From the IMG/VR virus record IMGVR_UViG_3300048928_000145, positions 1-48,683 of that record: a stretch of 48,683 nt of DNA. One strand, written 5' to 3'. This stretch comes from a virus. Shown piece after piece: positions 1-48,683 of this stretch (positions are counted from its first letter, which is position 1; every line of letters starts with the position of its first letter). A program made the translations under genes and the position numbers. The notes beneath the pieces are model-generated. The model made no database searches. It was not told the origin of the DNA and saw nothing but the letters and a program-made list of their open reading frames with translations.

Positions 1-127
1 CCCGCGGCGGCCTCGGGGCGCTGCTGGGGCATGGTGCTGACCAGAAGCGCAATTGCAGCGCCTGGACCGAGTACGGATGGCCGCAGAACGTCACCTATGA
101 CAACCTGTATTGGCTCTACCGTCGCGA
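1..127. repeat. Direct terminal repeat, left copy (circular-contig overlap)
   Basis: These 127 bases are identical to 48557-48683. The portal reading frame enters from one copy and leaves through the other without a break, which shows that the two ends join. A length of exactly 127 is a common assembler k-mer size, so this is more likely the overlap of a circular assembly graph than a biological terminal repeat. The true packaging ends (pac or cos) cannot be read from it. Confidence 0.95.
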
Positions 128-1322
128 GGGTATCGCTTTCGGCGCGGTCGAAAAGCTGCTCGGCCGGTGCTGGTCCGACTCTCCCGAAGTGATCGAAGGC
201 GAGAAGAAAGAGAACAGCAAGAGCAAAACCGCTTGGGAGAGTAGCGTAACGCCCACCCTGTCCGCCGCCTGGGTATGGTCGGGATTCGCCGATACGGACC
301 GCCGGCGCCTCGTGGGGCGCTGGGCCGGCCTCATCCTGCACATTGCGGATGGCACGACGAACAACCCCAGCAAGTGGGATGAGCCTGTCCGGCAAGGATC
401 GACCGAGTACCGGCTAGACAAGGTAACGCCGGTATGGGCCAACGCGTTGCAAGTCACCGAATGGGACAGCGACGAGAATTCGCCGACCTATGGTGAGCCG
501 AAGATGTGGCAATACACCGAGTCGCCGGGCATGGAGGGGGCGCCCAGCGTGATCCGTCGTATCCACCCGGATCGCATCTTTCTATTGGGCGATTACAAGG
601 GTAATCCGATCGGTTTCTTGGAACCGGTCTACAACGCCTTCGTATCGCTCGAAAAGGTTGCCGGCGGCAGCGGCGAGTCGTTCTTGAAGAACGCCGCGCG
701 TCAGATCTCGATCAACTACGACAAGAGCATCGATTTTGCGGCGCTGGCAAAGCAGTACGGGGTGAAGCCGGAAGAGTTGCACCAGCGCGTACAGCAAGCC
801 GCGCGCGACCTGAATTCGGCAAATGACATGGTGCTGGTCACGCAGGGGGCAAACTCGATCACGCCGCTGGTGTCCGCGGTTGCCGACCCCGAACCGACGT
901 TCAACGTCAACTTGCAGACGGTATCCGCTGGTGTGGATATCCCCAGCAAGATCTTGGTCGGCAACCAGACAGGGGAGCGCGCCAGCACCGAAGACGACGC
1001 CTATATGAATAAGCGTTGCCAGGGCCGTCGCGATCGTTTCCTGGCGCCCGAGGTGTTGGACTTCGTGCGCCATCTGATCCGCGTGCGCGTGCTGCCGGCC
1101 ACGCAAAAAATGCTTACCGTCATGTGGGGCGACCTGACGCTGCCGACCAAGACGGAGCGCCTGGCTAACGCCAAGACCATGAGCGAGATCAACGCGCAAT
1201 CGTTGGGCGGCGAGGGCGAAACGTTCTCGCGCGACGAGATTCGCGAGGCGGCCGGCTACGAGAACACCGAGCCGACCGAACCCCTGGCCGAAGAAGACGA
1301 CGAAGATGGCGACGAAGCCTAA
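1..1322 (+). CDS. Portal protein, DUF1073 family (C-terminal 440 residues; gene starts at 48403)
   Basis: This is the dodecameric ring at the unique capsid vertex through which DNA is packaged and the tail attaches. The frame is open from base 3 and continues the start at 48403 across the circular join, giving a 491-residue product. A GTG at 189 would cut off the conserved N-terminal block (sequence such as NVTYDNLYWLYRREGIAFGA), so it is not the start. The body matches the DUF1073 portal family: the RIHPDR segment, LEKVAGGSGESFLKN, and the KILVGNQTGERAST region near residue 310. The C-terminus is acidic (EEDDEDGDEA). Some databases label this family anti-CBASS Acb1 because certain members carry a fused 2H phosphoesterase. 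No such domain is present here. It overlaps the next gene by 17 bases, and terminase precedes it. Confidence 0.9.
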   Translation, partial: RGGLGALLGHGADQKRNCSAWTEYGWPQNVTYDNLYWLYRREGIAFGAVEKLLGRCWSDSPEVIEGEKKENSKSKTAWESSVTPTLSAAWVWSGFADTDRRRLVGRWAGLILHIADGTTNNPSKWDEPVRQGSTEYRLDKVTPVWANALQVTEWDSDENSPTYGEPKMWQYTESPGMEGAPSVIRRIHPDRIFLLGDYKGNPIGFLEPVYNAFVSLEKVAGGSGESFLKNAARQISINYDKSIDFAALAKQYGVKPEELHQRVQQAARDLNSANDMVLVTQGANSITPLVSAVADPEPTFNVNLQTVSAGVDIPSKILVGNQTGERASTEDDAYMNKRCQGRRDRFLAPEVLDFVRHLIRVRVLPATQKMLTVMWGDLTLPTKTERLANAKTMSEINAQSLGGEGETFSRDEIREAAGYENTEPTEPLAEEDDEDGDEA

Positions 1323-2238
1323 GCCGCCGGTCATCCCGGGCACGAGGGCGGACCCTACGGCCCTGGACGCACTTGAACGTAGCGCCATGCAGTCTCTGCG
1401 CGCTAAGCTGGTGCGGATCCGTCGCGAGTACGTCGCGGCGATCGATAGGTTCAAGCCTGTCCTGGCCATCAATGCCAAATACGCCTATCGCCTGGACCAA
1501 GCGACCCTAGAGGCGGTGTTGGCCGGCCTGGACGGGTATGTTGATTCAGTGCTGCTGGACGGCGGGGTCAATCAGCTATGGTTTTTCAACGATTACGTCC
1601 GCGTGGCCTACGAGCGCGGGACGCTACAGGAATTCATCAATTTGTCCCGTCAATCGCCGGCGTACACCACGGCCCGCGAAAGCATGATCAACCTGATTCG
1701 ATCAGAACCGTACCAAACCCGCATTGCGCTGATCCGGGCGCGTGAATTCGAAGAAATGAAAGGCCTGTCGGGCGGCGTCAAAGCGGACATGAGCCGCGTG
1801 CTGACCGACGGCCTGGCGCGTGGCTTGCCGCCCAATGAGATCGCAGTCAATCTCAAGCAGCAAACCGGTATCGAGATCAACCGGGCCAATCGGATCGCGC
1901 GAACCGAGATTCCTACGGCGCTACGCCGCGCCCGCATGGATGAAGCGGACGACGCGCGCGAAACGCTGGCGCTGCGCACCATGGAAATGCACCTATCCGC
2001 CTTGTCGCCCACGACGCGGGTGACGCACGCCCAGCGCCACGGCAAGCTGTTCACGACCGATCAGCAGCGCCAGTGGTGGAGCGAGGGGGCAAATTCGATC
2101 AACTGTAAGTGTTCGACGGTTTCGGTCATGGTTGATGCGAAGGGAGAACCGCTGATACCCGATTTCGTGGAAAATGCCCGGGCGTCGTTCAAGCATCAGG
2201 CCGAAAAGGAGGGCATGCCATGGGCCAAAGACCTGTAG
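1306..2238 (+). CDS. Head morphogenesis protein, SPP1 gp7 / Mu F family
   Basis: This 310-residue minor capsid protein is expected to sit with the portal and help capsid assembly or DNA entry. The C-terminal half has the family hallmarks: RIARTEI from about residue 196, an H-x3-HGK segment (THAQRHGKLF), and the terminal NCKC cysteine motif at about 266-269, followed by a short hydrophobic strand. The N-terminal part is mostly helical and less conserved. The start lies inside the end of the portal gene (17-base overlap), which indicates coupled translation and is the normal gene order for this head module. Confidence 0.9.
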   Translation: MATKPKPPVIPGTRADPTALDALERSAMQSLRAKLVRIRREYVAAIDRFKPVLAINAKYAYRLDQATLEAVLAGLDGYVDSVLLDGGVNQLWFFNDYVRVAYERGTLQEFINLSRQSPAYTTARESMINLIRSEPYQTRIALIRAREFEEMKGLSGGVKADMSRVLTDGLARGLPPNEIAVNLKQQTGIEINRANRIARTEIPTALRRARMDEADDARETLALRTMEMHLSALSPTTRVTHAQRHGKLFTTDQQRQWWSEGANSINCKCSTVSVMVDAKGEPLIPDFVENARASFKHQAEKEGMPWAKDL

Positions 2239-2387
2239 TCGCCACCGTCACTGTCTCTTTCAAATGGTGGTTTTGGCCGTATTTCTACGGCCTCTTGACA
2301 ATCAGCCTAATTACTGGCTTGCGACCTGATTACAAAAAGGTAGAATATTGGGCAACTCGGGCCATGCGGCTCAAAATTCGGAGCTAA
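2220..2387 (+). CDS. Small single-span membrane protein
   Basis: This 55-residue protein starts at an ATG seven bases after a perfect AGGAGG (2208-2213), inside the end of the gp7-like gene. The hydrophobic segment FKWWFWPYFYGLLTISLITG (residues 15-34) is a probable membrane helix with aromatic residues at its front edge, followed by a charged tail (RPDYKKVEYW). From memory, short proteins of this W-rich plan lie between the gp7-like and DUF2213 genes in related siphophages. I cannot assign a function. It overlaps the gene before it and ends six bases before the ATG of the next. Confidence 0.72.
   Translation: MGQRPVVATVTVSFKWWFWPYFYGLLTISLITGLRPDYKKVEYWATRAMRLKIRS
2319..2346 (+). promoter_or_regulatory. 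Possible sigma70-type promoter before the protease/scaffold gene
   Basis: TTGCGA (2319-2324), a 16-base spacer and TAGAAT (2341-2346) lie within the small membrane-protein gene. They would start RNA about 40 bases before the ATG at 2393. The match is fair but unproven. It would boost capsid-gene expression within the late operon. Confidence 0.35.
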
Positions 2388-2392
2388 TCAAA

Positions 2393-3655
2393 ATGCCCCA
2401 GCACATTAACCTCACGGTCAAAGTAAATAACAGCGCGATTCGCCGCGAAACGCTGGACGGGCGCGAACACATCGTCGTTCCGGGCTTTACGCTGCCGGCC
2501 AACGTGGTGATGAATGGCGTGCTGTATCCGCAAGAAGAGATCGACAAGCACTATATGCGCCTGGAGGGCACGCTTGCCCCGTTGGAACATCCGGTGCAAG
2601 ACAAAAAGCACGTTTCGGCCACGTCGGCGTACGCGATCAATAATTTCCACGTGGGCGCCCACAATCGCAACGTGCGTAAGGTCGGTAATCGGATCTACGT
2701 CGAAAAATGGGTCGACGTCGAATTCGCGAACAACTCCGAAAAGGGCCGCCGGCTCGTGTCGCGCTTGGAAGCGGCCGAGCGTGGCGATGATTCGGCCCCG
2801 ATCCATACCAGCGTCGCCCTGTTTATCGACCAAATGGCCGCCAACGACGACCAGAAGAAAACCGGCGCTCGTCACGTGGCCCGTATCGTTGAAATGGACC
2901 ACGACGCTATCCTGCTGGACTCGGTGGGCGCGGCCACGCCAGCGGATGGCGTTGGCCTGATGGTCAACGCGGACTTGGCGATGAATGCCAGTCTATTGTC
3001 GGACAGCGATATGAGCGGATCGTACCGAAACAAGGAATCGGCCTTGCAAGAAGCGGCCCGCGCGCGCTTCCCGAACGAGGAATATACGCCTTGGGTCGCC
3101 GACTTTTCGGACACCCATGTGATCCTGGTTCGCGAGGGCAAAAACGAGCAATTCGAATATTCCGTAGAAAACGGTAGAATTACCATCGGCGAAACCGGTA
3201 CGCCGGTCCAACGCAAGGAATCATGGATTGCCGTACTTGCGGCACACATGAAAGGGTTTTTTCAACCAGTGGCGGCGACGCCCAGCAACAAGGAGGGCGA
3301 TATGCCCATCACTCCCGAAGAAAGCGCAGCGGTCGCCAAGCAAACCGCCGACCTGTTGGCCGTCAATCTGGCCGCAGCCCTGAAGCCCGTTACCGAGGCC
3401 ATCACCGCGTTGCAAGAGGGTCAAAAAGCCGTCACGGAAACGCTGACCGCCAACGCCCGCGCCGATGTGGCCGCCAAGCGCGCCAAGGTTGCCGCGGTCC
3501 ACGGCGATATCATCGCTAACGGTTTGGCCGAAGGCGAAGCGCTTGATGCGATGGTCAAGTCGCTGGGCACGTCTGCCTCGCTGGCGGCCAACTCGGGCTT
3601 GCCGGATGCGCCCGGCGGCCTGTCGGTCGACGTCAACAACCTGCCCAAGGAGTAA
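2393..3655 (+). CDS. DUF2213 capsid maturation protease with fused scaffold domain
   Basis: The product is 420 residues. Start ATG 2393 is preceded by GGAG at a workable distance; an earlier in-frame TTG at 2348 has no comparable site. The N-terminal half matches DUF2213, a family found where phages carry a prohead protease: TRETLDGREH-like opening, LEGTLAPLEHPVQ, IHTSVALF and ARIVEMDHDAILLD (residues roughly 1-190). A middle segment (about 200-295) forms an alpha/beta insertion of unknown role. The last 117 residues are Ala/Lys/Glu-rich and helical like a scaffold, and have their own strong internal ribosome-binding site (next entry). The decoration and major capsid genes follow. Protease activity is inferred from family and position; I did not identify catalytic residues with certainty. 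Confidence 0.82.
   Translation: MPQHINLTVKVNNSAIRRETLDGREHIVVPGFTLPANVVMNGVLYPQEEIDKHYMRLEGTLAPLEHPVQDKKHVSATSAYAINNFHVGAHNRNVRKVGNRIYVEKWVDVEFANNSEKGRRLVSRLEAAERGDDSAPIHTSVALFIDQMAANDDQKKTGARHVARIVEMDHDAILLDSVGAATPADGVGLMVNADLAMNASLLSDSDMSGSYRNKESALQEAARARFPNEEYTPWVADFSDTHVILVREGKNEQFEYSVENGRITIGETGTPVQRKESWIAVLAAHMKGFFQPVAATPSNKEGDMPITPEESAAVAKQTADLLAVNLAAALKPVTEAITALQEGQKAVTETLTANARADVAAKRAKVAAVHGDIIANGLAEGEALDAMVKSLGTSASLAANSGLPDAPGGLSVDVNNLPKE
3302..3655 (+). CDS. Probable nested scaffold protein (internal in-frame start)
   Basis: AGGAGG at 3291-3296 stands five bases before ATG 3302, in frame with the upstream DUF2213 gene. The predicted 117-residue product (MPITPEESAAVAKQTADLLA onward) is Ala-rich and largely helical (a short heptad-like stretch around TEAITALQEGQKAVTETL) and lacks the protease domain. 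This repeats the lambda C/Nu3 design, in which scaffold is made separately from the C-terminal part of a protease-scaffold fusion. Seen: the ribosome-binding site and frame. Inferred: that it is used. Confidence 0.6.
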   Translation: MPITPEESAAVAKQTADLLAVNLAAALKPVTEAITALQEGQKAVTETLTANARADVAAKRAKVAAVHGDIIANGLAEGEALDAMVKSLGTSASLAANSGLPDAPGGLSVDVNNLPKE

Positions 3656-3660
3656 CGGAC

Positions 3661-4119
3661 ATGAGCCGCTACCGCCGCGTTAACATCGACGGGAAGTCGC
3701 TGTACAAGACTGAAACCCGTGAAACCGCCGCCGCCATCCTGCCCGGCACCTTCGCCACCATTCCGACCGCTACCGACAAATTCACGCAAGTCGCCGCCTT
3801 GCCCGTCTCGGGCCGCGTCTACGTGATCGACCCGGCCTACTCGCAAGGCCTGGGCATCCGCGACGCCGTACCCGTGGGTGATTCGGCCGTGGGCAACTAC
3901 GTCGAGGAAGGTCGCGAATTCGCCGTACTGGTCGGTCCTGGCACGTACACGAAGGACCAGCCGATCACCATTCTGGCAACCGGCCGCGCTGCTGCCGTTC
4001 CGACCGCTGCCGGCACCTACGCCGTCGTGGGCTACAGCCAGGACGATGCGGTGATCGCTGCTGGCGAAACTGATTTCATCCGTATCCGCATTCGTGCCGG
4101 TTCGGCCACGGTCGCATAA
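3661..4119 (+). CDS. Capsid decoration / structural cement-like protein
   Basis: This 152-residue protein lies between the protease-scaffold and major capsid genes, the usual site of head-decoration (cement) genes. The start follows AAGGAG with good spacing. The sequence is beta-rich with many Gly, Val and Thr residues (GTFATIPTATDKFTQ, GNYVEEGREFAVLV) and no membrane or enzyme motif. The central pattern of a YVIDPAYSQGLGI strand followed by the VEEGREFAV strand is what I know from gp24-like cement proteins. Assignment rests mainly on position and composition. Confidence 0.65.
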   Translation: MSRYRRVNIDGKSLYKTETRETAAAILPGTFATIPTATDKFTQVAALPVSGRVYVIDPAYSQGLGIRDAVPVGDSAVGNYVEEGREFAVLVGPGTYTKDQPITILATGRAAAVPTAAGTYAVVGYSQDDAVIAAGETDFIRIRIRAGSATVA

Positions 4120-4132
4120 AGGAGCGCGCACC

Positions 4133-5233
4133 ATGTTTCTGACTCAGAAAGACATTGCAGCGCATCCCCGCCTGCTCGGCCACTACCAAGAATTGGTGGC
4201 CAATCGTGAAATCCATCGCATCGGCACCGAGAGCATGCTCGCCACGTATCAGAGCGCGATCAAACAATCGCCCCAGATGCTGGCTTTCAATGCCCTTGCC
4301 GGGATCTCGCAGCAATACTGGGCCGAGATCGACCGCCAGATCGTGCAGTACCGCGATCAGGAAACCGGCATGGAAATCTTGAACGACCTGCTGCGCGTGC
4401 AAACCGTGCTGCCGATCGGCAAGACCGCCAAGATGTACAACATTGTCGGCGATATCGCTGAAGACGTCGCAGTCTCGATCGATGGTCAGGCGCCCTACTC
4501 GTTCGACCATACCGAGTATTCGAACGACGGCGACCCGATCCCGGTTTTCACCGCTGGTTTCGGCGTGAACTGGCGCCACAACGCCGGCCTGCAAACCGTT
4601 GGCATCGATCTGATCCTCGATTCGCAATCGGCCAAGAACCGCAAGTTCCAAAAGGCACTTGTCGCGTACACCCTGGACGGTTCGACCCGCATCAGCGTGG
4701 ACGGCATGAAGGGTGAAGGCCTGCGCAATCACCGCAACACCGTCAAGGTGAACTTGGGCGCGGGTGCCGGCGGCGCCAACATCGACCTGACCACGGCCAC
4801 GCCGGAGCAGTTGATCGCGTTTTTCTCGTCCGGCGCATTCGGCCAGACGGCGCGCGACAACAAGGTCGAAGCGTATGACGTGCTGTGGGTTTCGCCGCAA
4901 ATCTGGGCGAACCTGTCGCGTCCGTACCTGATCCAGTTGGGATCCAGCGGCGGCACCGTGGCCGGCTCTGTCCTGCAAGCGGTTTCGTCGTTCATCCCGG
5001 CCCGCGAAATCCGCCAAACGTTCGCCTTCACCGGGAACGAGTACCTGGCCTACGTGCGCCGCCAAGACGTTGTGTCGCCCCTGGTCGGCATGGCTACCGG
5101 CGTCGTGCCGCTGCCCCGCCTGATGCCCCAGGCTAACCACAACTTCCAAATCATGGCCGCCATGGGTATCCAGGTGAAGCGTGATGGCGAAGCCAAGTCC
5201 GGCGTGCAGTACGGCGCCGTCCTGGTCCCCTAA
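4133..5233 (+). CDS. Major capsid protein (DUF6260-like)
   Basis: This 366-residue protein forms the icosahedral shell. Start ATG 4133 (MFLTQKDIAAHP) follows AAAGGAG; an earlier in-frame GTG at 4094 lies inside the previous gene and has no ribosome-binding site. Features fitting an HK97-fold capsid of this group are an N-terminal helical region with Gln/Ala repeats, the DLLRVQTVLPIGKTAKMYNI segment, a glycine-rich loop near GAGAGGANIDL, and a C-terminal segment (ALPxM-type region, FQIMAAMGIQVKRDG). A strong terminator follows one small gene later, as expected for a highly expressed capsid unit. I place it in the DUF6260 family from memory. Confidence 0.82.
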   Translation: MFLTQKDIAAHPRLLGHYQELVANREIHRIGTESMLATYQSAIKQSPQMLAFNALAGISQQYWAEIDRQIVQYRDQETGMEILNDLLRVQTVLPIGKTAKMYNIVGDIAEDVAVSIDGQAPYSFDHTEYSNDGDPIPVFTAGFGVNWRHNAGLQTVGIDLILDSQSAKNRKFQKALVAYTLDGSTRISVDGMKGEGLRNHRNTVKVNLGAGAGGANIDLTTATPEQLIAFFSSGAFGQTARDNKVEAYDVLWVSPQIWANLSRPYLIQLGSSGGTVAGSVLQAVSSFIPAREIRQTFAFTGNEYLAYVRRQDVVSPLVGMATGVVPLPRLMPQANHNFQIMAAMGIQVKRDGEAKSGVQYGAVLVP

Positions 5234-5244
5234 GGAGCATCGAC

Positions 5245-5520
5245 ATGCCCAAGTACGAAGTTATCCGCGCCTGGAATGGCGTTAAGGTTGGCGATGCGGT
5301 CGAACTGGCCGATCCGGTGCACCCGTCTCTGCGTTCGAATGTGCGCCTGTTGCGCGGCGCCGTGGCTGATGCGGTCAATCTGGTCGAGGGCGACACGTCG
5401 CCGGCCGATATCGATCTGACCGACAAAGCCGCAGTGGTCAAAGAACTGAAACGCCTCAAGATTCAGTTTGACGGCCGGCTTTCGGTCGAAGAACTGGCCG
5501 AACTGCTCAAGGCGCAGTAA
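5245..5520 (+). CDS. Small head protein with C-terminal HeH/SAP-like motif
   Basis: The product is 91 residues and starts after AAGGAG. The first half is a small beta domain (KYEVIRAWNGVKVGDAVEL). The last 30 residues (ELKRLKIQFDGRLSVEELAE) form two short helices around an extended strand, the pattern of HeH/LEM-SAP motifs often found in head or head-tail joining proteins. It directly follows the major capsid gene and is the last gene before a terminator. Exact role unknown. Confidence 0.6.
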   Translation: MPKYEVIRAWNGVKVGDAVELADPVHPSLRSNVRLLRGAVADAVNLVEGDTSPADIDLTDKAAVVKELKRLKIQFDGRLSVEELAELLKAQ

Positions 5521-5534
5521 CCTAGCGCCATCCT

Positions 5535-5574
5535 GGCCCGCCACGCGACCGACTAGGCGCCGGCGGGCCTTTTT
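5535..5574 (+). terminator. Rho-independent terminator after the capsid genes
   Basis: GGCCCGCC (5535-5542) pairs perfectly with GGCGGGCC (5562-5569) and is followed by five T. It sits 15 bases after the stop of the small head gene, so it would reduce transcription into the connector and tail genes. Confidence 0.85.
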
Positions 5575-5593
5575 CTATCTGGGACTCTTCAAA

Positions 5594-5953
5594 ATGGCAA
5601 TTGATCCGAAGTACCAAAGCGGGCGAGGCGGATTTTACGACGTCACTGACGGCAGCGGGCCGTACGCTATCGATTCGGACGGGAACGCCACGCTCATCGG
5701 CGCGGGCGGCGGTGGAGGCGGCGGCACCGTGGCCGTCAGCAATTTCCCAGCGGTTCAGCCCGTTTCCGGCACCGTGGCAGTTACGGGAGTCGCGACCGCC
5801 GCCCTTCAAACCGCGCTGAATACCGCCGTAGGGCCGGCCACCGCGCGCGCTGCCGTGACTGATCCCGCTGCCGCGGCAGACGCGAATCAACTCTTGCGCG
5901 GTATCCTGGCTGCTGTCAATCAGATCGTCATTAACACGACGCCGACGCCATGA
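5594..5953 (+). CDS. Structural protein with FPxxQPVSGTV motif
   Basis: This 119-residue protein has an N-terminal segment (SGRGGFYDVTDGSGPYAIDSDG), a seven-glycine hinge, and then a segment with FPAVQPVSGTVAVTGVA, a motif recurring in phage virion proteins, often as tandem repeats in head fibres or neck proteins. The C-terminus is helical and ends INTTPTP. Start ATG 5594 (MAIDPKYQ) is the first after the terminator; an upstream extension would run through the terminator hairpin. It overlaps the next gene as ATGA. Probably a head-neck or minor capsid component. Confidence 0.62.
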   Translation: MAIDPKYQSGRGGFYDVTDGSGPYAIDSDGNATLIGAGGGGGGGTVAVSNFPAVQPVSGTVAVTGVATAALQTALNTAVGPATARAAVTDPAAAADANQLLRGILAAVNQIVINTTPTP

Positions 5954-6345
5954 CCCTCGAACAAGCGAAAGAATACCTTGCATCGGTTGGCGTGACGCTG
6001 CCCGATTTCCTGTTGCAAGCCTTCTTGGATACGGTCAACAGTATCAACGAGTGTTTGGAGGCGAACTATCCGCCGGCCACGCAGCTGCTGATTCAAATGT
6101 ATCTGCTCGGCCTGATGGGCTTGGGTGCCGGCGACCAGTACATCAGTAGCCAGACGGCACCGTCAGGCGCGTCGCGCTCGTTTCGCTACCAGTCGTTGGG
6201 TGATCGCTGGCGGTCGTTGACCAACATGCTGAGGATGTACGACACGAAGGGATGCACCGATGGCTTGGTGCCGCCGGATCCCACGCAGGCGCCAGCGTTT
6301 GGAGGCCTGATCACCGTGCGCGGTGGCGGCATGTGCGGAGAATAG
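5950..6345 (+). CDS. Head-tail connector (adaptor-like)
   Basis: This 131-residue, mostly helical protein begins on the ATGA overlap with the gene before it. The pattern LPDFLLQAFLDTV...CLEANYPPA, then LLGLMGLGAGDQYISSQ and APSGASRSFRYQS, is that of the DUF7370-type connector proteins found between capsid and tail genes in proteobacterial siphophages. By position it would be the first ring below the portal. Confidence 0.68.
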   Translation: MTLEQAKEYLASVGVTLPDFLLQAFLDTVNSINECLEANYPPATQLLIQMYLLGLMGLGAGDQYISSQTAPSGASRSFRYQSLGDRWRSLTNMLRMYDTKGCTDGLVPPDPTQAPAFGGLITVRGGGMCGE

Positions 6346-6348
6346 GCT

Positions 6349-6684
6349 ATGTCCAACACCGCCAATTGGAGCTATACCAACGTCGCCCAGGTGCGACCCG
6401 TGACAGGGCGGGACAAGTGGGGCGGCAAGACTTACGGCGCCGAGTACCAAATTGCGTGTACGTGGGAAGCCTATCAAACCGAGGAACGGGAAATGGGCGG
6501 CATGCAGGGAAGCCAGGGCGTCGAGTTGATCGCCCGTCATATCGTCTACACCGAAGACCCGCGCCCGCAGAAAGGCGATGAATTGATGTTCGCGGGGTCG
6601 AACGGTTGGGAAGAGATTCGGGACCGCACCAATTGGGACATGTCCTTTTTCGGCGAAACGCCTGATTTTAAGCTGGTGACGTGA
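6349..6684 (+). CDS. Head closure / neck protein
   Basis: The product is 111 residues and beta-rich (NWSYTNVAQVRP..., VELIARHIVYTEDPRPQKGD, EEIRDRTNWDMSFFGETPDF). It follows the connector gene by three bases and overlaps the next gene at TGATG. In this conserved gene order the slot belongs to the head-closure (stopper) protein. The sequence shows no enzyme or membrane feature; the call is positional. Confidence 0.58.
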   Translation: MSNTANWSYTNVAQVRPVTGRDKWGGKTYGAEYQIACTWEAYQTEEREMGGMQGSQGVELIARHIVYTEDPRPQKGDELMFAGSNGWEEIRDRTNWDMSFFGETPDFKLVT

Positions 6685-7133
6685 TGCCTGTGGCCGGGAT
6701 TCAGCGCCTCAAGGGGAACATTCGCGCTTCGTTCAAGGGGATCGCGGAGGACAAGACCTATCAAGGCCTGTACGCCATTCTGCAACAGGGATCGGCGCTA
6801 TCCGCCACGCTGACCCCGATCGATTCCAGCACGCTCGTTAACAGCCTGTACTCCCCCGTGATCAAAGGCACCAGCGGTCACGTTGGGTACACCGCTAAAT
6901 ACGCGCAATGGGTGCACGAAATGCCTGGCAAGCTACGCGGTCAGCCGCGCGCTCATTTTGGTCGCACGGGAAACCGTTCGGCCGCCGGCCCGCAACAGAT
7001 GACGCCCTTTGGCGGCGGAACGGGCAAGGGCAACTATTGGGACCCTAAGGCGGTGCCGCAATTCCTGACCGTCGCGTTCGATAAAATAACCCCCCATATT
7101 CCCAAGCTGCTAAAGGAGGCCTACCGTGTATGA
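6684..7133 (+). CDS. HK97 gp10-like neck/tail-completion protein
   Basis: This 149-residue protein starts at ATG 6684 (TGATG overlap); the GTG three bases earlier is less likely. It carries the HK97-gp10-like core: helical N-terminus, the LVNSLYSPVIKG strand, and the signature VGYTAKYAQWVHEMPGK, followed by a loop and a C-terminal helix (TVAFDKITPHIPKLLKEA). Proteins of this family sit at the head-tail joint. The tail-terminator gene overlaps its end by eight bases. Confidence 0.72.
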   Translation: MPVAGIQRLKGNIRASFKGIAEDKTYQGLYAILQQGSALSATLTPIDSSTLVNSLYSPVIKGTSGHVGYTAKYAQWVHEMPGKLRGQPRAHFGRTGNRSAAGPQQMTPFGGGTGKGNYWDPKAVPQFLTVAFDKITPHIPKLLKEAYRV

Positions 7134-7497
7134 CGCGATTTCTGAATGGTTGATGGCGGTGTTGCCGGCCGGCCGATACTCCGAAGCTCAAGGGCAATGG
7201 GTTGAAGACCAAAGCGACCGCGATACATGGTATGCCGTGATCCAGATTGACGGCGGGCCGGCCATCAACGTGACCGACCGGCGCAAGAATGCCCGCCTGA
7301 TCCTGCTGGGGCCGCGCAACGCCCGTCAGGAAGCGCCCGCGGTGCTGGCCGATATAGAATCTGTTGTGCAAGCCGCTTTGCTGTATGCGGCCCCGTGCGG
7401 CGCGGCGCATATCCGCGTAATGGCTGAGCCGAGCCGTCCCGGCTACACTACCGAGGACCGGGCATTTACAATGCTTGATCTTCAAATCACTTTTTGA
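7126..7497 (+). CDS. Tail terminator / tail completion protein
   Basis: The 123-residue product starts at GTG 7126, chosen because AGGAGG stands six bases upstream; no ATG fits. The layout is N-terminal helix (YDAISEWLMAVL), then four beta strands (WYAVIQIDGGPAINV, ARLILLGPRN), helix (APAVLADIESVVQAALL), then strands. That is the compact alpha/beta fold of tail-terminator proteins, and the gene lies just before the tail-tube gene as expected. Confidence 0.62.
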   Translation: MYDAISEWLMAVLPAGRYSEAQGQWVEDQSDRDTWYAVIQIDGGPAINVTDRRKNARLILLGPRNARQEAPAVLADIESVVQAALLYAAPCGAAHIRVMAEPSRPGYTTEDRAFTMLDLQITF

Positions 7498-7513
7498 TAT
7501 AGGAGCTACCAAA

Positions 7514-8245
7514 ATGGCTTGCAACAAGACCAAGTATGTAGGCAAGGACGTACCGCTGGAATTTGCGATCGCCTGCCCGGAAGACCGCCCGCTTTCGAGC
7601 GACTACAAGCGGGTCGGCGCCATGCGCGCCAAGGAATTTAACCTCGAATGGGAAACCGCTGACGCGACGGCCGACGATACCATTGGGTCTCTGCGCTCAA
7701 ACCTCGCCACCTTTCAGACGCTGACGATCAGCGGTGATGGGACGCTGGTGAACAGCGTGGACGGATCGGCATTGACCGAACTGACCAAACATTTCGTGGA
7801 CCCCGTTGCTACCAGCGGTCAGCCGATCGTGTGGATGCGCATGACGTTCCCGGACCTGACGTTTGAAGCCGCGATGCTGCTGACCACGTTGTCCCGCACG
7901 GCGCCGTACGACGACGTGGCGACGTACTCGCTGGAAGCGTCGGCCACCGCCAGCCCGTTCGGCCTGATCGTGGAAGACACGCCCGTTCCCGTCGACCCGA
8001 CTGGCGTGACCGTCGCGCCGTCGACCGTCAGCGTCGCCGAAGGCGCCACCACGCAACTGACCGCGACCGTTGCCCCCGTGGGCGCACCGCAAGCCGTCAC
8101 GTGGACCAGCGCCACTCCGGCCACGGCCACCGTGTCCAATACCGGCCTCGTGACCGGTGTAGCGGAGGGTACCGTTGTCGTCACGGCGCGCAGCGTCGCG
8201 GACAACACGAAGTTGGGGACGTCGACCGTCACGGTTACGGCTTAA
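7514..8245 (+). CDS. Major tail tube protein with C-terminal Ig-like (Big_2) domain
   Basis: The product is 243 residues. ATG 7514 follows AGGAGC with good spacing and gives MACNKTKYVGKDVPLEFAIA. Residues 1-155 form the beta-rich tail-tube domain. After a PVPVDPTGV linker, residues about 160-243 form a bacterial Ig-like group 2 domain: VTVAPSTVSVAEGATTQL, VTWTSATPATATVSNTGL, VTGVAEGTVVVTARS, a classic Big_2 string. Such domains decorate the outside of phage tails and may aid weak surface binding. Two terminators follow directly, as expected for a highly expressed gene. Confidence 0.85.
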   Translation: MACNKTKYVGKDVPLEFAIACPEDRPLSSDYKRVGAMRAKEFNLEWETADATADDTIGSLRSNLATFQTLTISGDGTLVNSVDGSALTELTKHFVDPVATSGQPIVWMRMTFPDLTFEAAMLLTTLSRTAPYDDVATYSLEASATASPFGLIVEDTPVPVDPTGVTVAPSTVSVAEGATTQLTATVAPVGAPQAVTWTSATPATATVSNTGLVTGVAEGTVVVTARSVADNTKLGTSTVTVTA

Positions 8246-8255
8246 TTGCGGGCGC

Positions 8256-8277
8256 GCGGCTTCGGCCGCTGCTTTTT
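8256..8277 (+). terminator. First of two tandem terminators after the tail tube gene
   Basis: GCGGC-TTCG-GCCGC (8256-8269), a UUCG-type tetraloop hairpin, is followed by TGC and five T. It lies 10 bases after the tail tube stop. Confidence 0.75.
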
Positions 8278-8278
8278 G

Positions 8279-8304
8279 CGGGCGTCCTAGTGGCGCCCGT
8301 TTTT
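8279..8304 (+). terminator. Second of two tandem terminators after the tail tube gene
   Basis: CGGGCG (8279-8284) pairs with CGCCCG (8294-8299), followed by five T (8300-8304). It stands immediately after the first hairpin and before the tail chaperone gene, so the pair would strongly step down transcription there. Confidence 0.75.
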
Positions 8305-8320
8305 CTAACAGGATCTCCCC

Positions 8321-9031
8321 ATGCGTGCAATTAAAAGCGCCGCCCCGTTCTACCGCCGCAAAAGCCGGCCCGCGCCGCCGGCGGTGCTGGCTAAGACACT
8401 GCAAATCAAAACCAGTGTCGGCGAAGTCGGCATTCACGAGGCAGGCGGTCGGGAGATCATCTTGCGCCCCTCGCTTTACGCGATGAGCCAACTCGGGGAA
8501 CCCGAAGAGATCGTGCGCCTGCTGGCCAGCGTGTGCAGCGATCCGGTATCGCCGGCCGAGGCGCGGCTACAGCACTTGAATGTTATTGCCGTCCTGGCCG
8601 CCTGCACAACGGAGGATATCCGCCGGCTGACCGGGTACCACGATGGCACGGTTCTGGTTCTGGGCCGTATGGAGATCGGCGTCATGCTGATCTTGGCGCG
8701 CCGCCTGCTACAACACGGCGTGACCGGCACGCTACCCGAAGAAAAACGACCCGCCGGCGCCGCGGCCCCCGAGTACACCGATAAATTCGACGCCCGCGCC
8801 TACGTGGCGATGGGGATGGCTCACCTTTCGCTGAGCGAGGATGACGCCTGGCGGATGACCATGACGGGCCTTGTGGGCGCGATGCGTTCGAAGTACCCGC
8901 CGGCCGAACCCGCCAAAGACCCGAACCAGCCCGGCGGCCAGGCGCCCACGAAGGACGAGACGCTTGCTACTATGGCTTGGTTCGACAAAATCGATAAAGC
9001 CCGCAAAATGAAGGCAGATCAAAATGGCTGA
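8321..9031 (+). CDS. Tail assembly chaperone (DUF6246-like)
   Basis: This 236-residue protein lies between tail tube and tape measure, the fixed place for tail assembly chaperones, which coat the tape measure before tube assembly. Residues 30-135 are an alpha/beta N-terminal domain (SVGEVGIHEAGGREIILRPS, ARLQHLNVIAVLAACTTEDI). Residues 150-195 (FDARAYVAMGMAHLSLSEDD) resemble the second domain supplied by frameshift in lambda GT. Here both domains are in one frame and I see no convincing slippery site. It overlaps the tape measure gene by eight bases. Confidence 0.72.
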   Translation: MRAIKSAAPFYRRKSRPAPPAVLAKTLQIKTSVGEVGIHEAGGREIILRPSLYAMSQLGEPEEIVRLLASVCSDPVSPAEARLQHLNVIAVLAACTTEDIRRLTGYHDGTVLVLGRMEIGVMLILARRLLQHGVTGTLPEEKRPAGAAAPEYTDKFDARAYVAMGMAHLSLSEDDAWRMTMTGLVGAMRSKYPPAEPAKDPNQPGGQAPTKDETLATMAWFDKIDKARKMKADQNG

Positions 9032-11996
9032 AAACGTCGGCAGTATCTATTACACCGTCGAGGCGGACGTATCGCCGCTGGTCCAGGCCGAGCAAAAGGC
9101 GGTCCAATCCATCGACAAGATGGACAAAGGCCTCAAGCGCGTGGACACCGCGTCTAACGAGGCGACATTCGGGCTTACCAAGACGGCCAAGGCCGTGCAG
9201 ACGCTGGGCAAGGATAGCGACAGCGCGCAACGCGCAGTGAGTGGCCTCTCTAAGCTTCTGGCGGGCATCGTATCTATTCAAGGCGTGGTCGGCCTCGTCC
9301 AAATGGCCGAGTCGTACGGGGAAATGGCCGAGCGCGTCCAGATGGCCGCCGGCAGTCTCGCCGAGTACGAGAACGTGCAGGCGCGGCTGCTGACCACGGC
9401 GAACAAGACGTATCGGTCGCTGGCTGAGGCGCAAGAGGTTTACATTCGCACGTCGGCTTCGCTTAAGGCCATGGGCTACGACGCTGATAGCGCGCTGGAC
9501 GTGACCGATTCCCTGTCGTACGCCTTCGTGAAAAACGCGACGAGCGTGGATCGTGCTGCGCGTGCGACCGATGCCTTTAGCAAGGTGTTGAACAAGGGCC
9601 GGGTAGAGGGTGACGCGTGGGAATCACTCTTGGCGGCTATCCCGACTGTTGTGGACGATCTCGCCGCGGCGTCCGGCCGCACGGCGCAAGAAATCCGGCA
9701 GATGGGCGTAAATGGTCAACTCACCGCCCGCATGCTGACCGAGGGTTTGCGCAAAGCCCTGGACGACAACAAAGCCGCGGCGGACGGCATGGCGACCACG
9801 ATTAAAGACGCCTTTACGGCGCTGCGCAACAACTTGGCGGCGCTGGTCGGCGAGGCGAACCGTTCCACGGGCGCGACCGGGCTTTTGTCCAAGGCCGTGT
9901 TGGGCCTGGCTGATAACCTGCAAAGCGTTGTCACGGCGCTGACCATCCTTGGCGCCGGCGCGCTGGCCAAGTACCTGACCAATATCGCCCTGTCCACAGT
10001 TGCCAGCGTCAAGGCCACGATTGAGGCCCGGGCGAACGCTGCCGCCACGTTGCAACAGGCCATAGCGAGTGAACGCGCCGCAGCAGCCGCCGTCGGCCAC
10101 GCTGCCGCGCAAGTCCGTCTTGGCGGATCCCTGGCCGCGTCTACCGCCGCAGCAAATGCACACCGCGCTGCGTCCGTCGCGCTTGCTACCGCTCAAGCCG
10201 GCGTCACGACCACTAGCGCAGGGCTGCTGGCACTGCTCGGCGGGCCTGCCGGCTTGGTTGCGATCGTTGCCAGCGTGGCCGCCGGCGTGTACCTGTTCGG
10301 CAGCAATTCCAAGAATGCCGCGCCCAGCGTGGAAGAGTTGGCCACCGCGGTCGACAACCTTACGCAAGCGCAGCTTGACTTGCGCCGCGTTCAGGTGGGC
10401 GATGCGATCCAGCAAATCGAAAAGGAGGCGCGCGATTCTGCCCGAATGGTGTCCAGTCTGACGAAAGACATTATCGAGTTGAAGAAAGCGCAGGGCCAGG
10501 GCGCCAACATCGGCAACGATGGTTTAGAGAACGCCAACAAGTCTCTGACCGAGCAAAAAGCGAATTTGGACGAGGTGAATACGCGGCTGCGGCAACTTTA
10601 CGAGCTGCAAGACAAATTGGCGAATCAAAAGCCGCGCGAACGCACCAGCGCCGGCCCGTCCACGCCTGATGCTGATCCAGAGGTCGCAAAACGGCTCAAG
10701 GCGATGCGGGAAGAGCTTGACCTAGCCAAGTTGACCGGCGCGGCCCGCGCGCGCCTACAGGCCATCCAGAAGCTCGGCGCTAACGCTACTGCGGAGGAAC
10801 GGACCGAGGCGGAAAAGCTGGCGACTGAAATCTACAATTTGGAGCAAGCGCAAAAAGCCCGTACGGACGGGACGAAGAAATCGGTAGAGGCGGAAAAAGA
10901 AAACCAGAAAGTAATCGATGGTTTGGCTACCACGCTGTACGAGGCGGGACTGAGCGGGGAAGAGTTGGCCGTTGCCAAAGCGAAAGCCTCGTTGAACAAG
11001 TTCGCCACGCCGGAAGAGGTCGCAGCCGTGGAGGGATTGGCGCGCGCGATCAGTGCGGTAAACACCGCCGAACAAAACAAAAAGTTGCTCGGTCAAGTCG
11101 ATCCGATCGCTGGCGCGCAAATGGAATTCCAGACTCAAATGGAAAACCTCAAGAAGCTCAACGACGCGAAGTTGCTGGAAGACGCGCGCTACCTCGAATT
11201 GAAGGCCCAGGCCGAAACCGCCTACGACGAGCGGTCTCGCCAATTGCAAGAGGAAAATTTCCGCCGTCAATCGACGTGGAACAATCTTTTGATGGGCAGC
11301 TTGGACCAACTTGGGGCAGCTGCGACCGATACGCTGATCGGGCTGGCTACTGGCGCTTCGTCTGGTGAAGATGCGGTCAAAGCTTTGGCGGGGGCCATTC
11401 TCAAGCAAGGCGTGTCGGCCCTTATCCAAATGGGCGTGCAGTACGTCAAAAACCTGATCATGGGCAAAGCCGCCGGCGCCGCCGCTACCGCTTTCGGTGT
11501 GGCCCAAGCTGCCGTCCTGGCCAATGCATGGGCTATTCCTGCGGCGCTTGCCTCTCTCGCATCGTTCGGGGCCAACTCAGCACCGGCAATGGCCGGCATT
11601 GCGTCCACGGTTGGTTTGGCTGAAGGATTGGCGCTGGCCGGAGGCGGCGGGCGCCTGTACGGCGGCGGTGTGGACGCGTCCAAGATGTATCGCATCAACG
11701 AGAACGGCGCGCCCGAGGTGTTCAACGCCGCCAACGGCCAACAATACATGTTGCCTAACCAGCGCGGCGAAGTGATCAGCAACCGGGACGCCACCGGAGG
11801 CAACGGCGGCCAGGGTACGGGCGGCGTGATACTCAATGTAAACTTGATTGAAGACCGATCCCGCGCAGGCGAGGTAGTGCAATCTCGCGATGGCGATTTC
11901 TTGACCGCAGATATTTTTGTCGCCGACATTCGAGGCGGCGGGGAAATGTCGCAGGTAATGGAATCGACGTACGGGCTTAACCGACAAGGCTCTTAA
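9024..11996 (+). CDS. Tail tape measure protein
   Basis: At 990 residues this is the longest gene; its length should set tail length (roughly 150 nm by the usual 1.5 angstrom per residue rule). The N-terminal quarter matches the tape-measure N-terminal domain (MAESYGEMAERVQMAAGSL; SLSYAFVKNATS; AWESLLAAIPTVVDDLAAAS). Residues about 310-330 and 395-425 are hydrophobic (LLALLGGPAGLVAIVASVAA) and could enter the host membrane. Long Ala/Lys/Glu coiled-coil stretches follow (about 450-730), with a second hydrophobic region near 800-860. The C-terminus is Gly-rich (NGAPEVFNAANGQQYMLPNQ), as in lambda-like tails. Confidence 0.95.
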   Translation: MAENVGSIYYTVEADVSPLVQAEQKAVQSIDKMDKGLKRVDTASNEATFGLTKTAKAVQTLGKDSDSAQRAVSGLSKLLAGIVSIQGVVGLVQMAESYGEMAERVQMAAGSLAEYENVQARLLTTANKTYRSLAEAQEVYIRTSASLKAMGYDADSALDVTDSLSYAFVKNATSVDRAARATDAFSKVLNKGRVEGDAWESLLAAIPTVVDDLAAASGRTAQEIRQMGVNGQLTARMLTEGLRKALDDNKAAADGMATTIKDAFTALRNNLAALVGEANRSTGATGLLSKAVLGLADNLQSVVTALTILGAGALAKYLTNIALSTVASVKATIEARANAAATLQQAIASERAAAAAVGHAAAQVRLGGSLAASTAAANAHRAASVALATAQAGVTTTSAGLLALLGGPAGLVAIVASVAAGVYLFGSNSKNAAPSVEELATAVDNLTQAQLDLRRVQVGDAIQQIEKEARDSARMVSSLTKDIIELKKAQGQGANIGNDGLENANKSLTEQKANLDEVNTRLRQLYELQDKLANQKPRERTSAGPSTPDADPEVAKRLKAMREELDLAKLTGAARARLQAIQKLGANATAEERTEAEKLATEIYNLEQAQKARTDGTKKSVEAEKENQKVIDGLATTLYEAGLSGEELAVAKAKASLNKFATPEEVAAVEGLARAISAVNTAEQNKKLLGQVDPIAGAQMEFQTQMENLKKLNDAKLLEDARYLELKAQAETAYDERSRQLQEENFRRQSTWNNLLMGSLDQLGAAATDTLIGLATGASSGEDAVKALAGAILKQGVSALIQMGVQYVKNLIMGKAAGAAATAFGVAQAAVLANAWAIPAALASLASFGANSAPAMAGIASTVGLAEGLALAGGGGRLYGGGVDASKMYRINENGAPEVFNAANGQQYMLPNQRGEVISNRDATGGNGGQGTGGVILNVNLIEDRSRAGEVVQSRDGDFLTADIFVADIRGGGEMSQVMESTYGLNRQGS

Positions 11997-11997
11997 A

Positions 11998-12459
11998 ATG
12001 CAGACGCCCATCAACTACCCCGCCGAACTACCGGCCCCCCTGTGGGCTGCTAACCAAAATTCTGTGGTGTCGCCTAATCAGCGAACAACCATGGACTCCG
12101 GCCGCGCCCGCCAACGTCGCAAATTTAGCTCCGTGCCCGTGATGCGCTCGGCCTCGTGGGTAATGACGTCTGGCGAGGCCCGGTATTTCGAACTTTGGTA
12201 CAAAGAGACTTTGAAGGACGGTACCGAGTGGTTCAACATTTACTTGCGTAACGCCTTGGGGTTTGTGCAGCAAGTTTGCCGGATCTCCGGCGTGTACAAC
12301 GGGCCTAACGCGTGGGGCCGTGATCGCTGGCAAATCACGGCCACGTTGGAAGTATGGGAACGGCCCTTGATGCCTGGCGAGTGGGCTTTGCTGCCGAGTT
12401 TTCTGGTTCATCCTGAAATTTTTGATCTCGCCATGAACAGGGAGTGGCCCGAAGCATGA
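11998..12459 (+). CDS. Minor tail protein
   Basis: This 153-residue protein starts two bases after the tape measure stop. Beta-rich, with conserved-looking segments SARxRRKFSSVPVMRSASW-like and WQITATLEVWERPLMPG. It occupies the slot of lambda M-like distal tail proteins, between tape measure and the DUF1833 protein. The function is inferred from position only. Confidence 0.62.
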   Translation: MQTPINYPAELPAPLWAANQNSVVSPNQRTTMDSGRARQRRKFSSVPVMRSASWVMTSGEARYFELWYKETLKDGTEWFNIYLRNALGFVQQVCRISGVYNGPNAWGRDRWQITATLEVWERPLMPGEWALLPSFLVHPEIFDLAMNREWPEA

Positions 12460-12929
12460 GCATCCTCGCAGAAGTCTACGCCAGCGCACCTGCCGGGTCT
12501 TTGATCATTCCCACACTGGAAATAAACATCGCGGGGCAAGCACCCCTGCGCATCTGTTCGGGTTTCGAGGATCAAACCTTAGCGGGGATGTTGTTTGAAG
12601 CTGGGTCTTTGTCGATCTCGTTGCCAGCGAAGAACACCACGGGAATGCAAACCCTGAATTTCGGTGTGGCCGGCGTCAACTCCCTGGTGCAACAGTATAT
12701 GGACGCGGCCCTGGAGTCAGGGCAACCCGTGAAAATCATCTACCGGGAATTTTTGGAAAGTGACAAAAGCGCCCCAGCGCGACGCCCCTACGTCATGGAC
12801 TTGATAGGCGGATCGCTAGATCCTGACGGCGAGGCGTCGCTTAGCGCGGGATTTTTCGACGTGCTGAATCGTCGGTGGCCGCGCGAAGTCTACACAGCCC
12901 AGAACGCCCCGGGGATTCGGTACCTATGA
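12456..12929 (+). CDS. Minor tail protein, DUF1833 family (lambda L-like role)
   Basis: The product is 157 residues. ATG 12456 overlaps the preceding stop (ATGA); a GTG four codons earlier has no better signal. The sequence has the DUF1833 pattern: YASAPAGSLIIPTLEI at the start, a central beta region (LSISLPAKNTTGMQTLNFGV), and the C-terminal FFDVLNRRWPREVYTAQNAP. DUF1833 genes lie between tape measure and NlpC-type genes in many siphophages. A tail-tip structural role is likely. Confidence 0.72.
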   Translation: MSILAEVYASAPAGSLIIPTLEINIAGQAPLRICSGFEDQTLAGMLFEAGSLSISLPAKNTTGMQTLNFGVAGVNSLVQQYMDAALESGQPVKIIYREFLESDKSAPARRPYVMDLIGGSLDPDGEASLSAGFFDVLNRRWPREVYTAQNAPGIRYL

Positions 12930-13318
12930 GCCTTGGTCATTTCCTGTCGACGGTATACGTGCGCGGCGCGCGTGGGCCACATGAGTACGACTGTTGGGGG
13001 CTGACCCGCGCGGCCCGCACCGCCCTGTACGGTCTGCCCTTGCTGCCTGAGTGCCCCGACGCGTTGCCGGGTATGATCCCGGTCATCACGCGGGAAGTGG
13101 CCCGAGTGGTCCAGGAATGCGGTATGAAAAAAGACGGGCCGTACCCGGGCCACGTTGCCACCGCTTGGCACGGGCGCGTATGCGTGCATGTGGGCCTCGT
13201 GGTCAGTGCCAACGGTGGTTTGCGCATTCTCGAAACCGACGCCCCGACTGGCCCCTGTCTGACGCGCATTCCCCAATTCGAATCTCGATACAGCAAGGTT
13301 ATCTATTATGCGGATTGA
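12926..13318 (+). CDS. NlpC/P60-type tail tip peptidase (lambda K-like)
   Basis: The product is 130 residues, starting at ATG 12926 on an ATGA overlap. Cys23 in EYDCWGLTRAA and His88 in CVHVGLVVS fit the catalytic Cys and His of C40 (NlpC/P60) peptidases, and a later polar residue near ETD would complete the site. Such enzymes cut peptide cross-links of peptidoglycan during DNA entry, or process the tail tip. The gene overlaps the tail hub gene by 11 bases, a usual coupling in this module. Confidence 0.8.
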   Translation: MSLGHFLSTVYVRGARGPHEYDCWGLTRAARTALYGLPLLPECPDALPGMIPVITREVARVVQECGMKKDGPYPGHVATAWHGRVCVHVGLVVSANGGLRILETDAPTGPCLTRIPQFESRYSKVIYYAD

Positions 13319-15977
13319 AATTTACTCGGCTTTGGCCCCCGACGCTTGTCTGGAATCGTTGGAGTGGGGCGGTAGTTTTGAGTCCTATCTCGATTTCACC
13401 ATTCCGCAATGGCGTCAATACGACGTGCAGAAATTTCAAGCCTCGGTAGAGGGTCGAGACTTCCCGCAGTCTCGCTGGGCCGAATCGCTAGGCGATGATT
13501 CGGTCGTCCGTGTGACCATCGTTCCCCAAGGTGGGATTTTCAAGGCGCTTGGTTCCATCATCGGAAAGCTTTTTAGCTTTCTGGGCGGTCGGTCACGAGG
13601 GTCTAGCCCCAGCGATACGCCGCGCGGCACGGAGCTAAAGGCCTCGCAAGGATTGGCGAATACCGCAAAGCTGGCCAGCGCCGTTCCCGAGCCGGCGGGG
13701 ACGTATCGACGCTTTGTCGACTATCTCACGCCACCGCGTCGGTACTTCGTGAACAAACGCGAGCAATGGCTCGTTTTTCTTACCAACATCGGACCCGGCC
13801 AATACCTCGTGCCGGACGCAGATGTGAAAGTGGGTTCGACGCCTTTTAATCAGTTGGGCGCGGACGCTGCGTACGGCGTCTATCCCCCGGGTACGAATCT
13901 GTCGAGCGTCGAGGCCGCACAAATTTGGCATACGACCACGGAAGTCGGCGGAACCTCATCGGGCACCGCCGGTCTGGAAATGACTACCGAGCCGGCCAAT
14001 CGGGACAATGTGGACGCGTTCCCCTATGCGATGAGCGGCGCCACAATCACCCGGCCGTCAGGGGAATTTCCCTCGGGCTGGGGCATGGGTACTCAGATCG
14101 CTATCGAATATGGGCGCGAGTACGATATTGTCGATCACAATGTGGACCCAACGGAAAGCGCCCCGGGGTATGTCATCAGTCGCTTTACCGGGTATTTCGG
14201 CCATCTGCCGTCTGTGACGGTAGGAACCGTTATTTTCATGGGGTTGTTTGGGTCTACTACTCGCTGGAGGGTCAATCAAGTCGTGGCCTCTCTTGGCGCC
14301 GGTCGATACACCTTGCAGTTTGAAGAGGACGTGCAAGAGGGGTTTGTGCCCGTTCGGGTTACTCCTGGGGTCGGCTTGGCGTACTACTTCGGTTCCGATA
14401 TCGCCAGGACTATCGTCTCTTTCGACCCCACATCGATCGCCGTTAGCCCCGGCAGCTTCGAAACCGGCCCGAACAGCGGACGTTTGCGGTTCGCCGGCGG
14501 CACGGTGTACGGGGAATGGTCCAGCGAATTTATCGCCACGCCGCCAGGCGCGATGACCAGCGTAATAGAGCTGGACGTCTTTTTTCCGAACGGGCTTTGT
14601 TATCTCTCTGACGAGGGAGAGGTACAGGCGCGAAGCGTCGGCGTCGAGTACCAGTATCGGAATTCCGCCGGCGGTCCCCGCGTGACGATCTCGCGATCTT
14701 TTTCTGACGCCACGGTTGATCAGATCGGATTCACGGAGCAGTTTGGCATCCCGTTGATGGCACCCGCGGTGCGCGTCCGCCGCGTGGGCGCCCAGTCTAC
14801 AAGCACACAAGTACAGGATAAGTGCCAGTGGTACGGCCTCAAGGCACGCTTGCCGGATTTCTGGCAGTACCCCAACTGGACAACGCTGAGCGTAGCGCTT
14901 CGCAGTGGGGGGAAGCTGGGCGCCCAGAGCGAGAATCAAATCAACGTGACTGCTACCCGAGTTTTGCCGGTATTGCAGCCTGACGGATCATGGTCCGCGC
15001 CGCAGGCAACCCGGGACATTAGCGCGTTCGCCAAGTACGTGTTGAATTCGTCTGGCGTCCCCGATGACCAGATCGATATGGCCGAAATGCTGCGGCTTCA
15101 CAATATTTGGGTGCCGCGCGGGGATACTCTCGATTTCGTATTCGACTCGGGCACCGTGAAAGACGCTTTGAACGTGGCTTTCGGTGCCGGCATGAGCGAA
15201 TTCACCTGTGGGGATGGCCTCGTGCGCCCGGTGCGTGAGGGTGTTGTCGACACCTGGGAGCAATCCTACTCGCCTCAGAATATGACCTCGGGGCTACGTC
15301 GCAACCTCAGCAGCCACACGCCCATCACCGATTTTGACGGCGTAGACGTCGAATTCGTTTCCAGCGTGACGTGGGCTCGGGAAACGGTTCAGTGCCGCCT
15401 GCCGGGCGACCTGGGCGCCAAGGTAGACAAGATAACACTAGATGGCGTGACTGATCGCACGCGCGCTTGGCGGATTGGGATGCGCCGGCGCTGCGCCTTG
15501 TTCTACCGCAAAAAAGACTACTCTTTCACGACCGAACTTGACGCGATGAACAGCAACTATCTGGACCGGGTTGCGTTGTTCGGCTCAGATCCGGGGTACG
15601 GCCAAAGCGCCCTACTTGTGGGGATCCAATCGATCGGAGGGGGAATAGCTTCGCTGCGCAGCAGTGAGCCGTTGACGTGGGAACCTGGGCAAAGCCATAT
15701 CGTGGCTTACCGGCGCGCAGATGGGAAAATGGTCGGGCCTTTTGCGGCCACCCAGGGCGCGGACGCTTACGAGGTGCGCGCCGCAGTGCCCACCCCGTGG
15801 CCGGCTATTACGATGAGCCAGGAATTGCCGCACCTGTATTTCGGCAAAACAACGACGTTTACTTTCCCCGCGCTTATCACGGGTGTGGTGCCTCGGGGCA
15901 GTTTTGAGGTTTCTGTCACTGCGGTAAACTATGACCCGCGAGTGTACGCCTACGACAACGCTTTTCCGCCCGCTTAA
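13308..15977 (+). CDS. Central tail hub / host specificity protein, TipJ-like
   Basis: This 889-residue protein is the lambda J analogue at the tail tip. Residues 1-85 form a small alpha/beta domain ending in a hydrophobic, Gly-rich segment (IFKALGSIIGKLFSFLGGRS), typical of TipJ proteins. A long beta-rich body follows (SNIGPGQYLVPDADVKVGST-like region near residues 155-190, WSAPQATRDISAFAKYVLNS near 560), then fibronectin-like strands near the C-terminus (MSQELPHLYFGKTTTFTFPA). The C-terminal region is expected to contact the tail spike or receptor. Confidence 0.85.
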   Translation: MRIEIYSALAPDACLESLEWGGSFESYLDFTIPQWRQYDVQKFQASVEGRDFPQSRWAESLGDDSVVRVTIVPQGGIFKALGSIIGKLFSFLGGRSRGSSPSDTPRGTELKASQGLANTAKLASAVPEPAGTYRRFVDYLTPPRRYFVNKREQWLVFLTNIGPGQYLVPDADVKVGSTPFNQLGADAAYGVYPPGTNLSSVEAAQIWHTTTEVGGTSSGTAGLEMTTEPANRDNVDAFPYAMSGATITRPSGEFPSGWGMGTQIAIEYGREYDIVDHNVDPTESAPGYVISRFTGYFGHLPSVTVGTVIFMGLFGSTTRWRVNQVVASLGAGRYTLQFEEDVQEGFVPVRVTPGVGLAYYFGSDIARTIVSFDPTSIAVSPGSFETGPNSGRLRFAGGTVYGEWSSEFIATPPGAMTSVIELDVFFPNGLCYLSDEGEVQARSVGVEYQYRNSAGGPRVTISRSFSDATVDQIGFTEQFGIPLMAPAVRVRRVGAQSTSTQVQDKCQWYGLKARLPDFWQYPNWTTLSVALRSGGKLGAQSENQINVTATRVLPVLQPDGSWSAPQATRDISAFAKYVLNSSGVPDDQIDMAEMLRLHNIWVPRGDTLDFVFDSGTVKDALNVAFGAGMSEFTCGDGLVRPVREGVVDTWEQSYSPQNMTSGLRRNLSSHTPITDFDGVDVEFVSSVTWARETVQCRLPGDLGAKVDKITLDGVTDRTRAWRIGMRRRCALFYRKKDYSFTTELDAMNSNYLDRVALFGSDPGYGQSALLVGIQSIGGGIASLRSSEPLTWEPGQSHIVAYRRADGKMVGPFAATQGADAYEVRAAVPTPWPAITMSQELPHLYFGKTTTFTFPALITGVVPRGSFEVSVTAVNYDPRVYAYDNAFPPA

Positions 15978-15992
15978 CCGGAGTGCCCCATT

Positions 15993-18110
15993 ATGACGAC
16001 CTTTAACACCGGTAATCCGGTCCCTAGCGTAGATGTGCGCGATCTCTACGATAATGCGCAAAATTTTGACATCGCAGTCAACGACCGCGCGTCGGAAATA
16101 TGGCGAGATCGGCTCGGGGTGCAGCGCCTTTCCTGGTTCGGGGCGGAACAGCATTTCAACCGATTCATGGACGCTTCGAGCGATGCGTTCCAACAATTTC
16201 TATCCTCGTCCGGCTACAAGGATATCGGCGACTACGGCCCGGGATTGGAGATCACGGCGCGCAATCAAGTGTTTTGGCGTGACGGGGAACTGTACCGCGC
16301 TGACGCCTCTCTGACTCTGCCGTACACCACAACGGGCGTTTGGGCCGACGAGGCGTCGTCCTTCGTATCCGTGGGCGATGCTGCCTTGCGTCAAGAGCTT
16401 GGGAACGTTTCCGGGGATTTGGGCGGCCCTGCTCTTATCGGCTACAAGGCCGCCGCCCCAGGGTCGGCGGTTCTCGAATTGCAACGGTGGCTAGACCGGG
16501 CGTTGAACGTCGAGAGCTTTGTCACAACGGCGATCGACGGCGTGACCACGAATCAAGCCGGGATCCAGGCCGCGATCAATGCGGCGATGGCCTCGGGCCA
16601 GGCGCTTTACTGGCCGCGTAAAACCTTCGTTTCCACGGGCAACCTCGCCAACTTTCACAACGTGCTGCATGTGGGCGAAGGGATCATTGTTCGCGGGTCC
16701 GATACCTGGTACATCACGCCCCGCGGCGACGAGCGGAACATCACCCACGTGGCCGCCGGCGCCGTCAACGAGAACGACGGTCTGTCGCTCAGCTTCCCGG
16801 CGACGATGGGGCAGGCCTTTTTGCGAATGCGCGGGATCGGAAGTAAGGCGCTTGATGGCCGGTGGCGGATCCACCTGTCCGGCAATCTGACGGCGAACGG
16901 GGTCCGGTTCTACGACTTGCCGCCGTTCCGCAACCGCCTGGAAATTTTCGGTGATGACGTTGCGTTGACTGCGACGCCCACGACGGTTTGGGATGGCACT
17001 GCGGCCACGGAAATGTACGCTTTGCGCGGAGACTGGTCGAACGGGCTTTTCGGCGTGTTTCTGCATTTCCGAAATATCAAGTTCACCAACTGGAACAAGT
17101 CCACCAACGCCGGCGCCATCGTGGTTTGGGCGCCCGGTCAAGTCCTGAGCGAGAACATCCACACGGATGGTTGCAGTGTGGGCGCTTGGTACCGTCAATG
17201 CTATGTCCGCCATATCTACGGCACCGTGGCCAACGCTGGAACGTATGGCGTCACCGTCCAATACTGCGCTACCGGCAACATCGGAAACCTGCAAGGCGGC
17301 GGCATCACCTTCATCAACTGCGCCGAGGGCGTCAACGTCAGCCGGCAAACCACGGGGTACGTGCAAGGCAATACGTTCACGGGGTGCTCTTCGAACATCA
17401 CTTGTTCGCGCAACAGTCGCATCCGCCCGCAAGGGAACATTCATAACAACTGGACGTTGGCAGCGTATTACTTGCAGGCGTTGGCCGTCTTGACCCCGGA
17501 TAACGGCGACGGGTCGCCCGATATCTTCAACATGACGCCGACCGATGCTTCGCCAGTGTTGCGGATTGAGTCCGGGAGCAAGCATTCCCAAATCCACCGT
17601 AACGACGACAACATCAACTCGTACAACTCGGGCGGCAGCGTCATCACCATTACGGGCGCAGGTTCGGAAGTGCTGCTTTCCCAGGCCCCAGGGGTAGTGC
17701 CCGGCGATTTTGTCCCGGCCCGCATTCCGGCGTACTGGTTCTATTCGTCATCCGCGATGCTGGATATTTCCCTGTACATGTCGTTGCCCGCCAACGTGGG
17801 CGGCCGGCTGGAACTTCGCGGCGGCCCGACTCGTGTCCTGGCGTCGTTCAACTTTCCGGCCAACGCCGGGGGCCGCAACGGGGAAGTCCGTTTGAAGCTT
17901 TTCCGTCGTGCCAACGTGGCCGTCGCGCGCTACTGGGGCACCTTCCAGAACGTTGTCGCCACGGTTGTTACTACGGGGTCCAGCGACAACCTGAACAACG
18001 CGGGAGTTCGGGCGCCGAACGAAGATACGATTCTGTATCGGCTATATTGGGTACCGGCTGACACGGGCACCGTGACATTTGCCGATATGGTTTCCCGAAT
18101 CGTTGTCTAA
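15993..18110 (+). CDS. Tail spike / receptor-binding protein with beta-helix domain
   Basis: The product is 705 residues. The N-terminus (NTGNPVPSVDVRDLYDNAQN, then RLGVQRLSWFGAEQHFNRFM) is the particle-binding domain shared by many phage tail spikes. Residues about 165-500 look like a right-handed beta-helix: TTNQAGIQAAINAAMASGQA is the usual pectate-lyase-fold entrance, followed by repeated short strands rich in Asn, Gly and Val (CSVGAWYRQCYVRHIYGTVA; GNTFTGCSSNITCSRNSRIR). The last 150 residues are a separate beta domain. Such proteins often degrade capsular or O-antigen sugars. I could not identify catalytic acids, so binding without hydrolysis is possible. The host-specific part is expected to be the beta-helix. 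Confidence 0.83.
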   Translation: MTTFNTGNPVPSVDVRDLYDNAQNFDIAVNDRASEIWRDRLGVQRLSWFGAEQHFNRFMDASSDAFQQFLSSSGYKDIGDYGPGLEITARNQVFWRDGELYRADASLTLPYTTTGVWADEASSFVSVGDAALRQELGNVSGDLGGPALIGYKAAAPGSAVLELQRWLDRALNVESFVTTAIDGVTTNQAGIQAAINAAMASGQALYWPRKTFVSTGNLANFHNVLHVGEGIIVRGSDTWYITPRGDERNITHVAAGAVNENDGLSLSFPATMGQAFLRMRGIGSKALDGRWRIHLSGNLTANGVRFYDLPPFRNRLEIFGDDVALTATPTTVWDGTAATEMYALRGDWSNGLFGVFLHFRNIKFTNWNKSTNAGAIVVWAPGQVLSENIHTDGCSVGAWYRQCYVRHIYGTVANAGTYGVTVQYCATGNIGNLQGGGITFINCAEGVNVSRQTTGYVQGNTFTGCSSNITCSRNSRIRPQGNIHNNWTLAAYYLQALAVLTPDNGDGSPDIFNMTPTDASPVLRIESGSKHSQIHRNDDNINSYNSGGSVITITGAGSEVLLSQAPGVVPGDFVPARIPAYWFYSSSAMLDISLYMSLPANVGGRLELRGGPTRVLASFNFPANAGGRNGEVRLKLFRRANVAVARYWGTFQNVVATVVTTGSSDNLNNAGVRAPNEDTILYRLYWVPADTGTVTFADMVSRIVV

Positions 18111-18132
18111 CTACTCACCAAACGGATTAAAA

Positions 18133-18408
18133 ATGGCCGAACAAGTAAGCGGTTGGAAAATCGACAAAACGATCAACCTGCCTTTTATTCTTTCGCTCGT
18201 TGCCGCTTTGGTGTACGTCACTTTGGCGATGGCGCGGTCCGAAAACAAAGCGGATCGCGCCATTGAGAAGGCCGACCGCGCCGAAGCGGGCCAAGTGGTG
18301 ATGCGCAGCGAGATTCGAAATGACATGCGCGACATGAGCAACAAGCTGGACACCGTGATAATGCGACTGGGCACCGCGCCCGCGAACTTGAAGGAATGGA
18401 CCAAATGA
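18133..18408 (+). CDS. Single-span membrane protein with cytoplasmic coiled coil (lysis cassette)
   Basis: The product is 91 residues. ATG 18133 (MAEQVSGWKIDKTINLPFIL) is chosen because the in-frame extension before it lies inside the tail spike gene. Residues 10-32 form one membrane helix (INLPFILSLVAALVYVTLAM). The rest is charged and heptad-like. It overlaps the endolysin gene by four bases. It stands where a holin would be expected, but one helix with a long charged tail also fits non-holin proteins of this slot in related phages. No other clear holin is in the lysis block. Confidence 0.68.
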   Translation: MAEQVSGWKIDKTINLPFILSLVAALVYVTLAMARSENKADRAIEKADRAEAGQVVMRSEIRNDMRDMSNKLDTVIMRLGTAPANLKEWTK

Positions 18409-19106
18409 GCAAGCAACCGCCCCGCGGCATCCGCAACAACAACCCCGGCAACATTCGGCACGGGGACAACTGGCAAGGCCTGGCTACGGACTCGCGCACT
18501 CGCGACAAGGATTTCGCATCCTTTGTCTCGCCGGCGATGGGCATTCGCGCGCTGGCGGTCACGCTGGTGACGTACCGGGACAAGCACGGCCTGCGCACGG
18601 TCCAGGACATTATCCATCGCTGGGCGCCGCCGTCCGAAAACAAAACCGGCGCCTACGTGGCCGCCGTGGCGCGCAAGGTTGGCGTGACGCCGACCCAGCA
18701 GATCAACGTGCACGACTACGCCATCATGCGCCCGCTCGTGTCGGCCATCATCGCCCACGAGAACGGCACAGGTCCGCTCAAAACGGACAACACGTGGTAC
18801 GACGACGCCACTATCGACGAAGGCCTCAAACGGGCCGGAATCATGGGCGAGGCCAAAACCGTTATGGAGACGCCCGAAGGCAAAGCCGGCGCCGTAGCCG
18901 TGACGGCCGGCGGCGGGGCGGCCATCGTTGGCACCCTGGCCGACGTGGGACCGTCGATCGCTGGTCACGTGTCCGCCGCCAACGCAGCAACCAACGGTTT
19001 GCCGGTTTGGGTCAAAGTCCTGGTGGTGGCGCTTACCCTTGTCGCGGTCGGCGCCGGCGCGTACGTCATGCTGCAAAAGCGCAAGCAGCAAAAGGCCGAG
19101 GCATGA
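18405..19106 (+). CDS. Putative endolysin with C-terminal membrane anchor
   Basis: The product is 233 residues. Start ATG 18405 lies nine bases after AAGGA; ATG 18396 overlaps that site and is rejected. The N-terminal domain starts GIRNNNPGNIRHGDNWQGL and continues with FASFVSPAMGIRAL and IIHRWAPPSENKTGAYV, the pattern of phage peptidoglycan-degrading (lysozyme-like) proteins. The catalytic residue was not identified; Glu in APPSENKT is a candidate. After an Ala/Gly-rich linker, residues 204-226 (VWVKVLVVALTLVAVGAGAY) form a membrane helix followed by a Lys/Arg tail. A C-terminal anchor is unusual for a soluble endolysin. Confidence 0.75.
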   Translation: MSKQPPRGIRNNNPGNIRHGDNWQGLATDSRTRDKDFASFVSPAMGIRALAVTLVTYRDKHGLRTVQDIIHRWAPPSENKTGAYVAAVARKVGVTPTQQINVHDYAIMRPLVSAIIAHENGTGPLKTDNTWYDDATIDEGLKRAGIMGEAKTVMETPEGKAGAVAVTAGGGAAIVGTLADVGPSIAGHVSAANAATNGLPVWVKVLVVALTLVAVGAGAYVMLQKRKQQKAEA

Positions 19107-19372
19107 TTGCCGCCTTGTGGCTTCGCTTCAAAGGCTGGGCCATTGCGATCGGCGTGGCGCTGGCGACGGTGTACGTCGCTTGGCGCCGCGGCCGGTCCAG
19201 CGGCCTGGAGGATGCCCGGATCCAACGCGAAGCCGACCGGGCGCAACGCAACGCAGAGGCCGCAATCGAGATCCACGAGGCGGCAAAGGAGCGAAACCAT
19301 GTGGAAAGCGATATTGCTCTTGGGGGTGATCCTGTCGAGCGGTTGCGCGACGACTGGACCGCCCGCAACTGA
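19103..19372 (+). CDS. Rz-like inner-membrane spanin
   Basis: This 89-residue i-spanin starts on the ATGA overlap with the endolysin gene. One N-terminal membrane helix (LRFKGWAIAIGVALATVYVA) is followed by a periplasmic helical rod rich in Arg, Glu and Ala (EDARIQREADRAQRNAEAAI), the standard layout of Rz. Its 3' part contains the start of the o-spanin gene in another frame. Together they would fuse inner and outer membranes at the end of lysis. Confidence 0.8.
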   Translation: MIAALWLRFKGWAIAIGVALATVYVAWRRGRSSGLEDARIQREADRAQRNAEAAIEIHEAAKERNHVESDIALGGDPVERLRDDWTARN

Positions 19373-19523
19373 GGTTGTCACGGTTGACGTGTCATGTGTT
19401 CGGTTCAAGCCTATCTATATTCGCGCCGCCGACGTGATCACCAAGGAAACCGCCGCTGACCTACTGGCCCACAATGAAACGGGCGCTAAAAAATGCGGAT
19501 GGAAACGGACCAGCAAGAAATAA
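19299..19523 (+). CDS. Rz1-like outer-membrane lipoprotein spanin, start embedded in the Rz-like gene
   Basis: The product is 74 residues. ATG 19299 lies seven bases after AAAGGAG and inside the Rz-like gene, a different frame, with a 74-base overlap. MWKAILLLGVILSSGCATTG is a lipoprotein signal with lipobox LSSGC. The mature part is not proline-rich like lambda Rz1. It has the CVRFKPIYIRAADVITKETA...HNETGAKKCGW pattern seen in other phage Rz1-type proteins, with two more cysteines. Last gene of the late operon, ending just before a terminator. Confidence 0.8.
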   Translation: MWKAILLLGVILSSGCATTGPPATEVVTVDVSCVRFKPIYIRAADVITKETAADLLAHNETGAKKCGWKRTSKK

Positions 19524-19525
19524 AA

Positions 19526-19551
19526 ATGCCCCTCACGGGGCATTTCTTTTT
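19526..19551. terminator. Bidirectional terminator between late and leftward operons
   Basis: ATGCCCC-TCAC-GGGGCAT (19526-19543) is a perfect hairpin followed on the + strand by TTCTTTTT and on the - strand by TTTTTATTTC-type T-rich sequence. It lies between the convergent ends of the o-spanin and the leftward membrane-protein gene, so it can end both transcripts. Confidence 0.88.
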
Positions 19552-19552
19552 A

Positions 19553-19852
19553 TTATTTCCAGGTGGATTGATCCGTTCTCGCGGCGTAAACCAGCAACCC
19601 GCCCAGGACCAGAAACACGGCTAAGACCACGTGGCCGACCCACGAGAACGCGACCGCTAGAGCGACCGAATACCAGAGACCGACCATTCGATACCATGGG
19701 CCCTCTTTAGTCGGTACCCAAAAGAGCGTGAAAGAAAAAATAACGCGCAAGTATCCCAACACGAGCAACGCATTGCCGGCGCCGTCCACGTTCTCGAATT
19801 GCCAGAAGTAGAACAGGGATGCCATGAGGACGGCATTGATCAGAATTTTCAT
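19553..19852 (-). CDS. Multi-span membrane protein, last gene of the leftward operon
   Basis: The product is 99 residues, with a good ribosome-binding site (AGGAG, five bases before the ATG). Three or more hydrophobic segments: residues 2-17, 28-45 (LLVLGYLRVIFSFTLFWV) and 58-90 (VALAVAFSWVGHVVLAVFLV). I do not recognise the family. It is co-transcribed with early replication and modification genes rather than lysis genes, so a membrane role such as superinfection exclusion is possible, and a holin is less likely. Confidence 0.68.
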   Translation of the reverse strand: MKILINAVLMASLFYFWQFENVDGAGNALLVLGYLRVIFSFTLFWVPTKEGPWYRMVGLWYSVALAVAFSWVGHVVLAVFLVLGGLLVYAARTDQSTWK

Positions 19853-19860
19853 AATTGCTC

Positions 19861-20790
19861 CTAAAAAGTAGATTGCATCACTTCTTCGATGAAGACTTGC
19901 GCGTGCTGCGCGTTGATCGCGTTGCCGTAGGCGCGCAATCGTCCCACTCGGTTGGTAATCCCATCAGCCAACGGGAATGTGCCGGGTTCAACTGGCCGCC
20001 ACTTTCCATCCCGGCACAAGAGCCAGTCAGCAGCACGCCAGAAGCCGTTAACCGGGCCGGGCCATTCTTCGCCAGATGAACCGCCACGTCCGCTAACCCC
20101 ATCTGTGGGTCGGTCGGCTTCCGGCCCGATGTGATCGGCGGTCGAGGCTTGGCGTCGATGATCGTGGCGCTGGGAGTCGGCCAGCCCGCCAGCAGGTGCA
20201 CTACTGCATTGTTCAACTGTTCGCCCCTCTTTCCCCCGCCACGTTCCGTAAAGGATTTCGCGTTTGCGTGCCGGAAGTCCCGGGCCGCCGGCGTCGGCCA
20301 CGAAGTAGGTACGGTCGCGCTTATGGGGTGCGCCGACAGACGCGCTAGGGAACGCAACCGCTGCGGCCGAATAACCCAATCCTTCCATGTCATCGAATAC
20401 AAGGTCGAGCCAAGGCTCTGCGTCCTTGCTTGCAACCTGCTCGCCAAAGACGATTGGAGGGCGGCGCTGTTCGATGAGGTGGAACCATTCGGGCCATAAA
20501 TGCCGCTCGTCAGTAAACCCAGCGCCCGCGCCTGCCGCGCTGAAAGGTTGGCAAGGACAAGATCCGGTCCAGATGGGCCGCTCGTCGGCCCATCCAGCGC
20601 GGCGCAAGGCGAGGGACCAAACCCCGATTCCTGCGAAGAAATGGCACTGCTTGTAGTGTCGTAGGTCATTCGGCGTAACGTCCGATATGCTGCGTTCGTC
20701 CACGTCGCCCGGGGCAATGTGGCCGGCCGTGATCAGGTTGCGCAACCATTGGGCTGCGTACGGGTCGATTTCGTTGTAGTAGGCGGACAT
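19861..20790 (-). CDS. DNA cytosine-C5 methyltransferase
   Basis: This 309-residue enzyme transfers a methyl group from S-adenosylmethionine to C5 of cytosine in DNA. Motif I FFAGIG is at 51-56, motif [10 protein letters not shown] at 77-84 with the catalytic Cys in PCQ, a motif VI variant FGEQV at 115-119 (usual ENV has become EQV), motif [13 protein letters not shown] near 157-165, and motif [11 protein letters not shown] near 283-292. The span between VIII and X (about 168-282) is the target-recognition region. No restriction partner lies nearby, so it probably protects phage DNA from host restriction. Its start overlaps the previous stop (TAATG). It contains a second reading frame, listed separately. 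Confidence 0.9.
19878..20669 (-). CDS. Nested gene in a second frame of the methyltransferase gene
   Basis: An open frame of 263 codons from ATG 20669 (279 from a TTG at 20717) lies wholly inside the methyltransferase gene, one base downstream in phase. It is unlikely to be only a shadow, because its translation has motifs I recall from independently annotated phage proteins: [37 protein letters not shown] and [15 protein letters not shown], and near the end [20 protein letters not shown]. The WPTP and LNPxHSRWLMG motifs recur in methyltransferase-linked phage proteins. No strong ribosome-binding site is visible before either start, so translation may be coupled or weak. Function unknown. Confidence 0.6.
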
Positions 20791-20972
20791 TAGAACTTGG
20801 ACGCCATCAAAACATAGTCGGCAATTTCGCTAATCCTCATGCCGCCGTCACGCATTTCTTGGATCTCGTCGGCGTGTGCCTCGGGGTAGTCGATGGCCTT
20901 ACGCGTGACACGCGCGCCAATCTTTTTCATTTCTTCAAGTTCTTTCTTCACTTCCTGGGCGATGGTCGTCAT
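20790..20972 (-). CDS. Small helical protein of unknown function
   Basis: The product is 60 residues. GGAG stands eight bases before the ATG. The first 25 residues are a charged helix (EVKKELEEMKKIGARVTRKA). The second half (EIQEMRDGGMRISEIADYVL) reads like a short helix-turn-helix. Its stop overlaps the methyltransferase start. I do not recognise the family; a small regulator is possible. Confidence 0.62.
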   Translation of the reverse strand: MTTIAQEVKKELEEMKKIGARVTRKAIDYPEAHADEIQEMRDGGMRISEIADYVLMASKF

Positions 20973-20977
20973 GTCAT

Positions 20978-21181
20978 TTACTCCAAGTTGGAGAGGGCAA
21001 CAGCGCGGGCGATAGCGTCGGCCAAGGTGTCAAACGATTCGGCCGATTTGATCCGGCGCATCGCGCCGATCATCGGATAGACGGCGAAATTTCCTTGAAC
21101 ATCCGGGCCAATCGCGACGACTGCGCCAACAGGACGCGAAGGGTTGGACTTGGGGTCGATGAAGGTAGCGATAACTTGCAT
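20978..21181 (-). CDS. Small protein of unknown function, first gene after the leftward promoter
   Basis: The product is 67 residues. GGAG lies seven bases before the ATG and a promoter with the phage operator lies directly upstream (21208-21237). The N-terminal half is beta-rich (MQVIATFIDPKSNPSRPVGA), the C-terminal half a helix (FDTLADAIARAVALSNLE). No family recognised. It ends 5 bases before the start of the next gene. Confidence 0.62.
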   Translation of the reverse strand: MQVIATFIDPKSNPSRPVGAVVAIGPDVQGNFAVYPMIGAMRRIKSAESFDTLADAIARAVALSNLE

Positions 21182-21192
21182 GGTTATTCTCC

Positions 21193-21230
21193 GGTGTCAG
21201 TGAACGTATAGTCTCATGCTTACTGACACC
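21193..21230. repeat. Inverted repeat around the leftward promoter's start region
   Basis: GGTGTCAGT (21193-21201) and ACTGACACC (21222-21230) are exact inverted copies 20 bases apart, flanking the -10 box of the leftward promoter. The second arm is part of the shared 19-nt promoter element. The first would be an extra half-operator downstream of the start point, suited to repression by looping or paired binding. Confidence 0.6.
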
Positions 21231-21237
21231 GTGTCAA
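21208..21237 (-). promoter_or_regulatory. Leftward promoter with shared operator element (copy 1)
   Basis: On the - strand, TTGACA (21237-21232), an 18-base spacer and GACTAT (21213-21208). The element TTGACACGGTGTCAGTAAG (21237-21219) matches the 19-nt consensus found at seven sites. It drives the operon 21181 to 19553. Confidence 0.72.
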
Positions 21238-21246
21238 CAACTATTT

Positions 21247-23652
21247 TTAGCCCTTGCGATACCGGGACGCGCGCCAGCCGCCATCCACGAAGATCGGCCA
21301 CGGTTGCCCGTCCGGGGTCTTGGCCCACTCCGGCAAACGCATCATCAGTGCTTCAAACTCCTTGATGCTGCCGAAGCCCTGCGGCACTTCGCTGACAATT
21401 TCGTCATACACGTGCAGCACGATTGGGTACCCGGCGTCTTCTAGCGTGGTGCTGGCAAAGCGCAAGATATCGTTGGCCGTGGCCTGCACGATGTTTTCAA
21501 CGAGGCGACCGCCCCATGTGTCGATAGCGATCCAGCCAGGCGGCCCGTTTTTGGGGTTGGTGTTGTAGCCCCAATAGGTGATGCCGAGCGGGGACCACGG
21601 CTTGTCCGGATTCGGCCACGTGGTCACGTCGTGGTACGTCAACTGTCGCCCGCTGGGCAACGTGATAAACACGCGCACGGCGGGACGATCGATGGCCGGG
21701 TACACGACCTTGCGCTTTTCCCCGGACTCTTCCCATTCGCCGGTTTGCTCGTTAAACACGGGTTCTCCCGTGCTTTCAAATGCGATGCGCTCTGGGGTCC
21801 GCAGATAGTATGACTCGGAATGGAATTTCAACCCCGCGTACTCTGTCGGTGCCGTGTCGGGGTTCATCGCCGCCCAGATGAAATGACCCTCTACGCCGAA
21901 CAGTTCGGGCACGTTGCCGCCGTAGTAACCCAGCCGGCGGGTTTGGCCGCCCCAGAATTCAACGATCGCCGGTGACGCTTCGCGCCATGCCAAGATGATC
22001 TTTTTGATCTCGTCGTCATCACGTGACCCGGAACTGTCGAACGCTTTCCACGCGCCTATCCAGCCTTGGAAGCCTAGCCCGAGTTCGGCGGTCTTCCCAA
22101 TCTGGCGCGCGGGGTGGTGCTTGCCGTTGTCCTTGGCGAATTGCAAAAGCTCGTCGTAGGACAAGCCGACAACCTTGGCGCCCGATGCCTCGTAAATCTT
22201 GCCCTTGTTGCGGAACAGATCAATGCGCCACTGTTCGCCCGCCAGGCACGCCAGCACCACGGCTTCAATAGCCGTAAAGTCGCTGCTGACCAGATCATGA
22301 CCGGGCGCCGCGTCGAACATGCCGCGCATGCAGCCGGCAAGTGTAAGCATGGCCCCGCCGAAATGGCGCTCAAGCAATTCTAAGTCGCCGAAATAGACAA
22401 GACTAAATGCGTCCTCGGCCGCTTCGGGGTTCCATTCGCGGGGCTTTCCGTTGCCCGGCGCAAAGGGTACCCCCTTGTGGTCGACACGCAGCGGAGACGC
22501 GCACCACGGGCACGACGTCTTGCTGTGATGATAATGCTTGCCGCATACGCATTTCCACACGTCCGGGCCGGCTTTGGGCAGGTTGGTAGGCTGCGGGCCG
22601 CTGCCTGTCGGGCGCCCCGTGCGTGCCCCGTGGAAGACGAAGAGATCCACCAAGCGGCCGGCACGTGTGACTTGATTGCGGATCGCGAACACCTTTTTCA
22701 CGCTGGCCGACCCGATGGCTTGGCGCAGCGTCAGGACGCGGGCCACGTCGGCCGGAATCGTGGGGTCTTTCAGCGCGGCGTTGATTGCCTCTTCGTCCAT
22801 TGCCGACATGGGGTAACCGCGCCCGGCGCACCAGCCTTTCAGCTTTTGCAACTCGGTCGACTTGATCCCGCCGGTCATCTGTTGCAACTCGGCGTCGTAC
22901 TTGGCGAAGGCCTGCTCAATGATCGATATGGCGCCGTCAACAGCCATCCTGTCCACGTGGACGCCGCGGCGATTGATGCGCTGGTCCAGGCGGTAATACT
23001 CGCGCTGAATCGGGATCATTTCCGGCACGACCTGGGATAGCGCATGCTCGGCGATCACGTCCTGGCCGCCGTACCCCTGCGTGTAGGCCATATACGATTC
23101 GGGGTCGTCGGCGTACGTGAACCGCTTTTTGAACCCGTTGGCTTTCGTGGGGTTCTGCGGCATTGAAAACTTTTTCATCAACGCCGCACCGGCCTTGTCT
23201 TTCTGCTCGTCCACGCCTGCGATGGCCGCGGCCTGACCGAGCGACGGCGGGTAGGAATACGCGCGGCATTTGGCCATCGAGCAAAACAACTGCGGTTCGT
23301 ACTGTTCCAGATCCGGCCAGCCGTAGCGCCGAACACATACGTTTTTCCAGATCCACCGCTCAAACGGGAGGTTGTGCGCTTCGAGCGTGCCGCCACGCGT
23401 GAGGTGGTCAAACAGATCTTGCGGGTTTGCCCAGCCGGGATACCAGCGCCTAACCCCGCGCCCGTCATTGAGATCGTAATTCAACACCAGCACTTCGGTG
23501 GTGTCGTGTTCGCTATAGCACGCCGCGCCGATCACGGGGAGGCCGCGCTTTGTCCCGCTGGCGCCGTCCGGACCGCGCCATTTCTGCTTATCTTCTTGCC
23601 ACACGTAGCCGGCTTCGCTGTAAGTCTCAAAGTCAAAAGGCGGATGAGTCAT
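21247..23652 (-). CDS. polA-like: Family A DNA polymerase with 3'-5' exonuclease domain
   Basis: This 801-residue replicative polymerase has an exonuclease domain with Exo I PFDFETYSE (residues 5-13) and Exo II EAHNLPFERW (91-100). Polymerase motif A is SSDFTAIEAVV (456-466), motif B RQIGKTAELGLGFQG (516-530) with the family Lys/Thr, and motif C VLHVYDEIVSE (745-755) with the catalytic Asp-Glu. An insert at about 363-400 carries CVC and CPWC (C368, C370, C381, C384), a probable zinc ribbon between thumb and palm. There is no 5' nuclease domain. ATG is preceded by AAGGA. Neighbours are the single-strand DNA-binding protein and nuclease, forming a replication unit. Confidence 0.95.
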   Translation of the reverse strand: MTHPPFDFETYSEAGYVWQEDKQKWRGPDGASGTKRGLPVIGAACYSEHDTTEVLVLNYDLNDGRGVRRWYPGWANPQDLFDHLTRGGTLEAHNLPFERWIWKNVCVRRYGWPDLEQYEPQLFCSMAKCRAYSYPPSLGQAAAIAGVDEQKDKAGAALMKKFSMPQNPTKANGFKKRFTYADDPESYMAYTQGYGGQDVIAEHALSQVVPEMIPIQREYYRLDQRINRRGVHVDRMAVDGAISIIEQAFAKYDAELQQMTGGIKSTELQKLKGWCAGRGYPMSAMDEEAINAALKDPTIPADVARVLTLRQAIGSASVKKVFAIRNQVTRAGRLVDLFVFHGARTGRPTGSGPQPTNLPKAGPDVWKCVCGKHYHHSKTSCPWCASPLRVDHKGVPFAPGNGKPREWNPEAAEDAFSLVYFGDLELLERHFGGAMLTLAGCMRGMFDAAPGHDLVSSDFTAIEAVVLACLAGEQWRIDLFRNKGKIYEASGAKVVGLSYDELLQFAKDNGKHHPARQIGKTAELGLGFQGWIGAWKAFDSSGSRDDDEIKKIILAWREASPAIVEFWGGQTRRLGYYGGNVPELFGVEGHFIWAAMNPDTAPTEYAGLKFHSESYYLRTPERIAFESTGEPVFNEQTGEWEESGEKRKVVYPAIDRPAVRVFITLPSGRQLTYHDVTTWPNPDKPWSPLGITYWGYNTNPKNGPPGWIAIDTWGGRLVENIVQATANDILRFASTTLEDAGYPIVLHVYDEIVSEVPQGFGSIKEFEALMMRLPEWAKTPDGQPWPIFVDGGWRASRYRKG

Positions 23653-23669
23653 TGCGAAATCCTTTAAGT

Positions 23670-23691
23670 AAAACCGCCCCGTGCGGGGCGG
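23670..23691 (-). terminator. Leftward hairpin terminator between ssDNA-binding and polymerase genes
   Basis: CCGCCCC-GCAC-GGGGCGG on the - strand (23691-23674), followed by TTTTAC. The T run is short, so it is likely partial and would lower polymerase expression relative to the binding protein. Confidence 0.65.
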
Positions 23692-23716
23692 CCTGTTAAC
23701 GCTCAGTCAGTAGAGA

Positions 23717-24763
23717 TTACAGCAAATACCCGTGTTCGCGCAGCGTGGCATCGGTCCAGTTGTTCGCGATCATCTGCGCGTACGTCACGCCGTTGGCCTT
23801 GGCAGTCAGTTGCGGGCCGTCAGAAGGGGACGTCGGCGCAATCGGCGCACTCGGGGCGGCCGGCGCCGGGACCGGTACCGGTGCGGAAGGCGGCGGCACC
23901 GCAGCACCAGCAGGGGCCAAAGGGGCGGACACCGCCGTCATGGCCGGGTTGGGTGCGACGGCCACGGGTGCAGGCGGCGGGGCGTACGCTGCTTGAGCCG
24001 GTGCGGGTGCCGCGGGCGGCGGGGCGACGGCGGCCGGAGGCGCAACAGCAGCCGGCGGTGCCGGGGGCGGCGGGGTAATGCTCGAAGCGCCCAAACCGGC
24101 GGCCTCGGCAGGCGTGGCGGGAACGGCCAGCATGCCGGCCGGAGCGGCCGACGCCGGCGTATCAGCCAGGCCGGTGCTGGCAATATCCGGGCCGAAGGTG
24201 ATGATATCTTCGGGTCGGCAAATGCCCTTGAACGAAACGAAGTCGTGACCGATGTACAGGCCCGGGTTTGCGTCCTGACCATTGGGCATCGCGTTGCCGG
24301 CGACCTGAATGTAATAGCCGCCCTTGATCAGATCCTTTTCGGTAAGTTGAACCTTGCACGCCGCGTCCCAGATGTTCGGCTCGATGCCGGCGTTGTTGAA
24401 GAAAACAACCCAATGACCGGCCCAGCCCGGGCGGTCGCAGTTGCGCTTGTTTTTCTTGTTGATCGTGACGTCATCACCGTCCTCAACTTTCCACGAGAAG
24501 TCCGGGCGTTGGCCGGCGGTTTTCAGAAACGCATGGCCGATTTCCCAAAGGACTTTGCCCCACGGCTCGTTAGCCCAGTGGCCCGCGGCGGACTTGGCGA
24601 AAGCGACACCAAAGGACCAATCTTCGCGCGGCTGGCCGGCATTAGCGCCGGATTTGAACACTTTCACGTTTCCGTTCTGGTCCAACGTGGACGGGCGGTA
24701 CAGGGAACCGGAAACCAAACGGCCGATCGGGAAAGTGATGTTGGTGCGTTGTGCGGTTGCCAT
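23717..24763 (-). CDS. Single-strand DNA-binding protein, DUF2815-like, with Pro/Ala linker
   Basis: The product is 348 residues. Residues 1-195 are an OB-like beta domain of the DUF2815 type (ITFPIGRLVSGSLYRPSTLD; WGKVLWEIGHAFLKTAG; GGYYIQVAGNAMPNGQDANP; GLYIGHDFVSFKGICRPEDI). Residues about 205-315 are a low-complexity Pro/Ala linker. The last 25 residues (YAQMIANNWTDATLREHGYL) form a small helical tip of a kind I know from other phage proteins of this group, perhaps a partner-binding tail as in other single-strand DNA-binding proteins. It lies between a nuclease and the polymerase. Function rests on family and context. Confidence 0.78.
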   Translation of the reverse strand: MATAQRTNITFPIGRLVSGSLYRPSTLDQNGNVKVFKSGANAGQPREDWSFGVAFAKSAAGHWANEPWGKVLWEIGHAFLKTAGQRPDFSWKVEDGDDVTINKKNKRNCDRPGWAGHWVVFFNNAGIEPNIWDAACKVQLTEKDLIKGGYYIQVAGNAMPNGQDANPGLYIGHDFVSFKGICRPEDIITFGPDIASTGLADTPASAAPAGMLAVPATPAEAAGLGASSITPPPPAPPAAVAPPAAVAPPPAAPAPAQAAYAPPPAPVAVAPNPAMTAVSAPLAPAGAAVPPPSAPVPVPAPAAPSAPIAPTSPSDGPQLTAKANGVTYAQMIANNWTDATLREHGYLL

Positions 24764-24768
24764 TCTGG

Positions 24769-25896
24769 CTACTCCTTGGTTATGCCGAAAGCTTTTCGGA
24801 CTTGAGAATTTTCAATTCGGATCAACTTCGCTTCGGACCTGAAACGATCCGAATACTGATTGACTACATCAGCCGGTACGCCCGCGTCGATCGCTTGTTT
24901 GGGCGTCACCGGTTTACTACGGGTCAACTCGGTGCCGAACATCTGGCCCAGCATTGCGACCTGATCATCGGGCACCGACCACACTTGTCGGCCACTGCTG
25001 CGCTCGGTCGTGAAACCGCGCACCTCGTGTCCGCGTTGAATCATGGCCCGCGCTTCTACTTCCAGTCCCGTGATGCGGGCTTCAAGTATGTCGCGGGCGT
25101 CTTGCAACGTGCGTAGTTCCAAGCCAAGCGCCGGGCCGTCCATCGCGAACGGCGCACCGTCACCAGCAAGCGACGCATCCATGTACGCATGCCGCTGGAA
25201 CGTCGAACACTTGCCGCGGCCGGGACATTTGCGGCACTGAGAAATCCCGGTGCGCGCCGTTGCGTTCGGCCCCATCGCTTCTTCTGCGGCATTACCGAGA
25301 ATGTTAAACAACGGGCGCAATTCTGCCGCCGTGATCGTCCATTCCCGACAATGCCCCTCGCGATCAAAATTTCGCGGCTGGATAACGCGAATCTTGACCG
25401 TAATTTGCTGGTCACGCAGGCCGCTGACTTTCCATTGGTCCAGGATCGTACTGATGTACACGAGCATTTGCCAGTTGGAGAAGGCCGAGATAAACCGGCG
25501 TCCCGTTTTCAACTCCCAAAGCACGAGCGTGTTCGAATCGACCCAACAAAACGTATCGGGCTTGACGATGCCGACCGGCGCTAACCGTCCCTGCGCTTGC
25601 AAAACCTGTTCCACGTAAATCGGCTGGCCCTTGGAATGCTCTTGCACGTCGCGCAGGTACATCAACGCGCAGTCGAGCATTTCATCGGTCACGAATTGGC
25701 CGGGAAATCCCGCGACCGGTTCGCCAGCGTGGACGGCAACCCCGCGTTGGAGATTGGCCGCGACCACGTGGGCGCACTTGCCGAAAACGCGGTCAGGCGT
25801 TTCCTCTTCGGGATTGTCGCGGAGAGCTTGGGGCCAGTAGGTACAATTTACCCATGACCCCGCGCCCCACGCCGGCAAAGGAAGCGGCGCGGTCAT
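24769..25896 (-). CDS. Cas4/AddB-like PD-(D/E)XK nuclease with iron-sulfur cysteines (DUF2800-like)
   Basis: The product is 375 residues. ATG 25896 (MTAPLPLPAWGAGS) is chosen over one 14 codons earlier because it just follows the stop of the gene before it. His43 in FGKCAHVVAANL, Asp114 in GIVKPDTF and E128-x-K130 in LVLWELKTGR fit the RecB-type nuclease core; a Gln in NWQMLVY follows as in that clan. Cys18, then C221-x2-C224-x5-C230, gives the four-cysteine arrangement of the iron-sulfur cluster in Cas4 and AddB. The C-terminal 130 residues are helical. Likely an exonuclease for recombination or DNA processing, used with the binding protein next to it. Confidence 0.78.
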   Translation of the reverse strand: MTAPLPLPAWGAGSWVNCTYWPQALRDNPEEETPDRVFGKCAHVVAANLQRGVAVHAGEPVAGFPGQFVTDEMLDCALMYLRDVQEHSKGQPIYVEQVLQAQGRLAPVGIVKPDTFCWVDSNTLVLWELKTGRRFISAFSNWQMLVYISTILDQWKVSGLRDQQITVKIRVIQPRNFDREGHCREWTITAAELRPLFNILGNAAEEAMGPNATARTGISQCRKCPGRGKCSTFQRHAYMDASLAGDGAPFAMDGPALGLELRTLQDARDILEARITGLEVEARAMIQRGHEVRGFTTERSSGRQVWSVPDDQVAMLGQMFGTELTRSKPVTPKQAIDAGVPADVVNQYSDRFRSEAKLIRIENSQVRKAFGITKE

Positions 25897-25900
25897 GGTG

Positions 25901-26680
25901 TTAGCCCAGACGGTCAGCGAACGCGGCGTACACGTCACCGATCACGCCTTTCTTGAACGCCTCGCCCAGATTGCCGGCGTTCCATGCAAGGCACTCGTTT
26001 TCGAGTTCCGCCATGGTCACGGTGCCGACGCGTACAGCTTGGACGAGCGCATCACGCTTGGCTTTGTCGTCAGTGCCGGCCGGTGCGGGCGGCGGTGCGA
26101 CGGGGGCTGCGGGCACGGCCGGGGCGGCAGGCGGTGCGGGGGGTGCCGGAGGTGCGGGCGGCGCGATGGGAGCAACAGGTGCGCCCGGCGCCGGCGGCGC
26201 GGACGGAACAGCGGGCGACGACGGGGGAGCGGGAATCGATGCGGCACCGCCGCGAAGCTCGGCGGTCACGGTGGCGACGGTCTCATCGCTCACGCCGCGC
26301 AGCTTTTTCCATTCGCCAACGGCGGTTTTGGTCTTGGTCGATGCGTGGATCCGGGCGTCCCACGGCAGGCCGTTTTTGTCCAGATCCGCGCCAGCGGCGG
26401 AGGCCGGACGCAGCAGATCGGTGGCCGAGCCATCACCGTGATTGGTGGGAGCGGGCGGGGCCGGAGGCGTGGCGACGGGGGCCGCGGGTACGGACGGAAC
26501 GGGCAGCATTTCAGCAGGTGCGGCGGCTTCGGTCTTGCCGAAGATGGACGCGGCGTTGCCGGGGGCCATGGCGAAGAAATCACCATGATTGTCGGCGATG
26601 TGCGTCAGATAGTCGGCATTGGCGCGCAACTGGTGTTCGGTCGGCGGGTTGAAGGTGTCAATCTCAATCACGATTTTCAT
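25901..26680 (-). CDS. Early protein with Pro/Ala linkers and a GLPWDxRIH domain
   Basis: The product is 259 residues. It starts after a long low-complexity-free N-terminus (VIEIDTFNPPTEHQLRANAD). The centre holds DKNGLPWDARIHASTKTKTA followed by WKKLRGVSDETVATVTAELR, a small domain I know from phage proteins near recombination genes, function unsettled. Two Pro/Ala-rich stretches (residues about 55-85 and 150-205) flank it. The C-terminus is helical. First gene of the leftward operon, facing the divergent promoter pair. The nuclease gene starts just past its stop. Confidence 0.62.
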   Translation of the reverse strand: MKIVIEIDTFNPPTEHQLRANADYLTHIADNHGDFFAMAPGNAASIFGKTEAAAPAEMLPVPSVPAAPVATPPAPPAPTNHGDGSATDLLRPASAAGADLDKNGLPWDARIHASTKTKTAVGEWKKLRGVSDETVATVTAELRGGAASIPAPPSSPAVPSAPPAPGAPVAPIAPPAPPAPPAPPAAPAVPAAPVAPPPAPAGTDDKAKRDALVQAVRVGTVTMAELENECLAWNAGNLGEAFKKGVIGDVYAAFADRLG

Positions 26681-26713
26681 GGTGTGAATCCTAGTGTTGG
26701 TTGCGGGTTTTGG

Positions 26714-26743
26714 TTGACTGCGGAACGGATGTTAGAGTCTAAT
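26714..26743 (+). promoter_or_regulatory. Rightward promoter of the helicase operon
   Basis: TTGACT (26714-26719), an 18-base spacer and TCTAAT (26738-26743). It faces the leftward promoter, and its -10 box lies inside the operator of that promoter, so one bound protein could control both. Confidence 0.58.
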
Positions 26744-26757
26744 TGTCGTCGTGTCAA
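26729..26757 (-). promoter_or_regulatory. Leftward promoter with shared operator element (copy 2)
   Basis: On the - strand, TTGACA (26757-26752), a 17-base spacer and TAACAT (26734-26729). The element TTGACACGACGACAATTAG (26757-26739) is the most diverged but one of the seven copies. It drives the replication genes from 26680 leftward. Confidence 0.65.
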
Positions 26758-26769
26758 CAAGGAATTTTC

Positions 26770-28677
26770 ATGTCACGCAATCTTCGATATTTCCAAGCAA
26801 CGGCGAAGCGCGAAACGTACGAGCAGCGCGACTACTTTCGTCAACAGTATCCAGAACGTCAGCCGCATATCTTGATCGTGTCACCCACGGGGTCGGGTAA
26901 GACCGTGATCGGGTCGTCAATTCTAGCGGATCACGACGGGCCGGCGGTAGCCGTCGCGCATCGCCGCGAATTGGTTGGGCAAATCTCACGCGCGCTAGCT
27001 GATAACGGTGTACGCCATAGCATCCTGGCGCCGGATAAAGCTGTCCGCCAGATCGTGCAAACGCACATCGACGAGTACGGCGCGAGTTTCTATTCCCCGA
27101 ACGCGCATGTCCGCGTGGCCGGCATCGATACGCTGGTACGGATGAGCGCCGCCGACCCGTGGTTTAGAACCGTCACGCTTTGCATGAATGACGAAGCGCA
27201 CCACGTACAGCGCGGGAACAAATGGGGTCGTGGCCTGGAAATGTTCCCCAACGCTTGGAGCTTTGGCTTGACGGCGGCGGCGATCCGGGGCGATGGCGGC
27301 GGCCTCGGGCGCCACGCCAGCGGCTACTATGACGCGATGGTCGAGGCGCCGCGCATGCGCGCGTTGATCCGCGAAGGGTATTTGACCGACTACCGCCTGG
27401 TGGTGGCCAAAACCGAAGACTTGGATTTGTCCAACGTCGAGCGCGGCAAAGAGGATTACAACCAATTCCAAGTACGCAAGGCCGTCCACAAGTCCAAAAA
27501 GATCGTCGGCAACGTAGTCGAGGCGTATCTTAAGTACGCCAAGGGAAAACTCGGTGTCACGTTCGCCGTGGATGTGGAAGCCGCGGTAGAAATTGCCGCC
27601 GCGTACCGCGCTAAGGGCGTTCCGGCCGAGGTCATTTCCGCAGACACGCCGGACGATATCCGGGTCGACCTGTTGCGCAAGTTCAAGAATCGCCAGATCC
27701 TGCAATTGGTCAACGTCGATTTGTTCGGCGAAGGTTTCGACCTACCCGCCATCGAAGTCGTGTCGATGGCACGACCTACGCAATCCTTCCAACTGTTCAC
27801 GCAGCAATTCGGGCGCGCGCTACGTCTGATGATATCGCCCGTCCTGGCCGCAGCGTGGGACACGTACACCGTCGCTCAACGCCTGCACTTTATCGCCACG
27901 TCGGGTAAGCCGCACGCCATCATTATCGACCACGTGGGCAACTGCCTGGGCAATCACGGGTTGCCGGATCGCGAGGGTATCGTTTTCAGCCTGGACGATC
28001 AGGTCAAGAGTTCCGGTCAATCTGACGCTACGCCGCTGCGGTACTGCGCCAACGAGGAATTGACCTATTTGACGACCTTCATGGCGCGCGACCGCAAGAT
28101 TTCCTTTAGCAAGGCGCTGGAGGCATGCGATGGTTCTATCCCGGCGGCCATTGAACGCGGATGGATCGATCCGACCCCGGACTACTGCGGCCAGCCGTAT
28201 GAGCGCGTGCGCACGCGTTGCCCGCATTGCGGCTGGGTGCCCGAGCCGACCGAGAAGGCCCGGCCGGAACACGTGGACGGCGAAATGTTTATGGTAGACC
28301 CGGCCGTCATTCAGGAATTGCTGCGCGAGGTGGCCGCGATCGATAGCAGCTTTACTCCCGTTCCCCGCGGCGCTGCCCCCCACGTGGGCGCCAGCCTGCG
28401 CAACAAGCACAACGACGCGCGGCAGACTCAGCAGGCCTTGCGCCATGTCATGCAGGTATGGGGCGGGGCGCGCGGCGTGCTGGACGGGCTGGAAACGGCC
28501 GAGCAGCAAAAGGCCTTTTACCTCAAATTCGGCGTGGATGTTTTGACTGCTCAAACATTGCGCACAAAAGAGGCTACCGCGCTGCTGGAGCGGGTAAAAA
28601 ATGACCTGCTTGTTGACAACGTGACAATAGCCGCTGTACAGTCGCCCCATCCCCAAGGAGTCCCCCAAAATGTCTAA
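26770..28677 (+). CDS. SF2 DEAD/DEAH-type helicase
   Basis: The product is 635 residues. ATG 26770 follows AAGGA by six bases. Motif I SPTGSGKT is at 38-45, motif II NDEAHH at 140-145, and motif III region GLTAAAIR follows. The second RecA-like domain ends in motif VI QQFGRALR near 345. After the helicase core, CPHCGWVPEP (C484, C487) may be half of a zinc-binding site, and a helical C-terminal region ends the protein. ATP-driven DNA unwinding or origin remodelling is expected. It opens the rightward early operon, and its 3' end contains promoter copy 3. Confidence 0.9.
   Translation: MSRNLRYFQATAKRETYEQRDYFRQQYPERQPHILIVSPTGSGKTVIGSSILADHDGPAVAVAHRRELVGQISRALADNGVRHSILAPDKAVRQIVQTHIDEYGASFYSPNAHVRVAGIDTLVRMSAADPWFRTVTLCMNDEAHHVQRGNKWGRGLEMFPNAWSFGLTAAAIRGDGGGLGRHASGYYDAMVEAPRMRALIREGYLTDYRLVVAKTEDLDLSNVERGKEDYNQFQVRKAVHKSKKIVGNVVEAYLKYAKGKLGVTFAVDVEAAVEIAAAYRAKGVPAEVISADTPDDIRVDLLRKFKNRQILQLVNVDLFGEGFDLPAIEVVSMARPTQSFQLFTQQFGRALRLMISPVLAAAWDTYTVAQRLHFIATSGKPHAIIIDHVGNCLGNHGLPDREGIVFSLDDQVKSSGQSDATPLRYCANEELTYLTTFMARDRKISFSKALEACDGSIPAAIERGWIDPTPDYCGQPYERVRTRCPHCGWVPEPTEKARPEHVDGEMFMVDPAVIQELLREVAAIDSSFTPVPRGAAPHVGASLRNKHNDARQTQQALRHVMQVWGGARGVLDGLETAEQQKAFYLKFGVDVLTAQTLRTKEATALLERVKNDLLVDNVTIAAVQSPHPQGVPQNV
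28613..28642 (+). promoter_or_regulatory. Rightward promoter with shared operator element (copy 3)
   Basis: TTGACA (28613-28618), an 18-base spacer and TACAGT (28637-28642), inside the 3' end of the helicase gene. The element reads TTGACAACGTGACAATAG and is the weakest consensus match. It would start RNA just before the small gene at 28670. Confidence 0.6.
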
Positions 28678-28831
28678 CATCATTCAACTGCCCACGCAGC
28701 GCATTACGGCCCGGTCCCCCAATTTCCCCCGCGTGGATATCCGCGTTCCGCCCCACGCCGCAAATGATCACGCGTCGCGCCTGATGGACAAGGGTTACAC
28801 GTCGATCAAGTTCTGGCCGAAGGGGCAGTAG
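28670..28831 (+). CDS. Small protein of unknown function
   Basis: The product is 53 residues. AAGGAG stands nine bases before the ATG, with a promoter upstream. Sequence MSNIIQLPTQRITARSPNFP then RVPPHAANDHASRLMDKGYT is basic and not hydrophobic. It overlaps the helicase end by eight bases. No family recognised. Confidence 0.6.
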   Translation: MSNIIQLPTQRITARSPNFPRVDIRVPPHAANDHASRLMDKGYTSIKFWPKGQ

Positions 28832-28833
28832 AC

Positions 28834-29028
28834 ATGCTCTGCATAATGTCTGACGGCAAATGGCAGGACTACATTCGTGAACGTAAGGCGTACCGCGCCT
28901 CTAAGCCCACGCTTCGCCCCGTGCCCGGCAGCAATGGCGACTTGTGGTCGTGCGGCTATCCTGGGCAAGTCCGCCACGTGGGCTTGACGCCCGAGGCCGC
29001 GTATCGCTCTTGGAGTCGGATGAAATGA
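28834..29028 (+). CDS. Small basic protein of unknown function
   Basis: The product is 64 residues from ATG 28834; an ATG four codons later (MSDGKWQDYIRERKAY) is an equally fair start. C-terminal half SNGDLWSCGYPGQVRHVGLT followed by PEAAYRSWSRMK. Its stop overlaps the next start as ATGA. No family recognised. Confidence 0.58.
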   Translation: MLCIMSDGKWQDYIRERKAYRASKPTLRPVPGSNGDLWSCGYPGQVRHVGLTPEAAYRSWSRMK

Positions 29029-29243
29029 GAACTAGCGATTGTCGCTCGGGTCGGAACAAGCCGCACTTTTTCATTCACGGAATGAACGGGTGCAAGTATT
29101 GGGCCTGCGTTTTGCCTTTCAATTCGCGGTATCACGTCATCGCCTATGACTCTACGCCGGAACGCGCGCAAAGTCGGGCGCGAAAATTGACAGTCGGGAT
29201 TGCGTTTGACGCCATCGGAGCATCGATAAATGAAACTCGCTGA
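29025..29243 (+). CDS. Small protein of unknown function
   Basis: The product is 72 residues and begins on an ATGA overlap. The middle (HFFIHGMNGCKYWACVLPFN followed by SRYHVIAYDSTPERAQ) is beta-rich with two cysteines; the C-terminus is helical. It overlaps the next gene by 14 bases. No family recognised. Confidence 0.58.
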   Translation: MRTSDCRSGRNKPHFFIHGMNGCKYWACVLPFNSRYHVIAYDSTPERAQSRARKLTVGIAFDAIGASINETR

Positions 29244-29493
29244 TCATATGCGTCAAGTTGCAGCCGCAGAGGCGGCAATGTCCGAGTGGGTATGCCGGAC
29301 GATGCCGGCGCATCCTAAGCCGCATTTGTACAAACTTGAGGGGGTTTGGTACTGCACCCGCCACCTTTGGCAAGACGAATTTTTTCGTTCGTGCGGAACC
29401 TCGCCCGCGACGGCTTTTGCTGGCGGCGAAGTATCGATCGATACCGAAACGCTGATGCGCGATGCACCCACGTGGATGGACGATCATGCGTGA
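29230..29493 (+). CDS. Small protein with possible metal-binding cysteines
   Basis: The product is 87 residues. Cysteines at 22 (EWVCRTMPAH), 42 (VWYCTRHLW) and 55 (FFRSCGTSP), together with nearby histidines, could bind a metal. It overlaps both neighbours, which supports translation. No family recognised. Confidence 0.56.
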   Translation: MKLADHMRQVAAAEAAMSEWVCRTMPAHPKPHLYKLEGVWYCTRHLWQDEFFRSCGTSPATAFAGGEVSIDTETLMRDAPTWMDDHA

Positions 29494-29992
29494 CACTATC
29501 CACCAATGGGCCGGCCGTCACGGGGTCAGCCACGCGGCGCTGGACGAGTTAGAGCGCATGCTTGGGCTTGAAGACTTGCAGCCGAGCTTGAAACGTGAGG
29601 CGGGCAAGAGCGAAGGCGCGGTACAAAACAACCTGCGGCTGCACTTGGCCCAGTACCCCAACTGGCGCGTGTGGCGGAACAACGTCGGCGCGCTCAAGGA
29701 TTCCCGGGGAGTGCCGGTGCGCTACGGACTGGCGAATGACTCGCCGGCAATGAACGAAAAATTCAAGTCGTCGGATTTGATCTGCGGCGAGAAGATCCAG
29801 ATCACGCAAGAAATGATCGGACAGTGGATTCTTCAACACGTGCATATAGAATGCAAAGCGGAAGGATGGGAATACACTGGAACGGAACGGGAGCGGGCGC
29901 AGTTGCGCTGGCTTATGATGATTGTGTTGGCCGGTGGCCGCGCTTACTTTTTTAACGGACAACGATATGACGACCCCCGCAACTTCCTTTAA
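29486..29992 (+). CDS. VRR-NUC nuclease
   Basis: The product is 168 residues. ATG 29486 is used; the in-frame extension before it lies inside the previous gene. The PD-(D/E)XK core reads SEGAVQNNLRLHL (Glu43), RVWRNNVGAL (62-70), KSSDLICG (Asp97) and HIECKAEGW (E122, K124), followed by the QLRWLMMIVLAGGRAYF helix-strand of VRR-NUC. In phages these stand-alone domains act as structure-specific or Holliday-junction nucleases. The N-terminal 40 residues are helical. It overlaps the TetR-like gene by 26 bases. Confidence 0.85.
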   Translation: MRDTIHQWAGRHGVSHAALDELERMLGLEDLQPSLKREAGKSEGAVQNNLRLHLAQYPNWRVWRNNVGALKDSRGVPVRYGLANDSPAMNEKFKSSDLICGEKIQITQEMIGQWILQHVHIECKAEGWEYTGTERERAQLRWLMMIVLAGGRAYFFNGQRYDDPRNFL

Positions 29993-30296
29993 CCGACTGA
30001 CGCCCGACGCTCGTAAAGCCGTCATGCTTACCGCCGCCGTAAAGCTGGCCGAAAAGCCGGGCGGCCTGGGCAACCTGCAACGCGGCGCCGTCGCCAAGCG
30101 GGTCGGATGCTCTGCGAGCCTAATCAATCACTATTTCGACAACATGGACGGCCTGCGTCAAGCGGTAATCAAGCAATGCGTTGTCGATAAAAACTTGTCT
30201 GTCGTCGGGCAAGCGCTACTGGCGCGCAATCGCGCCGTGCGCAACATCGACGCGGACCTGAAAAAACAGGCCATCGCCCACGCCACCAACATCTAA
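29967..30296 (+). CDS. TetR-like HTH protein lacking a ligand domain
   Basis: The product is 109 residues. ATG 29967 (MTTPATSFNRLTPDARK) is in the end of the nuclease gene. Residues 15-65 are a TetR N-terminal domain: a helix (VMLTAAVKLAEKPGG), then the HTH GAVAKRVGCSASLINHYF, then the DNMDGLRQAVIKQ helix that follows it in true TetR proteins. The ligand-binding domain is absent; a 40-residue helical tail (NRAVRNIDADLKKQAIAHAT) takes its place. I recall similar short proteins in other siphophages between nuclease and primase. It may bind the shared operator, but that is untested. Confidence 0.75.
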   Translation: MTTPATSFNRLTPDARKAVMLTAAVKLAEKPGGLGNLQRGAVAKRVGCSASLINHYFDNMDGLRQAVIKQCVVDKNLSVVGQALLARNRAVRNIDADLKKQAIAHATNI

Positions 30297-30306
30297 GGGG
30301 CGTGTC

Positions 30307-32727
30307 ATGCGTATCGCTTGCGACGCGCTCACACCGCTGAGCGCCTTTAATCAATTCGTCTTGTATGTGGCACGGCCTGACCCCGCGAAGCCTGGGAAGA
30401 ATAAAAAATTCCCGGTTTCGTTGGATGGCGTCAAGATCGACTGCCACGACCCCGCGCACTGGATGAGCTTGGCCGACGCCCTGGCCCACGTGGCCGGCAA
30501 GCCCGCTAATTGGGGCGTGGCCTTCGTGCTGACTGCGGCGGATCCTTTCTTTTTCATCGACATTGACAGTGCCCTGTCGCCAGCAGACAAGTGGTCGCCG
30601 CTTGCGCACTCACTTTGCGAAGCCTTCGCCGGTTGCGCGGTCGAGGTGTCCAACAGCGGCAAGGGGTTGCACATCATTGGCGCCGGAACACCGCCGCCGC
30701 ACTCGTGCAAAAACGAGCAATTCAATATCGAGTTTTACACGCAACGCCGTTTCATCGCCTTGACTGGATTGAACGCCCACGGGTCCGCCGGCCACGCGGC
30801 GCGGCCCGAGTGCTTGCAGTGGCTGGTCGAACAATTCTTTCCGTACAAGCACCGTCGCGACTTCGAGGGCTGGACGGATGGCCCGTGCGAAGAATGGAGC
30901 GGGCCGAAAGAAGACTCGGAGCTTTTGCGGCGCGCCATGGCGTCCCGATCCGCCGCAGGCGCTTTCGGTGCCAAGGCCACTTTCGCGGACCTGTGGACGG
31001 CTGATATCGAGTCGCTGAGCAAGCATTTCCCAGCCGACGCCGCCAGTCTCTACCCGTATAACGCCTCAGCCGTGGATAGCGCGCTGGCTTCGCACCTTGC
31101 CTTCTGGACGGGCCGGGACTGCGAACGCATGCAGCGCCTGATGCTCGAATCCGCGCTCGTGCGTCAAAAATGGGAAGACCGCGACGATTACCTGGAGCGC
31201 ACCATTCTGGCGGCATGCAGCGTCAGCAAAGACGTCTTGACCGATAAAGAAATGGAGCCGCCGGTGCTGGCCGTTGCGCCTCCCGTGACGGAAAACGTGG
31301 TGTTGGCCGCCCAACAGGCCGCGCGTCTGGTAGAGGGAAGCACCTTTGTCTATCCTGAACAGCAGTTGGACCTGTGGCGCGGCCACGTGTACATCAGGGA
31401 TCAGAACGCAATTTTCGTGCCTCACGCCGGCGGCGAGATCATGTCCCCGTCCGCGTTCAACGTGGCGTATGGCGGCTATACCTTTATCACCGCGCCCGAC
31501 AACGGCGCCAAAGAAAGGGATGCGTTTAAGGCTTTTACGCAGTCCCAGGCCGTACGCCAACTGCAAGCGGCGTCCACGTGTTTTCGCCCCACTCTGCCAC
31601 CGGGCGCCCTCGTGCACGAAGATGGCCGGGACTTGGTGAACATCTACATGCCGTTGGAGACGCCGCGCTTGGTGGGCGACGCTACGTTATTCTGGACGCA
31701 CCTAGAAAAGCTCTTGCCGGACGAGCGCGATCGTACGATCCTCATGTCATACATGGCCGCCTGCGTGCAGTACAAAGGCGTCAAATTCCAATGGGCGCCT
31801 CTCGTGCAAGGCACCGAGGGCAACGGCAAGTCGCTATTCACGCGTTGCGTGGCCTTTGCGATCGGCCGCAAGTACACGCACTGGCCCAAGGCGAGCAAAC
31901 TGGCCGCGCAGTTCAACGGCTGGATGTACGGCAAGTTGTTCTATGGCGTCGAGGATATCTACACGCCCCGCGGCAAGGCCGAGGTGATCGAAGAACTGAA
32001 GCCGATGATTACCGGCGATCAGTTGGAGATCGAAGGCAAGGGCGCCGACCAGATTACGCGCGACATTTGCGGCAATTTCCTCTTCAACAGCAACCACAAG
32101 GACGCGGTACGCAAGGGTAACGGAGACCGGCGTTTCAGCATCATGTACACGGCGCAACAGTCGCCCGAAGACCTGACGCGTGATGGCATGGACTCGCGCT
32201 ACATGGCCCATCTTTACCGCTGGCTCAAGGGCGAGGGCGAATACGCTCAGTACGGCGCCAACTACGGATACCGCATCGTGAATGAGCTTTTGACCACGTG
32301 GCCGATCCCCAACGAGTTCAATCCGGCCGGAGAATGCCAGCGCGCGCCGACCACGAGCAGCACCGAGGAAGTGCTTGTGCACAGCATGGGGCCGATGGAA
32401 TCAGAAGTCATGGAGGCGATCGAGGAAAACCGGCCAGGGTTCGCCGGCGGGTACGTTAGCAGCCTATGGCTAAAAATTCTGTTCGAAAACGCCCGCATCT
32501 TTGTCACGCCTTTGCGCCGTCGCCAAGTCCTGGCCAATCTGGGATACATCGAGCATCCGGGCTTGAAAGGCGGCCGGGTTAACAACGCGGTCAAACCGGA
32601 TCAGGGGCGGCCGGTGCTGTATGTCAAACCACATCATCCGTCTGTTCGCAATCGTTGGACGATCCCCGAGATCACCGAAGGGTACCAAGCGGCGCAGGCC
32701 GAGGCGGCACTCGCAAAGAATTGTTGA
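30307..32727 (+). CDS. Primase-polymerase / SF3 helicase fusion (D5/VirE-like)
   Basis: The product is 806 residues. The N-terminal prim-pol domain shows the metal-binding FFFIDIDSA (D85, D87) and SNSGKGLHIIG with His122, typical of archaeo-eukaryotic primases. A middle linker leads to a helicase domain with Walker A GTEGNGKS (about 502-509), a Walker B-like FYGVEDIYTP, and the sensor FLFNSNHKDA, as in DUF5906/D5-type SF3 helicases. It would prime and unwind DNA at the fork for the family A polymerase. Its stop codon lies inside the -35 box of promoter copy 4. It follows the TetR-like gene by ten bases. Confidence 0.9.
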   Translation: MRIACDALTPLSAFNQFVLYVARPDPAKPGKNKKFPVSLDGVKIDCHDPAHWMSLADALAHVAGKPANWGVAFVLTAADPFFFIDIDSALSPADKWSPLAHSLCEAFAGCAVEVSNSGKGLHIIGAGTPPPHSCKNEQFNIEFYTQRRFIALTGLNAHGSAGHAARPECLQWLVEQFFPYKHRRDFEGWTDGPCEEWSGPKEDSELLRRAMASRSAAGAFGAKATFADLWTADIESLSKHFPADAASLYPYNASAVDSALASHLAFWTGRDCERMQRLMLESALVRQKWEDRDDYLERTILAACSVSKDVLTDKEMEPPVLAVAPPVTENVVLAAQQAARLVEGSTFVYPEQQLDLWRGHVYIRDQNAIFVPHAGGEIMSPSAFNVAYGGYTFITAPDNGAKERDAFKAFTQSQAVRQLQAASTCFRPTLPPGALVHEDGRDLVNIYMPLETPRLVGDATLFWTHLEKLLPDERDRTILMSYMAACVQYKGVKFQWAPLVQGTEGNGKSLFTRCVAFAIGRKYTHWPKASKLAAQFNGWMYGKLFYGVEDIYTPRGKAEVIEELKPMITGDQLEIEGKGADQITRDICGNFLFNSNHKDAVRKGNGDRRFSIMYTAQQSPEDLTRDGMDSRYMAHLYRWLKGEGEYAQYGANYGYRIVNELLTTWPIPNEFNPAGECQRAPTTSSTEEVLVHSMGPMESEVMEAIEENRPGFAGGYVSSLWLKILFENARIFVTPLRRRQVLANLGYIEHPGLKGGRVNNAVKPDQGRPVLYVKPHHPSVRNRWTIPEITEGYQAAQAEAALAKNC

Positions 32728-32752
32728 CACGGCGTCAGCAAGGGGTTAAATT
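32724..32752 (+). promoter_or_regulatory. Rightward promoter with shared operator element (copy 4)
   Basis: TTGACA (32724-32729), a 17-base spacer and TAAATT (32747-32752). The element is TTGACACGGCGTCAGCAAG. The TGA of the primase gene is part of TTGACA. It drives the accessory genes from 32802. Confidence 0.75.
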
Positions 32753-32801
32753 GGCGGCATGCATCACGCATAGCCGCTTTTTTTTTATGGAGGCCCACAA
32801 C

Positions 32802-33023
32802 GTGGCAAAGAAACCTACCCTAGACGCCGTGCAGGAAGCGACGCAAGACGCCATGATCATCGTGGCCGGCGGCACGGCCGATAACCCGCTGGCTAAAATG
32901 ATGGTCCCGTTTGTGCGCCGGGCCATCGAGTGGCAAAAACAAGAGTGGTCTAAAGCTTTCCCCGAAACAACCGCCGACTTGGCGCAACATCTTTTCAAGG
33001 AGTCCGCAAATGTCATCGCTTGA
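32802..33023 (+). CDS. Small protein of unknown function
   Basis: The product is 73 residues. GTG 32802 (MAKKPTLDAVQEATQDA) is preferred because GGAGG lies eight bases upstream; the ATG at 32787 overlaps that site and follows a nine-T run. Helical, with a mildly hydrophobic middle (PLAKMMVPFVRRAIEW). It overlaps the next gene by 14 bases. No family recognised. Confidence 0.6.
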   Translation: MAKKPTLDAVQEATQDAMIIVAGGTADNPLAKMMVPFVRRAIEWQKQEWSKAFPETTADLAQHLFKESANVIA

Positions 33024-33768
33024 GTATCCCTCTTTCCCCGAATCGGTAGCTGGCTCGGGGCTTTTCACGGGTGCAAATCTCACTGAATACGCCCGCCAGT
33101 TCCACGAAGCGAACACCGTGACTGAGCATGTCGTCATCGGCCTGGAATGCTTGAACGTCATCATCGAGCGAAAAGGAGCGGACCCGGTACCAATGACCCG
33201 GGCAGAGCTTTTTGAGGCGATTGAAGCCTATGAGCGCCCTGCACCGCCGCCTGATAAGCATGTCGTCATCGAACCGGAATGCGAGCAGGTAACGCTGCTT
33301 CGTAAAGAGGGTCCAGCCGTACAGATTTCCAGAAGAGAGATTTTTGTGGCGATTGAAGCCTATTGGCGCCCGGCCGCGCCCGCTGCCGTAGCGGGTCACA
33401 TCCCGTTCGACCTGGACCGTGCCAAGGCTGGTGATGCGTTGGTCACGCGAGACGGGCGAGTCGCGTACTTCATCGGGTACGACGAGACGGCACCGACTCA
33501 TAGTCGGTTGACGGCATACGTCAAGGGTCAGAGTGACGTTCGTCTTTTTTACGCTGATGGCCGGTATGCTTCGGACGACACCGATATTGACCTATTCATG
33601 GCTGAACCCGTCAAAAAGCCGTCCGTCTGGGTCAACTACTACGCGCCCGGTCACTCGTTGGGGGTGTTGGAGGTTCGGTACAAGTCCCACGCCTGCGCCA
33701 CTTACGCTGCCGCTACTGCTGCCCCCGGAACGATCTGGCCTTTCGCCGTCGAGGTGCCGCAATGCTGA
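33010..33768 (+). CDS. Accessory protein with an internal tandem duplication
   Basis: The product is 252 residues. AAGGAG stands seven bases before ATG 33010. Residues about 39-80 and 81-121 are two copies of one unit, HVVI-x-ECxxVxxxRKxG...ExFxAIEAYxRP, still similar at DNA level. The C-terminal part (PFDLDRAKAGDALVTRDGRV, then an aromatic strand region ending DIDLFMAEP) is a small domain I know from many phage and prophage hypothetical proteins, function unknown. The last 40 residues are an extra strand-helix segment. Confidence 0.66.
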   Translation: MSSLEYPSFPESVAGSGLFTGANLTEYARQFHEANTVTEHVVIGLECLNVIIERKGADPVPMTRAELFEAIEAYERPAPPPDKHVVIEPECEQVTLLRKEGPAVQISRREIFVAIEAYWRPAAPAAVAGHIPFDLDRAKAGDALVTRDGRVAYFIGYDETAPTHSRLTAYVKGQSDVRLFYADGRYASDDTDIDLFMAEPVKKPSVWVNYYAPGHSLGVLEVRYKSHACATYAAATAAPGTIWPFAVEVPQC

Positions 33769-33923
33769 CCCTCGAAGAACGCGGGCAACGCCTGATTGCC
33801 GAAGCGCGTCGCAAGGCGCAGGAAATGGGCGCGCGGTACCTGTGCCATCCGGCCAATCGCGTGCAACGCCTCAAGCAACCTTTTACCCGTGGAGAACCGA
33901 AATGTCTTGGCTTTGGAAAGTAG
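33762..33923 (+). CDS. Small basic helical protein
   Basis: The product is 53 residues. GAGGT stands six bases before the ATG, which lies inside the end of the previous gene. The first 25 residues are an amphipathic Arg-rich helix (LEERGQRLIAEARRKAQEMG). It overlaps the next gene by 22 bases. No family recognised. Confidence 0.55.
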   Translation: MLTLEERGQRLIAEARRKAQEMGARYLCHPANRVQRLKQPFTRGEPKCLGFGK

Positions 33924-34423
33924 TCGCCTCCGTTGTGTCGCGGCCGGCGGTGTTCAATTGGTTGCGCCGTCGCGCCATGCGCACACCGTACACGCACATC
34001 GCTTCCCGTGATGGCACGCAAGACTACATGCGCCGTTTCTGGCTGTTCAACCCGTATGGCAATACGCCCGAGGGTAAGACAGCGCCGGCGCGTTGGTCAT
34101 GGTTGCCGTCGATCCGGTTGCACCACATCATGTTGCCCGATGACGACCCGCACCTGCATGACCACCCGTGGGACGCGCGTACGATCATTCTGGACGGCTG
34201 GTATATCGAAGAGTTGCCGGGCGGCCCACTGAGGATGCGTGACGCCGGCCACACGGCGGCGCTACTGTTCGGCCAGTACCATCGGATCGAAGCGGTATCC
34301 CCTGGCGGCGTGTGGACGTTATTTTTCACCTGGAAGTACCGGGGCACGTGGGGCTTTGATGTTGATGGCGTGAAAGTCCCCTACTACGACTATTTGAAGG
34401 AGCGCAACAATGCAATGGAATGA
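33902..34423 (+). CDS. Cupin-like metalloprotein
   Basis: The product is 173 residues, starting at ATG 33902. The centre reads DDDPHLHDHPWDARTIILDG, with the H-x-H-x-H-P pattern of a cupin metal site, and the fold closes with HRIEAVSPGGVWTLFFTWK. An N-terminal Trp/Arg-rich stretch (SWLWKVVASVVSRPAVFNWL) might touch a membrane. Phages often carry such cupin proteins; their substrate is not known to me. It overlaps the next gene by 14 bases. Confidence 0.7.
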   Translation: MSWLWKVVASVVSRPAVFNWLRRRAMRTPYTHIASRDGTQDYMRRFWLFNPYGNTPEGKTAPARWSWLPSIRLHHIMLPDDDPHLHDHPWDARTIILDGWYIEELPGGPLRMRDAGHTAALLFGQYHRIEAVSPGGVWTLFFTWKYRGTWGFDVDGVKVPYYDYLKERNNAME

Positions 34424-34787
34424 CTACACCGGAGGCCCGCTGCCGAGGGAAGCAACGCACGTTCAGTTGGCGAATGGTGACGTGGTCGACGCCTCACACG
34501 TGATCGCAGGAGAGGGCGGCATACTGCGTTACTACGGCCCCGCGCTGGTCGTCGCGTCCGCTGAGCCGGCCACTGTGCCGCCCATCCTGCCCGAGCATTA
34601 CGAGACGGTCGCTACGGCTGCGCTACACGCGCTTCTGGCCGGCCAGTCGATCACGCTGACCCATCCCGAGGGGTTCGCCCGCTGCGGCTTGGCGCTGCCG
34701 CTGGTGCGCCACGAGGGCAACTCGCGCACGTACCGCCCTATCGCCATCCTTGACTGGATCAACGACCAGACCGCCAAGGCGTATTGA
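34410..34787 (+). CDS. Protein of unknown function
   Basis: The product is 125 residues. AAGGAG stands seven bases before the ATG. N-terminal beta region (ATHVQLANGDVVDASHVIAG), then helix and strands (AALHALLAGQSITLTHPEGF). Its TGA stop is inside the -35 box of promoter copy 5. No family recognised. Confidence 0.62.
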   Translation: MQWNDYTGGPLPREATHVQLANGDVVDASHVIAGEGGILRYYGPALVVASAEPATVPPILPEHYETVATAALHALLAGQSITLTHPEGFARCGLALPLVRHEGNSRTYRPIAILDWINDQTAKAY

Positions 34788-34813
34788 CACAACGTCAATA
34801 AGCGCGGTAGGAT
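34784..34813 (+). promoter_or_regulatory. Rightward promoter with shared operator element (copy 5)
   Basis: TTGACA (34784-34789), an 18-base spacer and TAGGAT (34808-34813). The element contains TTGAC-ACAAC-GTCAA, the only perfect inverted repeat among the seven copies, and so best defines the operator. Confidence 0.78.
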
Positions 34814-34840
34814 TTGGTCGTGCCTTTAGGAGATACCGTT

Positions 34841-35170
34841 ATGATCGACGACAAAAAGAAGCGCCTCGCGACGATGTACGGCACCGGCCGGAAACCGGTC
34901 GAGGCCTTTCGTTTTCATCCATTTCCGGCATCTTCTGGTGAAGCGAAACGGTTGATAAACGCCTACCGCGAGAATTTCCCCGACTTTTCTTTGGCCTACC
35001 GTATCAGCGCGGCGGTAACGCCGGCCACGTGGCTGATTGTTTTGCGGCGCGATGCGTGGCTGACTCTCATGCTCCAGGTTGACGACGGTCGTGATCCGTT
35101 GTGCGAGTACCTGGGCCGCCCGCTGCTGGTGCTGGATATTGAAGAGGAATTTTTGCTATGCGGTACCTGA
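34841..35170 (+). CDS. Protein of unknown function
   Basis: The product is 109 residues. AGGAG lies nine bases before ATG 34841 (MIDDKKKRLATMYGTGRKPV). Alpha/beta: helix-strand at the N-terminus, then TWLIVLRRDAWLTLMLQVDD and a C-terminal strand PLLVLDIEEEFLL. First gene after promoter copy 5. No family recognised. Confidence 0.6.
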   Translation: MIDDKKKRLATMYGTGRKPVEAFRFHPFPASSGEAKRLINAYRENFPDFSLAYRISAAVTPATWLIVLRRDAWLTLMLQVDDGRDPLCEYLGRPLLVLDIEEEFLLCGT

Positions 35171-35289
35171 TCGGTTTCCTGCTCGGCGTGATGTTCGCGG
35201 CCTCGGTCGCAGAACATACGGACGCTTGCACGCGCGCCCCGCGTACGCCGGCACGTACCACTCCTTTTCTGCGGCGGGCGTCGTCATGA
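35158..35289 (+). CDS. Small peptide with N-terminal membrane/signal segment
   Basis: The product is 43 residues. ATG 35158 lies inside the end of the previous gene. MRYLIGFLLGVMFAASVAEH is a signal or anchor sequence (AASVA may be a cleavage site), followed by an Arg/Thr/Pro-rich tail. It overlaps the next start as ATGA. It may be an envelope-active early peptide; no family recognised. Confidence 0.5.
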   Translation: MRYLIGFLLGVMFAASVAEHTDACTRAPRTPARTTPFLRRASS

Positions 35290-35399
35290 AGTGGGCAACC
35301 CTGGGCAATCGCCAATGCCGCATGCTGCTGGTGCCGGACCCTGTAACGGGCGCGCTTGTCGTGCGTTATCAATGGCGCTTTTTGGAGAAGAAATCATGA
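35286..35399 (+). CDS. Very small protein of unknown function
   Basis: The product is 37 residues, linked to both neighbours by ATGA overlaps (35286-35289 and 35396-35399), the main evidence that it is translated. MKWATLGNRQCRMLLVPDPV then a strand region ALVVRYQWRFLEKKS: basic and beta-prone. Confidence 0.5.
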   Translation: MKWATLGNRQCRMLLVPDPVTGALVVRYQWRFLEKKS

Positions 35400-35602
35400 A
35401 ACGAGGTGATTGGCCGGAAGATGCCAACAAGGTTGACCCCCTGGCCGAATTCCGCGACCCCGAAGCGCTCGAAAGCGTGGCCCTTTGGCTTCAGCAAGAG
35501 CCGCAGTCGATCGACGTGACCGGAGTGCAAGACGAGGAACCGGTTTCTGTTGAGTCCGCCGCCGGCTGGCTGCTTCGCTTGGTGCGGGAGTTGCAAAAGT
35601 GA
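35396..35602 (+). CDS. Small acidic protein of unknown function
   Basis: The product is 68 residues. It starts on an ATGA overlap after GGAGAAG. Acidic and helical (DPLAEFRDPEALESVALWLQ; SAAGWLLRLVRELQK). Its stop overlaps the next start as GTGA. No family recognised. Confidence 0.56.
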   Translation: MKRGDWPEDANKVDPLAEFRDPEALESVALWLQQEPQSIDVTGVQDEEPVSVESAAGWLLRLVRELQK

Positions 35603-35757
35603 TCAAACCCAAGACCGTAGCCGGCATCAAGCAGTTAGCCAAGAAAATCAGCAAGACGCGCGGGATCACGCACACGCAAGCCCTGGACGAAGCGGCCCGA
35701 CAAGCCGGCTTTGAAAACTTCAAACATGCACGGACCCACCATGTTAAAGACTGCTGA
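35599..35757 (+). CDS. Small helical protein with HTQALDEAARQAGF motif
   Basis: The product is 52 residues, starting at GTG 35599 in a GTGA overlap. The sequence ITHTQALDEAARQAGFENFK followed by HARTHH is a compact helical motif I know from widespread phage and mobile-element proteins (pattern HxxALDxxAxxxGFxxFxxAR), perhaps a nucleic-acid-binding unit. Too short for most gene finders but well supported by motif and overlap. Confidence 0.62.
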   Translation: MIKPKTVAGIKQLAKKISKTRGITHTQALDEAARQAGFENFKHARTHHVKDC

Positions 35758-36115
35758 GCAACTTTCCGAAATTCTGAAAGACCTGGACGGCCCCTGCCGC
35801 TTTACCGACGATCATCTGTGGCGTTGGGCCAACGAGAACAAACGGGGCGTCATCGGCTGGCGCTATGACCTGGAGTCGGCGCCCCCTTACACATCGTCGT
35901 TAGACGCGGCCTTGTCCCTTCTGCCTGTTTGTGGTTTGGAGGGGGCTATTGACGAGCGCGCGGACTACGTGATCCACCACGTAAACGGCGGTCTTACGAT
36001 TTTTGCCTCCGTGGCGCCTAACACCGGCTTGGAAAATTCCAGCTTCGGCGCCAACGTCGCTATCGCATTGTGCCGCGCCGTGATGGACGCGGACCCGCAC
36101 CACCAAAGGAGCTAA
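35741..36115 (+). CDS. Phage ABA-sandwich-like protein
   Basis: The product is 124 residues. ATG 35741 (MLKTAEQLSEILKDLDG) is favoured over two in-frame ATGs up to ten codons earlier because those lie deeper in the previous gene; none has a strong ribosome-binding site. After an N-terminal helix-rich part, SSLDAALSLLPVCGLEGA... and the final FGANVAIALCRAVMDA fit the small phage ABA-sandwich domain. Function unknown. Confidence 0.55.
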   Translation: MLKTAEQLSEILKDLDGPCRFTDDHLWRWANENKRGVIGWRYDLESAPPYTSSLDAALSLLPVCGLEGAIDERADYVIHHVNGGLTIFASVAPNTGLENSSFGANVAIALCRAVMDADPHHQRS

Positions 36116-36118
36116 CGA

Positions 36119-36628
36119 ATGTCTCTCGGACTTACCGCAATGAATTTCGCGCGCCTGGCGCACGCTGACCAGCGCCGCAAATACACCAATGCGCCTTACA
36201 CCGACCATCTGGCCGAGGTGGCGGGCATCGTAGCCACGCTGCCGCGGGTCTACTACCATCCGCAGGCCATGCAGGATGAAATGGTTGCCGCGGCGTGGTT
36301 GCATGACGTGATCGAAGATCAAGGCGTCACGGCCGAAGAGTTGTCCCATACATTCGGCCCCATCGTGGCCGGCGGCGTGCTGCTCTTGTCCGACCTGGAA
36401 ACCGAAGGCAACCGCGCCACGCGCAAAGCCGCGGCACGTGACCGGCTGGCCGAGGCGCCATCCTGGATCCAATCGATCAAGGTTGCCGACATGATCAGCA
36501 ACACGGCCAGTATCGTTCAGCATGACCCGGGCTTTGCCCGGGTTTACCTGGAAGAGAAACGCTTGCTGCTGGACGTCCTGACGGGCGCGCATCCGGCACT
36601 ACTGGCGATCGCTCGGGAGCAACTGTGA
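36119..36628 (+). CDS. MESH1/SpoT-like HD-domain hydrolase
   Basis: The product is 169 residues. AAGGAG precedes the start. HADQRRKYTNAPYTDHLAEV (residues 15-34), AAWLHDVIED (58-67; H62 and D63 are the HD pair) and SIKVADMISNTAS (119-131; D124) match the SpoT/MESH1 hydrolase domain with its metal ligands intact. It stands alone with no synthetase domain, so removal of (p)ppGpp or of another nucleotide tag is the likely activity. In a phage this could end starvation signalling or counter a nucleotide-based defence. It ends at a TGATG overlap with the next gene. Confidence 0.82.
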   Translation: MSLGLTAMNFARLAHADQRRKYTNAPYTDHLAEVAGIVATLPRVYYHPQAMQDEMVAAAWLHDVIEDQGVTAEELSHTFGPIVAGGVLLLSDLETEGNRATRKAAARDRLAEAPSWIQSIKVADMISNTASIVQHDPGFARVYLEEKRLLLDVLTGAHPALLAIAREQL

Positions 36629-36846
36629 TGCGAACCAACAACCTTTACTCACAACGCCTTGAAAAGCGTATCGAACAACTCGAAGCGGCGTTGCGCCCGT
36701 TTGCCGAAGCATTTCCGGAGTGGGAAGGGATCGGGGCCGACCATTTGACCCTGCGCCAGATGTATGACGAAATTCCTGGCGACGCGGAGATCAAATCGAT
36801 CACGTTTGCCGATCTGAAACGTGCGCATGAGGTGCTTGGACCATGA
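36628..36846 (+). CDS. Small coiled-coil protein
   Basis: The product is 72 residues, starting on the TGATG overlap. RLEKRIEQLEAALRPFAEAF is a coiled-coil helix, followed by a conserved-looking acidic region (EGIGADHLTLRQMYDEIPGD). It overlaps the next gene by four bases. No family recognised. Confidence 0.58.
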   Translation: MRTNNLYSQRLEKRIEQLEAALRPFAEAFPEWEGIGADHLTLRQMYDEIPGDAEIKSITFADLKRAHEVLGP

Positions 36847-37166
36847 ACAAACTTACGCTATCCGCCCATCGTGTGCTTCGCTGCTTGAACGCATTGGAGC
36901 GCGACATTCAACACGTGTGGGGCCAGGACTCCTCAATCACGCAGCTACTGCCGGCCGTCGCCAGGCCGACACATGGGCTGCTCCTGGTCGCTTGCGAGGA
37001 TCTGGGCGCGGCGCTACAGGAGGAAGGCGTTATGCCGAATCGCGAGGACTTGGCGGCCCTGGTGGAAGTTTATGACCAGTGGGTTACCAAAGAACTGAGT
37101 GACGGCGCCGTTGGCATGCGCGAAGATTTGGAACGCTTGAACCGTTTGCGGGGGATGCTGAAATGA
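36843..37166 (+). CDS. Helical protein of unknown function
   Basis: The product is 107 residues, almost all helical (LSAHRVLRCLNALERDIQHV; REDLAALVEVYDQWVTKELS; MREDLERLNRLRGMLK). ATGA overlaps at both ends place it in a tightly coupled run from the HD gene to the SLOG gene. No family recognised. Confidence 0.58.
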   Translation: MNKLTLSAHRVLRCLNALERDIQHVWGQDSSITQLLPAVARPTHGLLLVACEDLGAALQEEGVMPNREDLAALVEVYDQWVTKELSDGAVGMREDLERLNRLRGMLK

Positions 37167-37387
37167 AAATCCACACCGCAGACCGCCGCATCGTTGATCA
37201 TCGGCGCATCCGTCGCACGGTTTATCGCACACTGCGTGTCATCCGCGCCAAGGGCTACGGCCAGCCCGAAACCGGAGGCGTGGACGGCAACATCCGCCGG
37301 CACCGTAACTTGGCGCTGTATCGCCTCAAGCACCAGTTGCGCTATCACCAACGTCGCTTAGACGCGATGCGTAGGGGCGGCAAATGA
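37163..37387 (+). CDS. Small highly basic protein
   Basis: The product is 74 residues with very many Arg, His and Lys residues (DRRIVDHRRIRRTVYRTLRV; RHRNLALYRLKHQLRYHQRR). The charge suggests nucleic acid binding or binding to an acidic host protein. ATGA overlaps at both ends. Confidence 0.58.
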   Translation: MKIHTADRRIVDHRRIRRTVYRTLRVIRAKGYGQPETGGVDGNIRRHRNLALYRLKHQLRYHQRRLDAMRRGGK

Positions 37388-37857
37388 TGCGTTTGACCGT
37401 GACCGGGCACCGTCCCGACAAGTTGCGCGGCCTGGACGTCGACACCTTCGCAATGGCCGTTTTTAAGGACCAACGACCGCCTGGCGCGGAATTCAATATA
37501 GGTATGGCGATCGGCTGGGATCTGGCGTGCGCCCGCGCGTGCGCCGCTCTGGGCATTCCGTACCGAGCGTACGTGCCTTTTGTCGGCCAGGAATTGCGGT
37601 GGTCCAAGGTCGACCAGAAGCGCTATCACGAGGCTCTTGGCAAGGCGTCCGATGTGATCGTCGTCAGCCGTGTCCCGTGCAAAGCTGCCTACAAGGACCG
37701 CAATAGGGCCATGGTCGACGAATGCGCCGGCGTGTGGGCGCTTTGGGACGGGAGCAACGGCGGTACGAGCCATTGCGTATCGTACGCGCTTGGCCACGGG
37801 TATCGCGTGTGGAATTATTGGGGTTCTTTACTGGTGTGGTCCGAATCCCGCTCTTAG
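37384..37857 (+). CDS. SLOG-superfamily (YpsA/DUF1273-like) protein
   Basis: The product is 157 residues. RLTVTGHRPDKLRG at the start and FNIGMAIGWDLACARACAAL are the nucleotide-binding loops of the YpsA/SLOG Rossmann-like fold; WALWDGSNGGTSHCVSYALG closes it, and RVWNYW ends the fold. SLOG proteins bind or cut nucleotide derivatives. In phages their role is open; NAD- or nucleotide-signal handling is plausible given the HD hydrolase four genes upstream. Last full gene before a terminator. Confidence 0.75.
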   Translation: MMRLTVTGHRPDKLRGLDVDTFAMAVFKDQRPPGAEFNIGMAIGWDLACARACAALGIPYRAYVPFVGQELRWSKVDQKRYHEALGKASDVIVVSRVPCKAAYKDRNRAMVDECAGVWALWDGSNGGTSHCVSYALGHGYRVWNYWGSLLVWSESRS

Positions 37858-37887
37858 GAGGAAATCACCATGACAGGCGACGCCTAA
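37856..37887 (+). other. Strong ribosome-binding site followed by a five-codon open frame
   Basis: AGGAGG (37856-37861) lies eight bases before ATG 37870, but the frame stops after five codons (MTGDA). A terminator follows 11 bases later. It may be the remnant of a deleted gene or a tiny leader peptide. Confidence 0.5.
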
Positions 37888-37897
37888 AACCGTCGAT

Positions 37898-37921
37898 ACC
37901 CGGCCCCGAGCCGGGTTTTTG
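37898..37921 (+). terminator. Rho-independent terminator after the SLOG gene
   Basis: ACCCGGC-CCCGA-GCCGGGT (37898-37916) followed by a T run. A new promoter starts 12 bases later. Confidence 0.85.
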
Positions 37922-37932
37922 TTAAATAGTTG

Positions 37933-37962
37933 TTGACACTGCGTCAGTAAGGCGGTTATTCT
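37933..37962 (+). promoter_or_regulatory. Rightward promoter with shared operator element (copy 6)
   Basis: TTGACA (37933-37938), an 18-base spacer and TATTCT (37957-37962). The element is TTGACACTGCGTCAGTAAG. It restarts transcription just after the terminator at 37898. Confidence 0.75.
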
Positions 37963-37996
37963 AGAGCCATACCAACACCGCACCGGAGTAAACGAC

Positions 37997-38278
37997 ATGG
38001 CAACCCTGACTATCGACGGCTTCAATCGTGAATGTGAATGCCAGCATTGCGGCCGACCGCTGAAATTGGGCGTTACGACGGTTGAGCGCGGCACGATTGG
38101 CGCGGATTGCTTTGTCCGCCTGATCGACCGCAACACGAAGCGTTACAGCGGCAACGGCAAGCCTAGCGCGGAGCGCGTCAAGGAATACGCCATCATCGCT
38201 ACGAAGGGCAGCGACTACGCGGGACGCGTGCATGGCCTGTACGGTGCATGGAATGTGTTTGAACTGAAAGCCGCCTAA
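37997..38278 (+). CDS. Small zinc-binding protein
   Basis: The product is 93 residues. CECQHCGRPLKLG (C32 to C37 region) and a later GADCF give a possible three- or four-cysteine zinc site, the pattern of small phage zinc-ribbon proteins. The remainder is basic and helical (RNTKRYSGNGKPSAERVKEY). First gene after promoter copy 6. Function unknown. Confidence 0.63.
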   Translation: MATLTIDGFNRECECQHCGRPLKLGVTTVERGTIGADCFVRLIDRNTKRYSGNGKPSAERVKEYAIIATKGSDYAGRVHGLYGAWNVFELKAA

Positions 38279-38302
38279 CAACCCCGCACCAAGGAAATGA
38301 TC

Positions 38303-38503
38303 ATGAGCAAAATTCTCTCTTCTTATCAGGCCTGCGCCGTGCATGCGGCCATTGAGTCGGGCGCTGACTTTTTCGGGCTTCGCTGGAAATTTGGAGTGTC
38401 GGTCACGTCTGAGGCGGGATGCATCTGCGTCGTGTCCCGTGACGGGCGCGAACTTTATTATTCCGCCGAAGAATTCTCTAACGCCTACACATTCATGCTA
38501 TGA
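38303..38503 (+). CDS. Small protein of unknown function
   Basis: The product is 66 residues. AAGGA lies eight bases before ATG 38303; the ATG two codons earlier is too close to it. The C-terminal half is beta-rich (FGVSVTSEAGCICVVSRDGR, ELYYSAEEFSNA). It overlaps the next gene by four bases. No family recognised. Confidence 0.58.
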   Translation: MSKILSSYQACAVHAAIESGADFFGLRWKFGVSVTSEAGCICVVSRDGRELYYSAEEFSNAYTFML

Positions 38504-39081
38504 AAATACCTACCAAAATGCTTGCCGCCGTTGCGCTTGCTTCGGCCAAAAAGGACATTCGCGAGTACCTACGCGGTGTCTGCGTGGATGGCCCGAACCT
38601 GATCGCGACGGACGGGCACCGAATACACGTCGGCCACATTGGCGGCGATTTCACGGGTCACGTGGTCATCCCGATTGACGTGGTGAAAGACGCGCTTACG
38701 ATCAGCAAGGGCGAGTTTGTCGAACTGGAACAACTCGGCGAGGGGTGGACAATTGCGGGCGGGATCCCGTTTGAACCCGTGGCCGGCAAGTACCCCGAAT
38801 GGCGGCGCGTGGTGCTGGGAGTACAAAAACCGGGATCCGTGCCACCGATGAATGGGTTCTACCTGCACGACGTGGCCCGGGCCGCTAAACTGCTGGGCGA
38901 CAAGCGCGGCGGGTTTGCTATGCACTGCGAGGCTGGCGCGTCGTCGGTACTCTGCAAACTGACCGCGCGTGATGACTTTGTTGCTTTGCTGATGGGGCAA
39001 AGTATGACCGATGCGATCCGCAAAGATCCTTCTAACCCGTGGCATTCCGCCATTCTCCCGGGCCGTCCGGCCTGGATCTAA
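38500..39081 (+). CDS. DNA sliding-clamp-like protein (DnaN domain fragment)
   Basis: The product is 193 residues. The string IREYLRGVCVDGPNLIATDGHRIHV, with ATDGHR, is the hallmark of one domain of bacterial beta clamps; HVVIPIDVVKDAL and EGWTIAGGIPFEP continue the clamp fold. It is about half the length of DnaN and would hold one to two of its three domains. Alone it could act as a trimeric-type clamp for the phage polymerase or interfere with host DnaN. Confidence 0.66.
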   Translation: MKIPTKMLAAVALASAKKDIREYLRGVCVDGPNLIATDGHRIHVGHIGGDFTGHVVIPIDVVKDALTISKGEFVELEQLGEGWTIAGGIPFEPVAGKYPEWRRVVLGVQKPGSVPPMNGFYLHDVARAAKLLGDKRGGFAMHCEAGASSVLCKLTARDDFVALLMGQSMTDAIRKDPSNPWHSAILPGRPAWI

Positions 39082-39095
39082 CCTGGGGCAAGACC

Positions 39096-39320
39096 ATGCA
39101 AAACCTTCACGAACAAATCAACGCGCCGCACATCACCAGCCACAAGCAAGCGGTAGGCTACCTCAAGCAAATCGACAAGATGGTCAAGAATGGCCGGCGT
39201 CTGCGCCATATCGAGGAGCCGCGCTACGTGGCGGCGCCGTCGCGGCACCTGGGCCGCGTGTACGCTAATCATCTGGACTCCAAGCGTACCGTTGCGCAGA
39301 ACAAGCGGGGCCGCAAATGA
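39096..39320 (+). CDS. Small basic protein of unknown function
   Basis: The product is 74 residues. ATG 39096 (MQNLHEQINAPHITSHKQAV) is preferred because the upstream extension lies in the previous gene. GYLKQIDKMVKNGRRLRHIE is a basic helix; the tail is Arg/Lys-rich. ATGA overlap with the next gene. Confidence 0.55.
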   Translation: MQNLHEQINAPHITSHKQAVGYLKQIDKMVKNGRRLRHIEEPRYVAAPSRHLGRVYANHLDSKRTVAQNKRGRK

Positions 39321-39520
39321 AGCAGTCATTCATGTACCGACTTGCGTACGGCACAATGCAGCGCGCCCATAACGTCGGCGGGGATGCACTCGTGAAAGTC
39401 GCGGCTAAGCGATTGGCCGACGCTTGCGGCATCGGGCACAACAAGACCTATGACGCCGCTTTCTTTCAAGGGCTGGGGCGCGGCGTGACAGACACCCTCA
39501 AAATGGAGCGCAAGAAATGA
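39317..39520 (+). CDS. Small helical basic protein
   Basis: The product is 67 residues with ATGA overlaps at both ends. Helices YRLAYGTMQRAHNVGGDALV and KVAAKRLADACGIG. No family recognised. Confidence 0.55.
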   Translation: MKQSFMYRLAYGTMQRAHNVGGDALVKVAAKRLADACGIGHNKTYDAAFFQGLGRGVTDTLKMERKK

Positions 39521-40089
39521 GACTGACCAACGAATTCCGCGACGAGTTGATCGGCCGCGCACTGAAGCACGCCTTTGGCAAGCGTGAGAAGGCGCACGCC
39601 TACAGTGCCGTGGCACTGGCCGACGCGCTCTATGATGTCACGCATGGGGAGGCCGAAAAGATCGCGGTCAAGCTGCCGCAAGGCTGGGTTTCGTGCACCA
39701 ACGAGATCCGCATCGAGGCGGCCGGATTCGCTCACCCCGGGCACCGCACCAATCTGATGAGCAATCGCCTCACCATGTCCCGCGCCCGGCCGTTCCCTCG
39801 CTACACGGCCGACGCAGCGTACAAGGTGGGAGGTGCCCACGCGTTGAATGACCGCGCCCAAGACGTGGCCGGCGAGTTTGCGGCCATCCGCGACGAGAAA
39901 GAGGCGCTTCGGGTCAAGCTGCGCGCCGTGATCTACTCGTGCACGACCCTGGCCAAATTGCGCGAGGCGTGGCCGGAGTGTGAAAAATTCCTGCCCAACA
40001 CGGCGCCCCGGCAATCCCGCGCTCTAGTGCCCGTGGAATTGGTGCCGGAGTTAAACAAGTCTCTCGGCTTGTTGACACCGCGTAAATAA
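39517..40089 (+). CDS. Nmad5-like putative nucleotide-modification-associated protein
   Basis: The product is 190 residues. MRLTNEFRDELIGRALKHAF, followed by a helical region and PQGWVSCTNEIRI, has the opening of the Nmad5 family, named for association with modified-nucleotide gene sets in phages. The end (TTLAKLREAWPECEKFL) is a helix pair often found after it. No enzyme activity is established for the family. Its stop overlaps promoter copy 7. Nearby dUTPase and the methyltransferase fit a theme of nucleotide handling. Confidence 0.62.
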   Translation: MRLTNEFRDELIGRALKHAFGKREKAHAYSAVALADALYDVTHGEAEKIAVKLPQGWVSCTNEIRIEAAGFAHPGHRTNLMSNRLTMSRARPFPRYTADAAYKVGGAHALNDRAQDVAGEFAAIRDEKEALRVKLRAVIYSCTTLAKLREAWPECEKFLPNTAPRQSRALVPVELVPELNKSLGLLTPRK

Positions 40090-40101
40090 GCGATGTACTA
40101 T
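40072..40101 (+). promoter_or_regulatory. Rightward promoter with shared operator element (copy 7)
   Basis: TTGACA (40072-40077), an 18-base spacer and TACTAT (40096-40101), the best -10 of the set. The element is TTGACACCGCGTAAATAAG. Confidence 0.75.
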
Positions 40102-40102
40102 G

Positions 40103-40126
40103 GAGACTCTTAGCCGAGTCTCTTTT
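40103..40126 (+). promoter_or_regulatory. 5' leader hairpin with T tract (attenuator-like or stabilising)
   Basis: GAGACTC-TTAGCC-GAGTCTC (40103-40122) followed by TTTT. It begins two bases after the -10 box of promoter copy 7, so it forms at the extreme 5' end of the RNA, or partly overlaps its start. It could act as an early attenuator or as a 5' hairpin that protects the message. Confidence 0.6.
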
Positions 40127-40143
40127 CTATTGGAGGGTAGCAA

Positions 40144-40224
40144 ATGCACCCGATTACCTATGCCGTTATCTCGTGGGCCTTCTGGTTGGCTTGCGGCGCG
40201 GCTTTCATCAAGTGGGGAATGTGA
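40144..40224 (+). CDS. 26-residue single-span membrane peptide
   Basis: GGAGG lies seven bases before the ATG. The whole peptide (MHPITYAVISWAFWLACGAA then FIKWGM) is one membrane helix with a short basic end. It is the first gene of the transcript from promoter copy 7. The strong ribosome-binding site is the main support. Confidence 0.62.
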   Translation: MHPITYAVISWAFWLACGAAFIKWGM

Positions 40225-40225
40225 A

Positions 40226-40678
40226 ATGAAAGTCAAAAAGCTTTATCCCGATGCGCAGTTGCCGACGTACGCGACGGAGGGTAGCGCCTGCTTCGATTTG
40301 TACGCGTACATGCCGGGCGTTGGGGTGATCGACTTGGGCGGGACAGTATGGTCGGACGACGCCTTAACCTTTGACACGGGGTTGGCCTTCGAGATCCCGC
40401 CGGGATGGTGCATGCTGATCTTTAGCCGTAGCGGCCACGGGTTTAAGAATGACGTGCGCTTGGCTAACTGCGTAGGCGTGATCGACTCGGACTATCGCGA
40501 GGAAGTCAAGGTGCGACTCTCGGCCGATCAGCCCTTGCGCCGGAGTCTAGGGGTCAAGCACGGCGACCGTATCGCCCAGGGCATGCTAGTGCCGGTCGAG
40601 CGCGTCACTTTTGAAGAGGTGGATTTCTTGGACAAGCCGGGCACGCGCTCCGGTGGTTTCGGGAGTACCGGACGATGA
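40226..40678 (+). CDS. dut: dUTPase (trimeric deoxyuridine triphosphatase)
   Basis: The product is 150 residues. It hydrolyses dUTP to dUMP and pyrophosphate, keeping uracil out of phage DNA. The five motifs are present in order: GSACFDLYAY (motif 1), FSRSGHGFKND (motif 2), GVIDSDYREEVKV (motif 3, with the catalytic Asp in VID and Tyr), RIAQGMLVPV (motif 4) and RSGGFGSTG (motif 5). The usual Pro-Arg-Ser-Gly in motif 2 reads Ser-Arg-Ser-Gly here. ATG 40226 follows the membrane-peptide stop directly; it overlaps the next gene by four bases. Confidence 0.93.
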   Translation: MKVKKLYPDAQLPTYATEGSACFDLYAYMPGVGVIDLGGTVWSDDALTFDTGLAFEIPPGWCMLIFSRSGHGFKNDVRLANCVGVIDSDYREEVKVRLSADQPLRRSLGVKHGDRIAQGMLVPVERVTFEEVDFLDKPGTRSGGFGSTGR

Positions 40679-41007
40679 ATACCGAAGACCGCTACGCCGC
40701 TGTGCGCGCCCTCGCGATGCGGCCGAAAGACACCATTTTTGCCCTCGCCCTCGAAGCGGCGGAATTGTCCGGTGTCGACTTGTCGGAACGCCCATCGGCG
40801 GAACAGTTTGATGCGTGGGCCGATGCCGTGGGCGAAGTGTTGCGCACGCTGGATCTGCACCATTACGAGATCCGATACCGAATCGGTGGTTTTGGAGAGC
40901 CGGCCGAGTGGGGAGAGTGGTTGCCTTGCCCCAAAGACGTCTACCGCTCGGCGACCATGCTCCGCGCGTCGAACATTCTTCAAACCCGCATTGTGGCTGG
41001 AGCATGA
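40675..41007 (+). CDS. Protein of unknown function
   Basis: The product is 110 residues. Begins on an ATGA overlap with dUTPase. Helical N-terminus (RYAAVRALAMRPKDTIFALA; WADAVGEVLRTLDL), beta-rich C-terminus (YEIRYRIGGFGEPAEWGEWL). No family recognised. Confidence 0.58.
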   Translation: MNTEDRYAAVRALAMRPKDTIFALALEAAELSGVDLSERPSAEQFDAWADAVGEVLRTLDLHHYEIRYRIGGFGEPAEWGEWLPCPKDVYRSATMLRASNILQTRIVAGA

Positions 41008-41009
41008 TC

Positions 41010-41333
41010 ATGGCTAACTTTGTCGCAGGTAAAGCGCTGTTGGTCATCCGCCGCGTGGCCGCTGATCATTTCTGGGTCGACTCTCACATCCAAAGCCTGA
41101 CCCATTCCAGCAATTGCCGCGATGCGGCCATGGACTGGGCGACCGAAGAACTGGGGTTGATGGAATGGCCTAGTCTGCGGCCGGCGCATAGTTGCACGCG
41201 TCGGATGGCGATCGGGGACACTATGCGCGTGGCCGTCACGTTTCGCGTCGAGGGCTGGACCAACGCGGACGGCGAGGGTGATTCGGAGTTGCACATTGAG
41301 AAGGCGCGATGCTTGCGGCACCAGCATGGATGA
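41010..41333 (+). CDS. Protein of unknown function
   Basis: The product is 107 residues. ATG 41010 is chosen because GGAG lies seven bases upstream; ATG 41004 sits almost on that site. Beta-rich (ALLVIRRVAADHFWVDSHIQ; DTMRVAVTFRVEGWTNADGE) with a Cys/His-containing C-terminus (RCLRHQHG). No family recognised. Confidence 0.58.
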   Translation: MANFVAGKALLVIRRVAADHFWVDSHIQSLTHSSNCRDAAMDWATEELGLMEWPSLRPAHSCTRRMAIGDTMRVAVTFRVEGWTNADGEGDSELHIEKARCLRHQHG

Positions 41334-41529
41334 GAAAGAGGTTTTTGAACTTGCCGATTTGATTCTCGGCGAGAAGTACAACCGGGCCAACGTCAAAACC
41401 CTGGCCGATGCAATCTTTGCCGCGGGGATCAAGCGTGGCGCCCAGATGATGCGCGCAGCTAACAACCGTTGCACGTGCGCTATCGGCCACATTCACGCGG
41501 AGGATTGCCCCGCGTATACGGAGGAATGA
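41326..41529 (+). CDS. Small protein with C-terminal Cys/His cluster
   Basis: The product is 67 residues from ATG 41326, overlapping the previous stop. A helical first half (DEKEVFELADLILGEKYNRA) is followed by NRCTCAIGHIHAEDCPAYTE, a CxC-x4-HxH-x3-C cluster that could bind zinc. Short proteins with this end are common in phage accessory regions. Confidence 0.6.
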   Translation: MDEKEVFELADLILGEKYNRANVKTLADAIFAAGIKRGAQMMRAANNRCTCAIGHIHAEDCPAYTEE

Positions 41530-41532
41530 ATC

Positions 41533-43749
41533 ATGACTGACCAGAACAACGCCGCCCAGGCGGAATTACGCGAAGCCCTGAACCTGTTGGCCGACCACGA
41601 AAAAGCACTCACCTATGTCAAGTCGAAAGGCCACGACACCGACAAAGCCGAACGTTGCGTGCAAGCCGCGCAGGAGCGTGTAGACGCCCTGCTGTCCAAG
41701 CTGCGCGCGGAGGGTGTGCAGGCGGACGATGAGCGGGCGGCGTTCGAGGCCTGGTTTACTGAGAAAGCTAAAACTCTCCCGCTCCTGAAAAACGAAAGCG
41801 TCTTTCGTTACGCCGGCGGCCAGTACGTCAGCGACTGGGCGTTATTTGGCTGGATGGTATGGGGTACCCGCGCCGCCCTGGCAAGCGCCCCTGTTCCGCC
41901 GGCCGAAGTCCTGGACGCGCTGAACTGGCTGGACGATTTCGTGGCGCGCTGCAATGGCGATGATCGCGGAGTGTGCGAGTCGGTCAACCTGCTGCGCCGG
42001 GCATTGGCAAGCGCCCCTGCGACCTGCGCCCATCAATTCCACTTCTTCGGCGAACAGAAAGAGCGCCGTTGCAATCGCTGCAACGCCCTGGATTCCAAGG
42101 CAAGCGCCCCTGTAGCTTGCAATTGCCCTGGGGGTAACAAGCCTGCGGACTTGCACGCACCGAATTGCCCTATCCGTGTAGCCAAGGCCTCATTGCTTGA
42201 TCCGTATGACGGAGGCACTTGGGTGGCAAGCGCCCCTGTAGCCGATGGCTGGCAACCGATCAAGACCGCGCCGCAAGGTGTGCGCGTGCTGTTTGGGCCG
42301 CGCCATGCTCCAGTAGTGGGCATCGTAAAGCACTACGAAGACGCGGATGGCGACGAGCCGGACATTGTCTGCAACGTGGTCCACTACAACGACACCGTCC
42401 TGGTTGCGGACTACCGCTGTTCGGAGTGGGCACCCCTGGCAAGCGCCCCTGTAGCCAATGCCCTGACCCAACAAGACGTTTTCGACCGCTTCCAGTTTCT
42501 GGAAGGTCTGGTGAACGCCAACACATACCGCAAAATTGCGGAAACAGCGCATGCCCTTTACGAATCCGGCGCGCCGTGGCCCAACATGGAGCAAACCATC
42601 CGCGACCTGCGCGCCGAGCTTGGCTATGTGAAGCAGTACGGGCCGCGCGTACTGCCTGACCTGTGCCCGCCTGCCACGTCACGCGACCGCTGGATGTATG
42701 AGCAAGGGCGATTGGCCGAGCGTGCAAGCGCCGCCGTGGACGCGGAAGCCGAAGACGGGGATTTCCTGGTCCGTCTGTTTGCGGAGCTGGACACCTGGCG
42801 CGCCGAAGACTGGAACGAGCTGATAGAACGCCGCCCTGCCATCCTCGCGCTGCTGCGGCCCCTGGTCCTGGCAAGCGCCCCTGTAGCCGATGAGCGGGCG
42901 GCGTTCGAGGTTGAGTACGCCAAAGAACTGTGCGCAAGAGGCACGCCGCCGACGTTCGCCGCATTCTTGAGGAACCCGGACGACTCCTACGCGCTACCTA
43001 TCGTTGAACGGGCCTGGGCCATGTGGCAAGCCCGCGCCGCCCTGGCAAGCGTCCCTGTAGCCGATACGCAATTGCCGGTGCGCTACTACAAAGACGGTGG
43101 CACCACTCACGCGGTTTACGGTAGTAGTTCGATTACCTACGTTGAGAAGCTACGCGCCGCCCTGGCAAGCGCCCCTGTAGCCGGGGAGCGATTCGAAAGG
43201 GAGGCGCTACGCCGAGACGAGCGGCTGCGCGAAGCCTCCTCTACCTTCCTGAATGCCTATCGCGCTCGCTATGGCGGGATCTATGGGCAGATCAAGAAGC
43301 ACGCGCCTCTGCAAGATCAGGTGTTGGCGCTAGTGTTCGCCTCGCGCGAAGCGCCGCCATCGGACGATGCCGCGCCCCAGGCCAGCGAGGCGCAAAAGCC
43401 TATCGGTTACGTGGCTGAATGGGGCGCGACCAGCAAGGTAGACGGGCATTTCCTCGTCGTCCATAGATCCCGAATCACAGATAAGCACCAAGCGGAAATA
43501 ACCGCTAAACAGTGGTCCGATAAATCCCCTGATTATGGGCCGATGAGGGCTACTGCTGTTTATGCCGCGCCCCAGGTCAGCGCCTCGCTGGAATTTGCGG
43601 CGAATGAATGCGAGAGGTGCGCCCAATCCATGGCCGGGTTGTTATCGTCCGAATTGATTCCGGCCGTGCGCGTCATGCTTTCTCAAGCCAAAAGGTTCCG
43701 CGCTATGAGCCAAGGGTTGCCGTGCCCCGAAGATGCGACATGGCGTTGA
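41533..43749 (+). CDS. Mosaic accessory protein of modules joined by ASAPVA linkers (Ea22-like content)
   Basis: This 738-residue protein is a chain of unlike modules separated by the linker LASAPVA (eight copies) and AAPQASEA (two copies). Recognisable pieces are an N-terminal coiled coil, ADDERAAFEAWFTEK...GWMVWGTRAAL (an Ea22-like unit, residues about 65-115), a Cys/His unit (CAHQFHFFGEQKERRCNRCN), GWQPIKTAPQGVRVLFGPRH (DUF551-like), a second ADERAAFE unit near 455, and a C-terminal AMSQGLPCPEDATW unit shared with the next-but-one gene. No catalytic motif. The linkers are almost identical at DNA level (separate entries). Likely an early accessory or anti-host protein that evolves by module exchange. 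Confidence 0.72.
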   Translation: MTDQNNAAQAELREALNLLADHEKALTYVKSKGHDTDKAERCVQAAQERVDALLSKLRAEGVQADDERAAFEAWFTEKAKTLPLLKNESVFRYAGGQYVSDWALFGWMVWGTRAALASAPVPPAEVLDALNWLDDFVARCNGDDRGVCESVNLLRRALASAPATCAHQFHFFGEQKERRCNRCNALDSKASAPVACNCPGGNKPADLHAPNCPIRVAKASLLDPYDGGTWVASAPVADGWQPIKTAPQGVRVLFGPRHAPVVGIVKHYEDADGDEPDIVCNVVHYNDTVLVADYRCSEWAPLASAPVANALTQQDVFDRFQFLEGLVNANTYRKIAETAHALYESGAPWPNMEQTIRDLRAELGYVKQYGPRVLPDLCPPATSRDRWMYEQGRLAERASAAVDAEAEDGDFLVRLFAELDTWRAEDWNELIERRPAILALLRPLVLASAPVADERAAFEVEYAKELCARGTPPTFAAFLRNPDDSYALPIVERAWAMWQARAALASVPVADTQLPVRYYKDGGTTHAVYGSSSITYVEKLRAALASAPVAGERFEREALRRDERLREASSTFLNAYRARYGGIYGQIKKHAPLQDQVLALVFASREAPPSDDAAPQASEAQKPIGYVAEWGATSKVDGHFLVVHRSRITDKHQAEITAKQWSDKSPDYGPMRATAVYAAPQVSASLEFAANECERCAQSMAGLLSSELIPAVRVMLSQAKRFRAMSQGLPCPEDATWR
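41878..43182 (+). repeat. Dispersed 19-bp linker repeat A, eight copies
   Basis: GGCAAGCGCCCCTGTAGCC or a near copy begins at about 41879, 42006, 42099, 42225, 42439, 42869, 43044 and 43164. All are in the same frame and encode ASAPVA or a close variant. Three copies share more sequence upstream (CGCGCCGCCCTGG). Spacing is irregular (about 90 to 430 bases), so this is not a satellite or CRISPR. Confidence 0.9.
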
Positions 43750-44790
43750 TTGCCATGTGCGCCGGCTGCTTCGTGTGGACGGCGCTATACCATCTATTAC
43801 CCGATAAAACCTACGCCAAGAATCGAAGAGTCTGGAGAACGATTTACAACGTAGGCTTTTACTCAATAGTCGCGGTGTCTGCCGCGGCGTTCTCAAAATG
43901 GTGAACACGATGCAAGAATCTTTTGATGGTGACCTGGACGCAGCACTTGGCGCCGCGCTATGCCGTGCGGAGACTGCTGAGCGCAAATGGCACGAGTACC
44001 GCGCCTGCGCTGAGCGCTATCTTTTCCTTCGCGATCACGCGGGGGCTGCTTGGGCCTCCTGGGTCGATACCTCAGACTCCGGTCCCGAGCATCGTAAGGA
44101 CTCGGAGATTGACGCGGCCATCCTGGAAATGCGTCGCAAGGGTACTTGGGGAACGTTGAAAGACTCGTCTGACGAAACCGTTGGCGCGCGCTTGGGCACC
44201 TTGCGCGAGGCGTCGGACCTGTGCGAAGCAAACGCCAAATTCCTCGAAGATATGCGCGCCCCGGATCTCGGCCACGTGATTCGAGCGCTACGCCAACAAG
44301 CCCGACGGTTTGAGGCAATGAGCCAAGAGCTTGCCCACCCTGCTTTCTATGACCCGAGGCAGGGTACCGGCGCACCCGTAGCCGGGGAGGCGCAAAGATC
44401 CGTCGCGTGGGAGAACTTCCCGGCCTATCTGATTGACCATTGCGAAGGCGACACAATCAGCGAGGAAGGGCTACAGCGCGCGCTGTCCCGGATGCTGGCT
44501 GATCCGAAGTATGCCGCGCCCCAGGCCAGCGAGGCGCAGCAGCCGGCGCTGGCCGTCTGGTACGGTTCTATGCCGGAGTCGAATGGTAAGAGCAACTGGA
44601 CCGCCATTCTGCACCGCAAGGGAGAAGGCCTGATGGACGGCCCTCACATCACTATCGACCGTTCCGAGTACCCGGACCGCGTGCGGTATGAAGCAGACCG
44701 TATGCGTTATCTGATCGGTGAAATAGCTGATGAACCGTGCATTCTGGACTACGACGCGGACAAGTGCGACGCCGCGCCCCAGGCCAATAC
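43369..44790 (+). repeat. Dispersed linker repeat B, four copies
   Basis: GCCGCGCCCCAGGCCAGC begins at 43369 and 44513 (both continue GAGGCGCA), with shorter copies at 43564 and 44771. It encodes AAPQAS(EA). Copies occur in two genes separated by an unrelated membrane-protein gene. Confidence 0.88.
43740..43904 (+). CDS. Small two-span membrane protein
   Basis: The product is 54 residues. ATG 43740 overlaps the previous gene by ten bases. Hydrophobic helices at residues 2-18 (ALIAMCAGCFVWTALYHLL) and 37-51 (VGFYSIVAVSAAAF), joined by a basic loop (DKTYAKNRRVWR). It separates the two mosaic genes. No family recognised. Confidence 0.6.
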   Translation: MALIAMCAGCFVWTALYHLLPDKTYAKNRRVWRTIYNVGFYSIVAVSAAAFSKW

Positions 44791-44827
44791 GCAGCCCATC
44801 GTGATCGATGAGCGTGGCGGCACGTAG
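43898..44827 (+). CDS. Second mosaic accessory protein with AAPQASEA linkers
   Basis: The product is 309 residues. ATG 43898 overlaps the previous stop; ATG 43910 is also possible, and no strong ribosome-binding site decides. Modules: helical N-terminus with a YLFLRDHAGAAWASWVDTSD unit and SEIDAAILEMRRKGTWG, then LCEANAKFLEDMRAP...RRFEAMSQELAHPAF, which is related to the C-terminus of the 738-residue mosaic protein. A variant linker GAPVAGEAQ follows, then AAPQASEAQQPALAVWYGSM, and a short end AAPQANTQPIVI. Unknown function; a paralogue by recombination of the large neighbour. Confidence 0.68.
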   Translation: MVNTMQESFDGDLDAALGAALCRAETAERKWHEYRACAERYLFLRDHAGAAWASWVDTSDSGPEHRKDSEIDAAILEMRRKGTWGTLKDSSDETVGARLGTLREASDLCEANAKFLEDMRAPDLGHVIRALRQQARRFEAMSQELAHPAFYDPRQGTGAPVAGEAQRSVAWENFPAYLIDHCEGDTISEEGLQRALSRMLADPKYAAPQASEAQQPALAVWYGSMPESNGKSNWTAILHRKGEGLMDGPHITIDRSEYPDRVRYEADRMRYLIGEIADEPCILDYDADKCDAAPQANTQPIVIDERGGT

Positions 44828-44845
44828 CTGTTGTAGACCCCAAGC

Positions 44846-44870
44846 AAACCCGTCCATGTGGCGGGTTTTT
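44846..44870 (+). terminator. Rho-independent terminator after the mosaic genes
   Basis: AAACCCG (44846-44852) pairs with CGGGTTT (44862-44868), followed by TT. It separates the accessory block from the HTH regulators. Confidence 0.78.
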
Positions 44871-44881
44871 ATTTGCGCTAG

Positions 44882-44899
44882 ACTTACAACCATGTAAGT
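44882..44899. promoter_or_regulatory. Palindromic operator before the first HTH gene
   Basis: ACTTACA-ACCA-TGTAAGT is a perfect 7-bp inverted repeat. It overlaps a possible -10 box (TAGACT, 44879-44884) and lies 16 bases before the ATG at 44915, the right place for self-repression by the HTH proteins. A near copy is inside the second HTH gene. Confidence 0.66.
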
Positions 44900-44914
44900 G
44901 GGAGATTTGAGCGG

Positions 44915-45193
44915 ATGAACCGCAACGATATTTTGGAAGAGGCGGCGAGGGAACTGGAGGCGAACGGCTTGGCGTCGAGCGCGGCAATCGTGCGCGCCAT
45001 GCGGACTACGCCAAAGGCCGGAGCGAATCGTACGGACAGGCTACGGCGTCTGATGCGCTTGCACGGGCTGACCGCGGCGGATCTCGGCGTTATTCTGGCC
45101 AAGTCCCCGAACACTGTGGCCGCCTGGCGTGTGGGCAACCATTGCGCCATCCCCGCTTCAACATTGGAATTGCTGGAGAGTATGTATGCGTGA
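44915..45193 (+). CDS. HTH regulator, single domain
   Basis: The product is 92 residues. After a helical N-terminus (ILEEAARELEANGLASSAAI) comes an XRE-like unit, RLRRLMRLHGLTAADLGVIL then AKSPNTVAAWRVGNHCAIPASTLELLE. This unit recurs twice in the next gene with the shared core V-x2-W-R. It overlaps that gene by eight bases. It sits between the accessory genes and the late promoter region, so control of late genes is likely. Confidence 0.78.
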   Translation: MNRNDILEEAARELEANGLASSAAIVRAMRTTPKAGANRTDRLRRLMRLHGLTAADLGVILAKSPNTVAAWRVGNHCAIPASTLELLESMYA

Positions 45194-45620
45194 CGTTGGA
45201 AGCCCGAAACAAAGAACGGGAGCACTGCGAACCGCGATGGCGCGCTATGGGCTAAGCGCTGAAGATGTGGCAGGGCTGCTTGGGGTTTCGGCCCGTCAGG
45301 TGGGATCGTGGCGAGTCGGCCAAAAGAACGTCATCCCTGGTATCTGGCTCGGCATGCTGGAAGAAAAATTACGGGCTTACAAGGTTGTAAGTGCTACGCC
45401 GGCCCAAGATCGCCTAAGTAGACTACGTCGTGTGATGGAGGCTAAAGGATGGTCCTGTGAGGCCGTAGCGGCCACGCTGGGGCGCGAATCGGCCACGGTG
45501 AAGGGTTGGCTTAGGTCACCCCTTAAAACGATCACTGAGCGCGATCTACGCGTTCTAGAAGGCTTACCACGATTTGACAAAAATCTACGCGCGGAAGTTG
45601 GCGGCGAAAAACCGTTATAG
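45186..45620 (+). CDS. HTH regulator with two tandem domains
   Basis: The product is 144 residues, ATG 45186. Domain 1 (about 12-62) reads ALRTAMARYGLSAEDVAGLL then GVSARQVGSWRVGQKNVIPG; domain 2 (about 75-125) reads RLRRVMEAKGWSCEAVAATL then ATVKGWLRSPLKTITERDLR. Both are XRE-like and related to the domain of the gene before. Together the two genes give three copies of one DNA-binding unit, which suggests origin by duplication and binding to paired sites. The region encoding the linker contains a palindrome (45376-45391). Confidence 0.8.
   Translation: MRDVGSPKQRTGALRTAMARYGLSAEDVAGLLGVSARQVGSWRVGQKNVIPGIWLGMLEEKLRAYKVVSATPAQDRLSRLRRVMEAKGWSCEAVAATLGRESATVKGWLRSPLKTITERDLRVLEGLPRFDKNLRAEVGGEKPL
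45376..45391. promoter_or_regulatory. Palindrome CTTACAA-GG-TTGTAAG inside the second HTH gene
   Basis: A perfect 7-bp inverted repeat with two central bases, like the operator at 44882-44899 (shared arms CTTACA/TGTAAG). It could be a second binding site of the same regulators. Confidence 0.6.
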
Positions 45621-45688
45621 ATCAAACGGTTAGCATGTTCTCCAGTCTGGACAAGTGAAAATGTAGTTAATCTCTTTATACATACGAA

Positions 45689-45705
45689 TAATACGACACA
45701 CTATT
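45689..45705 (+). promoter_or_regulatory. T7-promoter-like sequence
   Basis: TAATACGACACACTATT matches the T7 consensus (-17 to -1) at 15 of 17 positions, differing at -8 (A for T) and -1 (T for A). The following bases are ACGG, not GGG. No single-subunit RNA polymerase gene is recognised in the genome. It may be chance. Confidence 0.3.
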
Positions 45706-45810
45706 ACGGTTTATTGCATAGGCTGTACGGTGAACTGATGTACTTGTTTATTGTTTATATTTTTATATTTATTTAAATTTAATCAATAAAATCAATAGGT
45801 TAAGAGATAA

Positions 45811-45832
45811 ACAAAACATACACAAAACATAC
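45811..45832 (+). repeat. Tandem 11-mer repeat, two copies
   Basis: ACAAAACATAC occurs twice head to tail. It is a candidate iteron or activator-binding site upstream of terminase. Confidence 0.75.
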
Positions 45833-45859
45833 AAAAAAGAGGGTTTTTGATGTGTAACA

Positions 45860-45871
45860 GTTGTATACAAC
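45860..45871. promoter_or_regulatory. 12-bp perfect palindrome 20 bases before terminase
   Basis: GTTGTATACAAC, with TATACA inside it as a possible -10 box. The half-site TTGTA also occurs in the two HTH-linked palindromes. A regulator bound here would control the late operon. Confidence 0.55.
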
Positions 45872-45891
45872 CCGGGTAAAAATAGGAAATC

Positions 45892-46668
45892 ATGACGGTT
45901 TACGCTACCCCTGTGGATATCGATGAATTTTGCGTTCGATATTTGGCATGTCGGAACGAAATTCAGGCCTACCGAGAAGTTTTCAAAGGACGGGCAGATT
46001 TCGACGGAAAATTGTCGCCGGCGATGGCCAGACAATTTTTCAAGTCCGCACCTGTGGCTAACAGGCTGGCGGAAAAAAGCGCTGAGATCCTGGCCGGGAA
46101 AAGATTGGACGCGAAAGCCATCCTTGAACGTTTGGCGAAATTGGCGTTCGCTGATTCCGGCGAGATTGTGAAGGTGCGCCGCGTGAATTGCCGCCATTGT
46201 TGGGGGAAGAAATTCCGGCGCCAGATGACTCAGGGCGAATACGATGATCAATGCGCTGACGCGTTGGATCGAGCGATGCGAGAAGGTAAGGAGGACTACA
46301 ACGTCCCGCCGGAACCCGTGGGCGGTCTGGGGTTTCAGGCGACGCGCGCCCCGCATCCCGATTGCCCAGAGTGTGGCGGAGAAGGCTTCCCAGAGGTCTT
46401 TATCCAGGATTTCGACAAGGTAAGCGATGACGCCAAGCCTTTGATCGCTGGTGCCAAGATGGGCAAGTACGGCCTCGAAGTGTCATTGCACAGCCAGGCG
46501 GACGCGCTGACCCAGCTTGCCAAGTGCTTCGGCCTGATGCAACCCGAAGTCGCTATCCAGATCATTCAGCAATTCTTGCCGGCGGCAGGCGAGAAAGAAG
46601 TGTTCGACACTGAGAACGTGGCCGAGGCCGCGGAGATTTACCAGAGGATCGCGAATGGACCGACTTGA
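45892..46668 (+). CDS. terS: Terminase small subunit
   Basis: This 258-residue protein should recognise phage DNA for packaging. The N-terminal helical part (VDIDEFCVRYLACRNEIQAY ... QFFKSAPVANRLAEKSAEIL) has the form of terminase small-subunit HTH domains. Paired cysteines CRHC (100-103) and CPEC (158-161) look like a zinc site inserted in the middle. The C-terminal part (VSLHSQADALTQLAKCFGLM) is helical, for oligomer formation or TerL contact. It lies directly before TerL with a 14-base overlap and follows the AT-rich island. Confidence 0.82.
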   Translation: MTVYATPVDIDEFCVRYLACRNEIQAYREVFKGRADFDGKLSPAMARQFFKSAPVANRLAEKSAEILAGKRLDAKAILERLAKLAFADSGEIVKVRRVNCRHCWGKKFRRQMTQGEYDDQCADALDRAMREGKEDYNVPPEPVGGLGFQATRAPHPDCPECGGEGFPEVFIQDFDKVSDDAKPLIAGAKMGKYGLEVSLHSQADALTQLAKCFGLMQPEVAIQIIQQFLPAAGEKEVFDTENVAEAAEIYQRIANGPT

Positions 46669-48280
46669 TTGGCGCAACCCCGACTATCTAGAGGTGTACC
46701 GCAAGCGCACAGAACGCCTACAGCGGCTTCAACGTGCCACGCCGAGGGAACAGGCCCAAGTGGGCGCGTTCTACGCCCGCAACCCCGCAAATTTCATCAA
46801 TGATTGGGGCATGACGTACGACCCGCGTAACGTCGAGCGCGGCTTGCCCGCGCATGTCCCTTTCATCCTTTTTGACCGTCAGATTGAATGGATTGACGAG
46901 GTTCTGGACGCATGGCGCAACAGCGAAGACCTGTTGACCGAGAAGAGCCGGGATATGGGCTGCTCGTGGCTGGCGATCGCGCTGGGAGCTACGCTGTGCA
47001 TGTTCCACAAGGGCGTACAGATCGGCTACGGGTCGCGCAAAGAGATCCTTGTCGACCGCATCGGTGATCCCGACTCGCTATTTTTCAAGGCCCGGGCCTT
47101 TGTGTCCAGCGTACCCAAGCTGTTCCGGCCCGGCTGGGATGTGGACAAGCACGCGCCGCACATGCGTCTGATGTTCCCGCACAGCGAGTCGATGATGCGC
47201 GGCGAGGCAGGGAACAACATCGGACGCGGCGGTCGATCGACGGCATACTTTACGGACGAAGATGCGTTTATGCCCAATGGCCGATTGGTTGATGCGGCGT
47301 TGTCCCAGAACACCAATTGCCGGATCTCGTTGTCATCGGTCAACGGCATGCAGAATAGTTTTGCCGAGCGCCGGCACAGCGGCCGGGTGCGCGTCTTCAC
47401 GTTCCGTTGGCAAAGCGACCCACGCAAGGACCAAGCGTGGTACGACAAACAGGTCGCGCGCCTGGATCCGGTCATCGTGGCCCAAGAGATCGACCTGAGC
47501 TATACGTCATCGGTCACGGGTGTCGTCATCCCGTACGAATGGATCGAAGCGGCTGAAGACGCCCACAAGGTGCTGGGCCTCAAGACTGGCGACCATCGCC
47601 GCGGCGCGCTCGATGTGGCCGACGAGGGCACGGACAAAAACGCCTTCGCTGGCGCCGAGGGCATGCTACTAGAGTACCTGGACGAATGGAGCGGCAAGGG
47701 ATCGGATATCTACGATACGGCCCTGCGCGCGCATACCATCTGCGTGGATGAGAACTACGATTCCTTTCTCTATGACGCGGACGGCCTGGGTGCCGGCGTG
47801 CGTGGCGATGCGCGGACCATCAACGAGACGAGCGACGTCCACATCGAAGCGATCCAGTTTCGCGGCTCGGGCGCGGTGCTGAATCCCGATCGCGAGATCC
47901 CCACGCTGCACAGCGATTCGAGCTACAAGGATCAGGCCGTCGCGCGCACGAACAAGGATTACTTCAAGAATCGTAAGGCGCAGGCCTGGTGGTATCTGCG
48001 CATGCGTTTTCTCGCCACGTTTCGCGCCGTCACGACCGGCCAACTGCCCGACGACCTATCGTTGATCATCAGCCTGAGCAGCAAGTTGCCATTGTTGAAC
48101 CGGCTCAAGCTGGAATTGAGTCAGCCGACCTATATGAAAGATCCGACCGGCAAAATCGTCATCAACAAGTCCCCGGATGGCTCAAAGTCCCCTAACTTGG
48201 CCGACTCGGTTATGATTTTGTTCGGATCTGATGAGGAAATACAGACTACCGGGATTCTGCTACCCGGGCTGAGGCGATAA
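46655..48280 (+). CDS. terL: Terminase large subunit
   Basis: This 541-residue protein is the packaging motor ATPase and nuclease. A Walker A variant EKSRDMGCSW (96-105) and Walker B-like YFTDED (198-203) define the ATPase. The RNase H-like nuclease domain shows GALDVADEGTDKN (Asp320), YDADGLGAGVRGD (Asp374) and a third acidic residue in ADSVMILFG near 520. The length is usual for the family. The start lies inside terS. Portal and one small gene follow. Confidence 0.95.
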   Translation: MDRLDWRNPDYLEVYRKRTERLQRLQRATPREQAQVGAFYARNPANFINDWGMTYDPRNVERGLPAHVPFILFDRQIEWIDEVLDAWRNSEDLLTEKSRDMGCSWLAIALGATLCMFHKGVQIGYGSRKEILVDRIGDPDSLFFKARAFVSSVPKLFRPGWDVDKHAPHMRLMFPHSESMMRGEAGNNIGRGGRSTAYFTDEDAFMPNGRLVDAALSQNTNCRISLSSVNGMQNSFAERRHSGRVRVFTFRWQSDPRKDQAWYDKQVARLDPVIVAQEIDLSYTSSVTGVVIPYEWIEAAEDAHKVLGLKTGDHRRGALDVADEGTDKNAFAGAEGMLLEYLDEWSGKGSDIYDTALRAHTICVDENYDSFLYDADGLGAGVRGDARTINETSDVHIEAIQFRGSGAVLNPDREIPTLHSDSSYKDQAVARTNKDYFKNRKAQAWWYLRMRFLATFRAVTTGQLPDDLSLIISLSSKLPLLNRLKLELSQPTYMKDPTGKIVINKSPDGSKSPNLADSVMILFGSDEEIQTTGILLPGLRR

Positions 48281-48286
48281 ACCATC

Positions 48287-48493
48287 ATGGCCATATTCAA
48301 ACTATCTACCCCCGAAGGCCTCGAAGTGATCGTGCGCGCCAAGTGCTTGACGTGCGCCCGGAACGTCGCGGCCGATAACGCTCTACAGGAAGGGCCGCAG
48401 ACATGGCTGAATCCCAACAAATCAACAATCATCCTGCTTCGGGAAACGGACCCGGCGGGCCTTCTGATGAGGGCAAACTCGCCCTCGCCGTAA
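48287..48493 (+). CDS. Small protein between terminase and portal
   Basis: The product is 68 residues, ATG six bases after the terL stop. The core (MAIFKLSTPEGLEVIVRAKC then LTCARNVAADNALQ) resembles short phage proteins found in this slot, with a strand-helix repeated pattern. Its last 30 codons overlap the portal gene in another frame, an overlap of 91 bases that is long for this genome. The C-terminal part may therefore be unconserved. Confidence 0.58.
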   Translation: MAIFKLSTPEGLEVIVRAKCLTCARNVAADNALQEGPQTWLNPNKSTIILLRETDPAGLLMRANSPSP

Positions 48494-48683
48494 ATGCCGC
48501 GTTGGCCCAGATGGCGGCCAACTCCACGGCGCAAGAGCAACTGTTGCGGGCGCGCGCCCGCGGCGGCCTCGGGGCGCTGCTGGGGCATGGTGCTGACCAG
48601 AAGCGCAATTGCAGCGCCTGGACCGAGTACGGATGGCCGCAGAACGTCACCTATGACAACCTGTATTGGCTCTACCGTCGCGA
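48403..48683 (+). CDS. Portal protein, N-terminal part (continues at base 1-3)
   Basis: ATG 48403 (MAESQQINNHPASGNGPGG) has AGGAAGG upstream and is in frame, through the 127-base repeat, with the open frame at the left end: base 48557 corresponds to base 1. Only 48403-48556 is unique here; the rest repeats 1-127. The N-terminal 50 residues are low-complexity and helical (LALAVNAALAQMAANSTAQE) before the DUF1073 core. Confidence 0.88.
   Translation, partial: MAESQQINNHPASGNGPGGPSDEGKLALAVNAALAQMAANSTAQEQLLRARARGGLGALLGHGADQKRNCSAWTEYGWPQNVTYDNLYWLYRR
48557..48683. repeat. Direct terminal repeat, right copy
   Basis: Identical to bases 1-127; see the left copy. When the contig is closed, this copy should be removed. 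Confidence 0.95.

Follow-up and report, generated by a model that had tools for sequence, protein, structure and literature searches.

A candidate two-subunit C5-cytosine DNA methyltransferase encoded by fully nested phage genes

The window studied here, a whole viral stretch of 48,683 nucleotides (IMG/VR virus record IMGVR_UViG_3300048928_000145, positions 1 to 48,683), carries a C5-cytosine methyltransferase gene with a second conserved reading frame inside it. Judging from comparisons with homologues, two fully nested genes at this locus very probably encode the subunits of a C5-cytosine DNA methyltransferase: the outer gene would supply the alpha subunit, and the nested gene a beta subunit bearing motif IX. 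The same comparisons show the frame of this putative beta subunit to be maintained as coding, to have its own start signals in the family, and to be homologous to the C-terminal half of C5 methyltransferases. To our knowledge, bacteria and phages seldom have two conserved proteins encoded in long, fully nested frames.

An earlier note on this DNA had described a 263-codon minus-strand frame inside the methyltransferase gene, one base out of phase. We found the frame exactly as claimed, together with the motifs quoted for it. It runs from an ATG at 20669 to a stop codon ending at 19878 and lies wholly within the 309-aa methyltransferase gene, on the same strand and shifted by one base (Table 1); an alternative TTG start would lengthen the nested protein from 263 to 279 aa. 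Each nested codon is made up of host positions 2 and 3 and the next position 1. The codon phase thus agrees with the note's statement that third positions of the host codons are second positions of the nested ones.

Table 1 Features of the nested methyltransferase locus (window coordinates)
Feature	Position	Strand	Evidence
Outer gene, C5-cytosine methyltransferase, 309 aa, putative alpha subunit; motifs I–VIII and X, without IX	19861..20790	-	PF00145 2e-15, phrog_363 1.7e-89
Nested gene, +1 frame, 263 aa from ATG, putative beta subunit	19878..20669	-	phrog_31772 1.1e-30, phrog_1008 2e-27; stop avoidance; host synonymous constraint
Likely nested start codon, ATG at host +121; alternative upstream TTG at 20717	20667..20669	-	ATG and Shine-Dalgarno enrichment in homologues
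Nested residues 67–113, helix and beta-hairpin	20331..20471	-	AF2 model, block pLDDT about 54–80
Nested WPTPAARD repeat motif, first of two	20277..20300	-	sequence
Nested WPTPSA repeat motif, second of two	20166..20183	-	sequence
Nested motif IX (16 residues)	19944..19991	-	pattern in 76/86 nested frames; hhalign to C5 methyltransferase C-terminal halves
Host motif X, RLRAYGNAI, outer frame only	19915..19941	-	85/86 host frames, 0/86 nested frames
Host motif IV, catalytic PCQ (PCQPFS)	20548..20556	-	PF00145 match 75–165
Outer-gene stretch with strongly lowered synonymous variation, about codons 78–288	19927..20559	-	sliding third-base identity

Identity of the outer and nested proteins

The outer protein matched PF00145 above the cut-off, as well as phrog_363. 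Its AF2 model (pLDDT 73.5) was predicted mostly above 85 over residues 1–170 and poorly in the variable region, and it matched the PDB entries of M.HhaI and M.HaeIII over ~170 residues. Over outer residues 1–70 (20580–20790, minus strand), the order of the motifs seems to be II, III, I, IV rather than I-II-III-IV; in hmmsearch alignments of very low score, residues 37–66 aligned with M.HhaI residues 3–32, and residues 3–15 with M.HhaI residues 36–48. A family-A DNA polymerase-like protein is encoded among the neighbours of the methyltransferase gene, and the gene of a ResIII-domain helicase lies 6 kb away. Of the flanking ORFs tested, none was recognised as a restriction enzyme, and the methyltransferase therefore probably serves to protect phage DNA from restriction.

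We compared the locus with 86 non-redundant homologous methyltransferase genes, whose outer proteins are below about 80% alike and whose GC content is 0.52–0.67. The earlier note had credited the host frame with all main methyltransferase motifs, but motif IX was present in none of the 86 outer frames. Its strict pattern was found instead in most of the nested frames (Table 1), and nine of the other ten contain close variants. Motif X, by the same count, is confined to the host frames. In 74 of the 76 genes measured, nested motif IX sits 15 codons 5' of host motif X.

Profile searches placed the nested protein in phrog_31772 and phrog_1008, the latter match covering residues 51–268 of the 279-aa form and positions 42–287 of 329 in the profile. 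The phrog_1008 profile also matched the in-frame C-terminal part of single-chain actinophage methyltransferases (L299, 4e-54), the second ORF of mycobacteriophages that have a pair of overlapping methyltransferase ORFs (L323, 1.4e-88), and the product of an internal gene of Paenibacillus phage Diva ('g49 internal gene', 1.1e-73). In hhalign comparisons, the nested profile A3 aligned both with the C-terminal halves of C5 methyltransferases (96.3%, E 1.9e-9) and with the mycobacteriophage-type second ORFs (96.6%, E 6.3e-10). The aligned part ends with the nested motif IX stretch, over LSARFSEWMMGWPEGW. In single-chain enzymes the same stretch stands some two dozen residues N-terminal to the GNGVV of motif X. 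This is the site of motif IX in C5 enzymes (HPRECARVMGYPDSY in M.HhaI), and it is on account of this position that we read the nested stretch as motif IX. Since hmmsearch of in-frame methyltransferases against PDB sequences aligned only motifs I–VIII, the identity of motif IX rests on the pattern, the position before motif X and family membership rather than on a structural alignment. Searches with Pfam and NCBIfam profiles returned no significant family for the nested protein; among PDB sequences, the nested profile had no match and the C-terminal-half profile A4 had only a chance match.

Modelled alone by AF2, the nested protein reached a mean pLDDT of 58.4, with moderate confidence only at the helix and hairpin listed in Table 1, and at this mean (58) the model was kept out of the fold search. 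Such a poor prediction of the lone protein would be weakly consistent with an obligate subunit. WPTP-type motifs occur in one to five copies in the homologues, their number scaling with length (r 0.74), which suggests that the repeats may have a role in target choice.

Given its homology to the C-terminal half of C5 methyltransferases, the half with the WPTP repeats and motif IX, the nested protein is most likely a second subunit. This supports the earlier note's proposal that the protein may act with, or regulate, the methyltransferase, and sharpens it. The protein could instead be real without being a subunit, its gene merely overlapping that of the methyltransferase: it might be a regulator, an inhibitor or an unrelated anti-restriction factor. 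Such a role would suit a protein whose fold was not recognised and whose additional N-terminal part, the helix and hairpin, is absent from classical C5 enzymes. We nevertheless regard it as unlikely, as the nested protein is homologous to methyltransferase C-terminal halves, has motif IX, and is always paired with an alpha protein that does not.

Expression and maintenance of the nested frame

Signals for an internal start are enriched in the family. To obtain a null expectation, synonymous codons were shuffled within each gene, retaining the outer protein and its codon usage. A nested-frame ATG is found at host codon 37 or 41 (+109 and/or +121) in 77 of the 86 genes, compared to 44.6 in the null (maximum 57), and anti-SD words of at least four bases precede the nested ATG in 61%, compared to 25%. 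In most homologues an ATG at one or both of these positions is present, often with AGGAG or GGAG upstream; in two loci (L008 and L060), GAAAGGAG is followed eight bases on by the ATG, inside the outer gene. The window copy has its ATG at the second of the two positions, with only a weak Shine-Dalgarno-like sequence, and N15, which has no early nested start, could begin at +277.

The enrichment of ATG and Shine-Dalgarno words at the nested 5' end argues against expression mainly by ribosomal frameshifting, which would yield an alpha-beta fusion (motifs I–VIII, then WPTP repeats and motif IX) besides the unshifted protein. Two observations are what frameshifting would lead one to expect: both frames are present in the same +1 phase at all 281 loci checked (viral contigs, phage records and bacterial genomes), and in some relatives the core and the C-terminal half share a single frame. 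The nested frame is, however, open and constrained well upstream, over motifs IV–VIII, where a shift near motif VIII would need no open frame at all, and we consider this mechanism very unlikely.

Openness of the nested frame far exceeds what the outer protein and its codon usage would produce. In the window gene, the open stretch of 284 codons was never equalled in 200 synonymous shuffles. Across the 86 genes, in a fixed region that starts at +136 and ends 90 bases short of the outer stop, the nested frame contains a single stop in 21,977 codons, whereas the shuffles contained 219–294 (about 256); the frame is fully open in 85 genes, compared to a shuffle mean of 3.9 and a maximum of 9. In the +2 frame of the same genes, stops are somewhat commoner than in the shuffles (990 against 851), presumably as a side effect of fixed third bases, and 5' of the nested start there is no stop avoidance (149 stops, 96 expected). 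Lower-GC phages provide the hardest test. Krischvirus Delraymugoa (GC3 0.40) has 232 open nested codons (null maximum 162), Bas75 has 227 (166), SBP 224 (173), ST1UNAM 223 (177), Vaitephage 262 (229) and Paenibacillus phage Diva 236 (173). The dual-coding claim of the earlier note could have failed on stops among the homologues; in the event, the nested frame was practically stop-free.

Synonymous variation in the outer gene tells a similar story. We measured third-base identity among sequences sharing an amino acid and compared it with the null for the 86 genes. Over host codons 2–77 identity is near the null, with an excess of 0.01–0.09. It rises sharply from about codon 78: the excess is 0.15–0.62 in most sliding windows over codons 78–288 and 0.3–0.6 over much of codons 82–288, and it is back to about 0 by codon 302. 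At P269 and P273, where four codons are possible, the third base is invariant (identity 1.00, null about 0.25). As the constraint on the outer gene is limited to the nested span, it tracks the nested frame. Over the first ~40 nested residues there is almost no added constraint, and the exact nested start is therefore uncertain; this part could be either a flexible leader or a sign of a later start in some members. The predicted fall in synonymous change was thus found, strongly over the nested frame and near background outside it, and together with the stop avoidance it supports long dual coding by two real proteins, as the earlier note had proposed.

An untranslated nested frame, held open by high GC and a conserved outer protein, its conservation a shadow of that protein, is accordingly hard to sustain, and we rate it as highly improbable. 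The genome is GC-rich, the nested frame does read across conserved outer motifs, and in some high-GC genes (L022 and L073, for example) openness was not significant when each gene was tested singly. But nulls preserving the outer protein and its codon usage fall far short of the observed openness, also at GC3 0.40–0.48; fully degenerate codons have a fixed third base; and the constraint does not extend beyond the nested span. These results refute such an explanation to the extent that sequence allows, and comparative evidence of this kind confirms the nested frame as a real conserved protein-coding frame rather than a GC artefact. Least probable of all is that the extra constraint acts at the level of RNA or DNA (structure or binding sites), which synonymous constraint by itself cannot tell from protein: stop avoidance is specific to one frame (1 stop in +1, 990 in +2), and homology to the methyltransferase family is seen at the protein level across gene arrangements.

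Frame arrangements among related methyltransferases

We took a census of reading frames at loci related to the methyltransferase of prophage GD91-2. In some of them (L299 and L302), frame 0 contains the LPTP repeats together with motifs IX and X. In L323 and further loci up to L350, the core ends near codon 175, and the LPTP repeats and motifs IX and X are in an overlapping +1 ORF; in phage Goose, gp80 and gp79, both annotated as DNA methyltransferase, overlap by 182 bases in the +1 phase. Loci of the window's kind (L361, L364 and L376) have the LPTP repeats and motif IX in +1 and motif X in frame 0, and three others (L298, L308 and L318) show mixed arrangements. None of these modules was seen in the +2 frame in this census. 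From these sequences, the C-terminal half seems to have changed frame more than once. All 281 loci checked above have both frames, and none of them has a free-standing nested homologue; the evidence for a free-standing form comes from the wider family, and not from the exact arrangement of the window. The nested protein itself was matched in 197 phage records at E<1e-5.

Annotations of these loci vary. For N15 and Vaitephage, only one frame is given. In Cylindrospermopsis phage Cr-LKS3 (L287, 1616–2353), the nested frame alone is annotated, as 'methyltransferase', and the outer frame is open and unannotated. In Escherichia phages K1ind2 and K1ind1 (L121 and L380), the nested ORF is labelled 'putative Mte8-like protein' and its neighbour 'C-specific methylase'; in the open-access literature Mte8 has one relevant mention, which does not explain where the name comes from. 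In Gordonia phage GordTnk2 (L294, 1288–2170), the core motifs are in a short frame-0 gene, which alone is annotated as methyltransferase, and the overlapping +1 frame contains LPTP, a motif IX-like SPVFVEWIMG and a motif X-like ILGNSVV.

Other departures were seen in single records. In Komagataeibacter phage phiKX1 (L004, 1398–2540), the outer frame is open but has no motif X (GNAI), whereas WPTP repeats and motif IX are retained in the nested frame; this is possibly a decaying alpha gene or a sequence error. One viral contig (L062) contains tandem methyltransferase homologues at 719–1219 and 1501–2529, the first match being partial. The window itself has an apparent second out-of-frame overlap at 18794–19523 (plus strand): a spanin-like pair in which an Rz-like frame, MIAALWLRFKGWAIAIGVALATVYVAWRR, is overlapped by an Rz1-like lipoprotein, MWKAILLLGVILSSGCATT.

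The proposed enzyme and known systems

In our model, the outer frame would be translated into alpha, which has the SAM-binding and catalytic motifs I–VIII, motif X and a variable region of its own. Beta would be made in the +1 frame from a start some 110–120 bases into the gene, and would consist of the N-terminal helix and hairpin, a variable WPTP array and motif IX. Motif IX is, in monomeric C5 enzymes, part of the small DNA-recognising domain. Beta would bind alpha and complete this domain, and the two together would methylate phage DNA at a specific sequence, most likely shielding it from host restriction. We infer translation of the nested frame, the heterodimer, its joint activity, a part of beta in target choice and the anti-restriction role from the patterns described above.

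More tentatively, with somewhat less than even confidence, we propose that the locus represents a large, so far unrecognised class of C5 methyltransferases in phages and prophages, with two mutually dependent, fully dual-coded subunits. The nested protein would be the specificity subunit; its WPTP array would expand and contract in one frame, and the variable region of the other frame would have to follow. In the course of evolution the C-terminal half would have switched between frame 0 and +1, and the one-chain form and the two-chain forms, overlapping or nested, would be the outcome.

A heterodimer with both halves coded by the same DNA would illustrate dual coding with unusual clarity, and its joint function could be tested. 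If the two-subunit reading is right, several hundred 'methyltransferase' annotations in phages and prophages are half-complete or name the wrong frame, and a codon-optimised outer gene would lose the inner subunit, giving false-negative recombinant tests. The one-chain, overlapping and nested forms would also provide a series in which to study the origin and fixation of overlapping genes. The type of mechanism is already known, from M.EcoHK31I. What seems to be new, with respect to open-access literature and annotations, is that a large family of phage and prophage enzymes has the nested split as a rule, that annotation usually gives one frame of it, at times the nested one alone, and that the C-terminal half has shifted frame repeatedly; the breadth of nested split methyltransferases in phages looks under-recognised.

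M.EcoHK31I (YGGCCR; Lee, Kam & Shaw 1995) consists of two polypeptides, the larger with motifs I–VIII and X and the predicted recognition domain, and the smaller with only motif IX (PMC3404938). The window proteins divide the motifs in the same way, alpha having I–VIII and X and beta only IX, and it is for this reason that we assign the outer and nested genes to the alpha and beta subunits of a putative heterodimer. The beta gene of the window family overlaps the alpha gene in another frame; for M.EcoHK31I too, the small-subunit gene reportedly lies inside the large one in another reading frame, and the small subunit is about 176 aa long. Unlike M.EcoHK31I, the window enzyme is an orphan of a phage, with no recognised restriction enzyme next to its gene, and its nested protein is 263 aa long with WPTP repeats. 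Plasmid searches for an M.EcoHK31I-like restriction-modification plasmid identified no candidate.

M.AquI (CYCGRG) is likewise made of alpha and beta polypeptides, split before motifs IX–X (PMC3404938). It resembles the window enzyme as a C5 methyltransferase divided between motifs VIII and IX into two polypeptides, but its motif X is in the small subunit, whereas that of the window is in the outer protein and in none of the 86 nested frames. The M.AquI arrangement matches the mycobacteriophage pairs (L323 and L377), not the window.

In PHROGs, the families to which the window proteins belong by profile match, phrog_363 for the outer protein and phrog_1008 and phrog_31772 for the nested one, are all labelled 'DNA methyltransferase'; outer and nested proteins are listed there as separate families with no sign of nesting. 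The annotators of Paenibacillus phage Diva (KP296791) did note a gene inside the cytosine methyltransferase gene: gp49 and the 'g49 internal gene' stand in the same +1 phase, and the internal product belongs to phrog_1008. Unlike in the window, the Diva outer protein is a C5 methyltransferase of classical motif order, encoded at lower GC.

Follow-up and report, generated by a model that had tools for sequence, protein, structure and literature searches.

Ordered in-frame DNA linkers as probable joints of module exchange in a gene family of Achromobacter and Bordetella phages

Introduction

Two genes of a viral genome (IMG/VR record IMGVR_UViG_3300048928_000145; the window is the whole 48,683-nucleotide stretch analysed) consist of dissimilar modules separated by repeated, nearly identical DNA. 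What are these repeats for? The sequence-only reading took them for short in-frame homologies by which modules are gained, lost or swapped, an interpretation that is supported here. Both genes very probably belong to a large modular accessory-gene family of phages of Achromobacter and Bordetella, in which the connectors between modules are homology patches for module exchange. The system is larger than that reading had seen: its linkers recur across one host group, in many phages that otherwise show no relationship. Coordinates refer to the + strand unless stated otherwise.

Linker genes of the window

Gene 1 (41533..43749) encodes a modular protein of 738 aa with a conserved QNNAAQ head, eight copies of linker 1 and two of linker 2. 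A Shine-Dalgarno-like GGAGG, read from the sequence, is located immediately 5' of it. Gene 2 (43898..44827) encodes a modular protein of 309 aa with two linker 2 copies and one diverged APVAGEAQ joint. A terminator-like hairpin (44846..44868) ends the two-gene block, which is situated between dUTPase and repressor-like/TerS genes.

Linker 1, GGCAAGCGCCCCTGTAGCC, encodes ASAPVA. All eight copies are on the + strand and in frame within ORF 41533-43749, against a chance expectation of 0.02 with up to three mismatches allowed. Four are exact, two carry one mismatch and two carry three; the peptides are ASAPVA (five copies), ASAPVP, ASAPAT and ASVPVA. Three mismatches are present in copies 1 (ASAPVP, 41880..41898) and 2 (ASAPAT, 42006..42024), one in copies 3 (ASAPVA, 42099..42117) and 7 (ASVPVA, 43044..43062), and none in copies 4 (42225..42243), 5 (42438..42456), 6 (42870..42888) and 8 (43164..43182), all ASAPVA, the last followed by GE. 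Linker 2, GCCGCGCCCCAGGCC, encodes AAPQA and has four in-frame copies, two in each gene. Copies 1 (AAPQASEA, 43367..43392), 2 (AAPQVSAS, 43562..43587) and 3 (AAPQASEA, 44511..44536) were found by both the repeat search and the 21-mer search; copy 4 (AAPQA, 44767..44786) is a member of repeat family D3. Three of the four match the 21-mer with at most three mismatches (chance expectation 0.02). The original count of eight and four in-frame copies in two genes is confirmed. A ninth joint, a diverged linker 1 (GAPVAGEAQ, 44367..44400, repeat family D2), opens a gene 2 module. Connectors of gene 1 run from QNNAAQ through LSKLRA and the linker 1 copies to the two linker 2 copies, and the gene meets the criterion for the linker-gene family (ordered QNNAAQ, LSKLRA, SAPVA, AAPQA and end motif).

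Sixteen window segments were searched; eight have relatives among the collected loci (L numbers) and eight have none. Gene 1 modules 2-5 and gene 2 module 1 are among the segments with relatives, which have different neighbours in those loci. Module PPAEVLDALN (41899..42005) has relatives in L042, L081, L164, L266 and L106 (71-91% aa), the Cys/His module CAHQFHFF (42025..42098) in L066 and L142 (69% aa), and the Cys-rich module CNCPGG (42118..42224) in L028 and L133 (83% aa), the L028 linker gene matching a gene of Achromobacter phage Mano. Module DGWQPI (42244..42437) has a relative in L042 (85% aa), there directly after the PPAEV module. Module AWENFPAY (44401..44512) has relatives in L054 (93% aa), L013 and L152. 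A relative of module QQPALAVWYGSMPESNG (44535..44768) occurs in Pseudomonas phage Cygsa01, where these linkers are absent from it. The two genes do share an AMSQ-region module, as described: identity is 17 of 48 residues (pairwise E 4e-8). Profile search did not support the names Ea22-like and DUF551-like: Pfam yielded no credible family for either protein at E values up to 1. Residues 64-116 are touched only by phrog_343 (unknown function; E 6.7e-4).

Distribution and conservation of the linkers

Linker DNA is present in more than 100 viral contigs. Hosts, judged by named phages and genome titles, are almost only Achromobacter and Bordetella. N4-like phages Axy12, Axy24, JWAlpha and JWDelta are included. 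Outside the linker gene, 5,726 of 6,670 locus pairs have no DNA at 80% identity in common. Plasmids gave no match to the 45-nt linker consensus, and a literature search that left most subscription journals uncovered found no paper describing these linkers.

Could the joints matter as peptide only? Modules would then be shuffled without homology, and only products joined by a hinge would survive, whatever their DNA. The peptides are Ala/Pro-rich and hinge-like, nearly all 191 distinct linker contexts are in an open ASAPVA frame (187 in frames of at least 100 codons), and module length is divisible by 3 in 432 of 436 cases. A constraint on the peptide would, however, leave synonymous positions free, and these are almost invariant. 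Within IMG/VR, 94 of 96 ASAPVAGEA matches lie within 2 nt of a single 27-mer. The linker Val codon is GTA in 90/96, versus 12.9% of Val codons; GTA and CCT are uncommon codons in these genomes. Third-position diversity is 0-0.12 per codon, versus 0.27-0.71 expected from codon usage, and the mean third-position difference is 4.6% (94 copies), versus a pooled pS of 0.28 for same-family modules. The codon result rests on a degenerate linker search, because a collection of exact matches biases codon counts. Shuffling by hinge alone is therefore already disfavoured and is considered improbable, although the linker peptide may also suit a flexible hinge.

Conservation at the DNA level would also suit a functional site of another kind (Chi-like hotspot, protein-binding or regulatory) that stands between modules by chance. 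This is very improbable. Such a site does not explain why, in the collected loci, almost every distinct context places the linker in the ASAPVA coding frame. In one bacterial family, genomes contain between 0 and 5 exact copies (31 of 268 are positive), unlike a genome-wide hotspot, and neither of two promoter-like matches in the region coincides with a linker. Homology patches for module exchange remain the preferred explanation.

Little evidence for a dedicated recombinase

Shufflons and integrons have exchangeable coding segments delimited by short repeats. Here, too, 19-base repeats separate exchangeable coding segments, and an integrase family is encoded downstream in 50 of 146 loci, as might be expected if the linker were the site of a dedicated site-specific recombinase. 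The shufflon criteria are unmet: the eight window copies of linker 1 are in direct, not inverted, orientation, and no dedicated site-specific recombinase was found among the window neighbours scanned (ORFs at 41008-41530 were outside the scan). The structured-site criterion of integrons is unmet as well, four linkers folded with RNA parameters showing no attC-like fold and no excess of structure over shuffles (z -0.8 to +0.6). Connector types of different sequence behave alike, and the four N4-like phages have no integrase named in the displayed features, which do not cover whole genomes. A dedicated site of this kind is likewise very improbable. No reverse transcriptase name was found among 32 window proteins scanned by profile (without a dedicated search for a diversity-generating retroelement). 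The results that follow concern the connectors as homology patches.

Connector order and module pool

The connectors form an ordered set of about six. Their order is violated in 8 of 636 cases, versus a shuffled mean of 261. ASAPVA followed by GE is succeeded by linker 2 in 123/136, and ASAPVA followed by DE by another linker 1 in 94/96. Of 222 copies of module families, 199 occupy the slot of their family. Connectors recur across phages, keep the reading frame and a set order, hardly vary at synonymous positions, and mark where module identity changes between phages. Modules are small (median about 48 codons); the pool comprises 554 modules in 318 families, 206 seen once. Purifying selection acts on them (pN/pS 0.22, 156 pairs, excluding modules of unequal length and identities above 98.5% or below 70%). 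Of 154 linker genes, 111 contain an exact 14-mer repeated internally.

Breakpoints and module swaps

No close relative of the window phage was found: the best TerL segment among 80 IMG/VR loci listed has 57% identity, a dUTPase search found none, and a search with module DGWQPI returned only a contig already among the collected loci. Other phage pairs were therefore used instead of a comparison within the lineage.

When two linkers are compared and agree in one flank, they also agree in the other in 7 of 132 cases, versus 54 of 59 for control anchors inside modules. The anchors are exact 18-mers within modules and may favour well-conserved stretches. The redundancy filter, which cut 171 genes to 154, favours non-collinear pairs; for this reason the unfiltered count for the 171 genes is also given (31/177 matching on both sides). 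Collinear modules with linkers diverging at the same rate, the pattern named beforehand as refuting exchange, are seen neither in these flanks nor in the third-position values given above.

Phages Axy12 and Axy24 are 97.8% identical over 40 kb. Their linker genes differ by two modules, each replacement spanning linker to linker, and the replaced modules have relatives in other phages. The predicted swaps with breakpoints in linkers also occur in L032/L073, L044/L090 and L044/L165, and the predicted gain or loss of a module in window/L042 and six further pairs. In some pairs a module is absent and a single linker copy is left, the outcome that recombination between direct repeats would give. 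Elsewhere, homologous modules of about 90% identity stand beside unrelated neighbours. Vertical inheritance of merely fast-evolving modules between conserved linkers fits the conserved head and tail connectors and their order, but hardly survives such neighbours, the Axy12/Axy24 replacements with relatives elsewhere and the purifying selection on modules.

Module exchange at linkers is thus well supported, as an inference from sequence comparison; no recombination was watched. Not every break is accounted for. Among interrupted collinear pairs, 11/24 have at least one break away from any recognised connector, and shared segments end away from the two scored linker cores in 242/570 cases on the left and 265/608 on the right. 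IFTN2 and IFTN5 have a common left break that lies at none of the defined connectors, and the JWAlpha and JWDelta linker genes differ across nearly their whole length. The linker gene is identical in six of seven B. avium phages (IFTN1, 3, 4, 5, 6, 9); exchange is therefore not constant. The pairs aligned revealed no intermediates between the alternative modules of a slot, an absence that goes against vertical inheritance of fast-evolving modules. An apparent module deletion in L072/L157 was rejected as an assembly gap (10 N in L157).

Candidate recombination genes

Connectors would act as homology patches of 15-45 nt for exchange or deletion, whereby an incoming module would join in frame whatever its identity, provided that its connectors are right. 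The uniformity of connectors may be explained by their spread through recombination and by the exclusion of modules that lack them. Shared patches are often 15-31 nt, which is short for RecA. Exchange would most likely be driven by a phage exonuclease and an ssDNA-annealing protein; this is inferred from gene content.

The window encodes, on the - strand, a Gp2.5-like ssDNA binding/annealing protein (23717..24763, phrog_7011 E 1.1e-48) as candidate recombinase and an exonuclease (24769..25938, phrog_69 E 1.2e-34) as its candidate partner. They are about 16 kb from the linker genes, not adjacent. A RusA-like Holliday junction resolvase is encoded at 38500..39081 (phrog_3007 E 6.5e-23). In relatives the linker gene is often near exonuclease and annealing-recombinase genes (RecT or Erf), the putative engine there. 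In Bordetella phages IFTN1-6 and 9, exonuclease VIII and RecT precede it; IFTN2, 5 and 9 also have an integrase downstream of it. Relaxed homologous recombination by Rad52-like phage recombinases has been described (De Paepe et al. 2014, PMC3945230), which makes the RecT and Erf of relatives candidates for the engine. As far as the available part of that paper goes, its homologous regions were at least 100 bp and Gp2.5-like recombinases, the kind present in the window, were deferred to later work. That annealing recombinases perform the exchange remains an inference, and Gp2.5-like annealing at such lengths was not examined.

Comparison with known mosaic genes

Ea22, EaD and EaA of lambdoid coliphages and Salmonella phages are accessory genes of the exo-xis region, termed mosaic, with a common N-terminal part and unrelated C-terminal domains, according to the portion of the source available (PMC10834534). 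The linker genes are likewise mosaic with unrelated domains, and the linker system extends this known mosaicism. Gene order in the IFTN phages (exonuclease VIII, RecT, linker gene and, in IFTN2, 5 and 9, integrase) matches lambda exo-ea22-xis-int. The position between exo/bet and xis/int is present in IFTN2, 5 and 9, common in relatives and absent in the window. Short DNA-identical joints are found in Ea22-type genes as well: 27-28 nt coding for the C-terminal AGIRIKGE in lambda, HK022, HK620 and JM3.2, with further shared stretches around KRIAELE, NSPVTPDGW and WMPLPEPP. The 11 Ea22-type genes examined, from coliphages and Salmonella phages, all lack internal repeats of an exact 14-mer, and so a tandem array of interchangeable modules is absent there. 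Sequence kinship with Ea22/Ead was not established: there is no Pfam match, no Ea22/Ead family is among the 13 Pfam families listed for 100 relatives, and lambda Ea22 matches gene 1 only weakly (pairwise E 0.005 over 84 aa).

The modular theory of lambdoid phages holds short conserved boundary or linker sequences between exchangeable units, lying between genes. The present linkers are instead in-frame joints inside one gene, repeated several times. Fragments also recombine between phage proteins in the domain shuffling of Smug et al. 2023 (PMC10684548), an account that, in the part of its text available, is agnostic on the genetic process and does not contain the words linker or breakpoint in the main text. 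Here the joints are explicit DNA, ordered and common to a host group.

Possible function and significance

The encoded proteins probably have an accessory role and act on the host or on host defences. This is the weakest step. A counter-defence role of modules is inferred from a few domain matches, some weak, by which a few modules resemble nucleotide-pool, nuclease-inhibitor and anti-CBASS-type domains. Mu Gam-like and nuclease-inhibitor matches were counted in relatives and not assigned to particular modules. An Acb2/Tad1 hairpin match (27.1 bits, cut-off 27) is kept as a lead only. The host nuclease inhibitor match of L097 was not accepted as a functional module, since it covers the general head region.

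It is conceivable, though rather less than probable, that phages of this host group share an ordered in-frame joint standard through which every carrier has access to one pool of several hundred small domains for counter-defence or host control. The connectors would persist because of that access, which would amount to selection on evolvability itself. If true, the standard spans temperate prophages, N4-like phages and phages of 94-95 kb, and its small alphabet with typed ends resembles a molecular-cloning kit. Phage mosaicism is usually noticed afterwards, with no visible joint; here joints are explicit, repeated and ordered. Near-identical phages with single-module replacements make exchange directly testable. 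The module pool is a catalogue of small domains of phages, most without a known function, and a single 19-mer search can recover much of it.

Linker genes of the window

Repeated in-frame linkers, eight copies of linker 1 (the 19-bp ASAPVA joint) and four of linker 2 (the AAPQA joint), occur in gene 1 (41533–43749, plus strand, 738 aa) and gene 2 (43898–44827, plus strand, 309 aa), as the sequence-only reading had claimed. All eight copies of linker 1 (at most 3 mismatches) in the 48,683-base record lie within gene 1; 0.02 are expected from shuffled windows. Gene 1 starts with QNNAAQ and SKLRAEGVQADDERAAFE, both further conserved connectors. A small membrane-like reading frame (43740–43904) overlaps the gene 1 stop (ATGGCGTTGA) and, lying between gene 1 and gene 2, may be translationally coupled.

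Conservation of the linker at DNA level

Loci gathered by exact match are uninformative on codon bias, and therefore IMG/VR was searched for ASAPVAGEA in any codons (serine restricted to AGY). This gave 96 matches, each of them inspected: 75 are exactly GCAAGCGCCCCTGTAGCCGGGGAGGCG, 19 differ by 1–2 nt, and the remaining two (6 and 8 nt different) are seemingly unrelated. Third-position diversity over the six ASAPVA codons (94 copies) is 0.12, 0.02, 0.06, 0, 0.08 and 0.04; the codon usage of long ORFs in these loci would predict 0.68, 0.27, 0.68, 0.71, 0.71 and 0.68. Nothing unusual in the fold of the linker would account for this conservation.

Breakpoints and module exchange

The breakpoint set comprised 171 linker genes, 154 once near-duplicates were dropped. 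Pairs with one 45-nt flank at least 75% alike were scored for agreement of the opposite 45-nt flank. At linker 1 the right flank agrees in 7/132 pairs with the left flank alike, and the left in 7/120 with the right alike; linker 2 gives 6/65 and 6/82. Control anchors (exact 18-mers within modules) agree in 54/59 and 54/62. Without the near-duplicate filter, linker 1 flanks agree in 31/177. Shared segments end on a linker core in one or both genes of a pair in 328/570 cases on the left and 343/608 on the right, and in both genes in 187/570 and 258/608; stretches of the two cores scored make up 15% of positions.

The predicted module swaps with breakpoints in the linkers were found in several pairs of loci. 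Across the first 40 kb of phages Axy12 and Axy24, 39,281 bases align at 97.8% identity. Five interruptions break this alignment, two of them inside the 0.9-kb linker gene: one module is replaced between LSKLRA and SAPVA and another between SAPVA and AAPQA, the gene being otherwise the same in the alignment. Loci L032 and L073 have 486 nt (99.2%) and 151 nt (100%) in common around one unrelated module, and a further replacement separates L044 from L090 and L165. Module gain or loss is seen in six pairs, the flanks overlapping by 20–23 nt, i.e., one connector remaining; the pairs have loci in common and count as about three separate cases. Between the window and locus L042, modules CAHQFHFF and CNCPGG are present or absent between PPAEV and DGWQPI, themselves 83–85% identical in protein. 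Both breaks lie at a connector in 13 of 24 interrupted collinear pairs. Counter-examples are IFTN2/IFTN5, whose left break coincides with no known connector, and JWAlpha/JWDelta, with linker genes unlike over almost the whole length. The difference between L157 (a Bordetella trematum record) and L072 was rejected as an assembly gap, 10 N standing for about 270 nt of L072.

Connector order and module slots

Further connectors, each with a typical position along the gene, were found by de novo 12-mer counting. Their order is start, LSKLRA, SAPVA, AAPQA, QADKDGG, end; it is broken by 8 of 636 adjacent connectors (label shuffles: mean 261, lowest 244, n = 200). After SAPVA with a trailing GE the next connector is AAPQA in 123/136 cases; after SAPVA with a trailing DE it is SAPVA again in 94/96. 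The 554 modules form 318 families, of which 206 have a single member. Where a family is present in at least three genes (49 families), 199 of 222 copies keep the family's usual slot, mostly adjoining several different neighbours. From these counts exchange is inferred to be typed, matching ends letting a module fit its slot.

Recombination genes

Among the window's genes are those for an exonuclease, a Gp2.5-like protein that binds and anneals ssDNA, and a RusA-like resolvase. Within 7 kb of the linker gene in 146 related loci are an exonuclease (upstream, 27), SSB (17), Erf (15), RecT (7) and an integrase (downstream, 50); two more families (15 and 7 loci) are integrase-like by eye only, without a scan. 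Gene order in the B. avium phages is exonuclease VIII, RecT, linker gene; in IFTN2, 5 and 9 an integrase lies further downstream. Short-homology annealing near its own substrate would be the simplest engine of linker exchange, an inference from sequence alone.

Selection and protein function

Pooled pN/pS of same-family modules is 0.22 (156 pairs). The 15-nt core occurs in 191 distinct contexts: 187 in open frames of at least 100 codons, two in frames of 60–99, one at a contig edge and one exception, a Hymenobacter match. On sequence evidence, the proteins are maintained in working order. Domain scans of 100 of the 154 linker genes gave DUF3850 (4), dATP/dGTP pyrophosphohydrolase (3), ASCH (3) and, once each, DUF4406, DnaJ zinc region, Acb2/Tad1 hairpin and others in Pfam; PHROGs gave RNA-binding protein (4), Mu Gam-like (3) and host nuclease inhibitor (3). 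Submitters' names are hypothetical, 'transcriptional regulator' and 'Lar-like restriction alleviation'. Counter-defence or host control is the leading guess for function, weakly supported and rather more apt to prove wrong than right. Acb2 and Tad1 are anti-CBASS and anti-Thoeris proteins; the N-terminal module of a linker gene that matches their hairpin domain (L001:2708–2809, minus strand; E 3.1e-8, at the cut-off) is fused to an LSKLRA-like connector.

Comparison with Ea22-type genes

Lambdoid Ea22-type mosaic genes are nearest in position and logic. The B. avium linker gene occupies the position of ea22 in lambda, and short DNA-identical joints also occur in Ea22-type genes (11 coliphage and Salmonella phage genes), e.g., AGIRIKGE, 27–28 nt, 100% identical in lambda, HK022, HK620 and JM3.2. 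No internal repeats were found in these 11 genes, whereas the Achromobacter/Bordetella genes have repeated, typed connectors, making module arrays possible. Ea22-type genes with identical joints were seen in lambda, HK140, HK106, HK633, HK620, ES18, JM3.2, ev017 and HK022 (L316–L324); the AGIRIKGE end and WMPLPEPP (26–34 nt) sit between otherwise unrelated modules. The identity of the coliphage joints suggests a separate connector set of another host group.

Distribution and hosts

The exact linker 1 19-mer occurs in at least 119 stretches in IMG/VR and in 24 among 84,980 species genomes: 16 Achromobacter, 5 Bordetella and 3 single matches in unrelated organisms, taken for chance. Among 268 genomes of the family to which one Achromobacter genome belongs, 31 contain the 18-mer and none its reversed control pattern. 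The 25 linker matches among 50,697 named phage records are Achromobacter (12), Bordetella (11) and Pseudomonas (2). Confinement largely to Achromobacter/Bordetella makes this group, by inference, the most likely host of the window phage. Among the phages that carry linkers are temperate B. avium phages, N4-like Schitoviridae, phage Mano and 94–95 kb phages. Outside the linker gene, 5,726 of 6,670 locus pairs (116 loci, each flanked by 4 kb or more) have no DNA of 80% identity in common.

The DESPMAKMADALREK module pair occurs with an STPVA linker in Pseudomonas phages TC6 and FBPa8 and with SAPVA instead in Achromobacter phage ART (loci L310, L311 and L313 for the three phages); movement across host genera is possible. 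A 166-kb Pseudomonas phage (L296:1151–2041) encodes a relative of gene 2 module QQPALAVW (44535–44768), 70% identical to it and part of a different protein without these linkers; the similarity begins and ends near the window's linkers. Elsewhere in the window, two ACTTACAA-type elements (44882–44898 and 45376–45392), inverted and 94% complementary, flank or sit inside two repressor-like ORFs (44915–45193 and 45129–45620) and are possible operators. Cysteine dioxygenase-like and metal-dependent phosphohydrolase genes are present in this phage genome at 33533–34423 and 36119–36628.
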